Shown piece after piece: positions 1 to 64,000 of a stretch of 64,000 nt of DNA. Position numbers and translations under genes: made by a program. Every line of letters starts with the position of its first letter. Position 1 is the first letter of the stretch. The notes beneath the pieces are model-generated. The model was not told where the DNA came from and did not search any database. It was given only the letters and a program-made list of their open reading frames with translations. The stretch is from Evansella clarkii (lineage in GTDB: Bacteria; Bacillota; Bacilli; Bacillales; Salisediminibacteriaceae): the NCBI RefSeq assembly GCF_002019695.1, contig NZ_KV917376.1:124001-188000 (forward strand), in the 5' to 3' direction.

Positions 1-321
1 TACTCCCTGAAGAAAGATACTGAAAACTTAAAAAAATACTTAAATCTGGCAAAAAATGAAGCAAAAACTGCCCATGAAAAAAATCGTTTAAAGACTATCG
101 AAGCAGATATGGAGCTATTTAACGGAAATGAAGATAAATACGTGCAGTTAAAGGAAAAAAGTTTAAATTACTTCTATGAAAACGAACACTGGCTTGATAT
201 TGAAAACGAAGCGAAAAAATTAAGTAAGTACTTTTTCGATCTTCGTAAATACAAAAAAGCATATCAATATCTGGAGATGGAAAATCAGGCACTTGAGTAT
301 TTATACAAAGACAGGGCCTGA
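1..321 (+). CDS. C-terminal part of an unrecognised helical protein (5' end outside window)
   Basis: The reading frame is open from base 1, so this is the last 106 codons of a gene that begins before the window. The first ATG inside (109) has no ribosome site in front of it and is not a likely start. The visible part is Lys/Glu/Asn/Tyr-rich and looks all-helical. The segment near the end, with alternating Tyr/Leu and charged residues (LRKYKKAYQYLEMENQAL), is what one sees in TPR or coiled-coil helices, as in TPR-containing regulators of Bacillus, but no family-defining motif is present. A strong rho-independent terminator follows directly. Function unknown. Confidence 0.6.
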   Translation, partial: YSLKKDTENLKKYLNLAKNEAKTAHEKNRLKTIEADMELFNGNEDKYVQLKEKSLNYFYENEHWLDIENEAKKLSKYFFDLRKYKKAYQYLEMENQALEYLYKDRA

Positions 322-334
322 GTGGCCAGAACCC

Positions 335-364
335 AAAACGGAGCCGGGGGCTCCGTTTTTTTTT
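335..364 (+). terminator. Rho-independent terminator after the partial gene
   Basis: Eleven-base stem AAAACGGAGCC / GGCTCCGTTTT with a three-base loop followed by a T run. The A-rich left flank means it could also act for the convergent cupredoxin gene on the minus strand. Confidence 0.85.
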
Positions 365-383
365 GCTGTGGATTCCAGACTTA

Positions 384-842
384 CTAATCCACCACGATAT
401 ATGCGATCATCGGTCCGTTATTCTCTTTGTCTTTATGGGTTGCACAAATAAGCCGGTATGTCCCCTCTTTCTTGAACTTCAGAGGGACAACGGTTTCTTC
501 TCCTTGTTTCACGATCCCTTTTATGTTTGTTCCCTCTATATAAAAAGGGTGTTCTTTCCCGTTAACACCGTAAATCACCAGATTTACCCGCTCGCCTTCT
601 TCCATATAAATTGTTCCCGGATCCCATCTGTAGGATTCGATTTCCTGCCCATTCACCTCAGCCTTAAACTCTCCCGTTACCATATGGATTGTCCGTACTT
701 CTTCCTTACTTTCTCCTCCGCCAGGTCCGAAAACCGGCATTCCCTTATTCATCACTTCAAATGACAATAGCATTCCGGCAATAATAATTACAGATGTCAG
801 TAAAAGTATGACCTGCTTTTTTTTGACTACGAAAAATTTCAT
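384..842 (-). CDS. Membrane-anchored cupredoxin-domain protein
   Basis: A 152-residue protein with an N-terminal hydrophobic anchor (about residues 10-30, after KKK) and a C-terminal cupredoxin-like domain on the outside of the cell. Likely copper ligands are His98 (EHPF), Cys133 and His136 (ICATHK) and Met145 (GPMIAY), the order H...C-H-M of mononuclear blue-copper sites; the usual CuA pair of cysteines is absent. Such proteins act as electron carriers or copper-binding accessory proteins of respiratory chains; the partner cannot be named from here. The start is supported by a GGAGGGAGGAGA stretch just upstream. It stands alone and converges on the terminator at 335-364. Confidence 0.75.
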   Translation of the reverse strand: MKFFVVKKKQVILLLTSVIIIAGMLLSFEVMNKGMPVFGPGGGESKEEVRTIHMVTGEFKAEVNGQEIESYRWDPGTIYMEEGERVNLVIYGVNGKEHPFYIEGTNIKGIVKQGEETVVPLKFKKEGTYRLICATHKDKENNGPMIAYIVVD

Positions 843-1054
843 TTAATCTCCCTCCCTCCTTCTGATTAATGTATATGCACGGGCAGGGGGAAAACTTGTC
901 ACTTTTATCGGACAACTTCTTTATTAAAGTATATATAGTTCTTTAGGATCAATAGTTTGTTATGGGGGATCTGTCGAATAATAATTGAGCTATAACACTG
1001 TTAAACTTTTATTTATCTGCAAAATTCCATATAAAAACTGTTTTTTATTTTAGA

Positions 1055-1080
1055 AAATTTTACTAGATTAATGGTATAAT
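1055..1080 (+). promoter_or_regulatory. Extended -10 promoter for the HtrA-like protease gene
   Basis: TGGTATAAT at 1072-1080 is a perfect TGnTATAAT extended -10. No good -35 hexamer is seen 17 bases upstream, which is usual for this promoter class. It would give a leader of about 35 bases to the TTG start at 1121. Confidence 0.5.
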
Positions 1081-1120
1081 AGTAGTAATTATAAAAGATC
1101 TGTAAAGGGAGGTGGAGTCT

Positions 1121-2554
1121 TTGTACTGTCCTAATTGCAGAAATGCTCTGCAGGAAAAGACCCGTTATTGTCCTGGCTGTGGAAGTAAGAAAAAGAAAGG
1201 TACTGTCTGGCTCATTGTATTGTTTTTCTGCTTATTTTTATCCGGCGGTGCATTCAGCGCATTTTATTTTTTACCTTTTGGAGAGGAAACTGCATCACAG
1301 CAAACCGCCTCAGATCCGGAGCCGGTAAAGCAGGAAGCGCCTCCTGAGAAAGAAGCTGCTGAACCACCACGAAAGCCTGAAAAACAGGAGCTTAAAGAGG
1401 AACAGAAAAGAGAGCTCACTGATATTATTGCAGATGCACAGGAAACAGTTTACACAGTGTTTACCTCGTACAGCCAGGGATCAGGTTTTCTGTACAATGA
1501 CCAGGGAGCTGTAGTAACCAATGCCCATGTAGTAGAGGGAGAAATCAATGTTTACGTCAAAACAGTAAACGGCACAGAGCTCCCAGGAAAAGTGGTTGGC
1601 TACTCCAATGAAACTGACATTGCAGTAATCCATGTTCCTGAGCTGGCTGGTAAAAAGCCGTTCCCAATTGAAAAAAGTGAACCATATCTTGCCGGTGAAG
1701 AAGTTATTGCATTAGGCAGCCCCCTTGGCTACGAAAATACAGCAACCATGGGATACATAACCGGAACAGACAGAAATTTTGTGATAAACACCTGGATTTT
1801 TAACGGGCTGTATCAAATCTCTGCCCCCATTTCTCCAGGAAGCAGCGGCGGTCCTCTGCTGTCTAAAAGCTCCGAAAAAATTATCGCAGTAAATTCGGCT
1901 AAGGATACACAAGATACATCAATAGGCTTTAGTATCCCTATTTATAATGTAGCTAATCTTATTGATTCCTGGATCGACTCCCCTATGAGTGAAGAGGAAA
2001 TATACGAACAGTTTTACGGAGCAAGCGGCAGATATTTCTTCGAGGACCTCTGGTCATATGGAGACTGGTACTTTGAAGGAGGCTACTACTCCGAAGAAGA
2101 CTATTATTACGATTACTGGGAATACGGCTACTATGACTTCTGGGAAGATTACGGCTATGATTACTGGGATTACTACTGGGACGAAAACTACTATTACGAT
2201 GACTGGTATGACAGCTGGTTTGAAGATTACGAGGGATGGGATTCCGAGTGGCATGATAGTAATTATGGCTATGAAGAAGACTGGAATTATGATTATGATG
2301 AAGAATGGAACGAGGAATGGGAATACGAATACGATTACGACTATAATTCTAACGACGAGCCATACGAGGAAGAAAATTATTACTATGAGGAAGACTATAA
2401 TTACGATGATGAGAACTGGCATTACAATTATGATGAGGACCTCTGGTATTACTTTGATGAGTATGAAGGCATCTGGTATTACTACGACGAAATAACAGAT
2501 CAATTGTATGAGGTAACCACGTTTGAAAACATAGAAGATAATTTTGGCAACTAA
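1121..2554 (+). CDS. Zinc-ribbon, membrane-anchored trypsin-like (HtrA-type) protease with Tyr/Trp/acidic tail
   Basis: Domains in order (numbering from the alternative GTG at 1112; subtract 3 for the TTG start): an N-terminal zinc ribbon with paired cysteines CPNC and CPGC (6-23), a transmembrane helix (about 31-55), a Pro/Glu/Lys linker, and a trypsin-fold domain with the triad His139 (TNAHVV), Asp169 (ETDIAV) and Ser245 (GSSGGP). No PDZ domain follows. From about residue 308 to the end there are 173 residues with no Lys or Arg, about 45 Tyr and 16 Trp, the rest mostly Asp, Glu, Asn and Gly. The TTG at 1121 is preferred because GGAGG at 1108-1112 lies eight bases before it, whereas the GTG at 1112 overlaps that ribosome site. 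The protease domain faces outwards if the zinc ribbon is cytoplasmic. The substrate and the role of the tail are unknown. Confidence 0.85.
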   Translation: MYCPNCRNALQEKTRYCPGCGSKKKKGTVWLIVLFFCLFLSGGAFSAFYFLPFGEETASQQTASDPEPVKQEAPPEKEAAEPPRKPEKQELKEEQKRELTDIIADAQETVYTVFTSYSQGSGFLYNDQGAVVTNAHVVEGEINVYVKTVNGTELPGKVVGYSNETDIAVIHVPELAGKKPFPIEKSEPYLAGEEVIALGSPLGYENTATMGYITGTDRNFVINTWIFNGLYQISAPISPGSSGGPLLSKSSEKIIAVNSAKDTQDTSIGFSIPIYNVANLIDSWIDSPMSEEEIYEQFYGASGRYFFEDLWSYGDWYFEGGYYSEEDYYYDYWEYGYYDFWEDYGYDYWDYYWDENYYYDDWYDSWFEDYEGWDSEWHDSNYGYEEDWNYDYDEEWNEEWEYEYDYDYNSNDEPYEEENYYYEEDYNYDDENWHYNYDEDLWYYFDEYEGIWYYYDEITDQLYEVTTFENIEDNFGN

Positions 2555-2624
2555 GAAGGCGAATACAACAGGAATAGTAATGGAAACCAGATAGTTACAT
2601 GGAAGATGCTTTTACAGTAGTGGG

Positions 2625-2653
2625 GCCGTATGAATCATTCATACGGCTTTTTT
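2625..2653 (+). terminator. Rho-independent terminator of the HtrA-like gene
   Basis: Perfect 11-base stem GCCGTATGAAT / ATTCATACGGC with a one-base centre, followed by a T run. Confidence 0.85.
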
Positions 2654-2811
2654 GTACCTGCGGTGATTCTTTATAATATGCACTTTCCTTCAAGGTCTTT
2701 CGCTCCATAAGAAGGAAGTTTGCTCCAGGTCAGGTAACGAATCAGCTGCTTGCGTGACCTCAGTGAAGAGGTTGCACCAACTCAGGTAACGAATTAATTT
2801 CCCGTTGTGAA
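2654..2811. repeat. Intergenic region with a short direct repeat
   Basis: The gap between the two convergent terminators is non-coding. It holds a direct repeat, TCAGGTAACGAAT at 2730-2742 and 2782-2794, each preceded by a related GTTTGCTCCA/GTTGCACCAA stretch, so it looks like two decayed units of a repeat of about 52 bases. Confidence 0.45.
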
Positions 2812-2844
2812 AAGGGCTGATAGATCACTTCTCTATCGGCCCTT
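2812..2844 (-). terminator. Terminator of the ABC exporter operon
   Basis: Twelve-base stem AAGGGCTGATAG / CTATCGGCCCTT with a nine-base loop; read on the minus strand it ends in CCCTTTTC. Confidence 0.7.
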
Positions 2845-2871
2845 GTACCACTCTCCTGCCTTGAAAAGGAA

Positions 2872-4713
2872 TCACACCGCTGCCTTTTTCAGCTGGCTGT
2901 TATAAAGCTCTGCATAAAATCCTCCAGCTTCCAGCAGCTCTTTATGGCTTCCCTGTTCTATAAGCTGTCCTTCTTTCAGAATAAAAATCTTATCTGCTTT
3001 CTGAATTGTGTTTAATCGATGGGCAATAACAAAACTTGTGCGTCCTTCCATCAGCCTTTCAAGAGCCTCCTGAATTTTAATCTCTGTGACTGTATCAATG
3101 CTGCTCGTTGCTTCATCGAGAACCAGAATTTTCGGATTGGCCAGCAACGCACGGGCGATAGATAAAAGCTGCTTCTGCCCCTGGCTTATGCCTCCCCCAT
3201 CCTGGTCGATTTTCGTATCATATCCTTGAGGGAACCTTTTGATAAATGAGTGGGCGTTTGCAAGCTTTGCTGCTTCTTCTACTTCTTCGTCCGTGGCATC
3301 AAGCCGCCCATAGCGGATATTTTCCCTAATCGTCCCGTGAAACAAAAAGGAATCCTGGAGAACAAATGCCATGTGCTTGCGGAGGCTCTCCCTTTTTATC
3401 CCCTTCGTATTTTTACCATCCAGAAGTATTCTTCCGCTGTCAGGGTCATAAAAACGGGAGATTAAATTAATCATTGTTGTTTTACCAGCACCTGTAGGTC
3501 CCACAAAGGCTGCCGTCTCTCCAGGTGCGACCTGAAAGCTGACATTGTTTACTGTGTCTCCGCCCTCTTCATAGGAAAACGACACGTCTTCAAAAATCAC
3601 CTCGCCGGTAACCTCTTCAATCTCAGCTGCTTCCTTATCTTCAGCCAGCTCTTCTTCCTCATCCATCACGTCAAACACCCGCTCGGCACCAGCTATAGCT
3701 GACAGCAGCGTATTAAACTGGTTTGCCAGATCATTGAGCGGACGCGTAAACTGCCGCGCATATTCCGCGAAGATAACAATGACACCGATAGATATGAGAC
3801 CGTTAAGGGCGAGAATACCACCGACTCCGGCTACAACCGCAAAACTGAGGTTATTCAGCATGTTCATCAGTTTCGGAATAAACCCTGAAAAAGTCTGTGC
3901 CCAGAATCCGGCAATCTTCAGCCGGTCGTTTCTTTCTTTAAATTCACTGATTACCTTTTCTTCCTGAGAAAAAGTTTTGACGATTCTCTGTCCCGAAAGT
4001 GTTTCCTGGATGTGGCCGTTCAAGTCACCCAGATGCTTCTGCTGCTCCTTAAACAGTTTTCCTGTCCGTTTCGTGATCCATTTCATTCCAAAGAACATCG
4101 CAGGAATAATCAGCATCGTTATTAGCGTAAGCAATGGGCTGAGCCAGAGCATTACAGCAACTGTTCCTACGAGGGTGAGGATACTGGAGAAAATCTGTAT
4201 CACCGAACTGTTCAGTGTTGTGCTCACGTTCTCAATATCATTCGTAACTCTGCTCATCAGCTCCCCATGCTGCCTTTTATCAAAAAATGGGATTGGGAGC
4301 TTATGGAGATGGCGGAACAGCTGGGTTCTCATAGAAAAAACCGTTTTTTGAGCTATCCGGATCATCCAGTAATTTTGCAGCCATACAGAAAGAGAATGGA
4401 ATATATAAACAGCAGTGAGCCCAAAAAGAAGCACCACCAGCCCGTCTGTATTTTGTTCTACAATAAAATCATCAATGGCCATCCCCACGAGAAAAGGTCC
4501 GTACAAAGCAAGAAAAGAACTTACTACAACCATCAGAAGTACGAGAGACAGTCTCCCTTTGCTTTTCGCAAGATAGCCGGAAATCCTTGCAATTGTTGCC
4601 CGCCAGTTTTTCGGCTTTTCCTTCTTTTTCCCTGGAGCCGCTGTTTTCCTGGTATTTAATTTATCTAAATCGATTTTTTCATGCTGGAAAGGTTCCTTAA
4701 ATTCTTTAAGCAT
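2872..4713 (-). CDS. ABC exporter half, ATPase plus membrane domain (catalytic Walker B, degenerate signature)
   Basis: Second gene of a two-gene exporter operon. The N-terminal half has about six membrane helices of the type I exporter fold and the C-terminal half is a nucleotide-binding domain: Walker A GPTGAGKT, Walker B VLDEATSS with the catalytic Glu intact, H-loop VIAHRLN. The signature motif is ISQGQ instead of LSGGQ. This is the pattern of heterodimeric multidrug exporters such as BmrCD, YfiBC and YknUV of B. subtilis. The longest open frame starts at 4743, but GGGGAGG lies just before the ATG at 4713, so that start is used; it overlaps the end of the upstream gene by 8 bases, implying coupled translation. 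Substrate not predictable. Confidence 0.9.
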   Translation of the reverse strand: MLKEFKEPFQHEKIDLDKLNTRKTAAPGKKKEKPKNWRATIARISGYLAKSKGRLSLVLLMVVVSSFLALYGPFLVGMAIDDFIVEQNTDGLVVLLFGLTAVYIFHSLSVWLQNYWMIRIAQKTVFSMRTQLFRHLHKLPIPFFDKRQHGELMSRVTNDIENVSTTLNSSVIQIFSSILTLVGTVAVMLWLSPLLTLITMLIIPAMFFGMKWITKRTGKLFKEQQKHLGDLNGHIQETLSGQRIVKTFSQEEKVISEFKERNDRLKIAGFWAQTFSGFIPKLMNMLNNLSFAVVAGVGGILALNGLISIGVIVIFAEYARQFTRPLNDLANQFNTLLSAIAGAERVFDVMDEEEELAEDKEAAEIEEVTGEVIFEDVSFSYEEGGDTVNNVSFQVAPGETAAFVGPTGAGKTTMINLISRFYDPDSGRILLDGKNTKGIKRESLRKHMAFVLQDSFLFHGTIRENIRYGRLDATDEEVEEAAKLANAHSFIKRFPQGYDTKIDQDGGGISQGQKQLLSIARALLANPKILVLDEATSSIDTVTEIKIQEALERLMEGRTSFVIAHRLNTIQKADKIFILKEGQLIEQGSHKELLEAGGFYAELYNSQLKKAAV

Positions 4714-6433
4714 AGCGGTTATCCTCCCCAAATTGAGACTCATAGATCTTTCTGTACAAACGGGATATCTCCATCAGTTCCTCATGGTTTCCTTCTGCAA
4801 TAAGCTCCCCGTCTTCCAGAAGCAAAATCTTATCCGCATTCATGGTCGTACTGATTTTCTGGGTAATCATCAGAGTAGTGCAGGAATAGCTGTCCAGTGC
4901 ATCGAGAAGCCTTTTTTCCGTCTTAACATCCAAGGCACTCGTACTGTCGTCCAGAAGGAGAATCTTTGGCGCCCGGATCAGAGCTCTTGCAATAGAAAGC
5001 CTTTGTTTCTGGCCGCCTGAAAGATTTACTCCTTTCTGCCCAAGAAGCGTCTCATATTTTTCCGGAAGCTCCATAATTGTGTCATGGATTTGGGCATCCA
5101 TGGCCGCTCTTACAATCTCATCCATGGAGGCATCTTCTTTCCCCCACCTGATATTATCCTTCAACGTCCCTGTAAAAAGCATCGCTTCCTGAGGTACAAA
5201 GCCAATCTGCCTTCGTAATGTTTTAAGCTTTAGTTTCCGAATATCTTTTTCGTCTATTTTTATCGTTCCTTCATCTAAGTCATAAAGCCGGGGAATAAGC
5301 TGAAATAAGCTTGTCTTTCCTGAACCTGTAGCTCCCAGGATTGCTATTCTTTCCCCTGGCTTCGCTTCAAAACTTATGTTTTTCAATACGAACATGTCTG
5401 TCTCAGGGTAACGGAAGGAAACAGAATCAAAGGTGATTTTCCCGGCTGTAATCTTATTCCCGGTGTCACTTTCTTTTGTATCAAGAAGGTCTACATCTGT
5501 TTCCAGCACATCTGCAATCCTCTGAGAGGAAGCTTTTGCTCTGGAAAAAATCATAATGATCATCGAAAATACGGACAGCGCTCCGGTCATCCTGGTAGTG
5601 TAGTTGATAATTGCGACCACTTCCCCCACCGTGGCCCCGCCAGCAGCGGTTTCGAAGCTTCCAAACCAGAGAATCGCCATGATACTCACGTTCATAATAA
5701 GGAGAAGGACAGGCATGGCAATCTCTATCAGCCTTAACGCAGCTACGGTTTTATCCCGCAGATTTCTGCTTGCTTCAGTAAATCTCTCCGCTTCATGTTT
5801 TCTCCGGAGGAAAGCTTTGATCAGTCTGATTCCCGAGAGATTTTCCTGTACCACACTGTTAACGTTATCCAGCTTTTCCTGTACTGCCCGGAACAGCCTT
5901 CCAGCTTTACTCATTATCCACATTAAAAACATAATCAAAAGCGGTACGGCTACAACAAGAATAAGGGCAAGCTTTACATTTACAAGCAGAGCCATAATGA
6001 CAGAACCAATGACAAGCAAAGGTGCGCGCAGCATAATCCGTAAACTCATAAACACAGTGTTTTGAAGCTGGGTCACATCGCTCGTCATCCTTGTAATCAG
6101 TGATGATGCCGGAAACTGGCTGAAATTAGCGAATGAAAAAGACTGCACCTTTTCAAACACCTTGCTTCGTATATCGTATCCCATACCCTGGCTGGCATGA
6201 GCCGCATAGAAAGAGTTCAGGATCCCCGAGGCAAAAGCGATCAGCGACATACCGATCATAATGCCTCCCCAGAGCATGACGACTGATAAATCCCCCTGCA
6301 TAATCCCGTCGTCTATTATTCTCGCCATTAAAAACGGCTGCAGGAGTTCCACAGCCAGCTCTGTTAAAGTGAAAAAAAGAGCCACGAATACCGCCAGCCG
6401 GTAGGGCCCCAGAAACATTAATACCTTCTTCAT
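4706..6433 (-). CDS. ABC exporter half, ATPase plus membrane domain (degenerate Walker B and H-loop)
   Basis: First gene of the exporter operon, 575 residues: six-helix membrane domain then a nucleotide-binding domain with Walker A GATGSGKT and a canonical LSGGQ signature. The Walker B reads LLLDDSTSALD, so the catalytic Glu is Asp, and the switch His is replaced by Gln (MITQKIST). Together with the ISQGQ signature of the partner, one composite ATP site is canonical and one is degenerate, as known for asymmetric heterodimers (BmrC/BmrD, TM287/288). Start ATG is preceded by GGGAGGTACAGCC. The pair probably exports drugs, lipids or peptides. Confidence 0.9.
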   Translation of the reverse strand: MKKVLMFLGPYRLAVFVALFFTLTELAVELLQPFLMARIIDDGIMQGDLSVVMLWGGIMIGMSLIAFASGILNSFYAAHASQGMGYDIRSKVFEKVQSFSFANFSQFPASSLITRMTSDVTQLQNTVFMSLRIMLRAPLLVIGSVIMALLVNVKLALILVVAVPLLIMFLMWIMSKAGRLFRAVQEKLDNVNSVVQENLSGIRLIKAFLRRKHEAERFTEASRNLRDKTVAALRLIEIAMPVLLLIMNVSIMAILWFGSFETAAGGATVGEVVAIINYTTRMTGALSVFSMIIMIFSRAKASSQRIADVLETDVDLLDTKESDTGNKITAGKITFDSVSFRYPETDMFVLKNISFEAKPGERIAILGATGSGKTSLFQLIPRLYDLDEGTIKIDEKDIRKLKLKTLRRQIGFVPQEAMLFTGTLKDNIRWGKEDASMDEIVRAAMDAQIHDTIMELPEKYETLLGQKGVNLSGGQKQRLSIARALIRAPKILLLDDSTSALDVKTEKRLLDALDSYSCTTLMITQKISTTMNADKILLLEDGELIAEGNHEELMEISRLYRKIYESQFGEDNRYA

Positions 6434-6701
6434 GGCTGTACCTCCCGTGTTGTTCTTCGTATCGCAAAAAGTCTTTTGTTAATATTCAAAAAATTATATG
6501 TACAATTTCGCTCATCGAAATAATTCTATAATAAAGAATATCATAAATCTGCTGTACAGGCGCCTAAAAACACATTTTTATTTATTTCAGCCTGCTGTAT
6601 TTTTATCAGAGAAACTTCTGGCGATTTCCAGAAATTATGTGAAAATAAAGGACTATTCTTTTCTGCCGCCGAAGTAATGTAAAAAAAATGCAGAAAGGAA
6701 C

Positions 6702-7727
6702 ATGAGCCTGATGAAAAAAGAACGGGAGATTACCGAACCAGTTAAACTATGTGATGAAAACGGCAGTCTGAACGCGTCGAGTGTGGGCTGGTCACGCCGC
6801 CCACTAATAACAAGCAACCTGAAAGGCCAGTTTCTGAGAAAGAAAAAATGGCATTACTGGTGTGTAAACGGGCAGGACGCCTTATTTTCAGCAACCATAA
6901 GCCACTTTGATTATGCAGCCGTCTGCTTTGTTTATTATTTAGATTATAAGACAAAAGATTTTTATGAAAAAACTGTTCTGATGCCTTTAGGATTAAAGAC
7001 GAAAATGCCGGAAGAAGTTCTGGCAAGTGCAGAAACTCTTCATAAAAACATGGGTATATTTTTTATCTGGGACGGAAGAAATACGCACCTGAAAGTCAGC
7101 ATCCCTGATTTTGGAGGAAAACCTTTAACGGCGGACATTAAAGTCCATTACCCGGAAGACCATGACACCCTGAATGTGGTAATACCGTGGAGCAGCACGA
7201 AGTTCCAGTACACTGCCAAGCAGCAATGCCTTCCGGCCGAGGGAGCATTTTCTGTTGGTGACAAAACGTACACCTTTGATAAAACAACAGACTCAGCTAT
7301 TCTGGATTATGGGCGGGGTGTCTGGCCCAGGACAAGCACATGGAACTGGGGTACAGCCTCTGGCAGGAATAACGGGGATATGATCGGCCTGAACTTTGGC
7401 GGGCAATGGACAGACGGAACTGGTGTGACTGAAAACGGATTTCTCGTTAATGGACGCCTTGTTAAAATCGGCGAAGACGTGGAATTCAAGTTTAACAGAA
7501 ATAATATGATGGAGCCGTGGCAGCTCAACACTAAAGAATCCAGCCAGGTCCTGTTAAACTTCGAACCTTTCTTTCACCGTAAGTCTGCCACCTCCGCCCC
7601 ACTGGTCAAGTCGGAAATGCACCAGATGTTCGGGCATTATTATGGGGAACTGACTGATGAAGACGGCAGTAAAATTACCCTTAACGGCCTTCCGGGTTCT
7701 ATAGAAGACCATTTTGCCCACTGGTAA
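6702..7727 (+). CDS. DUF2804 family protein
   Basis: A soluble 341-residue protein without signal peptide. The N-terminus (ITEPVKLCDENGSLN...GWSRRPL), the central HFDYAAVCFVYYLDY segment and the late TWNWGTASGRNNG and GLNFGGQWTDGTG motifs are those of the DUF2804 family, large beta-rich proteins that resemble lipocalin/AttH-type folds. No enzymatic role is established for the family. It is a single gene with its own terminator. GAAAGGA lies six bases before the ATG. Confidence 0.8.
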   Translation: MSLMKKEREITEPVKLCDENGSLNASSVGWSRRPLITSNLKGQFLRKKKWHYWCVNGQDALFSATISHFDYAAVCFVYYLDYKTKDFYEKTVLMPLGLKTKMPEEVLASAETLHKNMGIFFIWDGRNTHLKVSIPDFGGKPLTADIKVHYPEDHDTLNVVIPWSSTKFQYTAKQQCLPAEGAFSVGDKTYTFDKTTDSAILDYGRGVWPRTSTWNWGTASGRNNGDMIGLNFGGQWTDGTGVTENGFLVNGRLVKIGEDVEFKFNRNNMMEPWQLNTKESSQVLLNFEPFFHRKSATSAPLVKSEMHQMFGHYYGELTDEDGSKITLNGLPGSIEDHFAHW

Positions 7728-7738
7728 ATACCTGTAAC

Positions 7739-7764
7739 AATGGCCTGGAAACTACCAGGCCATT
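7739..7764. terminator. Hairpin between convergent genes
   Basis: Perfect 10-base stem AATGGCCTGG / CCAGGCCATT with a six-base loop between the DUF2804 gene and the convergent acetyltransferase gene. The T run is short in both directions. Confidence 0.55.
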
Positions 7765-7772
7765 TACCGTTT

Positions 7773-8291
7773 TTAAAAGATCAATCTGTAATGAAAGAAA
7801 TCGAGTTTTTCTCCTTTGTATACGGCCCCTGCTTCTTCCACCCGTTCCAGCTTAAAACCGTTTCTCTCAAGCACCTTTCTTGAGGGGATGTTATTTCTTG
7901 TTGTTTTTGCCGTAAGCCCTGTTATTTTCCCATCATCAGAGCCTGCCTCAACAAGTATCCGGACCGCCCTGCCTGCCACCCCTTTTCCCGCGGACATTTT
8001 TCCTACACGATAGCCTAGTTCGCCTACCCCGTTTTTATCCACGTCGGCAATATTAATCCTGCCAAGAATCTCGCCGGAAGTGTCTTTTATCAGGAAAAAC
8101 TGAGATGTTCCCTCTTCCTGTTCCTTCAGCAGGAGGACGAGCCTTTTGAGAAAATTCTCATACACAAAGTAGTCATCGCCCCTGTCTGGAACCATAGAAG
8201 AAAAATACGTTCTGTTAGCCAGTTCAAACTGGAATAACGCTTCGGCGTCTTCCAAAGCAAGGTCCTGAATTTCAATCTCCAATTCTCTCAC
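7773..8291 (-). CDS. GNAT family N-acetyltransferase (RimJ/RimL-like)
   Basis: A 172-residue GNAT-fold enzyme, expected to transfer acetyl from acetyl-CoA to an amine. The order matches the RimJ/L subgroup: N-terminal LEDAEALFQFELANRTYF, a central FFLIKDTSGEILGRINI strand pair, the CoA-binding loop area GYRVGKMSAGKGVAGRAV, and the late NIPSRKVLERNGFKLE motif. The start is a GTG with the ribosome site unusually close (two bases); an in-frame TTG at 8282 has better spacing and may be the real start. Acceptor unknown. Confidence 0.8.
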   Translation of the reverse strand: MRELEIEIQDLALEDAEALFQFELANRTYFSSMVPDRGDDYFVYENFLKRLVLLLKEQEEGTSQFFLIKDTSGEILGRINIADVDKNGVGELGYRVGKMSAGKGVAGRAVRILVEAGSDDGKITGLTAKTTRNNIPSRKVLERNGFKLERVEEAGAVYKGEKLDFFHYRLIF

Positions 8292-8361
8292 ACTCCCATG
8301 AAATATCCTGTTAGAAAAAGAATATCATATTTTGACCCCTTCAGACTAAGACAATTGTTTG

Positions 8362-8370
8362 TGATAGAAT
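8362..8370 (+). promoter_or_regulatory. Possible extended -10 for the antiporter gene
   Basis: TGATAGAAT fits TGn plus a -10 hexamer (TAGAAT); the -35 region is poor. It lies 25 bases before the start codon, so the leader would be under 20 bases. Confidence 0.3.
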
Positions 8371-8394
8371 GTAAGTGACCAAACTGGAGGTACT

Positions 8395-9732
8395 ATGATG
8401 GATAATAGATTCTCACATATAGAAATTTCCCTTGTCATCGGTGGTACAGCTGCTGTATTAATGCTCGCGGTCCTGTTTAATTTTCCACTTGCAGCTGCTA
8501 TAGTTCCCGGATTTTTGATGCTCACGGTTATTGCTTTGAAGAAAGGCTATAAATCAAGTGAACTCTGGCAGTTTTCCATAACCGGGATTAAGAGGAACAA
8601 AAACATTGCCTGGCTGCTCGCTTTCATTGGCGTTATTCTGCCTACCTGGTATTATTCCGGAACGATCGGCCACTTAAATGACTTGTTTCTCTCACTAATA
8701 TCTCCGGAATATTTCTTTACAGCTGCCTTTATCGCTGCAGCTGTAATGAGCCTGATTATTGGATCAGCTGTAGGGAGCCTCAGTATCATCGGCCTGCCTG
8801 TGATGGGCGCCGCTGAAGCTCTCGGAATACCTGCCGCACTCACCGCCGGAGCCCTGGTGTCCGGTGCTTTCGTTGGAGACAGGACCTCTCCTCTGTCCAG
8901 TTCTTTTCAGCTTCTGTCCTTTTCTGTGGAACTGGAACAAAGAAAGCAGCTCAAAACGATCGTTCCGACGATGCTCATCAGTGCTGCATTAACAGCCTGC
9001 ATCTTTTTTGTCGTTGACCAGATTGTTGATAAAGGGTCTGCAGGCGCATCAGTGGAAGGGATGAACGTGAACGAACTTTTAACTGGATCCTTATTTGTTT
9101 CATTAATCCCTCCTCTTGTTTTAAGTATTATGATTTTACTCGGAAAAAATATGAAACTTTCATTTTCAGCTGGAATCGGTTCAGCAGCCGTCATCCTTCT
9201 TTTCAGAGGAGTGCCTGTTTCTGAATGGCTGTATGGCAGTATATTTGGTACCGGAGCTCTCGGAGGCTTCCAGGGAATGTTCCCATTCATCATTTTTATT
9301 CTGATCGTCGGGGCATACTGCCAGATAATCGAAGACACAAAAATGATTCAGCCATATATTAATAGAATATTCAGGGACACCACCTCCCTGCCGAAAAACA
9401 CAGCAAAAACGATCGGAGTAGCTGCAGGAGTTTCTCTTATTTCCCCAAATCAGTCATTTCCAATTTTGCTGGCCGGCCGTTCCTTACTTCCATTCTGGAA
9501 AACTCATTTCAGCAAAGAACATCTTGCCAGGATTCTTGCTGATTCAACGGTTGTTTTCGCCGGCATCGTCCCATGGAGCCTTCTGGCAATTCTTTGCAGC
9601 ACGATTTTAAGTGTTCCTGTTCTTGCCTACGCCCCATACGCCGTCTTTCTTTATTTAACATGTGTCGTAACCATGCTTTATTCCATGCGAAAAAGCCGGC
9701 AAGCCAAAAAGACAGTAAGCGCTGCTTCCTAA
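8395..9732 (+). CDS. nhaC: NhaC-family Na+/H+ antiporter
   Basis: A polytopic membrane protein of 445 residues with about eleven hydrophobic segments. The central motif GALVSGAFVGDRTSPLSSS is characteristic of NhaC-type antiporters, which exchange cytoplasmic Na+ for external H+ and support growth at high pH or salt; related members carry malate/lactate instead. GGAGG at 8386-8390 precedes the ATG by four bases, with a second ATG directly after. The stop codon sits inside the loop of the terminator hairpin. Confidence 0.85.
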   Translation: MMDNRFSHIEISLVIGGTAAVLMLAVLFNFPLAAAIVPGFLMLTVIALKKGYKSSELWQFSITGIKRNKNIAWLLAFIGVILPTWYYSGTIGHLNDLFLSLISPEYFFTAAFIAAAVMSLIIGSAVGSLSIIGLPVMGAAEALGIPAALTAGALVSGAFVGDRTSPLSSSFQLLSFSVELEQRKQLKTIVPTMLISAALTACIFFVVDQIVDKGSAGASVEGMNVNELLTGSLFVSLIPPLVLSIMILLGKNMKLSFSAGIGSAAVILLFRGVPVSEWLYGSIFGTGALGGFQGMFPFIIFILIVGAYCQIIEDTKMIQPYINRIFRDTTSLPKNTAKTIGVAAGVSLISPNQSFPILLAGRSLLPFWKTHFSKEHLARILADSTVVFAGIVPWSLLAILCSTILSVPVLAYAPYAVFLYLTCVVTMLYSMRKSRQAKKTVSAAS

Positions 9733-9752
9733 GCAGCGTTTGCTGTTTTTTT
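9720..9752 (+). terminator. Terminator overlapping the end of nhaC
   Basis: Stem CGCTGCTT / AAGCAGCG with the loop containing part of the stop codon, then T-rich sequence with a run of seven T. Confidence 0.8.
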
Positions 9753-9770
9753 GCAACCTGGCACTTGGGG

Positions 9771-9888
9771 CGTCATAGTGACAGTTGCCTAAGAGCAACT
9801 TTTAAAACCCCTTGTCTAGCAAGGGGTTTTACTTTATATTCCGGAATTTAACCTGATGTCACTATGACGTGTGTCATAGTGACAGTTG
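9771..9888. repeat. Nested inverted repeats with GTCATAGTGACAG arms
   Basis: CGTCATAGTGACA (9771-9783) is the exact inverse of TGTCACTATGACG (9857-9869). Between them is a perfect hairpin AAAACCCCTT / AAGGGGTTTT (9804-9830). A further direct copy GTCATAGTGACAGTTG follows at 9873-9888. No protein-coding frame is supported here. Confidence 0.7.
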
Positions 9889-9967
9889 GGGTAACGCAAC
9901 TTTATTTCCCGGAAACAATTTTTAAGTTGAAACAGGGAGGATAAGGGAGATTTAGGGAGGTTGTTAT

Positions 9968-10125
9968 CCTGGCACTCGGGTTCCTGGAACCAACGTTCCT
10001 GGAACCCAAGTGCCATATTAAATCAAGGAGAATTCTCGAGGATAAGGGAGATTTAATGAGGCCCGCAACCTGGCACTTTTGTACCCGGTACACTGGAACC
10101 CGGTCCCGAAGTGCCACGTTGCCAG
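9968..10125. repeat. Two TGGCACT...AGTGCCA palindromic elements
   Basis: Element one, 9970-10015, has arms TGGCACTCGGGTTCC and its near inverse ending in AGTGCCA (19 of 21 bases pair). Element two, about 10070-10114, has TGGCACTT and AAGTGCCA ends around CCCGG/GGAACCCGG cores. They belong to the same family as the GC-rich units at 18604-18960. The rest of the gap 9733-10273 shows no gene. Confidence 0.65.
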
Positions 10126-10273
10126 GACGAGGATTCAAAAGAAAAAGCGAGTAAACAAGAGGTGTCTCACTACCTCCTGTTTACACGCATCTAATTTAAG
10201 AGCCTGCCAGATACCAAACAACCCGCCACTTAATTTACACTTTCCCGCTGCAGGCCATGCCTCCCCAAAATAA

Positions 10274-11701
10274 TCAAAGCATTTCTTCCCGCATCATCGC
10301 CAGAATATCGCTGTCTGCCTGCAGAATATCTTCCCGGCCTCGTTCGGCGATGCCTTCTGCTGCTTTTTGTGCTTCTCTTACTGCCTGCTTCACGTCCACA
10401 GTTAACAGCTGCCGATTTTCCATAACGACTTTTCCATCAATAATTGATGTTTCTACTTCATGCCCTCTCGCTGAATATACGAGGTTAGGAATGATGTTCC
10501 GGACAGGACTGGTAAAAACTGGTGAAAGGGACGGCTCTTCCAGGTCAATCAGAATGATGTCTGCTTTTTTCCCCGCCTTTAAGGAGCCTACTTCATGATC
10601 GATGCCGAGAACCTTAGCTGCTTCAATCGTTGCTGAACGGATGGCGAGGGTTGCTGAGAATACCGCTGGATTGCCTCTTTTCACCTTATTTAGTATTGCG
10701 GCGAACTTCATTTCGTTGAACATATTGTTAGAGTTATTTCCTGGTGCCTGGTCGGAGCCGAGTCCAGCGGTCCCGCCGCTTTCCACAAATTTCAGCATCG
10801 GAGGCACAAGGCCATCGATAATACCGATACTGCCGGCACAGTATGTCATGCTTGCACCGCTTTTGGCAACGATCTCTGTTTCTTCGTCGGTGGCCTCTGT
10901 CAAATGGACGGCAATTAACCGTTCATTTAAAAATCCATTTTCCTCTAAAAATGCGATACTTCTTTTTCCGTACCTTTTTTCCATCTGATTAATTTCTCTG
11001 TCGCCCTGGGCAACGTGCATATGTAGTTTTGTATCATATTTTTCCCCGAGTCCCTTTATCTCGTTAAGCAGCTCAAGGCTCATCATATCAGGGCCCTGAG
11101 GTCCTAGAATACAAGTGATTCTGCCATTTTCCGTCTCGTTATACTTCTCCATTAATTCCAGGTTTCGGGCAAGCTTTTCCTCACCCACAGACTGTTCCAG
11201 AGGATATAAGTCACCGACCGGAGTACTGCTGATGTCAGGCGGCATTTCGTTTACCATTTCAGCAAGACGGGCTCTTGCCCCTGCCTTCACATAATTATGG
11301 ACAATTTCCGTCATGTAACTGTCATAATCGCCAAAAGTAGTTGTCCCTGACTGAATGCCCTCAATGATATTAACCATGGAACCCTTTACTGCATCTTCTC
11401 TTCTCACATGCTTCATAAACGGCCAGATGCCTTTTTGCATCCAGTCGTTCATATCCTGAGCCACTCCGCGAATAATCGACAGACCTGTATGAATATGAGC
11501 ATCAACCAGCCCTGGCATTACGACTTTATTTTTTGCATCCATCAGCCTGTCAGCATTGTACTGGCTTTTTAATTCATTGGTTTTTCCCACGGCCACAATC
11601 TTATTTCCCTTTATTGCCAAGGCACCGTCTTCAATCATTCCGACACCCTTGCCTTCCATCGTTACAACAAAACCATTTGTAATTAATATATCTGCATGCA
11701 A
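10274..11701 (-). CDS. Metal-dependent amidohydrolase (MtaD/SsnA/TrzN-like)
   Basis: A 475-residue TIM-barrel amidohydrolase flanked by the composite beta-sandwich. Metal-binding motifs are visible: VDAHIH after strand 1, HMHVAQ and LIAVHLTEA in the middle, and GLGSDQAPGNN near the end; the GSLKAGKKADIILIDL stretch is typical of deaminase/chlorohydrolase relatives (5-methylthioadenosine deaminase, guanine deaminase, atrazine chlorohydrolase). The first His pair is H-I-H. The exact substrate, probably a purine, pyrimidine or triazine-like ring, cannot be told. Start is a TTG with GAGGT about eight bases upstream; no better ATG exists nearby. Confidence 0.8.
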   Translation of the reverse strand: MHADILITNGFVVTMEGKGVGMIEDGALAIKGNKIVAVGKTNELKSQYNADRLMDAKNKVVMPGLVDAHIHTGLSIIRGVAQDMNDWMQKGIWPFMKHVRREDAVKGSMVNIIEGIQSGTTTFGDYDSYMTEIVHNYVKAGARARLAEMVNEMPPDISSTPVGDLYPLEQSVGEEKLARNLELMEKYNETENGRITCILGPQGPDMMSLELLNEIKGLGEKYDTKLHMHVAQGDREINQMEKRYGKRSIAFLEENGFLNERLIAVHLTEATDEETEIVAKSGASMTYCAGSIGIIDGLVPPMLKFVESGGTAGLGSDQAPGNNSNNMFNEMKFAAILNKVKRGNPAVFSATLAIRSATIEAAKVLGIDHEVGSLKAGKKADIILIDLEEPSLSPVFTSPVRNIIPNLVYSARGHEVETSIIDGKVVMENRQLLTVDVKQAVREAQKAAEGIAERGREDILQADSDILAMMREEML

Positions 11702-12099
11702 TGAAACGACCTCACTTCATTCTATTTTTATTACTTTCGTTTATTTAGCTTCTATAAAAATACTTCATTTCCTTCTCTGATTATTGAATCTATGTACCGC
11801 TTACTTCCTGCCATTTCCTCCTCTTCAGGAAAAAACAAGAAACCGAACCAGGATAAAAGTCCTGTTTTCCTGACATGCCAACAGGGCGTTCCTCACCCGA
11901 AAATAACGTCTGACTCCATGTATAACAGGACTATACTTTTTAAAACTTAATAAATTCCAGCAATAATCAAAATACGGTAGTTTTTACTTATTTTTCTAAT
12001 AATTATATATTTTTCGACAAAAAAGTTATAAAATGCTAACTAAATGTCCTCTGGTAACAGAGGAATATTTTACCACTACACATAAAGGAGAGGAACATA
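11702..12099. other. Intergenic region between divergent amidohydrolase and protease genes
   Basis: Nearly 400 bases of AT-rich DNA carrying the promoters of both divergent genes. A small hairpin CAGGA/TCCTG occurs around 11850. No convincing -35/-10 pair, small gene or repeat was identified. Confidence 0.4.
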
Positions 12100-14499
12100 T
12101 TGCAAAGTAAATTACGGCAATACTTTATTTATTCGCTCATATTGCTTCTTGTGTTATCCACATTCAGCGGGGCTGGGTTTGCAAACGGCTCAGGACAGAA
12201 TGCGAGTCTTTCATCTGTTCACCTGGACTTAAATGAAACTTCATCTGAACCAGTGACTGTTATTGTGGAACTGGAAGCAGAATCAATTGCAGAAGCTAAT
12301 TACAGAGGTAAATCACAATCTAAAGAAGGCCTTGCCGCAGAACGTGAAAATGTAATTTCTTCTATTGAAGCTGCGGTATCTTCTGCAACAATTAACCAGG
12401 AATACGATTATGTTTTTTCGGGATTTTCAGTTGAAGTAGCTCAGAATGAACTTCATGAGCTGGCTGCTGTTGCAGGTGTAAAAGCTGTTTATCCAAACGA
12501 AACTTATGAAGTTTCTTCTGTTGACGAAGCTGAACTTATTGATGCAGAATCGTTCAGCCCGGCTATGATGGACAGTGCTCCATTTATCGGCTCTGATCTT
12601 GCATGGGATGCAGGCTTTACAGGAGAAGGAGTAACTGTAGCAGTTATTGATACTGGTGTAGATTATACACATCCTGACCTCGCTGATAACTTTGGCGACT
12701 ATAAAGGCTGGGACTTTGTTGATAATAATGACAGCCCTCAGGAAACTCCTGCAGGCGATCCACGGGGCGATTCAACTAACCACGGTACACACGTTGCCGG
12801 AACAGTTGCGGCAAACGGTGATATTAAAGGGGTAGCTCCAGACGCTACACTGCTTGCTTACCGAGTTCTCGGCCCAGGGGGCAGCGGAACAACAGAAAAT
12901 GTTATCGCAGGTATTGAACGTGCAGTGGAAGACGGTGCTGATGTTATGAATCTTTCACTTGGAAACACAACGAACGATCCTGATTTTGCAACGAGTATCG
13001 CCCTCGACTGGGCCATGGCTGAAGGAGTTGTTGCTGTAACTTCAAATGGTAACAGCGGGCCGAATAACTGGACAGTCGGTTCTCCAGGAACATCCCGCGA
13101 AGCCATTTCCGTAGGTGCTACACAGCTTCCTTATAACCTTTTCAGTGCACAGATAGCTACTGAAGGAGGAGCAAAGCTTGAAAGTGCTGCCGTTATGGGG
13201 CACCCAGGTGAGGATAAGCTTAAAGAATTTAACGGTGATTTCGAATTTGTCCATGTGGGCTATGGGGAAGCCTCTGACTTTGAAGGTGTGGATGCTGAAG
13301 GAAAAATTGCTTTAATCAGCCGCGGAGAAATCCCGTTTGTGGATAAAGCAACAAACGCGAAAAATGCCGGAGCAGCCGGTGCTATCATTTACAACAATGT
13401 GGAAGGCGTTCAGCCTGACGTTCCAGGCCTGGCTGTTCCAACCCTAAAAACATCACTGACAGACGGGCAGAAGCTTCTCGCAGAACTGGAAGCAGGCAGC
13501 AATACGGTAAATATTAATGTTGAATTTGACAGAGAAGTCGGAGAAACAATGGCTAACTTCTCTTCCAGAGGTCCGGTTATGAACAACTGGATGATTAAGC
13601 CGGACGTCTCAGCTCCTGGTGTAGCAATTGTAAGTACTATCCCTACACACAACCCTGAGAATCCATACGGTTATGCATCCTTACAGGGAACGAGCATGTC
13701 AGCTCCTCATGTTGCCGGTGCTGCAGCTCTTGTTTTACAGGCTAACCCGGACTGGAGTGTTGATTTTGTTAAAGCAGCTCTTATGAACACTGCGGAAAAG
13801 CTTTACGATGCAGATGGCGTTATTTATCCTCATAACAGCCAGGGTGCAGGAAGTATCCGTATCCTTGATGCTATTAACGCTGAAACACTAATCACACCTG
13901 GCAGCCATTCTTTTGGGGTGTTTACTAAGGAAAAAGGAAAAGAAGTAAGAAGCCAGAGTATTACAATTAACAATCTGTCTGATGAGCGTAAAAGATATTC
14001 CTTTAATTTTGAAGGAACAGAAGGAATAAAAGTTATGAACAGCAATAACACACAGGTTCAGCCTGGAAGAACGCAGGATATTAATTTCCGTGTACAGGTA
14101 GATGCTTCAAAAACAGAGCCAGGGTATCATGAAGGAGTTATTACAATCAGCAATGGTGATGAGACTTTACAAGTACCAACGATTGTTTTTGTTCAGGAGC
14201 CGGATTATCCATTATTGAACACTTTATCACTTGCTCTTGAAGGTGGAAACCTGGTTGGTACTGTAAACGCTCCAGGCGGTGCCGAGCATTTTAATCTTCG
14301 CATCAGAGACGCGGATACTGGGGAGCTTCTCGCAGAACCAGCTGCTGCGTCTGATATAGCGCCGGGCATCCACAGCTTCAGCTGGGATATGACCATTGAT
14401 GGCCAGCCGCTTACTGAAAGAAACTACCAGATTAATGCTTATGCGAAATCTGGTGAATTTGAAACTGAATTAGCTGGACCTACGTTAACTATTGAATAG
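12100..14499 (+). CDS. vpr: Secreted subtilisin-like serine protease with PA insert (Vpr type)
   Basis: A 799-residue exported protease. Signal peptide about 1-29 (SLILLLVLSTFSGAGFA), inhibitor I9-type propeptide (about 50-138), then an S8 catalytic domain with Asp184 (VIDTG), His228 (NHGTHVAG) and Ser532 (GTSMSAPH). A PA domain (about 360-450) is inserted between His and Ser, as in B. subtilis Vpr. The C-terminal part (about 600-799) is beta-rich, FnIII/FLN-like. Start is TTG with AAGGAGAGGAA just upstream. It should degrade external protein. A close paralogue is at 36902-39310; both use TTG starts. Confidence 0.92.
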   Translation: MQSKLRQYFIYSLILLLVLSTFSGAGFANGSGQNASLSSVHLDLNETSSEPVTVIVELEAESIAEANYRGKSQSKEGLAAERENVISSIEAAVSSATINQEYDYVFSGFSVEVAQNELHELAAVAGVKAVYPNETYEVSSVDEAELIDAESFSPAMMDSAPFIGSDLAWDAGFTGEGVTVAVIDTGVDYTHPDLADNFGDYKGWDFVDNNDSPQETPAGDPRGDSTNHGTHVAGTVAANGDIKGVAPDATLLAYRVLGPGGSGTTENVIAGIERAVEDGADVMNLSLGNTTNDPDFATSIALDWAMAEGVVAVTSNGNSGPNNWTVGSPGTSREAISVGATQLPYNLFSAQIATEGGAKLESAAVMGHPGEDKLKEFNGDFEFVHVGYGEASDFEGVDAEGKIALISRGEIPFVDKATNAKNAGAAGAIIYNNVEGVQPDVPGLAVPTLKTSLTDGQKLLAELEAGSNTVNINVEFDREVGETMANFSSRGPVMNNWMIKPDVSAPGVAIVSTIPTHNPENPYGYASLQGTSMSAPHVAGAAALVLQANPDWSVDFVKAALMNTAEKLYDADGVIYPHNSQGAGSIRILDAINAETLITPGSHSFGVFTKEKGKEVRSQSITINNLSDERKRYSFNFEGTEGIKVMNSNNTQVQPGRTQDINFRVQVDASKTEPGYHEGVITISNGDETLQVPTIVFVQEPDYPLLNTLSLALEGGNLVGTVNAPGGAEHFNLRIRDADTGELLAEPAAASDIAPGIHSFSWDMTIDGQPLTERNYQINAYAKSGEFETELAGPTLTIE

Positions 14500-14507
14500 G
14501 AACGATG

Positions 14508-14542
14508 AAAACCTCCGGAAGCAAAAGCCTCCGGAGGTTTTT
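14508..14542 (+). terminator. Terminator of the first Vpr-type gene
   Basis: Perfect 11-base stem AAAACCTCCGG / CCGGAGGTTTT followed by T residues; it abuts the stop codon of the convergent gene. Confidence 0.85.
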
Positions 14543-15099
14543 CATACATAATCTGAGGGGTCCACTACCGCGCTGTAAATTAGATATACTACTGCACAAG
14601 CAGCCATTGTGATAAATCCCCAGCCAAGTGTTATCTGCTCAATTATCAGGTAGTTATTGCACAGCTGCTCAGGCGACATGATATAGAGAAGTCCCATAGC
14701 GAAAAACATCACTGTAAAACTGATTATGAGTGCATTCTTGCTTTTATCTCCAAGCTTTTTCCAGCTGTCCCTTAGTGGTATCCCGGCTAAAAAAGGAAGA
14801 CTGATATACTTAAAAATAGCAACGCTCTGTACTGTCAGGGCTTCGTCCATTGTCCGGGGAATCATCCAGTAGACCATTATGATTATAAAAAGCAAAATCC
14901 CCGGCACACCGTTACTGTTCCAATTTTCAAAAAAAACAGGAAAGCGTTCCTGCACCAGTTTAGCCATCAGAAAACCTGCAATTACAAGGAGCGGCATTTG
15001 CATATGCATATGGACGACCATAATTGATTCGAGCAAATTGGCGACAGGGGGGAGAGCCAGAAAGATAAGCAGAAACAGACCGGCTGTAAATTGATTCAT
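14542..15099 (-). CDS. Multi-pass membrane protein of the respiratory cluster, possibly an oxidase assembly factor
   Basis: A 185-residue protein with about five membrane helices. The segment VVHMHMQMPLLVIAG, rich in His and Met at a membrane edge, recalls copper-handling CtaG/DUF1404-type assembly proteins, but the match is weak. Its start lies three bases after the stop of the SCO-type gene, and its ribosome site (AAGGGGG) is inside that gene, so the two are translationally coupled. Role in copper or heme insertion into the adjacent terminal reductase is an inference from position. Confidence 0.6.
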   Translation of the reverse strand: MNQFTAGLFLLIFLALPPVANLLESIMVVHMHMQMPLLVIAGFLMAKLVQERFPVFFENWNSNGVPGILLFIIIMVYWMIPRTMDEALTVQSVAIFKYISLPFLAGIPLRDSWKKLGDKSKNALIISFTVMFFAMGLLYIMSPEQLCNNYLIIEQITLGWGFITMAACAVVYLIYSAVVDPSDYV

Positions 15100-15102
15100 T
15101 TT

Positions 15103-15735
15103 CTATTCCCCCTTGTCATTTTCTAAGATAGTATTAACCCTTTCCGCGGCTTCACCGATTTCCGTATAGTCCATTACATCAATGAGAGTTCCTTCTCTGT
15201 CCACAAGATAAAAGGCTGAGTTATGGGCAAAATCCCCATTTTCATAAGGGATAACCACAACGCCGAATTCTTCAAGCAGTGAGTCCAGCTCCTCCTGGTC
15301 GTTAATCCGCGCCATTCTCCAGGTATCGCCGTCTGCGTTAAAGTGTCCAGTATATTCAGCCAGTGTTACCGGGTCATCTCTTTCCGGGTCGAAACTGATA
15401 CTTAAGAACACAATATCCTCACCAATATATTCTTCAGGCACCTGACTGTAAACCTGCCCCATATTCATCTCCAGAATCGGGCAGACAGTGGAACAATAAG
15501 TGTACATAAAAGTGATAAAAACATACTTCCCGTCAAACTCAGAGACCGGGTAAACCCGACCTTTACTGTCTTCGAAAGTGACCTCTGGGAACTGCGGCTG
15601 ATTTTCTATAAGGCTGTTGACTCTCGCTGTCTCCGCTGTATAAGCTTTAAAACCGTCTGTACCGATATAAAACAAGCTCAAACCAAACAGTAAAACTAAT
15701 GCCAATGCAAACGGAGTATGCCAGTTTTTTTTCAT
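15103..15735 (-). CDS. SCO1/SenC/PrrC family copper chaperone
   Basis: A thioredoxin-fold protein tethered by an N-terminal helix (about 8-25). Copper ligands are Cys81 and Cys85 (YCSTVCP) and His171 (FAHNSAF), the full SCO set. SCO proteins deliver copper to, or reduce, the CuA site of subunit II, which fits the CuA subunit encoded just upstream. The longest frame starts at a GTG (15744) that overlaps the AGGAG ribosome site; the ATG at 15735, eight bases after it, is chosen. Confidence 0.9.
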   Translation of the reverse strand: MKKNWHTPFALALVLLFGLSLFYIGTDGFKAYTAETARVNSLIENQPQFPEVTFEDSKGRVYPVSEFDGKYVFITFMYTYCSTVCPILEMNMGQVYSQVPEEYIGEDIVFLSISFDPERDDPVTLAEYTGHFNADGDTWRMARINDQEELDSLLEEFGVVVIPYENGDFAHNSAFYLVDREGTLIDVMDYTEIGEAAERVNTILENDKGE

Positions 15736-15782
15736 ATTGACCACTCCTGTAATGAAGTAGATTTAATTCCAGTAGGCCTTGC

Positions 15783-15950
15783 ATTCTGTTTCGTAAGTTG
15801 ATATAGCTCTGATTACGCAGGCTGGGCATCCATTTTCGCAAGTTGGGACCCCTTTTTCGCAGGTTGACTATTTAATTTCGCAGGTTGACCTCATTTTTCG
15901 CAGGTTAGCCTCCATCCAATTTAGCAGGTTGGGATCCCTTTTTCGCAAAT
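15783..15950. repeat. Degenerate tandem array of TTTCGCAGGTTG units
   Basis: About seven units of 20-25 bases, each built round TTTCGCAGGTTG(GGACCC). The clearest copies lie between 15834 and 15946, with variants such as TTCGTAAGTTG at the left and TTAGCAGGTTG at the right. It fills the gap between the SCO-type gene and subunit I. Confidence 0.65.
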
Positions 15951-15967
15951 AAACTAGTTTTTTACAA

Positions 15968-15999
15968 CCGGGCTCACCTTCTACATATCGGGAGCCCGG
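15968..15999 (-). terminator. Hairpin after subunit I gene
   Basis: Stem CCGGGCTC / GAGCCCGG with a 16-base loop. The T run is poor on either strand, so it could be an attenuator or RNA-stabilising hairpin rather than a true terminator. Confidence 0.4.
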
Positions 16000-16023
16000 C
16001 TTATAACTAGATTCCTATTTTCC

Positions 16024-17700
16024 TTACCAGGTCTGGAATGGCGGCGATCCTGGCGGTGCATTTCCGATAAACTCCACCAGTGGTATTACATATCCCATAG
16101 CTACGAGAAGAAGGAGAAGGACTACTACTCTGCCCCAGCTTTCTGTCCACATAGGTGTCTTTGATGCATTATCTTCTACATCAGCGATTGGGAATTCTGT
16201 TTCTCCTTTTGGCGCGAAGAACATGAGATGTACTACTGCATATACTTGCAGGAGTACACCGATCATCAGTAAAGTTCCTCCGACTGCCAGGAACATCAGG
16301 TACGGATCCCAGCTTAATGCTGTCGCATTGTCAGCGTAGGTAGTGTATGAGGTTCTTCTTGGCGAACCGAGCAGCCCTACCCAGTGCATTGCGATGGCCA
16401 TAAACGACATTCCTGCTGTCCAGATAAGAGTTGTAATTACTCCAAGCTTATTAATCTTTGGCGTCAGCACTCTCTTAGAGACATAAGGTATAAGCCAGTA
16501 ACTAATTCCAAAGAAGGTAAGGACAACGGTCGTTCCTACTGTCAGGTGGAAGTGTCCTACTACCCATAAAGTATTATGGACTACCTGGTTTAACTGGTTT
16601 GTGCTTTGAACGATACCGCCCGCTCCTCCAGGAATGAAGGCAATCATAGCGATCATTGGAGCAAGGAACCGGACGTCTCCCCATGGAAGCTTTTTGAACC
16701 AGGCGAAAATTCCAGTCCCGCCTTTTTTCCTCGCTGTTTTCTCGAATACAGAGAACATAGCGTAAGCAGTCATTAATGAAGGGAAGCCAATTGCGAGACT
16801 CATAAATACGTGCATATATTTAACTGATTCAGCAATTCCCGGGTCCACAATCTGGTGGTGGAACCCTCCAGGTATATTCATGATTACTAACAAAATGATT
16901 ACTAGACGTGTAAGTGTGTCACTAAAACGTCTTCCGCCGATAATTTTAGGTACTACCACATACCATGCGGAAAGCGCTGTCAAATACCAGATGTTAACAA
17001 GTGTGTGGCCGAATGCCCAGAATAGTGTTCTGGCAAGCATTACATTAATAGTTTCAATCCAGCCGATGGACCAGGGGATGATGTAAAGAACCTCGATCGC
17101 TACTGGAACACTTCCGAAGAACAAGAGGACGAATACACCTGTTGCAAAATAACTGATAATCGGCAGATGCTGGCCCTTGTTGTTTTTTCTCCAGTTCGCC
17201 ACCTGTATAAATGCTCCGAAAGCACACATCCAGACACCCAGAACTATAAATACGAGACCTATATAGAACCATGGTGATGCTGCCATTGGCGGGTAAAAAG
17301 TGAACATTACTGTTGCCTGATTTAAAAGAATTGGTATAACTGCCATAACGAACCCGACTATCTTCATTCCAAAGCCTATCCATGCCATCTTTCTTACTTT
17401 AGGGAGCAGCCCCCCCAATGAATGGGACATCGCTGCATAAAAGTAACCTATCGTAAAGAATGCAGTGAGTACCAGTACAAGCAGCAAACCGTGTGCTGTT
17501 AAAACCTGATAGTAGTTAAACCATACCGGGAGCTCAAGCAGGCCAGCCCGGTTGAGCCCTTGTAAGAGGCCCAGTGTTCCCCCGATAAGAAGAGCCGTAA
17601 ACGCTACGAGCATATATGTTTTTGTAATAAGGGCGTCCTCTTCATTTATGCCTAAGGCCTTATTGGTTTTGTCCTGAAAATTTAATTTTAATGCCTCCAT
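16024..17700 (-). CDS. Heme-copper oxidase superfamily subunit I, B-family (ba3-like); possible nitric oxide reductase
   Basis: A 558-residue protein with about thirteen membrane helices, close in layout to ba3-type subunit I. Visible ligands: heme His in LTAHGLL, CuB His-His in GGFHHQIVDPG, and the paired His in VVGHFHLTVG. The helix VI motif reads GHTLVNIWYL where ba3 enzymes read GHPIVYFWLL: the Tyr that is cross-linked to the CuB His is Asn here. That Tyr is needed for O2 reduction in oxidases and is lost in NO-reducing members of the superfamily, including the CuA-dependent NOR of Bacillus. So the product is either an unusual oxidase or a B-family NO reductase. GGAGGGGGAGAAAAA lies before the ATG. 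Confidence 0.85.
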   Translation of the reverse strand: MEALKLNFQDKTNKALGINEEDALITKTYMLVAFTALLIGGTLGLLQGLNRAGLLELPVWFNYYQVLTAHGLLLVLVLTAFFTIGYFYAAMSHSLGGLLPKVRKMAWIGFGMKIVGFVMAVIPILLNQATVMFTFYPPMAASPWFYIGLVFIVLGVWMCAFGAFIQVANWRKNNKGQHLPIISYFATGVFVLLFFGSVPVAIEVLYIIPWSIGWIETINVMLARTLFWAFGHTLVNIWYLTALSAWYVVVPKIIGGRRFSDTLTRLVIILLVIMNIPGGFHHQIVDPGIAESVKYMHVFMSLAIGFPSLMTAYAMFSVFEKTARKKGGTGIFAWFKKLPWGDVRFLAPMIAMIAFIPGGAGGIVQSTNQLNQVVHNTLWVVGHFHLTVGTTVVLTFFGISYWLIPYVSKRVLTPKINKLGVITTLIWTAGMSFMAIAMHWVGLLGSPRRTSYTTYADNATALSWDPYLMFLAVGGTLLMIGVLLQVYAVVHLMFFAPKGETEFPIADVEDNASKTPMWTESWGRVVVLLLLLVAMGYVIPLVEFIGNAPPGSPPFQTW

Positions 17701-17715
17701 TTTTTCTCCCCCTCC

Positions 17716-18180
17716 CTACTTAACAGTTATCGTAGTTGCCATGAACTGATGCCCGGTTCCGCAGTATTCATTACAGAGCATTAAATACTCACCTGGCTCA
17801 CTGAATGTCTGGGTAATCCTCTGCACATGCCCTGGTGTAACCATCGCATTCATGTTAGTTCCGGCGATCTGTACTCCGTGAATAACATCTTTTGAAGTCA
17901 TTGTGAAATGTACTGTTGAGCCTGCAGGTATTTCAAAATCTCCTGGATCAAAACTGAATACTTGCAATGTCATTACAACTTCATACTCGTTTTCACCAAT
18001 CTGGTAAACTCCCGGCTCATCAAATGGTGCGGTTGTTTCCACTGCTTGCGGATCGATCGTATCCATACCACTCGGTGGCCCCATGCCAAGAACTAATGTC
18101 TGATAACCTGTGATTAACATAAAACCCATAATGAGACCGAAACTTAACGTAAGCCAAATTTTTTCATCTTTATGCATCAT
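17716..18180 (-). CDS. Heme-copper oxidase/reductase subunit II with CuA site
   Basis: A 154-residue protein with one N-terminal membrane helix and a cupredoxin domain facing outwards. All CuA ligands are present: His101 (VIHGVQ), Cys136 and Cys140 (LCNEYC), His144 and Met147 (GTGHQFM). It receives electrons, probably from a cytochrome c, and passes them to subunit I, whose gene begins 15 bases after this one ends. The short, single-helix form is typical of ba3-type and CuA-NOR enzymes. Two ATG codons in tandem follow a GGGGGAGAAAA ribosome site. Confidence 0.9.
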   Translation of the reverse strand: MMHKDEKIWLTLSFGLIMGFMLITGYQTLVLGMGPPSGMDTIDPQAVETTAPFDEPGVYQIGENEYEVVMTLQVFSFDPGDFEIPAGSTVHFTMTSKDVIHGVQIAGTNMNAMVTPGHVQRITQTFSEPGEYLMLCNEYCGTGHQFMATTITVK

Positions 18181-18192
18181 TTTTTCTCCCCC

Positions 18193-18342
18193 CTATACTC
18201 TGCCCATGAAAATCCAAAAGAATAATATATACGTGAGAAGTATGAACAATCCCACAATCCCTACAGAAAACCAGGTTCCAATTAAAGGCGCTTCCTTTTT
18301 TTCAAGCTGCTTTTCGTTTTGGTTCGCTTTAGGTGCTCCCAT
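18193..18342 (-). CDS. Small single-helix subunit (subunit IIa type)
   Basis: A 49-residue frame with a hydrophilic Lys/Glu-rich N-terminus (MGAPKANQNEKQLEKKEAP) and one membrane helix (about 21-44, ending FFWIFMGRV). This is the size, place and layout of subunit IIa/CbaC of ba3-type oxidases, which sits beside subunit II in the membrane. AAGGGAGG is 11 bases before the ATG. It is first in the operon, 12 bases before subunit II. Confidence 0.75.
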   Translation of the reverse strand: MGAPKANQNEKQLEKKEAPLIGTWFSVGIVGLFILLTYILFFWIFMGRV

Positions 18343-18375
18343 TAATAATCAACCTCCCTTTAAGTTCTTACCTAA

Positions 18376-18418
18376 AGTTTAATTGGTAACGATTATCAAT
18401 GAGGTGAGCTGAATCACC
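18376..18418 (-). promoter_or_regulatory. Possible Fnr-type promoter of the respiratory operon
   Basis: GGTGA-N6-TCACC at 18403-18418 is a perfect inverted repeat close to the Fnr/CRP consensus TGTGA-N6-TCACA. On the minus strand TAAACT at 18381-18376 would be a -10 hexamer; with the start point implied by it (about 18369), the palindrome is centred at -41.5, the position of class II Fnr activation. Confidence 0.4.
18384..18398 (-). promoter_or_regulatory. Fur-like operator
   Basis: On the minus strand TGATAATCGTTACCA matches the 7-1-7 Fur core TGATAAT-N-ATTATCA at 12 of 14 positions. It lies between the Fnr-like palindrome and the possible -10, where a repressor would block transcription. 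Confidence 0.35.
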
Positions 18419-18485
18419 GAGACTTAAAAAAAATCTATTTTTATGAGGATTTCAATTTTCAGACACAATTATGGGGTTGGGAGGG

Positions 18486-18580
18486 TTTTGGTACTTAGTT
18501 TTGGTACTTAGTTTTGGTACTTAGTTTTGCTTACTTAGTTTTGCTTACTTAGTTTTGGTACTTAGTTTTGCTTACTTATT
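18486..18580. repeat. Short tandem array, 13-14 base unit
   Basis: Seven consecutive units of TTTTGGTACTTAG or the variant TTTTGCTTACTTAG, directly before the GC-rich array. Confidence 0.8.
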
Positions 18581-18597
18581 CTCCAGTTTTCTGGCTC

Positions 18598-18890
18598 TCG
18601 CAACCTGGCACTTCCGGACCGGGTTCACTCGGACCGGGTTCATCGGTGCCAGGTTGAACTGCTCTCGTATTCTCGCTTTTCCTCGAGGATACTACTTCTC
18701 GCAACCTGGCACTCACGGACCGGGTTCATTCGGACCGGGTTCATTGGTGCCAGGTTGAACTGCTCTCGTATTCTCGCTTTTCCTCGAGGATACTGCTTCT
18801 CGCAACCTGGCACTCACGGACCGGGTTCTCGCGGACCGGGTTCATTGGTGCCAGGTTGAACTGTTTTCGAATTCTCACTCTCCCAATTGC
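18598..18890. repeat. Three tandem copies of a 101-base unit with CCTGGCAC/GTGCCAGG ends
   Basis: Copies begin at 18601, 18702 and 18803 (CAACCTGGCA). Each holds a 50-base palindromic core: CCTGGCAC at the left, two copies of GGACCGGGTTC inside, GTGCCAGG at the right, followed by a spacer with TTCCTCGAGGATACT. The spacing is exactly 101 bases twice. Translations of all frames are Pro/Gly-rich nonsense, so it is treated as non-coding. Confidence 0.85.
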
Positions 18891-18903
18891 TCTCTCTCGT
18901 TCT

Positions 18904-18953
18904 TCCTGGCACTTTGGTTCCAGGTACGATGGAGCCAGGAACCGAGGTGTCAG
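18904..18953. repeat. Diverged fourth copy of the CCTGGCAC element
   Basis: Begins CCTGGCACTTTGG and ends GAGGTGTCAGG, with GGTTCCAGG / GGAGCCAGGAACC inside; the arms are partly inverse. It resembles the elements at 9968-10125 more than the 101-base units. Confidence 0.55.
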
Positions 18954-19059
18954 GTGTAAGTGTCCCTTATGTCAGCGAGAAGCAACTTTCCCGAGATGCA
19001 ACAATACTAAATGCCAGGTGTGTCGTACCCGTATACCAGGAAACTCCCGCCCACCCAAA

Positions 19060-19095
19060 CAAAAACCCCGGCGCTCTGACAATCTCAGAACGCCG
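19060..19095 (-). terminator. Terminator of the heme O synthase gene
   Basis: Stem CGGCGCTCTGA / TCAGAACGCCG (10 of 11 pairs); on the minus strand it is followed by GGGGTTTTTGTTT. Confidence 0.75.
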
Positions 19096-19186
19096 AGGCT
19101 GTATCGGTTATAAATATATCAATGCCGCTACTGATTAATTCAGGAACGATGGGGCTATCCCATTTACCTGTAAATGCGAATAACAT

Positions 19187-20125
19187 TTAATTAAACAACG
19201 GCAGAGTTACGACTGCCATGAGTACATACATGATCATTATATAATTGATGGAGCTAAAGAAATTTACCTTCGCCCATTTTAAGTCATCTTTTGAAAACAG
19301 GCTGTATACAGCAACGATCAGCCAGACTGTATTCATAAGTACCGCCGTTACCACAAATACCGATCCGAGAGAGGTTAAAAAGAATGGCAGTGGGAACAGG
19401 CACGCTACATAAAATAAAATATGCCTTTTTGAAACCTTGAAGCCACGGACGACCGGGAGCATTGCTACACCTGCTTTCCGGTACTCTTCACATTTTCTCA
19501 TCGCAATTGCATATGTGTGGGGCATTTGCCAGATGAAAAGAATCAGGAATAAAATGAGAGGCACAATATCAAAACTTGATGCGACGGCTGCCCATCCAAT
19601 TAAAGGAGTGACCGCACCGGAAACACTTCCGATAATTGTATTGAATGTATATCTTCTTTTTGACCACATAGTATAAAGCACTACGTACGTGAACCAGCCG
19701 ATAAATGCATAGATTATTGCTTCCAGGGTAGTAAAGAATAGCAGACCAAACCCCGCACCGCTCAGGACAAGACCAAACGTTAAAACAGATTTTAACGACA
19801 TCGATCCCGTAACCGTCGGCCTTTTGCTAGTCCGATCCATTACCCTGTCAATATCTGCATCATACCAGTTGTTTATCACAAGCGCGCCTGCAATCACCAG
19901 GGTGCTCCCAGATAAAGTAAGCAAAAACAAAACCCAGTAGTCAGCGAAAGATGCCCCTGTGAGAAACAATGCCAGCCAGAAACCGGTAAATACTGGTACT
20001 GAGTTAGAAATTAACACTCCTAATTTTAACAGAAGCTTCAAATCAGAAATAAAGCTCGATAATGTCCGTTCGTTTTGTAATACAACTGTTTCGGCCACCT
20101 GTGTGAATGCCCCTTGTTTCCCCAT
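19187..20125 (-). CDS. ctaB: Protoheme IX farnesyltransferase (heme O synthase)
   Basis: A 312-residue UbiA-superfamily prenyltransferase with about eight membrane helices. It adds a farnesyl group to heme B to make heme O. The polyprenyl-diphosphate site is plain: NNWYDADIDRVMDRTSKRP (first DxxxD), and a second conserved region at MWSKRRYTFNTIIG and WQMPHTYAIAM. It sits close to the terminal reductase operon on the same strand but across 840 bases of repeats, with its own terminator. No heme A synthase gene lies beside it here. GGGGGGATTCAG precedes the ATG. Confidence 0.92.
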   Translation of the reverse strand: MGKQGAFTQVAETVVLQNERTLSSFISDLKLLLKLGVLISNSVPVFTGFWLALFLTGASFADYWVLFLLTLSGSTLVIAGALVINNWYDADIDRVMDRTSKRPTVTGSMSLKSVLTFGLVLSGAGFGLLFFTTLEAIIYAFIGWFTYVVLYTMWSKRRYTFNTIIGSVSGAVTPLIGWAAVASSFDIVPLILFLILFIWQMPHTYAIAMRKCEEYRKAGVAMLPVVRGFKVSKRHILFYVACLFPLPFFLTSLGSVFVVTAVLMNTVWLIVAVYSLFSKDDLKWAKVNFFSSINYIMIMYVLMAVVTLPLFN

Positions 20126-20231
20126 CTGAATCCCCCCAGAATCTCAGAATATCACCGTAATTATACTGCGCAGATGCATTTAAGTCAGTAATCTGTATCA
20201 CAGCGTCACACAATCTACAAACTCCGGAAAC

Positions 20232-20260
20232 GAGACACGCCTCCTGTAAACTTGTATAAT
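20232..20260 (+). promoter_or_regulatory. Promoter for the ubiD-family gene
   Basis: GAGACA (20232-20237) and TATAAT (20255-20260) with a 17-base spacer, 35 bases before the start codon. Confidence 0.5.
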
Positions 20261-20294
20261 AGAACATAATTACGTAATAGGAGAGCTGGTTATC

Positions 20295-22121
20295 ATGTAC
20301 AGAAATATGGAAGAATGCATCAACGATTTGGAAAAAAACGGCCATTTAATCCGGATAAAGGAAGAGGTTGATCCTTACCTGGAAATGGCTGCTATACATA
20401 TGAAGGTTTATGAGGAAGGGGGCCCGGCACTTTTATTTGAAAATGTGAAAGGGTCTGATTACCCGGCAGTTTCTAACCTTTTCGGCACGATGGAGAGAAG
20501 CAAATTTATTTTCCGCAAAACATGGGAACGGACGCAGAATGTGATCGGACTCCGCAACGATCCGGTGAGTGCACTTAAAAGCCCGTTTAAGCATGTTGGA
20601 TCCGGAGTTACTGCGACCAAAGCCCTTCCTGTGAAAAAATCAGGTACAGGGGATTTTAAGGAGATTAAGATTTCTGATATGCCGCTTATTCAGCACTGGC
20701 CGGATGATGGAGGAGCCTTTGTCACTCTTCCCCAGGTGTATTCAGAAGATCCGGACAAGCCTGGCATAATGAATTCAAACCTGGGGATGTATCGGGTTCA
20801 GCTAAGCGGAAATGAGTATGAACTGGACAAAGAGGTTGGACTTCACTACCAGATACACCGGGGAATCGGTGTCCATCAGCATAAGGCAAACAAAAAAGGC
20901 GAGCCATTAAAGGTAAGTATTTTTATCGGAGGGCCTCCCGCCCACACACTTGCAGCAGTAATGCCTCTACCTGAAGGGCTTAGCGAAATGACAGTGGCAG
21001 GTATGCTTTCCGGCAACCGTTTCCGTTACAGTTATGTAGATGGATACTGCCTGAGCCTTGATGCGGATTTTGTCATTACCGGGGAAATATATCCGGACGA
21101 AACAAAACCTGAAGGCCCATTCGGAGACCATTTAGGCTATTACAGCCTTACACACGAGTTCCCGCTGATGAGGGTGCACAAAGTGTATGCCAAAGAAAAT
21201 GCAATTTTACCTTTTACAGTTGTCGGACGTCCTCCTCAGGAAGATACCTCCTTTGGAGCGCTTATCCATGAACTTACTGGCGGTGCGATAAAGCAGGAGA
21301 TTCCAGGCGTAAAAGAGGTCCATGCTGTTGATGCAGCAGGAGTTCACCCTCTTCTGTTTGCAATCGGAAGCGAACGGTATACTCCATTCCAGAAAGTAAA
21401 ACAGCCTGCCGAACTCCTTACTATTTCCAACCGGATTTTAGGAACAGGACAGCTTAGCCTTGCCAAATATTTGTTTATTGCGGCAGAAGAGGATAAGCCT
21501 CTTGATACTCATAAAGAGGAAGAATTTTTAACATACATTCTCGAACGGATGGATTTCCGGAGGGACATTCATTTCCAGACGAACACTACGATCGACACAC
21601 TTGATTACTCAGGTACCGGCCTGAATACAGGAAGTAAAGTTGTATTTGCAGCTGCCGGGGATAAAAAAAGGGATTTATGTACGGAAGTGCCTGAAGAACT
21701 GAAGGATATCCCTGGCTTTAAGAACCCACGCCTGATTATGCCGGGAATAGTTGCCATTGAAGGAAGTGAGTTTTCTTCATACGAAATAGCGCAGGAAGAA
21801 CTGAATAACTTAACAGCTTCCATTGAGAAAAAAGGCGGGCTCGACTCCTGCCCGATGATTATTCTTTCTGATGACAGTGAGTTCTTAAGCGCTGAGTTAA
21901 ATAACTTTTTATGGGTGTCCTTTACGAGAAGTAATCCTTCCCACGACATTTACGGTGTGAACAGTTTTTATGAAAATAAGCACTGGGGATGCGATAACGT
22001 CATAATCGATGTCCGTATTAAGCCTCATCACGCACCGCCGCTTATTCCGGATCCCGCGGTGGAAAAAAATATCGAAAGGTACTTTGCAGATGAGGGCAGC
22101 CTGAGCAAAGTTGCAAAATGA
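20295..22121 (+). CDS. UbiD-family prenylated-FMN decarboxylase, long form
   Basis: A 608-residue member of the UbiD family, longer than the 470-490 residues of classical UbiD and of B. subtilis YclC. The N-terminal lid (ALLFENVKGSDYPAVSNLFGT), HYQIHRGIGVHQH, the GGPPAHTLAAVMPLPEG segment, and GPFGDHLGYYS with catalytic-loop acid residues are all recognisable. The long form is the type annotated in menaquinone-related or aromatic acid decarboxylation. These enzymes need prenylated FMN from a UbiX partner; no ubiX is in the window. TAGGAGAGCTGG precedes the ATG. Confidence 0.85.
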   Translation: MYRNMEECINDLEKNGHLIRIKEEVDPYLEMAAIHMKVYEEGGPALLFENVKGSDYPAVSNLFGTMERSKFIFRKTWERTQNVIGLRNDPVSALKSPFKHVGSGVTATKALPVKKSGTGDFKEIKISDMPLIQHWPDDGGAFVTLPQVYSEDPDKPGIMNSNLGMYRVQLSGNEYELDKEVGLHYQIHRGIGVHQHKANKKGEPLKVSIFIGGPPAHTLAAVMPLPEGLSEMTVAGMLSGNRFRYSYVDGYCLSLDADFVITGEIYPDETKPEGPFGDHLGYYSLTHEFPLMRVHKVYAKENAILPFTVVGRPPQEDTSFGALIHELTGGAIKQEIPGVKEVHAVDAAGVHPLLFAIGSERYTPFQKVKQPAELLTISNRILGTGQLSLAKYLFIAAEEDKPLDTHKEEEFLTYILERMDFRRDIHFQTNTTIDTLDYSGTGLNTGSKVVFAAAGDKKRDLCTEVPEELKDIPGFKNPRLIMPGIVAIEGSEFSSYEIAQEELNNLTASIEKKGGLDSCPMIILSDDSEFLSAELNNFLWVSFTRSNPSHDIYGVNSFYENKHWGCDNVIIDVRIKPHHAPPLIPDPAVEKNIERYFADEGSLSKVAK

Positions 22122-22183
22122 GACAGATTGCCCGCAGTTATTAATTTTGATCAAGTATCATGTTAAACCCAGGGAGGTATAAA

Positions 22184-22657
22184 ATGAGCATCCATCAGTT
22201 TTCCGCACAATTAATAAACGGTGAAGAAAAACATTTAACCGATTATGAAGGTAAAGTATTGCTTATTGTTAACACAGCGACGAAATGCGGACTGGCTCCA
22301 CAGTTTAAAGAGCTCCAGGAGTTACATGAGAAGTATAAGGAGCAGAATTTTGAGGTTCTCGGTTTTCCGAGTAATCAGTTTATGAATCAGGAGCCAGGGG
22401 ACGATGAAGAGGTAGCTCAAAGATGCGAAATAAATTTTGGAGTTACATTTCCCCTTTTTAAAAAGATAGAAGTAAAAGGGGAAAACGCTCACCCTCTTTA
22501 TCAGTATTTAACCGAAGCGAAAAAAGGCGTGCTCACCTCTGATATAAAGTGGAATTTCACAAAGTTTCTAATTGATAAAGACGGCAAAGTTGTTAAGCGT
22601 TATTCTCCCACAACTGCTCCAGGGAAAATCGAAGCCGATATTAAGAAGCTTCTATAA
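22184..22657 (+). CDS. bsaA: Glutathione peroxidase-family thiol peroxidase (Cys form)
   Basis: A 157-residue protein of the GPx fold that reduces hydroperoxides. The catalytic residue is Cys in VNTATKCGLAPQF; Gln of GFPSNQFMNQEPG and Trp of KWNFTKFLID complete the active site. There is no selenocysteine codon. In Bacilli the electron donor is probably thioredoxin or bacillithiol rather than glutathione. The longest frame starts at 22160, but AGGGAGG lies before the ATG at 22184, which is used. It follows the ubiD-like gene by 62 bases. Confidence 0.92.
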   Translation: MSIHQFSAQLINGEEKHLTDYEGKVLLIVNTATKCGLAPQFKELQELHEKYKEQNFEVLGFPSNQFMNQEPGDDEEVAQRCEINFGVTFPLFKKIEVKGENAHPLYQYLTEAKKGVLTSDIKWNFTKFLIDKDGKVVKRYSPTTAPGKIEADIKKLL

Positions 22658-22664
22658 TGAGAAT

Positions 22665-22704
22665 AAAACGGGTAACGGAGCTTATGCTCTGTTACCCGTT
22701 TTTT
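22665..22704. terminator. Bidirectional terminator between gpx and selO
   Basis: Long stem AACGGGTAACGGAGC / GCTCTGTTACCCGTT with a four-base loop; T runs are present on both strands, so it can serve both convergent genes. Confidence 0.85.
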
Positions 22705-22714
22705 CATTTCCGGA

Positions 22715-24190
22715 TCACGTCCCGCAAAAAGTCTGGTACGGCCGGTCTGACGGTGGCGGCGGTTCGGTGTAGGCTTTCTTGTCTTCCGTATGCTCATAAG
22801 GGGTTGAAAGAACTTCCAGAAGACGCTCCATTACATTGAAATCATTCTTGCTCACCGCTGCATCCAGCGCTTCTTCCACCCGGTGGTTGCGGGGAATGAC
22901 TGCCGGGTTGGATTTGTGCATTAGCTTCCGGGCTTCCTCGATTGATTGTTCCTGTCGTTCAAGCCTCTCCTGCCATTTTTTATGCCAGTCGTTATATTTA
23001 TCTGTTTCTGAAAATACAAGATCCTCAGTGTTATCATAAGTTAAGGCAAGGAAGCTGTTTGTGTAGTCAGCATCATGCTTCTGCATCATGCCAAGCAGGC
23101 TGTCGATCAACTGTTTATCTTCCTCTTCTTCATTAAACAGCCCAAGTTTCTTCCTCATCCCGCTGAAATAATAATCCCGGTATAAGTCGCCAAATGCTGA
23201 AATAGCATCCTGAGCCATCTCCACTGCTTTTTCATCATCCTTATCAAGGAGCGGTACGAGAGCTTCTGCAAATCTGGCGAGATTCCATCCGCCAATATAT
23301 GGCTGGTTTCCATATGCGTAACGCCCTTGTACATCAATGGAGCTGAAAACGGTTTTCGGGTCGTACGTATTCATAAATGCGCATGGTCCGTAATCAATTG
23401 TTTCCCCGCTGATCGTCGTGTTGTCCGTGTTCATTACGCCATGGATAAAACCAGCAAGCTGCCATTTAGCAATCAATTCCGCCTGACGGTTAATTACACT
23501 TTTTAGAAGTGTCAGGTAAGGATTTTTCTCACCTCCAGCTTCCGGGTAATGACGTTCGATCGTGTAATCCGCCAGTTCCCTGAGTTCTCCTTCGGAACAA
23601 TATCTTACTGCGTACTCAAAAGTCCCTACCCGAAGATGGCTGCTGGCTGTGCGGGTTAAAATCGCCCCTTGTTGTTCTGTTTCGCGATAAACAGGATCTC
23701 CAGTTGTTACTACAGCAAGGCTCCGGGTAGTTGGAATTCCCAAAGCATGCATCGCTTCACTCATAATATACTCCCGAAGCATCGGTCCTAATCCTGCCCG
23801 GCCGTCTCCGCCCCTGGAGTATGGCGTTCTCCCAGAGCCTTTAAACTGTATATCAATCCGCTCCCCTTCAGGCGTAATCTGCTCGCCAAGAAGATGGGCC
23901 CTGCCATCACCAAGCATTGTAAAGTGGCCGAACTGGTGGCCCGCATACGCCTGCGCCAGTGGAGAAGCGCCTTCCGGAATTTTATTTCCTGCAAGAACTT
24001 CCGCTCCATCACCTTCTTGAAGTTCCTGAGCGTTAACTCCAAGCTCCTCTGCCAGCGGATTATTAAAAACAATTAATGCCGGTGCACTCACAGGGGCCGG
24101 GGTTACACTGGAGTAAAACTTTTCGGGCAGCCGGGTATAACTGTTGTCAAAGTTCCAGCCTTTTTCTGTTGCTCCTGTATTTCTTGTCAT
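22715..24190 (-). CDS. selO: Protein adenylyltransferase SelO (UPF0061/YdiU)
   Basis: A pseudokinase-fold enzyme that transfers AMP to Ser/Thr/Tyr of target proteins. Family signatures: [10 protein letters not shown] near the start, [19 protein letters not shown] with the GDGRA nucleotide loop, [20 protein letters not shown], and [23 protein letters not shown]. It ends with FCGT, keeping the conserved Cys near the C-terminus where some homologues carry selenocysteine. The ATG at 24190 is preferred over 24205 because AAAGGTGA sits just before it. Confidence 0.93.
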
Positions 24191-24249
24191 TGTATCACCT
24201 TTCATTTTTGCCTAAGATAGTCTTCAGGATCTGAAGATGTTTATTTATC

Positions 24250-24400
24250 CCGATGTAATCGTCCGTAAAGCTCCCACCTCAAAACATGAGTTAAAGCGAA
24301 GTTTAGGCGGGAGATAACGGACGCTAACATCCCGATTGGTTAAGCTAACAATCAGCGGGGGATGAAGCCCCCCACTAATTGAAGGTTCACTTTAGTATAC
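24250..24400 (-). mobile_element. Structured terminus of a decayed IS200/IS605-like element (possible omega-RNA relic)
   Basis: A dense run of hairpins: outer stem GATGTAATCGTCCGT (24252-24266) with ACGGACGCTAACATC (24317-24331; 12 of 15 pair), inner stem CTCCCACCT (24271) with AGGCGGGAG (24305), then GATTGGTTA/TAACAATC and GGGGGATGAAGCCCCC. Such strings of hairpins without terminal inverted repeats are typical of IS605-family ends, where the omega-RNA of TnpB is encoded. Orientation (minus) is inferred from the possible TnpB tail beside it. Assignment is by memory of similar ends, not by search. Confidence 0.4.
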
Positions 24401-24448
24401 CCTTACACAACTTGATTTTAACAGAGTTTCAAACCTTCACATACTATC

Positions 24449-24540
24449 TTAACTAAGTTTAATCGCAACACGTCCTAAACGAGTATCTCTTGATGTAACG
24501 TGCAATCAGCATCGTCATAACTGTGTGGTTTGTCCTCAAA
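24449..24540 (-). pseudogene. Possible remnant of a TnpB C-terminus
   Basis: Directly after the stop of the creatininase-family gene, the minus strand shows short frames that change phase: DDADC in one frame, then HVTSRDTRLGRVAIKLS and a stop at 24449 in another. With the hairpin-rich region just beyond, this fits the last codons of a decayed IS605-family tnpB. The evidence is weak; it may be plain intergenic DNA. Confidence 0.25.
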
Positions 24541-25305
24541 TCATTTATTGTTAAAATCTTTTTCAGCTGCCTTTATAATTTCATCTGAAAACAGCTCCAG
24601 GAAATATTCTCCCCATTCTGCTTTTGCTTCTCTTGGATCACCAATAATACCCACTTCAGTAATTCCAACTATTCCGTTTTCAAACAGACTTTCCAGCTTC
24701 TCTTCCGTCATTTTGCCAATGTATCCTGGTGTTGCTTTTTCCATATCAACCTGTTCAGGAGCGACGTGCAGCATCACTGAGGTCTCCATTGCTCCACCGT
24801 GGCCAGTGCTTCCTTCAGCCAAACCGTATTTCTTTTCGAACTGTCCGAGTAGAGCCATTAATTGCATCAAAGAGAGTCCTGTGCTGAATTGCATTTCCGG
24901 ATGATCCTGGCGAAGATTTTTAACAATTTTTTCATTCTCAGCAAAATTCCCTCCGTGAGAAGAGAAGATGATTACTTTTTTGAAGCCGTGCTTCTTATAG
25001 CTTGTGACATAATCCTCTATAATCCCCCGGTAAACCTCCGGACGAAGCGTAATGCTTCCAGCCATCGGAATATGGTGTTCAGACAGCCCTGGACGGATAA
25101 CCGGAGCAACGAGTGCGTCCCCAAGCTTTTCGGCTGTACGCAGCGCTGTCGCCTGGCCAATCACCGTATCTGTCAGTTCTGATAAATGATATCCATGCTG
25201 TTCCACGGATGCAGTACAAATAATCACCGTATCCATTCCCTTTTCTATTTTTTCCTTAATAACCGGCCAGCTCATTTGCTCAAGCAAGTATTCATTAGTT
25301 TTCAC
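24541..25305 (-). CDS. Creatininase-family metal-dependent hydrolase
   Basis: A 254-residue alpha/beta enzyme. Metal-site motifs of the family are present: TASVEQHGYHLSELTDT, SSHGGNFAEN, and the late GSTGHGGAMETSVML. Family members include creatininase, the FAPy deformylase ArfB and mycofactocin MftE, so the precise amide substrate is open. Start is a GTG with GGAGGAG at the right distance. It is a single gene between catalase and the IS relic. Confidence 0.88.
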   Translation of the reverse strand: MKTNEYLLEQMSWPVIKEKIEKGMDTVIICTASVEQHGYHLSELTDTVIGQATALRTAEKLGDALVAPVIRPGLSEHHIPMAGSITLRPEVYRGIIEDYVTSYKKHGFKKVIIFSSHGGNFAENEKIVKNLRQDHPEMQFSTGLSLMQLMALLGQFEKKYGLAEGSTGHGGAMETSVMLHVAPEQVDMEKATPGYIGKMTEEKLESLFENGIVGITEVGIIGDPREAKAEWGEYFLELFSDEIIKAAEKDFNNK

Positions 25306-25412
25306 AGTATCTCCTCCACATTATTATTTACAGTTCACCTAAGTATTTCTTCCTTACTTACAGCTGAAAATCCTTTATACTCCAGCTTATCTTTTTTGGA
25401 AAACCAATAATA

Positions 25413-25446
25413 ATAAAAAAAAGAGCGAAACAAATTAGTTTCACTC
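25413..25446 (-). terminator. Terminator of the catalase gene
   Basis: On the minus strand the stem GAGTGAAAC / GTTTCGCTC with a six-base loop is followed by eight T residues. Confidence 0.8.
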
Positions 25447-25498
25447 CAGGGCAAACCGCCTGCAGGACGTATATCATGTTCTTTGCCACTGCCTCCTT

Positions 25499-27553
25499 TT
25501 AAGTCCTGTTCCAGAAACGCTGTTGTGCAACCGCATAGACAAATTCTTTTTCAAAATCGGGGGTATTCCGAGCCCGCACCACTCCAGCCAGGTTATTGTG
25601 TTCTGATGGCTGAAAATGCGCCTCTCCTGTAGTTGCAATGCCAATGGGTCTGTAATGTTTGTATGCCCCGTTAATATATTCAGCAATATTCGTATTAAAT
25701 GCTGCCTGGTTGTCTGACTTTCCGCCCACAACGTAAAGGGAATCAAAAAGAGTATGGTGCGTGGTGAGAAATGTCTTGTTAACTTTAAGTTCTACACCGT
25801 CCTGCCCAGTGACTGTTCCGAGCTTATCGCTAACAATATCTACAAAAACACCTTGCTGCCTGAGGTGAGTAACAACACTCTTTACCTCCTGGCCGTTAAA
25901 ACCGTCGCCTATCAGGACACCAACCTTTTGTGAAAAAGCATATTTAGGGGTGCTTTCCTGGCTGAGGGAAGGTGAAGAGGCAGTAACAGGAACATGGCGG
26001 CCTGCAGGAGGGTTCGCTCCTACATTTTCAGCAATGGTTGTCGCCATTTCTTTATCCACATTCACGAACATATCGATGACTTGCTGACGGACAGACAGAC
26101 GTTCAACCTTTGCAAGCTGAAAACTGAAGGAGTCAATAATATGCTTCTTTTCAACAGAAGACATGCTGTTCCAAAACAATCTTGCCTGTGAAAAGAAGTC
26201 TTTGAAAGATTCACTGCTTGCTTTAACTTTGTACCCTTCCACTTTCTCCGGGTAGTGTGCAAACCCTCCTTTTTCCGGTCGCGTTGGCCCAGGAGTATTA
26301 CCGGCTATGGAATTTTTAAAATAGTTTACCTGATCAACATCAATCCTGTGCCTGCTGAATCCGTCCCGCTGGTTATTATGAAACGGGCACAGTGAACGGT
26401 TTATCGGCAGGTCAGGATAATTAGAGCTGCCTAGGCGATGCTGCTGGGTAATTTTATAGGTGAACGTCCTTCCCTGCAAAATAGGGTCGTCTGTAAAATT
26501 AATTCCCGGCACGAGATTTGTTACATCAAAAGCTGATTGTTCCGTTTCCGCAAAGAAATTATCCACATTCCTATTCAATGTCATCTTACCGATAATCTCC
26601 ACTGGAACTGTCTCTTCCGGCCACAGCTTTGTTGGGTCCAGCACATCAAAATCGAATTTATGCTCATCCTCTTCAGCAATCATCTGTACCCCTAACTCGA
26701 ATACGGGATATGCCCCCGCTTCAATGGCGTCTCTCAAGTCCTTCCTGTGAAAATCCGGATCCACACCTCCAATAATCTGCGCCTCTTCCATTAAAAAAGA
26801 ATGAACGCCGAGAATCGGTCTCCATTGGAACTTCACAAAGGTTGCTTTTCCTTTTACATTTTCAAACCGGAATGTGTTAACCGCGAAACCCTGCATCATC
26901 CGCCAGCTTCTTGGGATCGCCCGGTCTGACATCACCCACATGATAAAGTGCGCTGACTCCTGGTTATTAGCAACATAATCCCAAAAGTTATCGTGCGCCC
27001 CGGAAGCGGTGGGGATATCGGTACGTGGGTCAGGCTTCAAGGCATGCTGGGAATCAACGAACTTGAACGGGTCATGTACAATAAACACTGGAAACGGAAG
27101 CCCTAACATATCATAGTTACCTTCTTCAGTGTAAAATTTGACAGCAAACCCACGAACATCCCTTGCAGTATCCTTCGAGCCCTTTCCTCCCTGTACAGTG
27201 GAGAAGCGGACAAAAACGGGAGTCGTTGAACCAGGTTTCTGCAGAAAGCCTGCCTTCGTATACTTGCTCATAGACTTATATAATTCAAATTCACCATGCA
27301 CCCCAAACCCTCTTGCATGCACAACCCTTTCCGGAATTCTTTCCGTATCAAAATGCATTTGTTTCTGGAAAAAATGAAAATCCTGCATCAGTATCGGACC
27401 ACGGTCTCCTGCCTTTAACGTGTTTTCATTGTTGGCAACCTTAAGACCCTCATTTGTGGTAATCTTTTTTCCTGTGTTTTGTATGCGATGCGGATCCAGC
27501 TGCTTTTGTTTTCTATTATCGCCAGAACCGCTGCCTTTTGCTGAATTTTTCAT
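25499..27553 (-). CDS. katE: Large-subunit catalase with C-terminal flavodoxin-like domain
   Basis: A 684-residue clade 2 catalase that breaks down H2O2 using heme. Active-site motifs: RVVHARGFGVHG with the catalytic His, RFSTVQGGKGSKDT, the Asn-containing GNYDMLGLPFPVF, and RLGSSNYPDLP near the proximal Tyr. Residues from about 540 on (KVGVLIGDGFNGQEV) form the extra DJ-1/PfpI-like domain of large catalases. Length matches B. subtilis KatE (686). The GTG at 27562 is rejected in favour of ATG 27553, placed after CAGGTGGGGG. A Fur-like box lies about 90 bases upstream. Confidence 0.93.
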   Translation of the reverse strand: MKNSAKGSGSGDNRKQKQLDPHRIQNTGKKITTNEGLKVANNENTLKAGDRGPILMQDFHFFQKQMHFDTERIPERVVHARGFGVHGEFELYKSMSKYTKAGFLQKPGSTTPVFVRFSTVQGGKGSKDTARDVRGFAVKFYTEEGNYDMLGLPFPVFIVHDPFKFVDSQHALKPDPRTDIPTASGAHDNFWDYVANNQESAHFIMWVMSDRAIPRSWRMMQGFAVNTFRFENVKGKATFVKFQWRPILGVHSFLMEEAQIIGGVDPDFHRKDLRDAIEAGAYPVFELGVQMIAEEDEHKFDFDVLDPTKLWPEETVPVEIIGKMTLNRNVDNFFAETEQSAFDVTNLVPGINFTDDPILQGRTFTYKITQQHRLGSSNYPDLPINRSLCPFHNNQRDGFSRHRIDVDQVNYFKNSIAGNTPGPTRPEKGGFAHYPEKVEGYKVKASSESFKDFFSQARLFWNSMSSVEKKHIIDSFSFQLAKVERLSVRQQVIDMFVNVDKEMATTIAENVGANPPAGRHVPVTASSPSLSQESTPKYAFSQKVGVLIGDGFNGQEVKSVVTHLRQQGVFVDIVSDKLGTVTGQDGVELKVNKTFLTTHHTLFDSLYVVGGKSDNQAAFNTNIAEYINGAYKHYRPIGIATTGEAHFQPSEHNNLAGVVRARNTPDFEKEFVYAVAQQRFWNRT

Positions 27554-27640
27554 AGCCCCCACCTGCCCTGTTCCATGTTAGTCAGCCAATTATATGTATA
27601 TGTAAAACTTTTGGGGGCTTAGAACAGTCTACTGCTCATG

Positions 27641-27659
27641 AAAAATGAAAATCATTATG
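27641..27659. promoter_or_regulatory. Fur-like box upstream of katE
   Basis: AAAAATGAAAATCATTATG matches the 19-base Fur box at 15 positions. It is about 90 bases before the katE start; a PerR site fits slightly less well. Confidence 0.35.
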
Positions 27660-27691
27660 TATTTTCTAAAACAGGCTAGTCTAACAGGCAA

Positions 27692-27736
27692 ATGGGGAAT
27701 CTGGGGAATCTGGGGAATCTGGGGAATTTGGGGAAT
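27692..27736. repeat. Nine-base tandem repeat CTGGGGAAT
   Basis: Five consecutive units of CTGGGGAAT (one as TTGGGGAAT) running straight into the first CTGGACAAAT of the next array. Confidence 0.8.
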
Positions 27737-28206
27737 CTGGACAAATATTTGGAGTTTGGTTGATATTTGTCCAGGAAATTGCGTTTTCTGGACAAATTTC
27801 ACTCGGATCAATCAGATTTGTCCAGCAAATCCCCTATGCCGGACAAATTTACTCTATTTTTTCTGAAATTTATCTAGTGAAATCCCAGTAAATTGTATAA
27901 ATCCTAAAAAAAGGATCTTAATCTGGACAAATCTTTGGATTTTGGTTGATATTTGTCCAGGAAATTGCGTTTTCTGGACAAATTTCACTCGGACCAATTA
28001 GATTTGTCCAGCAAATCCCCTATGCTGGACAAATCACTCCATTTTTCTGAAATTTGTCTAGTGAAATTCCAGTAAAATGTAAAAATTCTAAAAAAAGGAG
28101 CTTAATCTGGACAAATCTTTGGAGTCTCGCTGATATTTGTCCAGGAAATTGCGTTTTCTGGACAAATTTCACTCGGATCAATCAGATTTGTCCAGCAAAT
28201 CCGTGT
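27737..28206. repeat. Array with about 185-base period of TGGACAAAT/ATTTGTCCA arms
   Basis: CTGGACAAAT starts at 27737, 27923 and 28107 (steps 186 and 184). Within each unit CTGGACAAAT and its inverse ATTTGTCCAG alternate about six times, which would fold into a row of hairpins; a stretch with AAAAAAAGGA-TTAAT closes the unit. About 2.6 units. The same arm sequence and the same period recur at 52610-53262. No gene is supported in this gap. Confidence 0.85.
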
Positions 28207-28237
28207 ACTCAAAACCTTTTAACATCTTCCTTTGAAC

Positions 28238-28279
28238 TAAAAAACACACGGTAACCCGATATAATGGGATTACCATGTG
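28238..28279 (-). terminator. Terminator of the YfjO-type methylase gene
   Basis: Stem CACACGGTAACCC / GGGATTACCATGTG with one bulge; minus strand continues with TTTTTT. Confidence 0.7.
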
Positions 28280-28291
28280 CCAATTTCCATA

Positions 28292-29683
28292 TTAATTATT
28301 TCCCTCACGTAAAACCAGCTCCGCAACCACTTCCACATGCACTGTCTGCGGGAATAAATCCACAGGCTGTACTGTTTTTAACTCATACCCGAAAGGTTCC
28401 AGTTCTTTAATGTCTGTTGCGAAAGTATCAGGATTACAGGATACATAAACGATTCTTTCAGGCTTAGCCCGGCCGATTCTTCTCATTACTTTGCCTCCTG
28501 CTCCTGACCTTGGAGGATCAAGCAGCAACAGTTCCGGATGACCGAAGCTTTCAAGCATCTTATCAATCCCGGTTCTCGCATTCTCAGCTAAGAAGGTAGT
28601 GTTAGAGATACCGTTATCCGAAGCATTCCTTTTTGCTGATTCAATAGAGCTTTCAACAATTTCAATTCCTGCAAGCTTACCAACTTTACTTGCAAATGGC
28701 AGGGAAAACGTTCCTACTCCACAGAACAGATCAATCATCTTTTCTGTTTCCTTTGGTTTTGCCAGTTCAACTGCTATGTCCACCAATTTCTGCGCCTGGG
28801 TTGGATTCGTCTGGAAGAATGTATCAAACCAGAGGCGGAAGCGGTAACCGTCCATCTCATCATAAATGAAATCCCGTCCTGACAAAAGATGTGTGTTTTC
28901 CGACTGTGTACGGTCAGCCCAGTCCCTGTTTTCAAGCCATAACAAGCTTTTCACTTGCGGGATCTTCTCCTCCACTCGTTTAACAAGATTGTCAGCAGCT
29001 TCCTTTAAAGGCCCGTCTGGTGATTCAGTGGCAAAAATACCAAGCATCATCTCTCCGGTTACAAATGACTGTCTGACCATAAGATGGCGAAGCAGCCCTT
29101 CATGAAGGTCTTTATTATAACCTTTTAACTCATATTCCTTGGCCCATTCAGCTACATCCATTGCAGCTTCCACCATTTCTTTACCAGCGATTAAACATGT
29201 TTCCAGGGAAATTACTTTTCTGAAGTTTCCTTGTTCATGGAGACCCAGCTCGCCTTCCGGTGAAAAAGTAAACTCCATCTTGTTCCGGTAGTGCCACGGC
29301 TCGTCCATGCCAATTGTGTCTGAAACAAGATCCGAGTTAAAGCCTTGCGCTTCAATTGCCTTTTTCACATGATTCGTTTTCGCCTTTAATTGCCCGCTGT
29401 ACTGCCAGTGCTGCCATACACAGCCTCCGCATCTGTCAAAATGAGGGCAAGGGGCTTCCACCCGCTCCTCATGTGCTGTGATAATTTCTTCCGGGAAGGT
29501 CCTCCACCGTCTTTTCGCCCGCTGTCCAACCCCTACACGCACTTCTTCTCCTGGAAGAGTCTGCGGAATCGTAAGCTTTATTTTCTTTTGATTCCCCTGC
29601 TCATTTTCACGCCAGACTTCCGCCCTGCCCGATCCTCTTTCGTCAAGTGTGCGGATTTTAGCAACCATTGATTCTGGTGTCAC
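28292..29683 (-). CDS. RNA (uracil-C5)-methyltransferase, RlmD/YfjO type
   Basis: Contains an N-terminal TRAM domain, the 4Fe-4S cysteines CPHFDRCGGCVWQH with a further Cys of TCLIAG, and a SAM-dependent methyltransferase domain: LFCGVGTFSLPFA, the LLDPPRSG motif IV, and the catalytic Cys in VYVSCNPDTFATD. It methylates a uracil in RNA, most likely 23S rRNA. One of two paralogues here; B. subtilis also has two (YefA and YfjO) and position argues this is the YfjO-like one. Start: the ATG at 29701 precedes the ribosome site; the GTG at 29683, eight bases after AAGGAGG, is used. Confidence 0.88.
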   Translation of the reverse strand: MTPESMVAKIRTLDERGSGRAEVWRENEQGNQKKIKLTIPQTLPGEEVRVGVGQRAKRRWRTFPEEIITAHEERVEAPCPHFDRCGGCVWQHWQYSGQLKAKTNHVKKAIEAQGFNSDLVSDTIGMDEPWHYRNKMEFTFSPEGELGLHEQGNFRKVISLETCLIAGKEMVEAAMDVAEWAKEYELKGYNKDLHEGLLRHLMVRQSFVTGEMMLGIFATESPDGPLKEAADNLVKRVEEKIPQVKSLLWLENRDWADRTQSENTHLLSGRDFIYDEMDGYRFRLWFDTFFQTNPTQAQKLVDIAVELAKPKETEKMIDLFCGVGTFSLPFASKVGKLAGIEIVESSIESAKRNASDNGISNTTFLAENARTGIDKMLESFGHPELLLLDPPRSGAGGKVMRRIGRAKPERIVYVSCNPDTFATDIKELEPFGYELKTVQPVDLFPQTVHVEVVAELVLREGNN

Positions 29684-29873
29684 TTTATTTTCCTCCTTCA
29701 TTAAAACCCTGGTCTATTATTAAAAATACCTTGATTTATAGTCTATAAATTTTTCTCACATTCTTTCTATTATAAAGGAGGTTTAAACAATTTGAAACGG
29801 GTTCATTTTTGTATTTATTAACAGTGCTTTATAATATTGTTTATGGCGGAAATAGCGCAGGGAGGTTATCCGA

Positions 29874-30599
29874 ATGTTCTTCTTCGAAAACTATGAACAA
29901 AGCATTCTGAAGTTACCAATCAAAGAAACTTACGATAAAGAGGATTTAATGACTGATGAGTTTATGTACGAAAAAGACAATAAGCTGGAGGTTTACTGGG
30001 CACCCTTTGAATCGATCAACAGAGACGCAAAAGTGATTATGCTTGGTATCACCCCAGGGTGGACGCAGATGCAGCTTGCTTATAATTATGTCCGAAAAAA
30101 CATTGGCGGGGAGAAAACCGATGTTTTACTCTGTAATGCTAAAAGGGAGGCAAGCTTTGGGGGATTAATCAGAAAGAACCTTATTGACATGCTTGATGGA
30201 ATAGAACTGAATAAGCATCTGAATATAAACAGTTGCGCCGAGTTATACGGAGAGAAAAACCATCTCCTTCACTCCGCTTCGGCACTCCGGTATCCTGTTT
30301 TTATTAACAGAAAAAATTACACAGGATCCAGTCCATCGATGCTTAAGCACCATGTGCTTTTACAAATGATCCATGAGCTGTTAGTTCCAGAGTTAAGCGA
30401 AGTGAAAGAGGCGGTAATCATTCCTGCCGGAAAAGCTGTGTCGGAAGTGGTTCGCCGTTTAACGGAAGAGGGACAGATCCGTAACCAAACCATTCTTTAT
30501 AATTTCCCTCATCCATCGGGGGCTAACGGACACCGGAAAAAACAATATGAAGAAAACAAAGGTTATTTTAAAGAGATGTTAAATACCCATTTCTCATAA
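29874..30599 (+). CDS. Uracil-DNA glycosylase-fold protein of unknown specificity
   Basis: A 241-residue soluble protein. Two motifs suggest the UDG superfamily: VIMLGITPGWTQ about residue 55, in the place of the GxNPG/GQDPY loop, and YNFPHPSGANGHRKK about residue 208, in the place of the HPS-P loop. The catalytic Asp/Asn of well-known families is not obvious, so activity on uracil is not assured. GGGAGG lies ahead of the ATG. It is a single gene on the plus strand. Confidence 0.6.
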   Translation: MFFFENYEQSILKLPIKETYDKEDLMTDEFMYEKDNKLEVYWAPFESINRDAKVIMLGITPGWTQMQLAYNYVRKNIGGEKTDVLLCNAKREASFGGLIRKNLIDMLDGIELNKHLNINSCAELYGEKNHLLHSASALRYPVFINRKNYTGSSPSMLKHHVLLQMIHELLVPELSEVKEAVIIPAGKAVSEVVRRLTEEGQIRNQTILYNFPHPSGANGHRKKQYEENKGYFKEMLNTHFS

Positions 30600-30660
30600 A
30601 AATGCAACGGCTTACTTGTGAGGTGTTAAACGGATATTGCCTCGGAATTTGAATCGCCAG

Positions 30661-31089
30661 TTAAATTTTTTCTGTATATCTCTTAAAATTGTCTAAAATC
30701 GCCTGCCACCCCGCCTGCTGCATTTCAATGGGCTGAGTGCTTTCAGCATCAAAAATTTCAACGACTTTCGTTTCATTACCATTATCGACGAAGGTGATAT
30801 CGACTTTTCTCCCATCTCCTACTGTGTATGAAATTTGCTCATCCTGCTTCACTACATCGTATATCCCGGAGAAATCAAAGCCCATACTGCCGTCTTTCGC
30901 TTCCATCCTTGTAAGAAATTTGCCGCCAACCCGCAAATCATTTTCCGCTCTTGGCGAGTGCCATGTCTCTGAAGCCTGATTCCACTTCGTAATGTGTTCT
31001 GGTTCAGACCAATACCTCCATACTTTTTCTCTTGGCGCCTGGATGACTGCCTGAACAGTAACTCTTGTTTTTTGATTACTTGTTTCCAT
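30661..31089 (-). CDS. SRPBCC (AHSA1/START-like) domain protein
   Basis: A small one-domain protein: VQAVIQAPREKVWRYWSEPEHITKWNQAS at the start is the helix-grip signature of AHSA1-type SRPBCC proteins; the C-terminal helix MQQAGWQAILDNFKRYTE closes the cavity. These bind hydrophobic ligands or Hsp90-like partners; the ligand is not known. ATG 31089 is chosen because GAGGTG stands before it, not the GTG at 31104. It lies 131 bases after the ECF sigma gene on the same strand and may be co-transcribed. Confidence 0.85.
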   Translation of the reverse strand: METSNQKTRVTVQAVIQAPREKVWRYWSEPEHITKWNQASETWHSPRAENDLRVGGKFLTRMEAKDGSMGFDFSGIYDVVKQDEQISYTVGDGRKVDITFVDNGNETKVVEIFDAESTQPIEMQQAGWQAILDNFKRYTEKI

Positions 31090-31220
31090 GTTGAAGCACC
31101 TCACTTAGTTATAGTTTTTTGATTCTCATCTATTTAGACGAAATCTGTTTGCAAAATTCATCGGTCTATTCATTCAGGCAGCCCAAAGCAGCAAAATTTA
31201 AATTTGTGGTGATAATATTT

Positions 31221-32018
31221 TCAATTTGGAATTTCTTCTTGGCACCTCTCACAACGACAGCGTGTATGTGAAAAAAAGTTGAACATATTGACTTTGCCCT
31301 CCCCCACATTGTGAAAGGTGGCATCGACATTGCCTTCATTACGAAACAAGGCTGCCAGTGCATGGCTGTCATATCTTTCAAAAGCTTCCACATACCGTGA
31401 GACCAGCTCTTGCTCTTGCTCACGCTCTACATTCACCAAGCTGTATTCTTCAGAACCTGGCTTCGCCTGGTCCATCGTTTTCCTTGCTCTTTGCAAGGCG
31501 CTGTTAACTGCCGCTGATGATATTTCTAAAGTTTCAGCAATTTGTTTAGATGGCCACTCAAATACATCTTTTAGAATAAGAACAGTACGTTGACGCAAAG
31601 GCAAAATTTGCAAGAGTGTAACAAAACAGAGTTGAAGGGTTTCCTTACGAATGAGTATATCTTCCGGATTTTCTGAAATTGTGGGGGCCGGCCAGATCCA
31701 GGTTGAGTCAGTTAGCGTTTCGCTGGGTGTCAAATTGGATGCCTCAAGGCTGGAAAAGTCAACGGGACGAGTACGTCGTTTAACTTGTCTCAGCTTGTCA
31801 ACACATATATTAGTAGTAATTCGATAGATCCATGTTTTGGAAGAGGATTCCTTTCTGAATGAGTTCCAGTTTTGCCAAACACGAATTAAGGTTTCCTGAA
31901 CAGCATCTTCCGCATCCTCCATCGATCCTAGCATTTTGTAACAATACGACTTTAACTCTGGCTTCAACCTGTCAAATAACTGAATTTCTGGTGCATGTTC
32001 CGGTACTGTCTCGTTCAT
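31221..32018 (-). CDS. ECF-type RNA polymerase sigma factor with shortened C-terminal extension
   Basis: Region 2 (LKSYCYKMLGSMEDAEDAVQETLIRVWQNW) and region 4 (LPLRQRTVLILKDVFEWPSKQIAETLEIS) are complete. After them comes the start of a SnoaL-like extension (REQEQELVSRYVEAFERYDSHALAALF), as in ECF41/ECF56-like factors, which lack a classical anti-sigma factor. That extension is normally 100 residues or more; here it stops after about 70, ending in a Cys-rich FFSHTRCRCERCQEEIPN tail. A neighbouring frame continues for about 20 codons, so a frameshift is possible. No anti-sigma gene is adjacent. Confidence 0.8.
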   Translation of the reverse strand: MNETVPEHAPEIQLFDRLKPELKSYCYKMLGSMEDAEDAVQETLIRVWQNWNSFRKESSSKTWIYRITTNICVDKLRQVKRRTRPVDFSSLEASNLTPSETLTDSTWIWPAPTISENPEDILIRKETLQLCFVTLLQILPLRQRTVLILKDVFEWPSKQIAETLEISSAAVNSALQRARKTMDQAKPGSEEYSLVNVEREQEQELVSRYVEAFERYDSHALAALFRNEGNVDATFHNVGEGKVNMFNFFSHTRCRCERCQEEIPN

Positions 32019-32115
32019 CTCAGCCTCCTTTTAGAGGTGCGGCTCCCTTTTCACACACCCTTACAAAGCAATTTCAACTTCTTGTACTAACGCTCCCCTT
32101 TTGTTATCTGGCAAT

Positions 32116-32229
32116 TTATTCATCCTTCTCTTGAGTACTAACACTCGAAACTCTGTATACACTGGTCATTAATATAAAACCTAAAATAATCCCTGAACTC
32201 AGCGCCATTTCAATACTAATGAGCTTCAT
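32116..32229 (-). CDS. Possible small membrane protein (37 residues)
   Basis: ATG at 32229 opens a 37-codon frame with a short amphipathic start (MKLISIEMALSSG), one hydrophobic helix (IILGFILMTSVY) and a charged end (STQEKDE). It is on the same strand as, and 97 bases before, the sigma factor gene. The ribosome site is weak (AGGA 11 bases away). It may be a real small protein or chance. Confidence 0.3.
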   Translation of the reverse strand: MKLISIEMALSSGIILGFILMTSVYRVSSVSTQEKDE

Positions 32230-32483
32230 AGCTGAATTTCCTGAATCTATATTGATGAAGAGTGATATTACAAACTAACTCTCCTAGTACATACCTTTTA
32301 TTTTATACTGAAAATTATGAAAATTAAACCATTTATGAATGGATAATATTCGTAAAGTAGTTTTAATCCTCTCCACTTTAATTACATTATTTTTCACGAT
32401 CGATGTCTCTTTATTTTTTCAATTATATTTGAAATCACCTGTGTTTTTCCTTTGGTCTGCTTAATTACAAACCGGACCGGATT
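32230..32483. other. Non-coding gap
   Basis: AT-rich sequence with no repeats or convincing signals. The MFS gene ends at its far side without a clear terminator. Confidence 0.4.
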
Positions 32484-33731
32484 TTAGTCCCTCATTTCCC
32501 CCTTTTGCACCTGTTCTTTGAGAAGAACCACGCCAATTAAACCAAATGCAGAGAAAATCACCGGAGTAAGGAAGCCGTAAAAGTATCCATCAGCCAAATT
32601 GCCGCCCCCTGCCTGGAAGTGGTCCAGTATATATCCAAAAATGCCCGGCAGCAGTACAGCGCTCAAAAATCCCCCTGTATTCGCAAAACCTGTGACAAGT
32701 CCCGATTCACTAACAGGAAATGAATGGCGGACAGCTGCAAAGGTTAAAGAATTCGATCCGAATCCAAAACCGATAATGAAAAAAAGAATTACAAATAAGC
32801 TAAACGGAGGTTCCCCTCTGAACAGGAGAAAAGCAGACCAGCATAATAACACTGTGAGATGAAAAATAATATAAGGCCGTTTAATCATATTTAAACAGCT
32901 GGAAATCCAGCCAATAAGAGGGGCGCCAATGAGTGCGCCAGCAAGGCTGAGCATAACAAGCTGGCTCGCCCCTAATAAAGTAATGCTGTGCACATCCATC
33001 ATATAAGGCACCGCCCACGATCCGATAAACCCTATATACCCTCCTACAATTCCAAAATGGCAAAGGAATAACGCCCATGCCTGCCGGTTTGAAAGCATTC
33101 TCTGTAAAACAAGCGTTGGTTTCTCCCTCTGAATTTTATTTCTTATGACAGGCCGCCGTTCTGCCTTTTTCACAAGAATAAAATAGAGAAGCAGACTGCA
33201 TAAACATAAAAGAACTCCAGCTGAAAGAAACGTCCCTCTCCATCCGAAAAGAATAATCAATGTGGAGACTGGCACAGTTGCCACTAGAAATCCGAGGCTG
33301 CCTGTCATCCCTGCCACCCCAATTAACCGGGTAAATTCCTTTTTATTAAACCACTGGCTTAAGATTAACACCATATTCACCCATATCGTCGCATCGCCGA
33401 TCCCTGTCAGTATTCTGGCGAAAAACAGGATAAATACATGTGTGGCAAGGCTGTACATAATAATACCTGCACCTGTCAAGGCTGCCCCAGTAATAAGAAA
33501 AAAGTTTGGTCCGTACCGGTCAGCGAGAATTCCCATCGGTATTTGCAAACTCGTATATACAAAAAACTGAATGCTGGCAACTAATCCGACAGTTGCTGCC
33601 GTTACACCAAAGTCATTCATCAGCTGGTCTGTAATTAACCCAGGCGCTGTCCTTTGGCTAGACATGATCACATACGTAAATAATACAGATGCAAATATAA
33701 CCCATCTGAACTTGCTGCTTTGTCTTCCCAA
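32484..33731 (-). CDS. MFS transporter
   Basis: A 415-residue twelve-helix major facilitator protein. The loop 2-3 motif GILADRYGPNFFLITG and the FARILTGIGDATIWVNMVLILSQWF segment are typical of the anion:cation symporter-like and oxalate/formate-like branches of MFS. Substrate unknown. Start TTG follows AGGAGAG. It stands alone. Confidence 0.85.
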   Translation of the reverse strand: MGRQSSKFRWVIFASVLFTYVIMSSQRTAPGLITDQLMNDFGVTAATVGLVASIQFFVYTSLQIPMGILADRYGPNFFLITGAALTGAGIIMYSLATHVFILFFARILTGIGDATIWVNMVLILSQWFNKKEFTRLIGVAGMTGSLGFLVATVPVSTLIILFGWRGTFLSAGVLLCLCSLLLYFILVKKAERRPVIRNKIQREKPTLVLQRMLSNRQAWALFLCHFGIVGGYIGFIGSWAVPYMMDVHSITLLGASQLVMLSLAGALIGAPLIGWISSCLNMIKRPYIIFHLTVLLCWSAFLLFRGEPPFSLFVILFFIIGFGFGSNSLTFAAVRHSFPVSESGLVTGFANTGGFLSAVLLPGIFGYILDHFQAGGGNLADGYFYGFLTPVIFSAFGLIGVVLLKEQVQKGEMRD

Positions 33732-33985
33732 TACTCTCTCTCCTGTTAGGTTTTACCCTATGTATATGGGTGAATCTCCGTCTCAGGAACTGATTTCAAT
33801 ACATATAAGGAAAACCTTCAAAACATCGTTTAAGTACCCGTAAGTAAATAAGATTATTTTAAAGAGTTTATATTTTTCAACCTGGAAATAACTTTCACTG
33901 CATATAGTTTGTTAAGAGTTTGAAGAGCAATTGGAAGAAATGATGAAGTTATTTGAGGATAAAGAAAGTAATGAATAAAAAGACA

Positions 33986-34020
33986 GAAACTGCCGCATTC
34001 TATTCGGCAGCTTCTTTTTT
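33986..34020. terminator. Hairpin with T runs on both strands
   Basis: Stem GAAACTGCCG / CGGCAGCTTC (9 of 10 pair) with T-rich flanks on either side. It can end the metallo-hydrolase gene on the minus strand. Confidence 0.65.
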
Positions 34021-34047
34021 CTCAGGACGGAGCCGGACGTTACCCTG

Positions 34048-34869
34048 TCACGATACAGGAATCCGCTGGTCAATAATTGATTTTACGATATGTATGGAAT
34101 CCCATTCTCCAGCTGAAAAGATTGTAATAGGATATTTTTCAGGAAAAAGCTCCTTCTTAATCTCTTCTGGTCTCTTACCTTCCTCGTAAAGCTTTAAAAT
34201 ATTGCCCTGGAGGTCCGTCAAATAATCCAGCTTTCTGTTTAAGGCCGTTCGTCCATCTCTCAAGGGACCAGCGTGGCTGCAAAAAACCTCATCAAAATCA
34301 AACGCTAAAACCCTTTTCAGAGATTCAATAATGACAGGAATGCTTTCTTCACGAAGAGCTACCTTAGTGCGTACCTGGCAGTAAAGGTCTCCAGTAAAGA
34401 GCTGGCCAGTTTCCCGGTTAAAAAAAGCAAGATGGTCAATTGCATGGCCCGGGGTTTTAATTACACTCCATGTGGCATTGGCAGACTGAAATGTATCTTC
34501 AAGGGGGCTGGCATGAAAAGGTTTACGCTTTCCCCAGAAAATTTGCCTGTACAAGAGATAATCGGCCTTCTCCCTGCAATCTTCAATCATTGTATTATCC
34601 ATATAAAGCGGGACCTGGAGCTTCTCTTCTATGTGCGCCGCATTTCCTGTATGGTCTTCATGAAAATGAGTGAGAACCACCTTATCAATATTAAGCTGAT
34701 TTATATAAGGAACGAAGTATTTTTCCAACGATTTCGCGCCTGTATCAATTAAAATCCCATCGGTGAAAAAGCAATGGATATTCATTTGAAAGCCACGGAA
34801 GCCCACCTTGCCTTCTCCCATCCTGACACCGTTCACTGCATCCTGAGTAAAGCTCTTTTTAAATATCAC
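34048..34869 (-). CDS. Metallo-beta-lactamase fold hydrolase
   Basis: A 273-residue MBL-fold protein. Metal motif LTHFHEDHTGN, the later GHAIDHLAF and FTGDLYCQ, and FCSHAGPLRDG give the full di-metal set of glyoxalase II-like hydrolases. The substrate is unknown. The longest frame begins at 34917, but the GGGGGAGGGGAGAG ribosome site lies inside it, so the GTG at 34869 is the likely start. Confidence 0.85.
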   Translation of the reverse strand: MIFKKSFTQDAVNGVRMGEGKVGFRGFQMNIHCFFTDGILIDTGAKSLEKYFVPYINQLNIDKVVLTHFHEDHTGNAAHIEEKLQVPLYMDNTMIEDCREKADYLLYRQIFWGKRKPFHASPLEDTFQSANATWSVIKTPGHAIDHLAFFNRETGQLFTGDLYCQVRTKVALREESIPVIIESLKRVLAFDFDEVFCSHAGPLRDGRTALNRKLDYLTDLQGNILKLYEEGKRPEEIKKELFPEKYPITIFSAGEWDSIHIVKSIIDQRIPVS

Positions 34870-35122
34870 AATCTCTCCCCTCCCCCGTGCGTCTTTTCCT
34901 TTTACTAATATTATCATATGGTGAATGGTTATTCATTCATTTAATTTGTAGGATACTGGTTATTTATTAATAATGGTTACCGAGTGTGATGAGTCGAATA
35001 TATGTCAGCATTTTAATAATGTCAGGGTCATTTAGAACGGGGAGCCAGAGCTAAACGAACCGCTTATGGAAACTAACTAACTGAAGCTAAATCAACACCA
35101 AAGTTTAACAGAGCATAAAAAG
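34870..35122. other. Non-coding gap
   Basis: Nothing recognisable between the metallo-hydrolase promoter region and the terminator of the coiled-coil gene. Confidence 0.4.
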
Positions 35123-35168
35123 TAGAGAGGCCCACCCAACCAAAAATATCTGAATGAGTGCCTCTCTA
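35123..35168 (-). terminator. Terminator of the heptad-repeat gene
   Basis: Stem TAGAGAGGC / GCCTCTCTA with a 28-base loop; T-rich on both sides. Confidence 0.6.
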
Positions 35169-35172
35169 TTTT

Positions 35173-35997
35173 TTATTTACTCGGTTTTGTCCCAGCCTCA
35201 TGATCCTTCAAAATACGTTTGAAGTCTGTTATTTCGCTCTCATGCTTAATAGAACGGGCTGCAAGAGTATCAATGACCCTTTGCTGGTCTTCTAATGTAT
35301 ATTTAATTTCACGGGTTTTCTCATCGACATGCTTCTCAATTTGTTTAAAGTAAGGGCCTAGTCCGTTAATAATATTATCTTTCAACTGGTCTTGTCCTGA
35401 GAAGAGCCTTTCCTGGCCTGCATGGAGTTTTTCCTGGCCTGAGCGGAGGTCTTCCTGGCTTGTCCAAAGCCTTTCCTGGCCTGCGCGGAGCTCTTCCTGG
35501 CTTGTCCAAAGCTTTTCCTGGCCTCCGCGAAGGTCTTCCTGGCTTGATGAAAGCTTTTCCTGACCTGAACTAAGTTCTTCCTGGCTTGATGAAAGTTTTT
35601 CCTGACCTAAGCGAAGGTCTTCCTGACCTAACCAAAGTTTTTCCTGACCTAAGCGGAGGTCTTCCTGAACTGACCAAAGTTTTTCCTGACCTAAGCGGAG
35701 GTCTTCCTGAACTGACCAAAGCCTTTCCTGGCCTGAACGAAGGTCTTCCTGGCTTGAGGAGAGACTTTCCTGGCCTCCGCGAAGGTCTTCCTGGCTTGTC
35801 CAAAGCTTTTCCTGGCCTGCGCGGAGTTCTTCCTGGCTTGACCAAAGCCTTTGCTGGCCTGAACGAAGGTCTTCCTGACCCGAAAAAAGCATTTTCTGAC
35901 CTGAAGAAAGACTCTCCTGACCTTGGTCTAAGCCGTCAAGCCGTTTATTAACTTTGTGGATTTCACTAAGTATCTCCTTTAGAGTTTCTTCCACCAT
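35173..35997 (-). CDS. Heptad-repeat helical protein (SGQEKLW/SSQEDLR units)
   Basis: A 274-residue soluble protein. After a short N-terminal helix (ETLKEILSEIHKVNKRLDGL) comes an unbroken run of about twenty-five seven-residue units, alternating forms like SGQEKLW and SSQEDLR, from about residue 25 to 205. Each unit has Leu at one position, often Trp after it, a small Ser/Gly, an invariant Gln and Glu. The C-terminal 70 residues (FKQIEKHVDEKTREIKYTLEDQQ) are an ordinary coiled coil. The DNA is correspondingly repetitive with 21- and 42-base periods. Start ATG 35997 is used (GGAG just upstream). Function unknown; likely a long rod. It follows the next gene by 41 bases. Confidence 0.8.
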   Translation of the reverse strand: MVEETLKEILSEIHKVNKRLDGLDQGQESLSSGQKMLFSGQEDLRSGQQRLWSSQEELRAGQEKLWTSQEDLRGGQESLSSSQEDLRSGQERLWSVQEDLRLGQEKLWSVQEDLRLGQEKLWLGQEDLRLGQEKLSSSQEELSSGQEKLSSSQEDLRGGQEKLWTSQEELRAGQERLWTSQEDLRSGQEKLHAGQERLFSGQDQLKDNIINGLGPYFKQIEKHVDEKTREIKYTLEDQQRVIDTLAARSIKHESEITDFKRILKDHEAGTKPSK

Positions 35998-36038
35998 AAC
36001 CACTCCGTTTTAATTTCTTTTATTATATCATGGTTACA

Positions 36039-36368
36039 TTACCCAAACAGCACTTGCACACTACCTTCTTCTTGCGCAGTGGATAAACAGTTTTGCAGGA
36101 AATCCAGAATTTGTTTTCCATCCCACTCCATGAAATCACTGCCGGCGGGTGAAGCTTTACTCATATACAATTCTTTAAACATTTTTAGAGCATTGTGAAT
36201 TTGTTGTATGGAGAAGACAGAACTGTCTCCTGTCCCGCTAACTCCAGCATAGTATTCATTTGCCTCCAGTAAACTGTACAATATGGTGGCATTGTAGTTC
36301 CCCATACTAAAACGAGCATACGCAACTTCCTCACCAGCTTTGTTTCGTCCAATAATATCGTGCCCCAT
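36039..36368 (-). CDS. Small hypothetical protein, first gene of the heptad-repeat operon
   Basis: A 109-residue soluble protein of no recognised family (starts MGHDIIGRNKAGEEVAYARF; middle NATILYSLLEANEYYAGVSG). The frame is open to 36410, but AAGGAGGG lies directly before the ATG at 36368. Predicted mixed alpha/beta with a helical centre. It is 41 bases upstream of the heptad-repeat gene on the same strand, so the two are probably one operon and may work together. Confidence 0.7.
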   Translation of the reverse strand: MGHDIIGRNKAGEEVAYARFSMGNYNATILYSLLEANEYYAGVSGTGDSSVFSIQQIHNALKMFKELYMSKASPAGSDFMEWDGKQILDFLQNCLSTAQEEGSVQVLFG

Positions 36369-36840
36369 AAAAATACCCTCCTTGAAATTAAATTTTGTTT
36401 CACCTGGCATGGACAGCTTACCGACCGAAAAATCTGATAATAATTATATTTTTGGGTAGCACCACTCCTGAGCGATTATTTTATATTAAAATTTGGATAA
36501 AACCATTTGGAAGAAAAATAGGGTATTATGGCTGAATAAAACGAAAGTTTAATAAGAGGTGCTGCAAAAATGACAGCAAAATCCGAAGCTAGTTAAAAAG
36601 CGGTTAATTAAGAAAGAGTGATAATACTATGAATTGTTTGGTGTTCAGGTATTTAAGAGGTTAAATATTTTGCGGATAGGTGTCCGTGGTAAAGTGAGGT
36701 TATTTCTATAATAATCCCATGACCGGCCAGTCTTGTCAATAACCAATAATTCGACAAAACTCCTTTGTAAGGTCAATGAATAAATTTTAGCATGGTTATT
36801 CTTTCTTCCACCTCATTTAGTAGATTTCAGATATATATTC
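36369..36840. other. Non-coding gap
   Basis: AT-rich; only frames of under 20 codons. No repeats found. Confidence 0.4.
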
Positions 36841-36842
36841 AA

Positions 36843-36882
36843 AAAAAGACTAACAAATCGAACTCAATTTGTTAGTCTTTTT
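36843..36882 (-). terminator. Terminator of the second Vpr-type gene
   Basis: Perfect 16-base stem AAAAAGACTAACAAAT and its inverse, eight-base loop, T residues continuing on the minus strand. Confidence 0.85.
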
Positions 36883-36901
36883 AGCTGCGTTACTGAAAAA
36901 T

Positions 36902-39310
36902 TTAGTTTCGGGTCAGTGTACCGCCAAGCACTTCCATTTCGGAAGAGCCTCTTTTTACATAAGCGATGATTTGATAACGTCCTGCTGGTGCTAATTCACC
37001 GTTAAGCGTCTGATCCCAGCTTACGAAATAAGTTCCTGCAGAAAGGCTTGTACCTTGTGGGATTTCTCTTAAAAGTTCCCCTGTAGCTTCACTTCGGACA
37101 CGTAAACTAAGCTCGTCTGCTCCAAAAGGAACATTTACGTTACCTACTACATTCCCGCCGGAGATTCCGATTGCCTGCCATGTTGCCAGACGAACGTTTT
37201 CCGGTAATTCAACAAACAGAATTGTTGGAACTTCCACTGTCTGGCCACCGTAACTTAAAGTAAATGTACCTTCATAATTCCCTGGATCCAGCTGTCTTGT
37301 ATCCACTTGAACGTTGAAAGTTAATTCCTGAGTCTGCCCAGGCTGTACCATCAGGTTATTACTTGTCATTACCTTAATTCCTTCATTGCCAGTGTGATTA
37401 AGAGAGAATCTTTTGCGCTCAGAAGACACGTTATGAACGGTGAAACTTTGTGTTCTTACTTCTCTTTCTCCTTTTTTATCAAAGATTCCAAAAGCATGGC
37501 TTCCTGGTGTAACAAGTACATCTGTATTGATTGCATCCAGTACCCGGATGCTTCCTGCACCCTGGCTGTTATGTGGATATAGGTTTCCATTTGCATCATA
37601 AATGTTTTCTGCCGTGTTCATCAGCGCTGCTTTTACAAATTCCACACTCCAGTCTGGATGTGCTTCAAGAATAAGAGCTGCTGCCCCTGCAACGTGAGGC
37701 GCTGCCATGCTTGTTCCCTGCAATGCCGCATAACCATGAGTGTGCGGGCCAGCAGCATGGTGTAATGGCACAGTACTTACAATCGCAACACCTGGTGCCG
37801 ATACATCAGGCTTAATCATCCATGTTCCCATTACCGGGCCGCGGGATGAGAAGTTTGCCATTGTTTCTCCAACTTCTTTTACAAATTCAATATCAAAGGA
37901 AATCGTATTGTTCCCTGCTTCTAATTCAGCAAGCAGCTTCTGGCCGTCTGCCTGGGAAGTCATTACCATAGGGATTGGTGTGCCAGGGATTTCCGGCTGC
38001 ACTCCCGGCTGGTTATTATAAATAACCGCTCCGATAGCGCCATGTTTTTTTGCATTCTCTGCTTTTTCCTGGAATGCATAGTCTCCACGGCTCATTAACG
38101 CGATTTTACCTTCTAAATCTTTCCCTGCAAAATCTGCATCAGTACCTGCTAAACCAACATCAACAAACTCAAACTCTCCTTCATTTAAAGCAAGCAACTC
38201 CTCTTCAGAAGGGAAACCCATGATTCCTGCGCTTGGATATTCTACTCCTTCAGATGTGAAAATCTCTGCACTGAACAGGTTGTACGGAAGCATCGTCGCC
38301 CCTACAGAAATAGCTTCACGGGACGATGCTGGTGAACCAACTGTCCAGTCGTTCGGACCACTGTTTCCGTTTGCTGCAACTGCGACAACTCCATCTGCCA
38401 TTGCACGGTCTAACGCAAGGCTTGTAACAAAGTCTGGGTTGTTATTTGAGTTACCTAAGGAAAGGTTCATAATATCTGCGCCGTCCTGGACAGCACGCTC
38501 AATACCAGCTACGATGTTTGTTGTTGTACCGCTTCCCCCAGGACCAAGTACACGGTAGGCCAATAATGTTGCATCCGGCGCTACCCCTTTAATTTCACCG
38601 TTTGCAGCAATTGTACCGGCAACGTGAGTACCATGGTTCGTTCTGCGGTTGATTGCTCCTGTAATAGTTTCCTGTGGGTCTCCATTGTTATCAACAAAGT
38701 CCCAGCCTAAATAGTCTCCAAAAGCATGCGCCAGGTCAGGGTGCGTGTAGTCAACACCAGTATCGAGAACCGCAACTGTAATGCCCTCACCTGTATATCC
38801 TGCATCCCAGGCATCCTGTGCTCCGATAAATGGAGCGCTGTCAGCCATTGCCGGGGTATATACTTCAGGGTCTAAAAATTCTGCTTCGTCCACGGAAGTA
38901 ACTTCATGAATGACGTTAGGGTAAACCGCTTTAATACCGTCAACGGTTAATAGATTATGAACCTCATTTTCAGGAAGATCTAAAGAGATTCCTGAAAAAA
39001 CATAGTCGTATTCTCTGTTAACAGTAACTTCAGCAACTTCCTCAATTGCTGAAATAACAGCATTTCGTTCTGCTTCTAAAGCTTCTTTAGACTGCCTCTT
39101 GCCATTATGTTTAGCTTCAAGGATAGATTCTTCTTCCAGCTCAACAATTACTGTAATAGATTCGGAGGAAACACCCTCTGCTTCCAGGTAAAAATCAGGT
39201 TCTGCAGGCTGCTCAGCGTTTCCTGCAGCTCCAACACTCGCAAAGCTGGAGAAGAACAGCATGAATATTAAAGAATAAATAAATACGAAATTATTTTTGC
39301 CTTTTACCAA
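36902..39310 (-). CDS. vpr: Secreted subtilisin-like serine protease with PA insert (second Vpr-type)
   Basis: An 802-residue paralogue of the protease at 12100-14499, closely similar through most of its length and with the same parts: signal peptide (about 1-29), I9 propeptide, catalytic Asp183 (VLDTG), His226 (NHGTHVAG) and Ser in GTSMAAPH, PA insert, beta-rich C-terminal region. Differences are concentrated in the signal peptide and the extreme C-terminus. Start is a TTG with AAGGGAAGGA upstream. A TTGACA -35 candidate lies at 39484-39479. Confidence 0.92.
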   Translation of the reverse strand: MVKGKNNFVFIYSLIFMLFFSSFASVGAAGNAEQPAEPDFYLEAEGVSSESITVIVELEEESILEAKHNGKRQSKEALEAERNAVISAIEEVAEVTVNREYDYVFSGISLDLPENEVHNLLTVDGIKAVYPNVIHEVTSVDEAEFLDPEVYTPAMADSAPFIGAQDAWDAGYTGEGITVAVLDTGVDYTHPDLAHAFGDYLGWDFVDNNGDPQETITGAINRRTNHGTHVAGTIAANGEIKGVAPDATLLAYRVLGPGGSGTTTNIVAGIERAVQDGADIMNLSLGNSNNNPDFVTSLALDRAMADGVVAVAANGNSGPNDWTVGSPASSREAISVGATMLPYNLFSAEIFTSEGVEYPSAGIMGFPSEEELLALNEGEFEFVDVGLAGTDADFAGKDLEGKIALMSRGDYAFQEKAENAKKHGAIGAVIYNNQPGVQPEIPGTPIPMVMTSQADGQKLLAELEAGNNTISFDIEFVKEVGETMANFSSRGPVMGTWMIKPDVSAPGVAIVSTVPLHHAAGPHTHGYAALQGTSMAAPHVAGAAALILEAHPDWSVEFVKAALMNTAENIYDANGNLYPHNSQGAGSIRVLDAINTDVLVTPGSHAFGIFDKKGEREVRTQSFTVHNVSSERKRFSLNHTGNEGIKVMTSNNLMVQPGQTQELTFNVQVDTRQLDPGNYEGTFTLSYGGQTVEVPTILFVELPENVRLATWQAIGISGGNVVGNVNVPFGADELSLRVRSEATGELLREIPQGTSLSAGTYFVSWDQTLNGELAPAGRYQIIAYVKRGSSEMEVLGGTLTRN

Positions 39311-39454
39311 TTAAATCCTTCCCTTCATTCTTTTTTAGCAATTATTCTTATGGTGGCTAGTGAAAGGTAACAAAGAATATTAATATCTATTAGCTGAGTC
39401 TGCACACTCCCCCTTTAAACCGGTCTGCTCTATCGGCAGCCTGCTACTTAGATA

Positions 39455-39484
39455 ACTTTATTTCAAAATATTATAAATTGTCAA
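39455..39484 (-). promoter_or_regulatory. Promoter of the second Vpr-type gene
   Basis: On the minus strand a perfect TTGACA (39484-39479), 18-base spacer, then TAAAGT (39460-39455). It implies a leader of about 135 bases before the TTG start. Confidence 0.4.
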
Positions 39485-39918
39485 TCTAGTTAAAATTTAT
39501 GTAAATACTCTTGAAAGGTATTTTTACAGAATTATCGTGAAAAAGCTTTGACTTTATTTTCAACATGCTATATATCTCATGGAAAACTCTATTAAAAAAT
39601 GGTAGAAATCCTTTTATTTACCAAGTAATTTACTATATCAATATATAAATAACTGTATCTATCAATCTTTAAACAAGTCAGTAATTCAGACATTTCTGAT
39701 AAACTTGGTTATATTTTCGCAGTATTTGTCTGATAGTAATCTTATATCTTTTGAAAAACAATAAACTAGTACTGTTTTTATTTGTGCTTCTTTAGGCTTT
39801 TTATCCTGATTTTCATATACACTTCTAGTAAATACGTCCTCCATCAAGTCGTTACCTTACCAAATATTTTCCACAATCCACCTACTTAACTTTAATAGCT
39901 GCAAATTTATAAGCGTCC

Positions 39919-40018
39919 TCAATTCCTGAATGAGCCTCATTCATACGTTGAGCCGCGGCGTTCAACCGTTTCAGTTCCTGAATGGGCCCCATTCGTGCGT
40001 TGAGTGGCTGCATCCAAC
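39919..40018. repeat. Two tandem 52-base units with internal palindromes
   Basis: TCAATTCCTGAATGAG... at 39919 and TCAGTTCCTGAATGGG... at 39971, each with a short palindrome (GAATGAGCCTCATTC / GAATGGGCCCCATTC) and GCGTTGAG or ACGTTGAG. The remaining gap 39485-39918 is AT-rich and empty. Confidence 0.7.
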
Positions 40019-40178
40019 CTACTAACTTGATATAGTTTCAAAATGCCAGCATAGCCTCTTATTATTCAGCCGATATCAATCTGCCTTATCACCTCCACCC
40101 TTTCCACAATCCGGTGCTAACGGAAAAACTCTTATCATACTATTCTGTATGGGAAACAAGCAAAAGGGGGAAGTGTGG

Positions 40179-41588
40179 GTGAAGAAGGTGAGGGTGTCTT
40201 TACAGCCAATTGTCAGCAATATAAATTTGCCTACTGTTATAAAAACAGCTGTACTTCCAGGCGACACACATGAAAGATTATTTATTGCCACCCAGACAGG
40301 AGAAATTTTATATGCCGGAAACGGAGAGATGAGGACTTTTTTGGACATACGTTCACATATCATCGAACTCGGTGCTTCCAATGGGGGTTACGATGAACGT
40401 GGACTGCTGGGACTGGCATTTCACCCGGGGTTTTATTATAACGGCCTGTTTTATATCCATTATTCAAAAGCTGGTACGCAAGGCCCTGGTGCTGGTTCCT
40501 ATGAGCCGGACCCCTGTGACCCGGAAACTTTAAAGCTTGAATGGAACGACAGGGAAACCAAATATGATCATGTTGATACAGTTGAAGAATGGGTTTTACA
40601 ATCAAATGGCCGGCCTGCAAGGCGACGGACATTACTAAATTTAAGAAGACCCTTCTATAATCATAATGGGGTCAACAGCTTAAACTTTTCACCCGAAACT
40701 GGAAATCTTGTTTTATCAAACGGGGATGGCGGGTCTGGTTTTGATCCTTTCAATTTAAGCCAGAATGCCATGGAAATCGCCGGAAAAATCATTGAAATTG
40801 ACGTAGCTAAGAATGGATTTAACCATAATCCGAAAGCTGTTACACGTTTTGATGAGCTGCCCGTATCTGTTCAGGAATCGCTTTCAGTCTTCGTAATTGG
40901 CTTCCGTAATGGACCTGGCATTTCCTATCAGCGATTTAATAATCAATACATTAAATATGTGGGCAATACTGGTCAGGAACTGGTGGAGTCGGTTTTTTCT
41001 TTTGTTTATAATAAACCGGTTCCAGCTAGAAAGATTGTTCAGGCATATTCAGCAAACACTGAACCTGACCTGGAAGGGATTATTAACTTAGGATGGCGAG
41101 GCTGGGAAGGTAGCTTTCCTTCTCCGGTTTTAAGAGAGTGCGGTGAAAATGCTGATTTGGACGAGAAAATAATTTCTTTTTATGATGAGGCTGTTATTAT
41201 TTCTCCTAAGCGTATCTATCCCCTTATAAGTTACTTTCATCAGGATCCCCGCCCGGATAAATTTGAGGCAACCGCGCTTACAGGTGTTCAGCCATATATG
41301 GGAAACAGCATCCCTGATTTAACAGGAAGTGTTTTGTTTACCGACTTTGCCAGAAATGATGAATCTCAGGAGCCGGAAAGAGGTGTTTTAGCTTATACGA
41401 GGGTAAGGATGGATGGCCGTCCGAATGATTACAGTGTTATTGACATTGATTATAATTTCGGCTCCCAACCTTCCAACTTTGTTAGTTTGGGGACTGATTT
41501 AAATCAAACGAGGCTGTTTTTAGGTGTCAATGGCTCCAGAAAGGTGACTGATTTTAACAAAGGGTCAGTCTTTGAAATTCTGCCATAA
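40179..41588 (+). CDS. Glucose/sorbosone dehydrogenase-like beta-propeller protein
   Basis: Recognisable by GYDERGLLGLAFHPGFYYNGLFYIHYS, NHNGVNSLNFSPETGNLVLSNGDGG and SVLFTDFAR, the motifs of the six-bladed PQQ-dependent soluble aldose dehydrogenase (YliI) and HHIP-like family. Such enzymes usually work outside the cytoplasm, but no signal peptide is seen with any start. The ATG at 40149 has no ribosome site; AAAGGGGG at 40163-40170 points to the GTG at 40179. Whether PQQ is bound cannot be told. It stands alone. Confidence 0.75.
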   Translation: MKKVRVSLQPIVSNINLPTVIKTAVLPGDTHERLFIATQTGEILYAGNGEMRTFLDIRSHIIELGASNGGYDERGLLGLAFHPGFYYNGLFYIHYSKAGTQGPGAGSYEPDPCDPETLKLEWNDRETKYDHVDTVEEWVLQSNGRPARRRTLLNLRRPFYNHNGVNSLNFSPETGNLVLSNGDGGSGFDPFNLSQNAMEIAGKIIEIDVAKNGFNHNPKAVTRFDELPVSVQESLSVFVIGFRNGPGISYQRFNNQYIKYVGNTGQELVESVFSFVYNKPVPARKIVQAYSANTEPDLEGIINLGWRGWEGSFPSPVLRECGENADLDEKIISFYDEAVIISPKRIYPLISYFHQDPRPDKFEATALTGVQPYMGNSIPDLTGSVLFTDFARNDESQEPERGVLAYTRVRMDGRPNDYSVIDIDYNFGSQPSNFVSLGTDLNQTRLFLGVNGSRKVTDFNKGSVFEILP

Positions 41589-41668
41589 TTTTAAGGCATT
41601 AAGTTTGGACTAATGCGGATAATCCTTCATGAATATAACCAATCATTATCTGGAATGAGGTATTTCAT

Positions 41669-42193
41669 TTGAAAAACATGAGTCCAGCCAGATTTATCAG
41701 CATTGGCGGTCTGTTGACAACGATGGCTGTAATATTTCAGTCTGCGCCTGTATTCTTACCAGTGATTGGCCTCGGCTTTAGCCCTTTAAGTACACTGCCT
41801 GTCGCAATTGCTGCTTTCCTGCACATACCACTTGGAATTACTGTATACTTTGCTGCCGCATTAATTCTGGCGTTTATTTATATACAGGAGGCAATCATTC
41901 TGTTTTTTACCACCGGCCTTCTTGGCATCGTCATCGGTACCTTCCTTTACAGGAGGGGATTAGTCGTTTCCATAATTCTTTCTGGCGTAATATTATCCCT
42001 GGGAATGGTGTCATTAACATATATAGCAGGTATTGCGGCGTTCGGAGATTTAACCAGTTCCCTGTCCATTCCTCATACCATCGTAATCTTCTTAGCATTT
42101 TCACTTGTTTATGTTAGCATCTGGAATATATGCCTCCGAAAATTAATCAACTACCTGGTCAGAATAAAAGCCTTTGGAAATGTTGTCAGTTAG
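41669..42193 (+). CDS. Small integral membrane protein, possibly an ECF-type S component
   Basis: A 174-residue protein with five or six membrane helices and almost no loops. The N-terminus (ISIGGLLTTMAVIFQSAPVFLP, then LGFSPLSTLPVAIAAFLHI) resembles substrate-binding S components of energy-coupling-factor transporters and ThiW/YpaA-like proteins, but no diagnostic motif is present. TTG start with GAGG eight bases upstream. The stop codon lies within the terminator. Confidence 0.55.
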   Translation: MKNMSPARFISIGGLLTTMAVIFQSAPVFLPVIGLGFSPLSTLPVAIAAFLHIPLGITVYFAAALILAFIYIQEAIILFFTTGLLGIVIGTFLYRRGLVVSIILSGVILSLGMVSLTYIAGIAAFGDLTSSLSIPHTIVIFLAFSLVYVSIWNICLRKLINYLVRIKAFGNVVS

Positions 42194-42213
42194 ACATCTC
42201 CAAAGGCTTTTTT
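42167..42213 (+). terminator. Terminator overlapping the end of the small membrane protein gene
   Basis: Stem AAAGCCTTTGGA / TCCAAAGGCTTT, 20-base loop containing the stop codon, then six T. Confidence 0.8.
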
Positions 42214-42460
42214 CCTAATAAACCAGATTCTAATGATCTCATAACTCAATTGGTTAGATGTATTTACTTTTTTTCTTCCCTCAAACTAAAAGTTAGTGCG
42301 TGATTTCGATATTTACAATAATATCTTCTCTATTGTAAATGAACTTTAATGGGGACTTACCAATTGGGACAAACAGAGCAATACAGCCCCTTGACCTGAA
42401 TAAGCCAAGTACATGCTTCCTCAAAGTAAAATAAGCGATAGATATGTCAGTATATTTTTA

Positions 42461-42469
42461 TGGTATAAT
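42461..42469 (+). promoter_or_regulatory. Extended -10 promoter for the lipoprotein gene
   Basis: TGGTATAAT, a perfect TGnTATAAT, 46 bases before the start codon; -35 region poor. Confidence 0.5.
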
Positions 42470-42515
42470 ATACCCAATACATATTGCTCAATTACATATA
42501 AAAGGAGAAGACAAA

Positions 42516-43427
42516 ATGAGAAAAGTGCTTTTTATTGGTTTACTTTTTATCTTATTTTTATCGGGGTGTAATCAGGAAGTATACAACAATTCGATCCAAA
42601 AGGGATTGGATTTCATCGCGAGTGAAGAATTTAAAAAGGCGGAAGGTGCATTCGAAATAGCTCTCAGTGAAAAAAAACAGGATGAAAGAGCAACGGCATT
42701 ATTAGAACAAACGAGAAATTACCAGGATGCTTTACAAGCTTTAGAGGAGGGAGATTTGGATCTTGCTGCTAATAACGCAGAAAAAGTCACTAAAGAAACA
42801 GAAGGTTCAGAGGCATTAATAAAAAAGACGGAAGAAATATATTTATTAATAGAAGACTTCCAAACAACATATTCTGAAATAACCGAGCAAAATGAGTCAG
42901 TGTTGCAATTATTAGAATCAGAAGAATATGAAAAAGCTGCTATATCTATTGAAGAAATATTAACTGCAGATTTGAGCCACATGTTTTTTCAATCTTTAAG
43001 CGAAGATGTTGAGAATTTAAAGAAAGACATTGAAACAGCTTTAATTGCCCAAGAAAAAGCTGAAAGAGAAGCAGCTGAAAAAGAGAGAGCTGCGATAGAG
43101 GAGGCTGAAAGAGAAAAGGCTGCAAAAGAAGAAGCCGAACGGACTGCTGCAGAAGAAACAAAGGAACAAGTGAATAAAAGAGAAGAAACTGTTACAGCTA
43201 ATATTTCTGCGGACGATGCACTAGCAATAATTAAAAATCTCGGCACGTGGAGTTCCACTACGAGTTTTAGCTTGGATGCTTTTGAAATGGATGGAGTTAA
43301 GTATCATTATATTTATGTGGAGGATGCTGCAAATGAAAGCTATTCTTCAAAAGTTCATTACTTAGTGCACCCTGTAGATGGCACGGTCTATGACTATAGC
43401 CGTGGAAGCTTAGCTCCGTTAAATTAA
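42516..43427 (+). CDS. Lipoprotein with TPR-like and Glu/Ala/Lys coiled-coil regions
   Basis: A 303-residue exported protein. Signal peptide ends in a lipobox LSGC, so Cys about 18 would be lipidated. Two or three TPR-like helical repeats follow (KGLDFIASEEFKKAEGAFEIALSE), then a very charged single helix (EKAEREAAEKERAAIEEAE) of about 60 residues, and a C-terminal domain of about 75 residues (ADDALAIIKNLGTW...YLVHPVDGTVYDYSRG) resembling small PepSY-like domains. Start 42516 is set by AAAAGGAGAAG; the upstream ATG at 42444 is not used. Function unknown, probably at the cell surface. Confidence 0.8.
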   Translation: MRKVLFIGLLFILFLSGCNQEVYNNSIQKGLDFIASEEFKKAEGAFEIALSEKKQDERATALLEQTRNYQDALQALEEGDLDLAANNAEKVTKETEGSEALIKKTEEIYLLIEDFQTTYSEITEQNESVLQLLESEEYEKAAISIEEILTADLSHMFFQSLSEDVENLKKDIETALIAQEKAEREAAEKERAAIEEAEREKAAKEEAERTAAEETKEQVNKREETVTANISADDALAIIKNLGTWSSTTSFSLDAFEMDGVKYHYIYVEDAANESYSSKVHYLVHPVDGTVYDYSRGSLAPLN

Positions 43428-43541
43428 TATGCGGGAAGCAACAGGTGAAATACTAGTCTGTTTAGATAGGAATATCTCTCTGTCTGATTAACAGGGTAAA
43501 ATTATTACTTCAATACTTAAGCTTTTAACCAGCATATAAAA

Positions 43542-43597
43542 AAATGGCTGGCATGATTACGGTTCAATACCGCCCTTCACGCCAGCCATTTAGCTTT
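43542..43597. terminator. Bidirectional terminator
   Basis: Stem AAATGGCTGGC / GCCAGCCATTT with a 28-base loop; T runs on both strands, between the lipoprotein gene and the convergent Dus gene. Confidence 0.7.
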
Positions 43598-43673
43598 TTA
43601 GTATAATCTCTAACTATTTTTTGGGACACCAGTTTAATGTCCTGCTTTCCTTCTGCTTTGCATCAGGGTACTT

Positions 43674-44649
43674 CTACTGTTCATCAAGAAACTTTGCCTC
43701 AAAATCATCGAGCATAGCATGTGCTTCAGCTGTTGACTCTGTGGTCATCAGTTCATTCCTTAATGCACTGGCCCCCCGGAATCCTTTGACATATATCTTA
43801 AAAAAGCGGCGAAGAGCATTGTACGAACGCAGGCCCAGGTCTGAATATTTATCATGAAGGTCCAGATGCAATCGTAAGAGATCAAGCAATTCCTTGCTGC
43901 TGTGGTCTCTCTTCTCTTTTTCAAAAGCAAATGGATTACTGAAAATACCTCGCCCAATCATAACTCCGTCAACACCATATTGTTCAGCCAGCCTCAGGCC
44001 AGTTTCCCTGTCAGGAATATCCCCATTGATGGTCAGGAGTGTATCTGGCGCTACCTCGTCACGAAGTTTCTTGATCTCCGGGATCAGTTCCCAATGAGCA
44101 TCTACTTTGCTCATCTCATCCCTTGTCCGCAGATGAATAGAGAGATTAACAATATCCTGCTTCAGTATGTGTTTCAGCCAGTCCCGCCATTCATCTACCT
44201 CCGAAAAACCGAGCCTTGTTTTTACACTAACGGGAAGTCCTCCTGCTTTTGCAGCTTGTATTAGTTCCGCTGCAATTTCCGGCCGGCGGATAAGACCGCT
44301 TCCCTTCCCATGCCGCGCCACATTAGGTACAGGGCAGCCCATATTAATGTCGATACCACGAAAGCCCAGTTCCGCCATACCGATACTCATTTGCCGGAAG
44401 TTTTCAGGCTTATCCCCCCATATATGGGCTACAATTGGCTGCTCGTCCTCTGTGAAAGCAAGACGCCCGCGCAGACTATTTATCCCCTCAGGATGACAAT
44501 AACTCTCCGAATTTGTGAACTCTGTAAAGAATACATCAGGCCTCGCTGCTTCACTGACTACATGGCGAAAAACAACGTCGGTCACATCTTCCATTGGTGC
44601 TAATATAAAAAATGGTCGTGGGAGTTCACGCCAGAAATTATCTTTCATA
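43674..44649 (-). CDS. tRNA-dihydrouridine synthase
   Basis: FMN enzyme that reduces uridines in the tRNA D-loop. [15 protein letters not shown] begins the TIM barrel; [13 protein letters not shown] carries the catalytic Cys; INGDIP and [13 protein letters not shown] bind the FMN phosphate. About 324 residues from ATG 44649, the usual length. The open frame runs on to 44753, but the extra N-terminal residues there come largely from translation of the inserted dispersed repeat at 44698-44830, so they are not used. The ribosome site for 44649 is not strong (GAGAGGA, 12 bases). Confidence 0.88.
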
Positions 44650-44697
44650 ATAAGTTCAAATCCTCTCATGAATGTGTTACCAGGCAATCTTTTAAAT

Positions 44698-44830
44698 AAA
44701 GAAAACTTGGCAAGCCAAGCCTTAAAAGAGGCGAAGGATTGCCTTAGTTGCACTTATACTATAATCCTAAAAATTTTGTCAGCGTCGAGACGGCTACGTT
44801 GCAAAATTTTTTTACTTTCTTATAGTGCAA
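44698..44830. repeat. Dispersed 132-base element, copy 1 (MITE-like)
   Basis: Begins AAAGAAAACTTGGCAAGCCAAG (given here only in part: a CTTGGC/GCCAAG hairpin), includes GTTGCACTTATACTATAATCC, a hairpin AAAAATTTTG...CAAAATTTTT around AGCGTCGAGACGGCTACG, and ends CTTATAGTGCAA. Copy 2 at 62514-62645 is nearly identical and in the same orientation. It lies just upstream of the dus start codon. Confidence 0.8.
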
Positions 44831-45197
44831 AATTAAAAACAGAATTCCTCTGTTTCTTTTACACTTATACCATGCATAAGCACTTTTTATCAACCTGATC
44901 TTAATCGGTTATCCTTACAACCTGAATAAGACTGCTACATACGCTATTATCCAGTATTCCACCATTCGGGGGAAAATAAAGATTCGCTGAAAAAGACTGG
45001 ATACCTTGGCTGTCCAGGCTGAGTCAGGTTTAAGCATGAGAACTTAAAGGAATTATCATTAATACTTTAAAATGCATTTGTTTTTCAGAACATAAAAAGA
45101 ATTGCCTCAGGCTCTTAAATTTACATTAATTAGTTCACGTGGTTTTTTTATTATGCAACCGAAGTACGTACTATCACATATCTCCAGGAGGCACATG

Positions 45198-46067
45198 ATG
45201 AGATTTGCGGGTGTTGGTTTAGTTATGCTTGCCGCTGTATGCTGGGGCATTAGTGGGGGAATTGGCGATATTTTAATGAACAAGGGCTGGGACCCAATTG
45301 TGATTTCCTTTTACCGGGGTGCTGTTGCTTTTATATGTTTTCTTGCGTGGTTTCTCATTCGCTTCAGAAAAAATTGGCTCTTTTCTACTCGTTTATACAT
45401 ATGGTCCCTCCTAGCAGGTGTTGGAGTTGCTGGAAATTTCACTTTTTATTTTCTCAGTATCCAGGCATCAAGCATCGCTGTTGCTGCTACTTTAATGTAC
45501 ACCGCACCTGTGTTTGTCCTTTTAATTTCCTTTTTATTACGGCTGGAACGTTCGACCTGGTTTAAATGGGGCTGCATTTTTGGTGTGCTTCTGGGGATTA
45601 TCCTGCTTACAGGCGCCTACAGTACCGATTCGATTTCAGTGAGTTTTCTGGGAGCGGTAGCGGGGCTTGCTGCTGGTCTTTCCTATGCCTTGTTTATATT
45701 CGGGTTCAAAAATGCTTCTTCTATCGGAAATCCTCCGACCACCTTAACGATTGCATTTTTTTCATTTTGTCTCATCCTTTTTCTTTTTGCGGACAATGAG
45801 GAAACAGCCAGTGTGCTGACGTCAAGCGACATAGGCTGGTTTCTTCTCTTAGGGATCGTGGGCGCTGGACTTTCATTTATACTTTATGTGATTGGAATAC
45901 GGCGGACTGCTCCGACAACTGCTTCGATGGTCGCTATGGTCGAGCCGGTCACAGCTTCATTATTTGGCGTTCTGCTTCTAGGAGATCATTTGACCACCAT
46001 TCAAATTATTGGAATGGTAATCATCCTGCTAACGGTCACCATACTTAGTGTGAAGCGGTCCGACTGA
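45198..46067 (+). CDS. EamA/DMT-family transporter
   Basis: A 289-residue protein with ten membrane helices in two EamA repeats. Repeat one starts VMLAAVCWGISGGIGDILMNKGWDP; repeat two includes GLAAGLSYALFIFGFK and ends AMVEPVTASLFGVLLLGDHLTTIQIIGMVIIL, the usual EamA hallmark. Exports metabolites or drugs; the substrate is unknown. The frame is open from 45102, but AGGAGG at 45186-45191 sets the start at ATG 45198 (45195 is the other choice). Confidence 0.88.
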   Translation: MRFAGVGLVMLAAVCWGISGGIGDILMNKGWDPIVISFYRGAVAFICFLAWFLIRFRKNWLFSTRLYIWSLLAGVGVAGNFTFYFLSIQASSIAVAATLMYTAPVFVLLISFLLRLERSTWFKWGCIFGVLLGIILLTGAYSTDSISVSFLGAVAGLAAGLSYALFIFGFKNASSIGNPPTTLTIAFFSFCLILFLFADNEETASVLTSSDIGWFLLLGIVGAGLSFILYVIGIRRTAPTTASMVAMVEPVTASLFGVLLLGDHLTTIQIIGMVIILLTVTILSVKRSD

Positions 46068-46125
46068 GGAGGTTTATTTCCAGGAATATAATTAAATTGG
46101 AATAATTCAATTATGTATAGCAATC

Positions 46126-46153
46126 AAAAAGAGTCCCATTGGGGCTCTTTTAA
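46126..46153 (+). terminator. Terminator of the EamA gene
   Basis: Stem AAAAAGAGTCCC / GGGGCTCTTTT, three-base loop, T run. Confidence 0.8.
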
Positions 46154-46306
46154 TCAATTCTCACAATGACCGCACCGCTTTCCACATGGTTTGAGAAGTG
46201 TGCTTTCTTTTTTACATTGGATAGCATTTTGTACTGTTGCACAGTAATTAACTTTAGGTATTCTTTGTTCTTCTATAAACTAGAGGATTCTTACTTTAAC
46301 AAAAGC

Positions 46307-47284
46307 TTATATACTCAGTTTATACTTATAAATAAACTCCTTCACCCTAAGTAGATTTTTTTCAATAAAATTACTTGGATCTTCGCTTACCAGTAAAATA
46401 TAGTTTAAAAAATTCACCCTTCTTGCGGTCATTAACAAATCTAAATCAAATTCTGTAAACTCCGGTAATGGTCTAATTTTTTCATAACCTTTGAAGAAAA
46501 GCTGCTTTACGTTATCATATTTGAATTTTTCCTCAAATCTGTAATAGTATAATAAAATAGCAATGTCATGCAGGGGTAATCCAAGCAGTGTATCTTCAAA
46601 ATCAATAATATGCATCTCATTTCCATTAACTAAGACGTTCCAAGGATTTAAATCACTATGAATGAGTTGAAGATCTCTTTCATTCATTTGATAATACTCA
46701 GATAATCTACTATTTAAGTAAGGAATAATTGTATCCATTACTTCATGGTATTCTTTGGATAAATAACGCTGGTACTCACTTTGTTTATAAACCATTTTGT
46801 CTTCTTTATAATAAAAAACATTATCCCATCCTTTTGGCGAAAAAGTCTCAGGAACCTTTTCACCATATGTAGCAACATGTAACCGTGCAGTTAGTTCTCC
46901 TAATTGAATAAACCTATCTTCATTTTCATTACCATCTAAATCTTCTCCTTCTAACCAGCTGTAAATAGCAACCCGTACAGGGGACCTGCCTTCATCTATC
47001 TTTATTTCCTGTATTTCACTCCCGTCAGCAGCTGGCAGGATGGATGGGATAGAAATTCCACCTCTTTTGCTTACTAGATTCATCACATATACTTCCAAAT
47101 GATTATCTTCTAGCGTGCTAGAGTTTTCTTGAAAAATTTTCATTAAAAACGTATTCCCTTTTGTATCAGTCAATTTGTATAGAATATTTGTTTCTTCAGC
47201 TAAAAAATACAAATCTTTAAGCTTGAAATCGTACCTATCGATAGCTAGTTTTGCTACATCTGCGAACTTTTCAGGGTTGTTCAT
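46307..47284 (-). CDS. Aminoglycoside phosphotransferase/choline kinase-like protein
   Basis: A 325-residue protein kinase-like enzyme. The catalytic loop reads LIHSDLNPWNVLVNG (Brenner motif HxDxxxxN) and the metal-binding motif IIDFEDTLLGLP; the N-lobe Lys is in NTFLMKIFQ. Members phosphorylate small molecules (homoserine, choline, sugars, antibiotics) or proteins (SrkA). Substrate not known. The frame is open to 47446, but GAGAGGAGAAG before ATG 47284 sets the start. Confidence 0.8.
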   Translation of the reverse strand: MNNPEKFADVAKLAIDRYDFKLKDLYFLAEETNILYKLTDTKGNTFLMKIFQENSSTLEDNHLEVYVMNLVSKRGGISIPSILPAADGSEIQEIKIDEGRSPVRVAIYSWLEGEDLDGNENEDRFIQLGELTARLHVATYGEKVPETFSPKGWDNVFYYKEDKMVYKQSEYQRYLSKEYHEVMDTIIPYLNSRLSEYYQMNERDLQLIHSDLNPWNVLVNGNEMHIIDFEDTLLGLPLHDIAILLYYYRFEEKFKYDNVKQLFFKGYEKIRPLPEFTEFDLDLLMTARRVNFLNYILLVSEDPSNFIEKNLLRVKEFIYKYKLSI

Positions 47285-47519
47285 CGCGCTTCTCCTCTCT
47301 TTAACGAAATAATTACATATATTCTGTATATGGAAAGTAAAATCCTCCAATTTCAGGTGTTTATAATGAAGTTCACTGCTCCTCAATCTAAGTCCCCTCT
47401 CAAAAAATCTCCCTAAATCCCCCCCATCAAATCCATATTCCACCATTGTTGATAATCAAAGTTAGGTAATGGAAAGAAGAGTAAGTTGAGAAAAGATAGA
47501 TGAGGCAAGGGTTGGGCAT

Positions 47520-47605
47520 GAATAAGACCCGGAAATCGGAAATGTTTATTTTACCGAAAACCAGGTCTATATCGGAAATGTTTATTTTGTTTAGGAAAGT
47601 TTATT
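47520..47605. repeat. Short repeat of CGGAAATGTTTATTTT
   Basis: ATCGGAAATGTTTATTTT occurs twice about 40 bases apart (about 47534 and 47574), with a third partial copy AGGAAAGTTTATTTTT. The gap 47285-47611 holds no gene. Confidence 0.55.
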
Positions 47606-47611
47606 TTTGGG

Positions 47612-48988
47612 TTACAACTTTCTTTCAATGACCGCAACGCACTCAACGTGTGTCGTATGCGGAAACATATCCACCGGCTGGACTTCCTTCGTTTCATAAC
47701 CGTGTTCATCGAGATATTTCAGGTCACGGGCCAGTGTTGCCGGGTTACATGATACATAAACAACACGGTCCGGATTCATATTAACGATTGTTTCAAGGAG
47801 TGACTCGTCACAGCCTTTCCTTGGCGGGTCAACGACGATAACCTCCGGCCTTACCCCTTGGGCGTACCACCATGGGAAGACCTTCTCTGCTTCCCCCACT
47901 GCAAAATCAACATTTTCAAACCCATTAAGCCTCGCATTTTTCTTTGCATCGGATATTGCTTCAGGAACAATTTCCACACCGTAAACATGCTTTGCTTCCT
48001 GGGCGAGGAACAAACTGATTGTGCCGATGCCGCAGTATGCGTCAATGACAGTTTCCTTCCCTGTAAGCTGGGCGTATTCCAGTGCTTTGTCATAAAGCAC
48101 CTTTGTCTGGTCAGGGTTTACCTGGTAAAAAGACCGGGCTGAGATAGCGAATTTAATATCGCCAATATAATCGTGGATAACTTCCTCGCCCCAGAGCACT
48201 TCTGTTTTATCTCCAAAAATAACGTTTGTCCTGCTCGGATTAATATTCTGGATAATCGATTTTACATTCGGCAGACTCTCCTGAATTTCCCGGACGAGAT
48301 TCTTCTTATTAGGAAGCTCTTTTCCTTTCGTTACGAGAACAACCATCAGTTCACCAGTAACTTTACCATGCCTTGTTACTACATGCCGGAGTGTCCCCTT
48401 ATGGGTTTTATCATCATACCCGCGAATCCCGTATTTCATAGCGAGGTTTTTCACTACCTGGACCACATTATCGTTTTCAATATGCTGGATATCGCAGCCT
48501 TTCATATCGACGATCCGGTGGCTCCGTTCCGCAAAAAATCCTGCAATTAGGCCTCCTTCTTCCTCCCCAACAGGCACTTGTGCCTTATTGCGGTATCGCC
48601 ATGGCTTATCCATTCCAAGTACAGGATGGACATCGACGGAGGTAAGGCCGCCAATTCTTGCGAGAACCTCACGGACATGCTTTTCTTTATGGCGGAGCTG
48701 CCCTTCATAAGTGAGATGCTGCAGCTGGCACCCGCCACACTGCTTAAAGATTGGGCATGGGGGCTCTATGCGATCCTCGCTTTCCTGCTTTATCTCCATT
48801 AATCTGCCAATGGCAAATTTTTTCTTCACATTTATTATTTTTACATCGCCTGTTTCCCCTGGAAGCGCCCGAGGAACAAAAACTGGAAATCCATTTATTT
48901 TTGCAACCCCGGCACCGTCATGAGTGAGGTCTTCAAACGTTAATTCTAACATTTGATTTTTTTCTACTGGCAAACTCTTTGCTGACAT
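47612..48988 (-). CDS. rlmD: 23S rRNA (uracil-C5)-methyltransferase RlmD/RlmCD (YefA type)
   Basis: About 458 residues: TRAM domain ([27 protein letters not shown]), 4Fe-4S cysteines [14 protein letters not shown] plus a fourth in KGCDIQH, then the SAM domain with [24 protein letters not shown] and catalytic Cys in [13 protein letters not shown]. In Bacilli this enzyme methylates 23S rRNA uracils. Length equals B. subtilis YefA (459), and dgkB lies in the same neighbourhood as in B. subtilis. ATG 48988 is used, nine bases after AAAGGA. Confidence 0.9.
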
Positions 48989-49111
48989 AATTAAAAGTCC
49001 TTTCCCGTGCATGTTTTTCTGCTTTTGATTGTACCATATTGCTTATAGTTGAAAAAAATCATTAGACTGATATGATATAGAAGGTGATTTTAAAGATGAG
49101 GTGTTTAACAT

Positions 49112-50173
49112 ATGGCTAAAATAAACAGAAATGAACCGTGCCCATGCGGCAGCGGCAAAAAATATAAGAAATGCTGCTTACATAATAATGAAGCCAGCCC
49201 GCTGAGCTTCACGGAGGAGGACAGGAAAACTTTCCAGAAGCTTCTTCCATCCTTATTTGATTACAGCAAGAAATTTGATGACAAGCTGCAGCCGCTCTAC
49301 CAGCGCTATACTGCTTCGTTTGAAGATATCAGAGAACAGGATGCTAAAGCGTTCTCCCAGATTATTTTTCACTGGCTGATTTTTAACGCGCCAGTGCTTA
49401 ACAACTCAGAAACGATTCTCTCTTCTTTTATCGAAGAGAACCGCGAAACCAGTTCTCCGGCTCTTCAGAAATTACTGGATCGCTGGAAAGGGATCAAACC
49501 ATCATTGCTCATTGTCACAAAGGAAGATAATAACACAATTCAGCTGAAGGACAGTCTCGATCCGGCAGCAATCATTCCTGAAAAAACAGCAGCTTTAGCT
49601 GATTTATCAGATGGGGATCTTCTTATCGGATATATTTATCCTACCCCGGATGGCTCTGTATTAGGCACAGATGCCCTGCTCGTTCCTGCCAGCATGAAAA
49701 GTGCTTTTTACCAGGAATATGACCGGCTGACTGATTCCTTTAACCGGAACGGAAAGCCGGAAAAAGAATTCTTTGTTGACTGCTTCCCTGCCTTTATTTC
49801 TCTAATATCATGGTTCCTCTCCCCAGAGAATGATAATAAAGCTGATGCTGAAGCGGAAGAAAAACAAGCAGAAGTAATTAATGTTCTGTTTAACCAGATT
49901 GATCTCATGGCATATCCATACAGTTTGCTGCTGAGGGCTGAAAAAATGTGGAACAGTTACTACGGGGAGAAAAATCCGCGAATCCAGAAACCTGCTGTTT
50001 TTGCAGCCTCTCTTGAATACTGGATGTCCAAACAGCCAGGCCAGTGGACAAACCCTAAACAGAAGGAACTGGCGGAAAAATACGGGGTTTCCCCGGCCAC
50101 TATATCTGCAAAATACAAGGATTTTACAAGCAGTTTAACCGAAGAACAACCTGTAAGAGTGCCAAGAGGATAA
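49112..50173 (+). CDS. SEC-C zinc-motif protein
   Basis: The N-terminus is a SEC-C metal-binding motif, PCPCGSGKKYKKCC (Cys10, Cys12, Cys21, Cys22), as found at the SecA C-terminus. The remaining 330 residues are helical and lack a known domain; the end (LAEKYGVSPATISAKYKDF) looks like a small helix-turn-helix. Related Bacillus proteins are annotated only as SEC-C domain proteins. GAGGTG precedes the ATG by eight bases. Confidence 0.8.
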   Translation: MAKINRNEPCPCGSGKKYKKCCLHNNEASPLSFTEEDRKTFQKLLPSLFDYSKKFDDKLQPLYQRYTASFEDIREQDAKAFSQIIFHWLIFNAPVLNNSETILSSFIEENRETSSPALQKLLDRWKGIKPSLLIVTKEDNNTIQLKDSLDPAAIIPEKTAALADLSDGDLLIGYIYPTPDGSVLGTDALLVPASMKSAFYQEYDRLTDSFNRNGKPEKEFFVDCFPAFISLISWFLSPENDNKADAEAEEKQAEVINVLFNQIDLMAYPYSLLLRAEKMWNSYYGEKNPRIQKPAVFAASLEYWMSKQPGQWTNPKQKELAEKYGVSPATISAKYKDFTSSLTEEQPVRVPRG

Positions 50174-50182
50174 TAACGTAAG

Positions 50183-50212
50183 AAACGCTTTATTTTACAT
50201 AAAGCGTTTTTT
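50183..50212 (+). terminator. Terminator of the SEC-C gene
   Basis: Stem AAACGCTTTAT / ATAAAGCGTTT, five-base loop, T run. Confidence 0.85.
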
Positions 50213-50697
50213 CTGTGTAACAGCCAGATTAATAAGAGAAGTCCTGGTTTTTACTGCTTTGAAAAAGGATATTAGCGAATTTTCTCGAATATTTATTTTA
50301 AAGAGCACTTATTTTTCAGCAAATCTGGAGGAGGTATATACCAGGAAAAGAAACTTGGATGGATAGGCCCCTTTGTGCTTCAAATGAGATGAACTTTTTA
50401 AAAAAGGAAAAACTGTTGGAAGTTCTATGTCTAAGCTGGACATATTAGAAAAAAGTCCATTGCAGCAAATGAAAAGCGCTTTTGACAGTAAGCTGGCATT
50501 ACAGTATTTTTGCCTCCTGTTCAGCTCTGAACGGCTGAATGGGAAAGTTTACATTCCCGGTGAGCGGGGTATTGGAATAGCACTTACAGGTATGAAACCA
50601 CTGGACGGTTTTAAGATGAAGTAATGGATAACAGAACGCTTGTTATGGTACGGTGATTTAATTTGAACTACAATATAAACTAAAAGAGGTGGTACAT
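50213..50697. other. Intergenic gap with one doubtful 65-codon frame
   Basis: The frame 50427-50624 has no clear ribosome site, and its protein (MSKLDILEKSPLQQMKSAFD start) has no recognisable family; it is left uncalled. GGAGGAGG near 50327 is followed by no long frame. No repeats. Confidence 0.35.
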
Positions 50698-51171
50698 ATG
50701 GATTGGCTCGGTATTGGCGTTTTCATACTCGCATTAGGTTTTGCAGTACTCGTTTTCTTTCTCATTCCCGTACTTAAAAAACTGGAATCAACATTAGGAT
50801 CTACCGCAGAAACAATTGATAAAACACAAAAGAGCCTGGAGGATATCACCAACGAAACAACACTTATCCTCTACAACACTAACGAAACATTGCTTGATAT
50901 CAACAACAAGATGACAAAACTGGATCCTTTATTCCAGATTGTCCATGATACCGGGGAGTCTGCGCACCATCTGACAAGCACCATGGCGAAAGTAACTATG
51001 GATAAGTCAGAACGGGCGAAGCTGGGAACCGAAGTACTCGATGCAAACAACTTACGGGGAATTCTCCGGGGCGCTGCTTTCATCTATTATTTGAAACAGG
51101 CGAAAAAGGAAGCAGACAAAAAGAAGCAGAAAACCGAAGGCGCAACATTAACAGACGTGAATATGCATTAA
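50698..51171 (+). CDS. DUF948 family membrane-anchored protein
   Basis: A 157-residue protein with one N-terminal helix (WLGIGVFILALGFAVLVFFLIPVL) and then a long helical region with heptad spacing and Thr/Asn-rich face (LGSTAETIDKTQKSLEDITNETTLIL), the DUF948 pattern (YtxG-like general stress proteins of B. subtilis). Probably a cytoplasm-facing coiled coil. GAGGTGG before ATG 50698 favours it over GTG 50689. Confidence 0.85.
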   Translation: MDWLGIGVFILALGFAVLVFFLIPVLKKLESTLGSTAETIDKTQKSLEDITNETTLILYNTNETLLDINNKMTKLDPLFQIVHDTGESAHHLTSTMAKVTMDKSERAKLGTEVLDANNLRGILRGAAFIYYLKQAKKEADKKKQKTEGATLTDVNMH

Positions 51172-51176
51172 TATTT

Positions 51177-51211
51177 AAAAGGCTGCATCAGCATTTGATG
51201 CAGTCTTTTTT
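51177..51211 (+). terminator. Terminator of the DUF948 gene
   Basis: Stem AAAAGGCTGCATC / GATGCAGTCTTTT with one G-T pair, then T residues. Confidence 0.85.
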
Positions 51212-51352
51212 GCTGAAAGATATTTTAAGGTTGTTTTTCATTGCCAGCGAAGCTTTTACACAACTCCTGAATTGCTGTACGATATTAAAAGAAGAAAAAC
51301 GAGACGCAACCAGCGCAATGATGAAAGCTATAGAAAGAAGGGATAATTACAT

Positions 51353-52594
51353 ATGAAGGATGAGCAGCAAATGAGTGGCAGCATAAAAGAGATGTCGCCG
51401 CTTGATTCATCAGACAGACTGAACCACATAGACAGTCTGCGGGGCTTTGCCCTGTTTGGAATATTAATGGTCAATATGCTTGCGTTCCAATACGGGACAA
51501 TCGGTTTTAAATTTATCTATCCGGGTCTAACATCACCTGACCAGTCCGCCCATGTATTCATTGAGTGGTTTTTCCAGGGCAGCTTTTATCCCGTTTTTTC
51601 CATATTTTTTGGTTTTGGTGCCGTAATGATCTGGGACCGGTCCACGGAAAAACAGCGTCCATTTAACCTCATGTTTATACGCCGCCTGCTGTTGCTTATG
51701 GCTATTGGTTTTGTTCATTTGTATTTTATCTGGGACGGAGATATCCTCTTAGCTTACAGTATAACAGGATTAATTTTTTTCTTTTTTATAAAAAGGGCTG
51801 CAAAAACATTGCTTGTATGGGCTCTTCTCTTAGCAGGCTTTATGGCGTTGCCAGGGCTGTTCCCAGGTGACGACGGGGCTGTCCCTCCAGGCCTTAAAGA
51901 GTTTGGGGCTTCCGAACAAGAAATACTTGCGGAGGGCAGTTATGCCGATGTGGTAACCCATCGTTTTACATCGAATCCTTATGAAGCAATCGATTACGGG
52001 CCAGGGGTTGCCCCGGAGGAACAGGAGCTCCTGGCTTCGGCCATGTCGGTTATTAATTTTATTACGATAACAGTACAGACTTTATTCCTGTTTTTGCTCG
52101 GAGGGTTTATCGCGAAAAAAAGGTGGCTCCATCGCCCGCAACAGAACAGTGGAATTCTGCTGAGAGCTTCGGTGGCAGGTGTTACAGCGGGCCTTATCCT
52201 TAAAGGTGCCATGGTTTTTACTGATAATGCTTCTCTTGATTATCTTGGATATATTATCGGCGGTCCGATATTGGGAGTAGGGTATATTGCTCTTTTCACA
52301 CTTGTATTTGTTAAAACCGGTGCAGCGTCCATCTTCCGTGGCCTTGCGTACACTGGACAAATGGCGCTTACAAACTATCTTTTTCAGTCAGTAGTGATGA
52401 CCACTATTTTTTACGGATACGGATTTGGATTATTTGCATCGCTTGGAACATTGGCGGGTATTCTGCTCGCGGTTGCCTTCTTCGCTGTGCAGATGCTGTT
52501 GAGCAAATGGTGGCTGGGAAGGTTCAGGTTTGGTCCTGTGGAATGGATTTGGAGATCAGGAACATATTTGAGGAAACAGCCAATTAGAAAATAG
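51353..52594 (+). CDS. DUF418 (YeiB-like) membrane protein
   Basis: A 413-residue polytopic protein. RLNHIDSLRGFALFGILMVNMLAF is the classical YeiB N-terminus, and the C-terminal DUF418 domain begins about AKKRWLHRP and includes YTGQMALTNYLFQSVVMTTIFYGYGFGLF. A transport or acyl-transfer role has been suggested for relatives but none is firm. AGAAGGGAT precedes the ATG. It is followed at once by the 185-base array. Confidence 0.88.
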   Translation: MKDEQQMSGSIKEMSPLDSSDRLNHIDSLRGFALFGILMVNMLAFQYGTIGFKFIYPGLTSPDQSAHVFIEWFFQGSFYPVFSIFFGFGAVMIWDRSTEKQRPFNLMFIRRLLLLMAIGFVHLYFIWDGDILLAYSITGLIFFFFIKRAAKTLLVWALLLAGFMALPGLFPGDDGAVPPGLKEFGASEQEILAEGSYADVVTHRFTSNPYEAIDYGPGVAPEEQELLASAMSVINFITITVQTLFLFLLGGFIAKKRWLHRPQQNSGILLRASVAGVTAGLILKGAMVFTDNASLDYLGYIIGGPILGVGYIALFTLVFVKTGAASIFRGLAYTGQMALTNYLFQSVVMTTIFYGYGFGLFASLGTLAGILLAVAFFAVQMLLSKWWLGRFRFGPVEWIWRSGTYLRKQPIRK

Positions 52595-52609
52595 AATAGC
52601 TGGCGCTTA

Positions 52610-53262
52610 CTGGACAAATTTTTGAGTTTTCATTGAAATTTGTCCTGCAAATTACTTTTGCTGGACAAATTTACTTTCCTACTGACATATTTGTCCCGCA
52701 AATTCTCTTTTCTGGACAAATGCGAGCGATTCACAGGCAATTTGTCCTGATAATCGGTATAAAAAGGAATATAATAGAAATCGTTAAGCTGTTGCTGGAC
52801 AAATTTTTAGCTTCTCCTTGAGATTTGTCCAGCAAATCATTTTTTCGGGACAAATCTGCCTTTCAACTGACACATTTGTCCAGCAAATTCTCTTTTCTGG
52901 ACAAATTCAAACGATTTACAGGAAATTTGTCCAGATAATCGGTATAAAAAGGAATATAATAGAAATCGTTAAGCTGTTGCTGGACAAATTTTTGGCTTCT
53001 CCTTGAGATTTGTCCAGCAAATCATTTTTTCGGGACAAATCTGCCTTCTAACTGACACATTTGTCCAGCAAATTCTCTTTTCTGGACAAATTCAAGCGAT
53101 TTACAGGAAATTTGTCCAGATAATCGGTATAAAAAGGAATATAATAGAAATCGTTAAGCTGTTGCTGGACAAATTTTTGAATCTTCATTGAAATTTGTCC
53201 AGCAAATTACTTTTTCAGGACAATTTCGGCTGCCCTCTTCAAAATTTGTCCTGTATATTTTT
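52610..53262. repeat. Array with exact 185-base period of TGGACAAAT/ATTTGTCCA arms
   Basis: CTGGACAAAT begins at 52610, 52795, 52980 and 53165: exactly 185 bases three times, about 3.5 units. Each unit alternates CTGGACAAAT and ATTTGTCC(A)G arms and contains a constant block with GATAATCGGTATAAAAAGG and GAAATCGTTAAGC. Units two and three are almost identical, so the array is recent or kept uniform. Arms and period match the array at 27737-28206. Confidence 0.9.
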
Positions 53263-53340
53263 TGCTTGAAAAATCATCAAATTCCATTAACAATTTATCT
53301 TCATGTTCACACCCTCAGCACTACGTAGTTTTTCAAACAA

Positions 53341-53380
53341 AAAAGAGGACCGAAAACATTCGTTTTCCCGGTCCTCTTTT
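53341..53380 (-). terminator. Terminator of dgkB
   Basis: Stem AAAAGAGGACCG / CGGTCCTCTTTT; minus strand continues with TTTTTTG. Confidence 0.85.
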
Positions 53381-53383
53381 CAT

Positions 53384-54298
53384 TTAATAAAGCCGCTGGA
53401 AACAAGCAAGGTCCTTATCCGGCACAATCATTTCTATATGATTATGAAGGTTTACAAACTCTCCTGGCAGTACTCCTCCGTACTCCCCGTCGAGGTTCAA
53501 CTGCATTTCCTGTTCGGAATGGACTTTAATTCTGCTGGCCTGCACGTAAATAACGCTTTCATCCCTGATATGCTCTCCGCGCATCGCGGCACTTACAAGC
53601 CTAACAACATCTGCAAGATTTGACTTCTTAAGAATCAGCAAATCAAAAAGCCCATCATTCAAGTATGCTTTTGGCGCAAGCTTTTCAAAACCTCCAACCG
53701 AGTTAGTATTGGAAACAAGGAACAGCATGATTTCCCCTTCAAACCACTTTCCATCATATTCAATCGTTACATTGCTCGGTTTGATCCGTGGCAGTTTTTC
53801 AAAGCCTTTTACATAGTAAGCTACCTGCCCCATCATCGTCTTCAGCCTGCTAGGAACTTCATATGTCAATTCCGTAAGTGTACCACCGCCGGCAATGTTA
53901 ATAAAATACTGAGTCTCTACCTTTCCGATATCCACGGACTGAATCCTGCCGTTACACAGCACCTCACACGCCTCATTGACCTCTCTTGGTATGTGAAGAG
54001 CTCTGGCGAAATCATTGGTTGTACCTGCAGGTATAATTCCGAGGCGGGGTCTGACTTCCATCTCAGCCATTCCATTCACCACTTCATTAATTGTACCGTC
54101 CCCGCCTGCAGCAATGATCAAATCAAATTTATTTTGACATGCTTTTTCTGCAGCCCGTTTTGCGCAGTCTTTACCTGTAGTCGCATGTGCGGAGGTTTCA
54201 TAGCCTGCATTCTCAAGGCGTTCCAGTATAAATGGCAGCTGTTTCCTGACCTGTTCTCTCCCTGAAGTTGGATTATAAATTAATCTGGCCCGTTTCAT
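53384..54298 (-). CDS. dgkB: Diacylglycerol kinase (DgkB type)
   Basis: A 304-residue DAGK-catalytic lipid kinase that phosphorylates diacylglycerol left by lipoteichoic acid synthesis. IYNPTSGRE and IIAAGGDGTINEVVNG (ATP loop), RLGIIPAGTTNDFARALHIP, and the late NLDGEYGG are the family motifs. Length equals B. subtilis DgkB (303), which lies between gatB and yefA there. The frame is open to 54340, but GGAGG before ATG 54298 fixes the start. Confidence 0.93.
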   Translation of the reverse strand: MKRARLIYNPTSGREQVRKQLPFILERLENAGYETSAHATTGKDCAKRAAEKACQNKFDLIIAAGGDGTINEVVNGMAEMEVRPRLGIIPAGTTNDFARALHIPREVNEACEVLCNGRIQSVDIGKVETQYFINIAGGGTLTELTYEVPSRLKTMMGQVAYYVKGFEKLPRIKPSNVTIEYDGKWFEGEIMLFLVSNTNSVGGFEKLAPKAYLNDGLFDLLILKKSNLADVVRLVSAAMRGEHIRDESVIYVQASRIKVHSEQEMQLNLDGEYGGVLPGEFVNLHNHIEMIVPDKDLACFQRLY

Positions 54299-54542
54299 TT
54301 TTATTTCCTCCGTGTTCTGCTGACTTCCACGATTTAACAAGACCAGTATATCACTATTTTACTGAGTTTAATATTTTAATCTACCGGCCTGGCTATAATC
54401 AAGTTTACCTTATTTCTATTTAAAAGCCTTGATTATCATTCTGTCAAATATGGTCGAAAAAATTATTTCAAAAAAATAAGTAAAAGTTTTCTACTAACTC
54501 TCAAAATGAGCTATTATAAAAATAAGAGGGGGGTTCACAAAA

Positions 54543-55028
54543 ATGCCAAAATTCTTTCACAGGTTGTTCATATCTGTCTTATCAGTGGTGATTTTCAGTG
54601 CGTTAGCTGCAGCGTATCAGCTCGTGTTTTCAGGGGGAGACCAGTTAGGATTTGGCTTATTGACCGGGATATACACCTTCTATACAGCACCGGTGTTTAT
54701 TCTTGGGGGTATTCCAGCTTCATATGCAGCAGACCATTTTATTAAAAAACATAAGGATACAATAACTTCTGCAGTTCATGAGTATGTACGTGCCTTCAGT
54801 TTATACGCAGCAGCAGGTGTAACTGTTTCTATCGTGTATTTCTCACTTTCAGCTCTTTCCCGAGGACAATTTTATTTTACTCCAGGTGAATCATTGACCA
54901 GCATCCTGATTGGTGTAGCCGGAGCTCTAGTTTACTACCACATCAGCCTGTTACTGAAAATCAACTGGGAAAAGTTAAAAGAACAGCAACACAAAAAAGA
55001 GCAGGAAGACCAGTCATACAGTTCATAA
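54543..55028 (+). CDS. Four-helix membrane protein, function unknown
   Basis: A 161-residue protein with four hydrophobic segments (about 7-27, 37-60, 84-104, 119-141) and a charged tail (KLKEQQHKKEQEDQ). No family recognised. GAGGGGGG precedes the ATG. Single gene with its own terminator. Confidence 0.7.
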   Translation: MPKFFHRLFISVLSVVIFSALAAAYQLVFSGGDQLGFGLLTGIYTFYTAPVFILGGIPASYAADHFIKKHKDTITSAVHEYVRAFSLYAAAGVTVSIVYFSLSALSRGQFYFTPGESLTSILIGVAGALVYYHISLLLKINWEKLKEQQHKKEQEDQSYSS

Positions 55029-55051
55029 AGCAATAAAATTATATACTTATT

Positions 55052-55085
55052 AAAGTATCAGCAATTTGCTGGTACTTTTTTTCGT
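55052..55085 (+). terminator. Terminator of the four-helix membrane protein gene
   Basis: Stem AAAGTATCAGCA / TGCTGGTACTTT, T run of seven. Confidence 0.75.
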
Positions 55086-55256
55086 TATTCTTTTTAGGAA
55101 TAAAACTGGTTAAAAATAAATAAAAACAGGGAAGATATATATAGTATGCAATAAAGCCCCAAGGATTAATCCAGACCCATGGCGGCGGGGCATTTGAATA
55201 TACTATTAACAATAACATGCAGAAGTATTTATTTTAATTGAATATGGAGGAGAACT

Positions 55257-56117
55257 ATGTCTTTAATCTCGAAAAAAAACCAAAAATCATATTGCAAAAG
55301 CGAGTACGATACTTTACAACGAGTTATATTATGCCAGCCTGAGCATATGACAATACGCCAAGTAATCAATGACACTCAGAAGCACTTCAAAGATGAAGGC
55401 ATCCATATTAAAAAAGCGATGGAGCAGCATGAAGAATTTGTTAAAGTCCTTAAAAAACATGGGGTGGATGTCGTTCTTCTTCCTGCTGACAAAAATTACC
55501 CCGAACAGGTTTTTACAAGAGATATCGGCTTTACGCTGGGCCAGACGATTTTCGTCGCTGAAATGGCTGCTGATGTGAGGAAAGGTGAAGAGGATTTCTT
55601 AAAGAAATGGCTGGAAGATGAAGAAATATCATATTACAATCTTATCGGCGACCAGATTGAAGGCGGAGATGTAATTATTGATGGCCAAACAATTTACGTC
55701 GGCCTCAGTAACCGGACTAATAAAGCTGCTACTGAACATCTTCATACATTGCTTCCTGAATTTGAAGTTATCAGCGTGCCATTTACTGAAAAATACTTAC
55801 ACCTGGATTGTGTTTTTAACGTTATCTCACCAACAGAAGCTCTGATCTACCCTGGAGTAATCGAAAAAGAGAAAGAGGAGCTGCTCGCCTCAAGATATAA
55901 TTTAATCGAAGTTTCTGAAGAGGAACAGTTTACATTAGGCACCAATGTTTTATCACTAGGAAATAAGAAAATCTTAAGCCTGCCTGTAAATCAGAACGTT
56001 AATAAACAGTTAAGGGACAGGGGCTATGAGGTAATAGAAGTGGATATCACCGAGATTATTAAATCTGGCGGTTCCTTCCGCTGCTGTACAATGCCAGTTT
56101 TAAGAGAAGCAAAATAA
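55257..56117 (+). CDS. Dimethylargininase/arginine deiminase-fold enzyme (YkgA-like)
   Basis: A 286-residue penta-propeller enzyme of the guanidino-group modifying superfamily. FTRDIGFTLG, EGGDVIIDG, the catalytic His in KYLHLDCVFN and catalytic Cys in GGSFRCCTMPV give a complete active site. It would hydrolyse a methylated arginine or related compound. Length equals B. subtilis YkgA. GGAGGAG precedes the ATG. Single gene. Confidence 0.88.
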   Translation: MSLISKKNQKSYCKSEYDTLQRVILCQPEHMTIRQVINDTQKHFKDEGIHIKKAMEQHEEFVKVLKKHGVDVVLLPADKNYPEQVFTRDIGFTLGQTIFVAEMAADVRKGEEDFLKKWLEDEEISYYNLIGDQIEGGDVIIDGQTIYVGLSNRTNKAATEHLHTLLPEFEVISVPFTEKYLHLDCVFNVISPTEALIYPGVIEKEKEELLASRYNLIEVSEEEQFTLGTNVLSLGNKKILSLPVNQNVNKQLRDRGYEVIEVDITEIIKSGGSFRCCTMPVLREAK

Positions 56118-56137
56118 AATAGTTCAAGGTTTAGTTT

Positions 56138-56176
56138 AAACCTCCCGCTGAATGACGAACCGGCGGGAGGTTTTTT
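56138..56176 (+). terminator. Terminator of the YkgA-like gene
   Basis: Stem AAACCTCCCGC / GCGGGAGGTTT, 14-base loop, T run. Confidence 0.85.
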
Positions 56177-56317
56177 CTGCTTTATTCCCCTGGTCGCACC
56201 GTATAGCCCGATACACTGGTTTTACATAATAAAACGTGTATTTCGGTCTGGAATGGGGAAAAAGTTAGTCGACTGAAACATCCAATTATCTTCAACAGCA
56301 ATCAAGGAGGCGTTACA

Positions 56318-57499
56318 ATGAAAGCGTACGTACATGGAACTGTACTTGACGGGCTTGGAGAAACTTACGAAAACGGTACAGTCCTTGTAGATGATGGCAA
56401 AGTTGTTGCTGCTGGGCAGCATATTGATGTTCCCTCAGATGCTGAGGTCATCGATTGCAGCGGCTATTTTGTAACACCAGGACTTATTGATGTGCACACG
56501 CATTTAGGAGTGTATGAATCAGGTCTTGGAATTGAAGGACACGATGCAAATGAGACCTCTGAACCAGTAACTCCTTACACAAGAGCTATTGATGGAATTA
56601 ATCCTACAGAAAAAGGCTTTGAATACGCACGGGCAAGCGGAGTAACGACTGCCCAGGTGATGCCCGGCAGCATTAACGTAATGGGCGGACAGATGGTTGT
56701 GCTGAAGACAGTAGGGAATATAGTGGATGAAATGATTGAACGCTTTCCTTCCGGTATGAAAATTGCCTACGGAGAAAACCCAAAACAAGAATACCGGGAC
56801 AGGAATCAGCCACCTAACTCCAGGATGGGGATCGTTGCCCTGGTCCGCCAGGCTCTCATGGGTGCACAGGATTATCTTAAATTGAAAGAGGCCGGTCAGG
56901 TGCTTGAGAGAAACCTTCATATGGAACATCTTCTCCCTGTAATTAAAAAAGAGATTCCTCTACGCGCTCATGCACACCGTGCCGATGACATTATGACTGC
57001 CATCCGGGTTGCTAAAGAGTTTGATGTAGACCTTACCATCGAGCATTGTACAGAAGGCCACTTCATCGCTGAGCACCTGGCAGAAGCAGGCATAAATGTG
57101 GCTGTCGGCCCTACACTGACAACACGGTCTAAAGTGGAACTGTCTAATAAGGGGCATCATACACTGCCAATCCTTGAAGAGCATGGTGTACCATTTTCTC
57201 TTACTACCGACCATCCGATCATCGGCATCGATTATTTAACAACCACTGCCGGAGCAGCAGTTAAATGCGGCCTGTCTGAAGAGAGCGCTCTAAAGGCGAT
57301 AACAAGCCAGGCGGCCCGTCATATTGGAATGGACCACAAGGTTGGAAGCCTCGAAAAAGGAAAAGACGCCGACATTGTACTCTGGACCGGCCATCCATTC
57401 CATTCATATACCTCCGTCGTAGAAACGATCGTTAACGGAAAAACTGTTTATCTTAATATTAATGCTCCTGAAGTGAGAGGAAATGATGCGACGCTTTAA
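56318..57499 (+). CDS. Amidohydrolase (imidazolonepropionase-like)
   Basis: A 393-residue amidohydrolase with metal motifs VTPGLIDVHTHLG, LRAHAHRADD, TIEHCTEG and TDHPIIG; the end GSLEKGKDADIVLWTGHPF is the usual C-terminal strand. Closest to imidazolonepropionase-related and prolidase-like amidohydrolases without a fixed substrate. AAGGAGGCG precedes the ATG. A different protein from the amidohydrolase at 10274. Confidence 0.85.
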   Translation: MKAYVHGTVLDGLGETYENGTVLVDDGKVVAAGQHIDVPSDAEVIDCSGYFVTPGLIDVHTHLGVYESGLGIEGHDANETSEPVTPYTRAIDGINPTEKGFEYARASGVTTAQVMPGSINVMGGQMVVLKTVGNIVDEMIERFPSGMKIAYGENPKQEYRDRNQPPNSRMGIVALVRQALMGAQDYLKLKEAGQVLERNLHMEHLLPVIKKEIPLRAHAHRADDIMTAIRVAKEFDVDLTIEHCTEGHFIAEHLAEAGINVAVGPTLTTRSKVELSNKGHHTLPILEEHGVPFSLTTDHPIIGIDYLTTTAGAAVKCGLSEESALKAITSQAARHIGMDHKVGSLEKGKDADIVLWTGHPFHSYTSVVETIVNGKTVYLNINAPEVRGNDATL

Positions 57500-57512
57500 C
57501 TACAGCGAAAGA

Positions 57513-57546
57513 AAAACGCTTTGGCAGGTGAGCCAAAGCGTTTTTT
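57513..57546 (+). terminator. Terminator of the amidohydrolase gene
   Basis: Perfect 13-base stem AAAACGCTTTGGC and its inverse, six-base loop, T run. Confidence 0.9.
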
Positions 57547-57558
57547 AGTTTGTGTGAT

Positions 57559-58078
57559 GACGCTCTTGCGGTATTTGAGTTTATGCAGTCCTCTCTCTCA
57601 TGGGACGCAAGACGCTCTTGCACTACCTGAGTCAATGCAAGCCTCTCTTTCATGGGATGCAAGACGCTCTTGCACTACCTGAGTCAATGCAAGCCTCTCT
57701 CTCATGGGATGCAAGACGCTCTTGCACTACCTGAGTCGACGCAAGCCTCCCTCTCATGGGATGCTAGACGCTCTTGCACTACCTGAGTCCACGCTAGCCT
57801 CCCTCTCATGGGACGCTAGACACTCTTGCACTACCTGAGTCGAGGCAATCCTCCCTCTCATGGGATGCTAGACGCTCTTGCACTACCTGAGTTAAGGCAA
57901 TCCTCTCTTTCATGGGATGCTAGACGCTCTTGCACTACCTGAGTCGACGCTAGCCCTTCTCTCATGGGATGCAAGATGCTCTTGCACTACCTGAGTCCAC
58001 GCTAGTCTCTCTCTCATGGGATGCTAGACGCTCTTGCACTACCTGAGTTGACGCAAGCCCCTCTCTCAGGGCTTGCAA
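57559..58078. repeat. Ten tandem copies of a 52-base unit
   Basis: Units start at 57559, 57611, 57663, 57715, 57767, 57819, 57871, 57923, 57975 and 58027 without spacers. Consensus runs GACGCTCTTGCACTACCTGA, then GTC-ACGC-AGCCTC, then TCTCTCATGGGATGC. Where a unit ends in GCAA, the junction forms the perfect hairpin TGCAAGA-CGC-TCTTGCA; units ending in GCTA have partly lost it. The first and last copies are the most diverged. Confidence 0.92.
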
Positions 58079-58156
58079 GATGATTAAAGTTTTTTATCCA
58101 TTGGCCTACGTTTTTATCATGAGTAATTTTTAATACTTCGCTACAAAGGAAGGCTT

Positions 58157-58957
58157 TTAGTAATATTTCCCTCCCCAGTATTCAGCGGGTGCAGCAAACT
58201 CAGATGGATGAAACTGAACCGCCAGAGGGCGTTCTCCTCTTTTTTCAAGAAGCTCCTGCAGCTCTCCATTACTGCCTGGTTCCATAAAAATAAATTGTGA
58301 TTCTCCTCCATTTACCGAATATGCAGTACCGCTGCTTTCCCATAAACTCATCTCTTCATACTTATTTACCGGATTGCCAATAAGCCACGACCATTTTTCT
58401 GCTGCAGCTTCGGCAGCATGGACGTTAATGAAAATCCTGTTAATAGTGGTGGAGTCATGTTTTTCAGAAAGTATTCCTTGCTCTTTCAGCTTGCTGAACC
58501 TTATATTATCCTCTTCCTCCCATTGAATAAAAAATGGAACAGGGAGCTGCCGGCCAGGCTGCTCTTCTGCAAAAAGCATCTTCCAGCGAATCCATTCACC
58601 TGAACTGGTTTTTCTTTCCCCATCAAAAACCTTTGTTTTCCATCGCTCCTGAAGTTTCCTTTCAACAGCTTTAATATCATCACAACGGAGGCAGATCTGG
58701 CTGATGCCTTCACCTTCAGTTAGATCGTACAGCAGCTGGTGAATCAATGGATTTTCCGCTTTCTCTGCAGTCTGCCTGTCTTTCACTGCGAGAAATTCAA
58801 CATAGCTTGACTGGAGATAAAACAGGCTGTTATGTGTCCCCCACTTTATGTGTTCCCCTCCGTTGACTGCATGGAGCCCCGCTTCCCTCAGAGTGGTAAC
58901 ACATTCGTCAGGGGAGCGGTTAACTGAGTGGACTATATGATCCAGAATGAAATTCAT
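58157..58957 (-). CDS. VOC (glyoxalase-like) domain protein
   Basis: A 266-residue protein with two VOC-type halves: the first begins LDHIVHSVNRSPDECVTTLREAGLHAVNGGEHIKWGTHN, as in the Glyoxalase_3/PF13468-like group; the second begins about residue 175 (INRIFINVHAAEAAAEKW). Metal-dependent isomerase, dioxygenase or binding roles are all possible. GGGAGGCG before ATG 58957 sets the start, not 58996. Confidence 0.8.
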   Translation of the reverse strand: MNFILDHIVHSVNRSPDECVTTLREAGLHAVNGGEHIKWGTHNSLFYLQSSYVEFLAVKDRQTAEKAENPLIHQLLYDLTEGEGISQICLRCDDIKAVERKLQERWKTKVFDGERKTSSGEWIRWKMLFAEEQPGRQLPVPFFIQWEEEDNIRFSKLKEQGILSEKHDSTTINRIFINVHAAEAAAEKWSWLIGNPVNKYEEMSLWESSGTAYSVNGGESQFIFMEPGSNGELQELLEKRGERPLAVQFHPSEFAAPAEYWGGKYY

Positions 58958-59065
58958 TTGTTCGCCTCCCATATTATTAGTTGACCAGATTTTCATACAT
59001 GCATTTTACCAGGTAATCCTTTGATGCCCATCCCATCCTCAATACATGACTCGAATTATAAAAGA

Positions 59066-59101
59066 CAACCCTTTGTCCGCCTGAAAGGCAGCAAAGGGTT
59101 G
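59066..59101 (-). terminator. Terminator of the gatCAB operon
   Basis: Stem CAACCCTTT / AAAGGGTTG, 18-base loop with an inner small stem; minus strand continues GTCTTTTAT. Confidence 0.7.
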
Positions 59102-59118
59102 GGTTAGTCTCGTGATAG

Positions 59119-60552
59119 TTATCGTTTATTAATTTCTTCAACAATTATTTTATTTACAAGCTGCGGGTTTGCTTTACCTTTTGAAGCTTTCATTACTTGC
59201 CCAACAAGGAAACCGATTGCTTTGCCTTTTCCGTTTTTATAATCTTCGACGGACTGTTCATTGTTGTCGATAACCTCGTTCACCATTTGACGAAGTTCCC
59301 CTTCATCGGAAATCTGAACGAGACCTTTATCTTTAACGATCTGCTCAGGGTCTCCCCCATTTTCAATCAGCTCTGCGAATACATCTTTGGCGATTTTGGA
59401 AGAAATCGTGCCTTTCTCAATGAGCTCGATGAGTTTAACAAGACCCTCGGAGGTTAAAGGAACATCCTGTATCTCCTTGTTATTTGCGTTAAGATACCTG
59501 CTTACTTCACCCATGATCCAGTTAGAAGCCTGTTTCGGCGGCGCCTCATGCTGCAGGCACTCCTCAAAGAAATCGCTGAGGCTCTTTTGCTGTGTTAAGA
59601 CAACAGCATCATATTCAGGCAGACCAAGGTCTTTTACATAGCGCTCTTTTCTCGCATCAGGGAGTTCAGGGATTTCCGCTCTCACCTTTTCCTTCCATTC
59701 TTCTTCAATCGTTAAGTCAACGAGATCAGGATCAGGGAAATATCTGTAGTCGTCAGAGCCTTCTTTTATACGCATCAAAATCGTCTTTTTCCCCTGGTCA
59801 TCCCAGCGGCGGGTTTCCTGAAGAATTCTTCCTCCTGCTTCCAGTTCTCTTTCCTGCCTCTCTTCTTCATAGGCAAGGCCCTTCTGAACGAAAGCAAAGG
59901 AATTCAGGTTCTTCAGCTCCGTTTTTGTACCAAATTCTTTCTGCCCCAGAGGCCTGATAGAAACGTTGGCATCACATCTTAGGGAGCCTTCCTCCATCTT
60001 GACATCCGAGACTTCGATATACTGCATAATTGCTTTTAGTTTTTCCAGATAGGCGTATGCCTCTTCAGGCGAGCGTAAATCAGGCTCGGAAACAATTTCG
60101 ATCAGTGGTGTTCCTGCCCGGTTGAAATCTACGAGGGAATAATCAGCCCCGTCAACATGAGTCAGTTTTCCCGCATCCTCCTCTAAATGAAGACGCGTGA
60201 TGCCTATCCTCTTCTTTTTTCCCTCGACTTCAATGTCTATCCAGCCATGTTCCCCAATAGGCTTGTCAAGCTGAGATATCTGATATGCTTTCGGGTTGTC
60301 GGGATAAAAATAATTTTTCCGGTCAAACTCAGTTACTGTTGCAATTTCACAGTTAAGTGCCATAGCCGCCTTCATTGCATATTCTACTGCCCGCTCATTT
60401 AACACTGGAAGAACTCCCGGATGCCCCAGACAGACAGGACATGTATGTGTGTTAGGCGGAGCTCCAAATTCTGTGGAGCAGCCGCAGAAGATTTTTGAAT
60501 TCGTCTTTAATTCTACGTGAACTTCAAGTCCGATTATTGTTTCATAGGCCAT
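59119..60552 (-). CDS. gatB: Asp-tRNA(Asn)/Glu-tRNA(Gln) amidotransferase subunit B
   Basis: A 477-residue subunit that binds mischarged tRNA and activates its side chain with [23 protein letters not shown] and [15 protein letters not shown] carry the zinc-binding cysteines; [16 protein letters not shown] and EDAGKLTH are family hallmarks; the YqeY-like tail domain (about 330-477) ends [12 protein letters not shown]. Last gene of the operon, 12 bases after gatA. GGGGGAAAATA precedes the ATG. Confidence 0.96.
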
Positions 60553-60564
60553 TATTTTCCCCCC

Positions 60565-62025
60565 TTACAGCTCAGGTTTCTGTTTATTAAATTCTGTCGC
60601 TTGTTCAAAAGCGTAAGCTGCCTTATAGACAGTCTTTTCGTCAAAGTGATTGCCAATAATCTGCAATCCTACCGGCATACCTGTATCCTTGCCCAGCCCG
60701 CACGGAACACTAATGCCTGGTACACCAGCAAGGTTAACTGGTATCGTCAGGACATCATTGGCGTACATAGTTAAAGGCTCGTCCACCTGGTCTCCAAGTT
60801 TAAATGCAGTTGTCGGAGAGGTAGGCCCTATTACAACATCATAATTTAAAAAGATCTCTTCGAAATCCTGTTTAATTAAAGTCCGCACTTTTTGCGCTTT
60901 CTTATAATATTCATCATAGAACCCGGAGCTTAAAGCGAAAGTACCAAGCATAATCCGGCGCTTCACTTCATCTCCAAACCCTTCGCTTCTCGTTTTCTTA
61001 TACATTTCGATCAGGTTTTCTCCCTCAACACGCTGGCCGTAACGCACACCGTCAAAGCGTGCAAGGTTTGCAGACGCTTCTGAAGAGGCGATCACATAGT
61101 AAGCAGCCGTAGCATACTGGGAATGCGGAAGGGAAACCTCTTCCACAACGGCCCCTAATTCTTCAAAGCGTTTCACAGCCTTTAATATTTGCTCCCGTAC
61201 TTCCTCATGGACTCCGCCTGTAATATATTCTTTCGGGAGCGCCACTTTAAGGCCTTTTATATCTCCTGTCATCACTTCTGAGTAATCAGGAACAGACTCA
61301 TTCACACTAGTGGAATCAAAATGGTCATGCCCGGAAATCGCATTTAAAACCAGGGCGTTATCTTTCACAGTTCTTGTCATTGGCCCGATTTGATCCAGGG
61401 ATGACGCGAAAGCAACCAGTCCATACCTGGACACCCTTCCGTACGTGGGCTTCATGCCGACTATGCCGCAGAATGCCGCCGGTTCCCGGATAGATCCGCC
61501 AGTATCGGATCCAAGGGAAAACAACACTTCCCCAGATGCCACTGCAGCAGCAGATCCGCCGCTTGAACCTCCTGGTACTCTATCCGTGTTCCAAGGGTTT
61601 CTCGTCAGTTTATACCCTGAGTTTTCTGTGGAAGAACCCATAGCAAACTCGTCCATGTTCAGCTTACCGATATTAACGAAGTTTTCTTTGTTGAGAAGGT
61701 TCATTACCGTTGCGTCGTAAACAGGGTCATGTCCATCCAGGAGCTTACTTGCGCAAGTTGTCGGCATACCTTTTGTCATAATGTTATCTTTAATGCCGCC
61801 TGGAATCCCGAATAATGATCCCTTTATTCCATCGGACGACAGAATTTCGTCCAGCTCAGAAGCTTTTTTTCTCGCCCCTTCTTCTGAAAGGTGAAGGAAA
61901 GATCCTACCTTTTCACCCACTTCATTCACCCTCTGTATGGACTCTTCTGTTAAGTCGCTTACAGAAATTTCTTTTTTATGTAACAGCTGATGAAGCTCAT
62001 CAATACTGTGGTCGAATAAACTCAA
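60565..62025 (-). CDS. gatA: Asp-tRNA(Asn)/Glu-tRNA(Gln) amidotransferase subunit A
   Basis: A 486-residue amidase that frees ammonia from glutamine for the GatCAB reaction. The Ser-cisSer-Lys triad is visible: Lys in [11 protein letters not shown], cis-Ser in [16 protein letters not shown] and Ser in [14 protein letters not shown]. Start is a TTG with GGGAGGGG seven bases upstream. It lies 15 bases after gatC. Confidence 0.96.
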
Positions 62026-62040
62026 ACTAACCCCTCCCTT

Positions 62041-62331
62041 TTACTCTATAATACGAGGAACTTTAAACTGGCCGTCTTCATGATCCGGCGCATTTTTAAA
62101 TGTGTCCTCCCGTTTAATCGATGGTCTTGCTTTATCTTCCCGTATAACATTCTTCACTTCCAGTACATGGGCAGTCGGCACTATCCTTTCTGTATCAAGC
62201 TCATTCAGCTGCTCTGCATAGTCAATTATCTCATCCAGCTGCTTTGCGAACTTTTCTACCTCTTTTTCCGACAGCTCCAGCCTCGATAAATGCGCGATAT
62301 GCTTCACCCGTTCTTTTGTAATTCTTTCCAT
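62041..62331 (-). CDS. gatC: Asp-tRNA(Asn)/Glu-tRNA(Gln) amidotransferase subunit C
   Basis: The small subunit that wraps round the A-B interface, 96 residues as in B. subtilis. [39 protein letters not shown] at the start and [12 protein letters not shown] at the end are typical. The frame is open to 62451, but GAGAGGTGAAACTG stands before ATG 62331. Confidence 0.95.
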
Positions 62332-62513
62332 CAGTTTCACCTCTCTATCTGTAATCTGAATATTCCACAAGGTTATAATCAATAAGTATGATAATACCAA
62401 ATTCCCTACCTCCAGGCAATGAACTAAGCATTGCCAGCCTGTCATTTTCATAATTCACCATTGCAATGTGTTTGAAACAGACAGTCGGAAAAAAATTCGG
62501 CTTTTAAATGATA

Positions 62514-62645
62514 AAAGAAAACTTGGCAAGCCAAGCCTTAAAAGACGCGAAGGATTGACTTAGTTGCACTTATACTATAATCCTTAAAATTTTATCAGCG
62601 TCGAGACGGCTACGTTGCTAAAATTTTATGCTTTCTTATAGTATA
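62514..62645. repeat. Dispersed 132-base element, copy 2 (MITE-like)
   Basis: Same element as 44698-44830, same orientation; differs by a few substitutions and ends TTCTTATAGTATA. It sits between the gatC promoter region and the terminator of the symporter gene. Confidence 0.8.
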
Positions 62646-62650
62646 AAAAG

Positions 62651-62677
62651 AAAACCGCCCTCCAAAAAGGAAGGCGG
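62651..62677 (-). terminator. Terminator of the proline symporter gene
   Basis: Stem CCGCCCTCC / GGAAGGCGG (8 of 9 pair), five-base loop; minus strand continues TTTTCTTTTT. Confidence 0.8.
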
Positions 62678-62694
62678 ACTTCTCCTGGAAGATA

Positions 62695-64000
62695 TTAATA
62701 TTCACTGGAATTGACTGAATCAAATTCCTCCTGAATTTCAGCTGAAGGTTCTTTTCCAGCAAGACTTACTGCCATAATAGTAATCCATCCGAGAACGAAC
62801 CCTGGAACTATTTCATACAGGTCGAATAACCCGCCCTGTAAATTACTCCAGATGATTACTGTTGCAAACCCTACTATCATCCCTGCAAGAGCTCCGTTAC
62901 CAGTCATGCGTTTCCAGAAAAGGGCTAAGATGATAACCGGCCCAAATGCGGCACCAAACCCTCCCCAGGCATAAGCAACGAGGTCTAACACCGTGCTTTC
63001 AGGATTGTATGCTAAGAATACAGCGATCAGCGCTATAACAAGCACACCGAGACGGCCGACCCAGACAAGCTCAGTCTGGCTTGCGTTTTTACGGAAGATT
63101 GCTTTGTAAAAGTCTTCAGTGATCGCACTTGAAGATACAAGCAGCTGGGAGTCGATCGTACTCATAATAGCTGCCAGAATAGCTGCCAGAAGGAATCCTG
63201 CAATCCATGGGTTGAACAGTAGTTGTGTAAATGCAATGAAAACTGTTTCCTCAGACCCTGCTGCTAAAGGAGCACCTGGCCCCCCGCCTGCAAAGTATGC
63301 AATACCAACAAATCCTGTGAAAATAGCTCCAAACAATGCCAGGACCATCCATGTCATTCCGATCAGCCTTGCTTTTGGAACTTCCTTTGTAGACCTGATT
63401 GCCATAAACCTTGTTATAATATGCGGCTGGCCGAAGTAGCCAAGTCCCCAGGCTACATTGGAAAGGATCGCTATTGCACCCACTCCTGCGAAAACATCCA
63501 GATGGGCAGGATCAATATTTCCGACTGCGTTTACTGTTTCACTCCAGCCGCCCATTTCAGAGATCGCTACAAGAGGTACAATGATCAAAGCCAGAAACAT
63601 AAGAATACCCTGGAAAAAGTCCGTCCAGCTTACAGCGAGAAAGCCTCCTAAAAATGTATAAGAAATAATAACGATTGCACCTATCCATAAAGCCTGTGTA
63701 TAAGTAAGGCCGAAAGAGGTTTCAAATAACAATGCTCCGCCCACAAGGCCTGCTGAAGTATAAAAAGCAAAAAATACTAAGATTACAAATGCAGACACAA
63801 CCCGAAGCATCTTTGTTTTATCTCTGAATCTGTTTTCAAGAAAATCCGGAACAGTAATGGAGTCCCCGGCATATTCTGTGTACTTTCTTAACCGTTTGGC
63901 AATAAACTGCCAGTTCAGGTACGCCCCGATCGCAAGACCAGCTGAGATCCATATCGCTTCCATTCCTGCAACATAAGCATATCCCGGCAGCCCGAGCAGA
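62695..64000 (-). CDS. opuE: Sodium/proline (or solute) symporter, PutP/OpuE type (5' end outside window)
   Basis: The last 435 codons or so of a sodium:solute symporter; the frame is open to the window edge, where GLPGYAYVAG precedes the ATG at 63963. About ten membrane helices are visible. GLAIGAYLNWQFIAKRLR, ITVPDFLENRF, GYFGQPHIITRFMAIRS and STIDSQLLVSSSAITEDFYK match PutP/OpuE Na+/proline carriers. In B. subtilis the osmoprotective proline carrier opuE lies next to gatCAB, as here, so OpuE is the best guess. Confidence 0.9.
   Translation of the reverse strand, partial: LLGLPGYAYVAGMEAIWISAGLAIGAYLNWQFIAKRLRKYTEYAGDSITVPDFLENRFRDKTKMLRVVSAFVILVFFAFYTSAGLVGGALLFETSFGLTYTQALWIGAIVIISYTFLGGFLAVSWTDFFQGILMFLALIIVPLVAISEMGGWSETVNAVGNIDPAHLDVFAGVGAIAILSNVAWGLGYFGQPHIITRFMAIRSTKEVPKARLIGMTWMVLALFGAIFTGFVGIAYFAGGGPGAPLAAGSEETVFIAFTQLLFNPWIAGFLLAAILAAIMSTIDSQLLVSSSAITEDFYKAIFRKNASQTELVWVGRLGVLVIALIAVFLAYNPESTVLDLVAYAWGGFGAAFGPVIILALFWKRMTGNGALAGMIVGFATVIIWSNLQGGLFDLYEIVPGFVLGWITIMAVSLAGKEPSAEIQEEFDSVNSSEY

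Follow-up and report, generated by a model that had tools for sequence, protein, structure and literature searches.

A probable CuA-type nitric oxide reductase (bNOR) cluster in Evansella clarkii, accompanied by a heme O synthase gene of a separate clade

The window analyzed here, a stretch of 64,000 nucleotides from Evansella clarkii, carries a gene cluster that, judged from its sequence, very probably encodes a bNOR (CuANOR); this B-family heme-copper enzyme would turn 2 NO into N2O instead of reducing O2 to water. The enzyme type is already known, bNOR, CuANOR and qCuANOR type I being the same, and the cluster is an ordinary member of that family save for the heme-modifying enzyme encoded next to it. 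The initial annotation had proposed a candidate CuA-type NO reductase, and its choice of enzyme class is supported by the clade into which subunit I falls, which includes the B. azotoformans-type locus L119, by Asn236 and by the full CuA site. What it missed was that the family has been described (PMC3475470, PMC11388526), that a ctaB gene lies upstream, and that the genome also carries nirK and nosZ. The parts of the cluster are as follows:

14542-15099, minus strand: DUF1404-like polytopic protein (cbaD-like), with an HMHMQM motif; 27.5 bits to DUF1404, cut-off 29.4
15103-15744, minus strand: SCO1/SenC protein with a CSTVCP motif (PF02630, E 3.9e-21), probable CuA loader
16024-17700, minus strand: subunit I of the bNOR (cbaA), a single open frame of 558 aa with Asn236 replacing the cross-linking Tyr
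17716-18180, minus strand: subunit II (cbaB), 154 aa, with a full CuA site
18193-18342, minus strand: small membrane peptide (cbaC-like), 49 aa, with one hydrophobic stretch
19187-20125, minus strand: heme O synthase (ctaB) of the bNOR-linked clade; 268.4 bits to TIGR01473, cut-off 210.3

Read along the minus strand, the order is ctaB, a gap of 844 bases, the 49-aa peptide, subunit II, subunit I, SCO and the DUF1404-like gene, with spacers of 12, 15, 279 and 3 bases from the peptide onwards. The cluster thus extends past 16024-18342 on both sides, with ctaB upstream and the SCO and DUF1404-like genes downstream; these last two, on the same strand as the subunits, are the SCO chaperone and the extra membrane protein that had been recognized from the letters alone. 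Homologues of the small peptide adjoin bNOR in other loci too. The gap between ctaB and the peptide gene holds tandem repeats at 18485-18876, with a 101-base unit in 2.8 copies and a 13-base unit in 6.5 copies.

In a phmmer search of PDB chains, residues 26-550 of subunit I match Thermus thermophilus ba3 at E 3.8e-96, and the alignment sets GHTLVN of the window opposite GHPIVY of Thermus, just as the initial annotation had done, with Asn236 at the place of Thermus Tyr237, the Tyr cross-linked to the CuB His. The ba3 chain aligned, 4gp8, is one of many variants listed and departs from the wild type just before GH. The residues H72, H233, H282, H283, H384 and H386 (Thermus numbering), which we take to be the heme and CuB ligands, as we take position 237 to be that of the cross-linking Tyr, are all His in the window, and the CuA site of subunit II, read in the motifs DVIHG and CNEYCGTGHQFM, is complete. 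Column 237 holds Asn in all 56 close homologues (the window; L005-L036 and L038; L104-L123; L142 and L143) and Tyr in all 36 more distant ones, counts that are not independent, as named and other genomes may repeat species; because the division is without exception, the Asn at this position is not chance. Further carriers of Asn in this column are the distant homologue G208 and one sNOR. Five of the ligands (H233, H282, H283, H384 and H386) are His in 92 of 92 homologues and H72 in 91, with one gap. In subunit II, all 56 Asn-type loci have complete CuA ligands and retain the N-terminal Glu. Besides column 237, ten columns divide the Asn from the Tyr set (at least 95% within one set and 90% within the other). 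Among the residues that we assume to form the K-path (Tyr244, Tyr248, Ser261, Thr302, Ser309 and Thr312, Thermus numbering), the alignment of the 56 keeps Tyr248, Ser309 and Thr312; Tyr244 has gone, position 261 is divided between Ser (30 rows) and Asn (26 rows), and Thr302 is replaced by Ser.

The genome around the window carries further genes that bear on the role of the enzyme. A PF00115 search found three long subunits I, namely L001 (adjoining a ctaB), L002 (a B-type paralogue with Tyr, GHPLVY) and the bNOR, together with a short fourth match; no qNOR was found by this search alone, which had no positive control for qNOR. A 160-aa protein at L004:1366-1848 (G000:C1:4047359-4047577) scores 20.7 bits to PF00115, below cut-off, and is too short for an oxidase subunit. 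Nitrite and nitrous oxide reductases, for which the initial annotation had suggested a genome search, are both present, as NirK and a clade II NosZ. NirK, encoded about 1.5 Mb from the bNOR cluster, is read as a copper nitrite reductase despite a low nirK profile score (196-199 bits, cut-off 296.3), because it scores 534.5 bits to PDB 3x1e. NosZ reaches 864.5 bits (cut-off 625) and lies about 31 kb from the cluster, amid what appear, by reading of the sequences, to be a NosD-like gene and further small genes. No narG over cut-off was found in the window genome (best 39 bits against 1084). The locus L060:6519-12543 (G000:C1, about 2.635-2.641 Mb) encodes a NasC-like molybdoenzyme (914 bits, below the cut-off of 1100), an iron-sulphur protein, a Rieske-like protein and an adjoining NarK-family transporter, and is possibly a nitrate reductase locus.

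An evenly drawn survey of the order covered 397 genomes. Of these, 221 had a B-family match (E 1e-20), and among the matches listed at least 61 genomes stood at 64% identity or more, the next value being 53%. The bNOR set comprises these 61 and G203, where the copy is divided between contig ends, giving 62 genomes; in one of the 61, G279, the bNOR copy has an internal stop. At the limits used, nirK (E 1e-60) occurs in 39 and nosZ (E 1e-100) in 31 of the 397. Among the matches listed, nirK is found in 26 of the 62 bNOR genomes against 13 of the 335 without bNOR, and nosZ in 15 of 62 against 16 of 335; these counts are not independent, because the genomes are related. All three genes occur together in at least six genomes (G000, G177, G203, G220, G244 and G294). 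Neither nirK nor nosZ was matched at these limits in 27 of the 62 bNOR genomes (among the matches listed), which, with the incomplete K-path, counts against the bNOR reading. The same 27 genomes also favor a service mainly in the removal of NO (detoxification, also with some air) rather than as a denitrification step, as do the lack of a narG over cut-off in the window genome and a passage in PMC11388526 that names aerobic NO reduction as a suggested role; we nevertheless regard such a main role as unlikely for the window bacterium, whose genome holds NirK and NosZ as well as the NasC-like molybdoenzyme beside its NarK-type transporter.

The phylogeny of subunit I agrees with the bNOR assignment. 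In a tree of 80 rows, 41 Asn rows form one side of a starred branch, with the outlier G208 as their sister, also starred; the window stands in the Asn clade with L119, outside the 36 Tyr-bearing rows and next to Salipaludibacillus (L005, L038). In a second tree of 79 rows and 499 columns, which leaves out these motif columns and has no sNOR, 42 Asn rows still split from 36 Tyr rows with a support of 99, and the window and L119 share the same starred clade with and without these columns. Both trees are quick ones, Thermus, sNOR and G208 being long branches; the NO reductase groups named in them are bNOR and, in the 80-row tree only, one sNOR (L144). When that tree is rooted on the sNOR, the Asn clade branches from inside the Tyr-bearing B-family rows, which then need two changes; such nesting is what one would expect if the reductase arose from B-family oxidases.

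The outlier G208 belongs to the same family as the window's genome and carries a relative with 53% identity, an Asn motif and a full CuA site (L124:3199-5576, L145), in a three-gene cluster with no SCO, DUF1404 or ctaB match within 18 kb; its genome gave no nirK match at E 1e-60 and no nosZ match at E 1e-100. An independent loss of the Tyr in G208 was considered and set aside, since the trees place it as sister of the Asn clade, so that one origin of the Asn suffices, with the caution that G208 has a long branch and an uncertain position.

That the cluster encodes an O2-reducing ba3-type oxidase whose Tyr was lost or replaced by another, e.g. Tyr239, is very improbable: the close kinship with B-family oxidases in the ba3 alignment, the origin of the Asn clade within Tyr-bearing rows on the sNOR-rooted tree, and Tyr239 itself, which sits one turn beyond the Asn236 position on the same helix and is a Tyr in every one of the 56 Asn-clade rows but Leu or Ile in each of the 36 Tyr-type rows, are in its favor, but the 56 Asn rows include the B. 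azotoformans-type L119, the enzyme having been purified as an NO reductase according to PMC3475470, the window genome retains the Tyr-bearing paralogue L002 (45% identical), and nirK and nosZ are commoner with bNOR than in other genomes of the order. A Tyr supplied by another helix, which the initial annotation had named as a point against NO reduction, was likewise sought, and the alignment holds no conserved one peculiar to the Asn clade.

The window genome has three ctaB copies over cut-off, and a ctaB stands in the flanks, some of them short, of 17 of the 56 bNOR loci, the window included; the 16 other linked copies are 52-65% identical to the linked copy of the window and 38-47% to its other two. 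A ctaB match of at least 380 bits was found in 31 of 397 genomes, of which 27 have bNOR (22 with the gene within 11 kb of it) and four do not (G190, G312, G363 and G381); at 365 bits there are 39 genomes, 29 with bNOR and 23 linked, and down to 357.9 bits at least 24 of the 62 bNOR genomes are linked, or 26 when G396 and G052 are added by eye. The border is unclean, the bNOR-linked ctaB of G396 scoring under the copy of G177, and as bit score alone could not draw it, a tree was built with further copies. In this careful tree of 32 copies, all 19 linked ctaB (the 17 and those of G228 and G374, the latter 10 kb away) fall in a group of 22 rows with support 98/95, together with the copies of G190 and G363 and one of G333 that is not linked. 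The ten other copies lie outside, and eight of these adjoin ctaD (L054 included) or a ctaD match. The B. azotoformans-type genome G177, an assembly in about 170 contigs, yielded no linked-type ctaB at E 1e-75; its sole ctaB at that limit adjoins ctaD and is one of the ten outside the linked group. In L120 and L121, a second subunit II-like stretch (34-35% over about 70 residues) lies downstream of subunit I, before ctaB.

The purified B. azotoformans enzyme was reported with two hemes b. PMC3475470 noted a ctaB beside one cluster, that of B. bataviensis, and guessed a cytochrome o3 there. What is new beyond that account is that the linked ctaB forms a separate clade travelling with bNOR, and since this clade adjoins bNOR, part of the family may carry heme O. 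We put forward tentatively, as a possibility with somewhat more against it than for it, that much of the bNOR family, the member in the window among them, possesses a dedicated heme O synthase and carries heme O instead of heme b beside CuB, as a bo3-type NOR. Against this, another oxidase might be what the linked ctaB serves, the linked-type gene persists without bNOR in G190 and G363, and most bNOR genomes lack the linkage. The loci in question, L173 (G190) and L174 (G363), have no heme-copper subunit I match near their linked-clade ctaB. The clade offers a cheap, testable prediction on the active-site heme, and this heme question is the only one here that merits work at the bench.

The DUF1404-like protein is found in 54 of the 56 bNOR loci, the exceptions L120 and L121 also being without SCO, and in none of 36 Tyr-type loci, only 17 of which have 2.8 kb downstream. 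The one sNOR cluster included, L144, encodes a DUF1404-like protein 43% identical over 161 residues. In 32 DUF1404-like sequences, M31 and Q34 of the HMHMQM motif never vary and H30, H32, M33 and M35 hardly do, a conservation that hints at copper, and the protein is probably an assembly factor or a subunit. A predicted model of it has a mean pLDDT of 90.7 and a pTM of 0.84, and a fold search with this model gave 17 PDB matches, none meaningful (best E 3.0). Kinship with Caa3_CtaG, suggested by a likeness of motifs, found no support, as hhalign gave it a probability of 0.76% against 0.50, 0.52 and 0.95% for three controls, in a test with thin profiles and only nine CtaG rows.

From these parts we infer the substrate, electron donor, proton route and assembly roles as follows. 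Electrons would pass from a membrane cytochrome c, and perhaps also from menaquinol, to CuA in subunit II, and from there via heme b to subunit I and its heme-CuB centre. As the cross-linked Tyr is absent, this centre would lack the redox-active residue that oxidases use for splitting O2, and would instead join two NO. Protons would probably come from the cytoplasm via a K-path analogue, and the reaction would therefore be electrogenic; PMC5826923 describes CuANOR as electrogenic with a possible K-path analogue, and the retained Tyr248, Ser309 and Thr312 and the N-terminal Glu of subunit II fit this. SCO would load CuA, the DUF1404-like protein would probably help in assembly of the enzyme, and in the window bacterium bNOR would act between NirK and NosZ.

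According to PMC11388526, bNOR is equated with CuANOR and occurs in 123 of 433 Bacillota genomes holding NOR or Nos genes, and it is labelled cytochrome c oxidase by KEGG and left unidentified by eggNOG and TIGRfam. On the window subunit I, no NCBIfam model reached its cut-off. Such annotation hides the step that forms N2O. NirK, bNOR and NosZ have been reported together in several genera before, and the genome around the window is a further case. The analysis confirms that a genuine NO reductase family member had been recognized without any tools.

Among known systems, the closest is the qCuANOR of B. azotoformans, for which PMC3475470 gives the genes of the purified enzyme as a small peptide, a CuA subunit II, subunit I, a SenC/SCO1 protein and a six-helix protein, notes the replacement of the Tyr by Asn in subunit I, and prints the N-termini of two components. 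The B. azotoformans-type L119 matches these peptides in 20 of 20 residues of subunit II and in 17 of 17 of the stretch searched of the small peptide. The window shares with L119 the gene order, the change of Tyr to Asn and the CuA site; the five genes are 63-74% identical (subunit I 69%, subunit II 74%), except for the small peptide at about 40%. The two differ in that the window has ctaB upstream, whereas L119 has none within 16 kb. In this respect the window resembles the qCuANOR type I of B. bataviensis (BABA_00215-00235), which, by the description in PMC3475470, has the same cluster with ctaB likewise preceding the small peptide. With Thermus thermophilus ba3 it has in common the fold family, the His ligands, CuA and part of the K-path, but Tyr237 and Tyr244 are both replaced. 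The sNOR, or qCuANOR type II, represented by L144, shares the Asn at this position and has SCO and DUF1404-like genes nearby, and its subunit II is described in PMC3475470 as having two N-terminal helices; the window differs from it in that its subunit I is not short (558 aa, against an open frame of 495 aa in L144), and L144, the sole sNOR row, stands far off on the tree as an outgroup.
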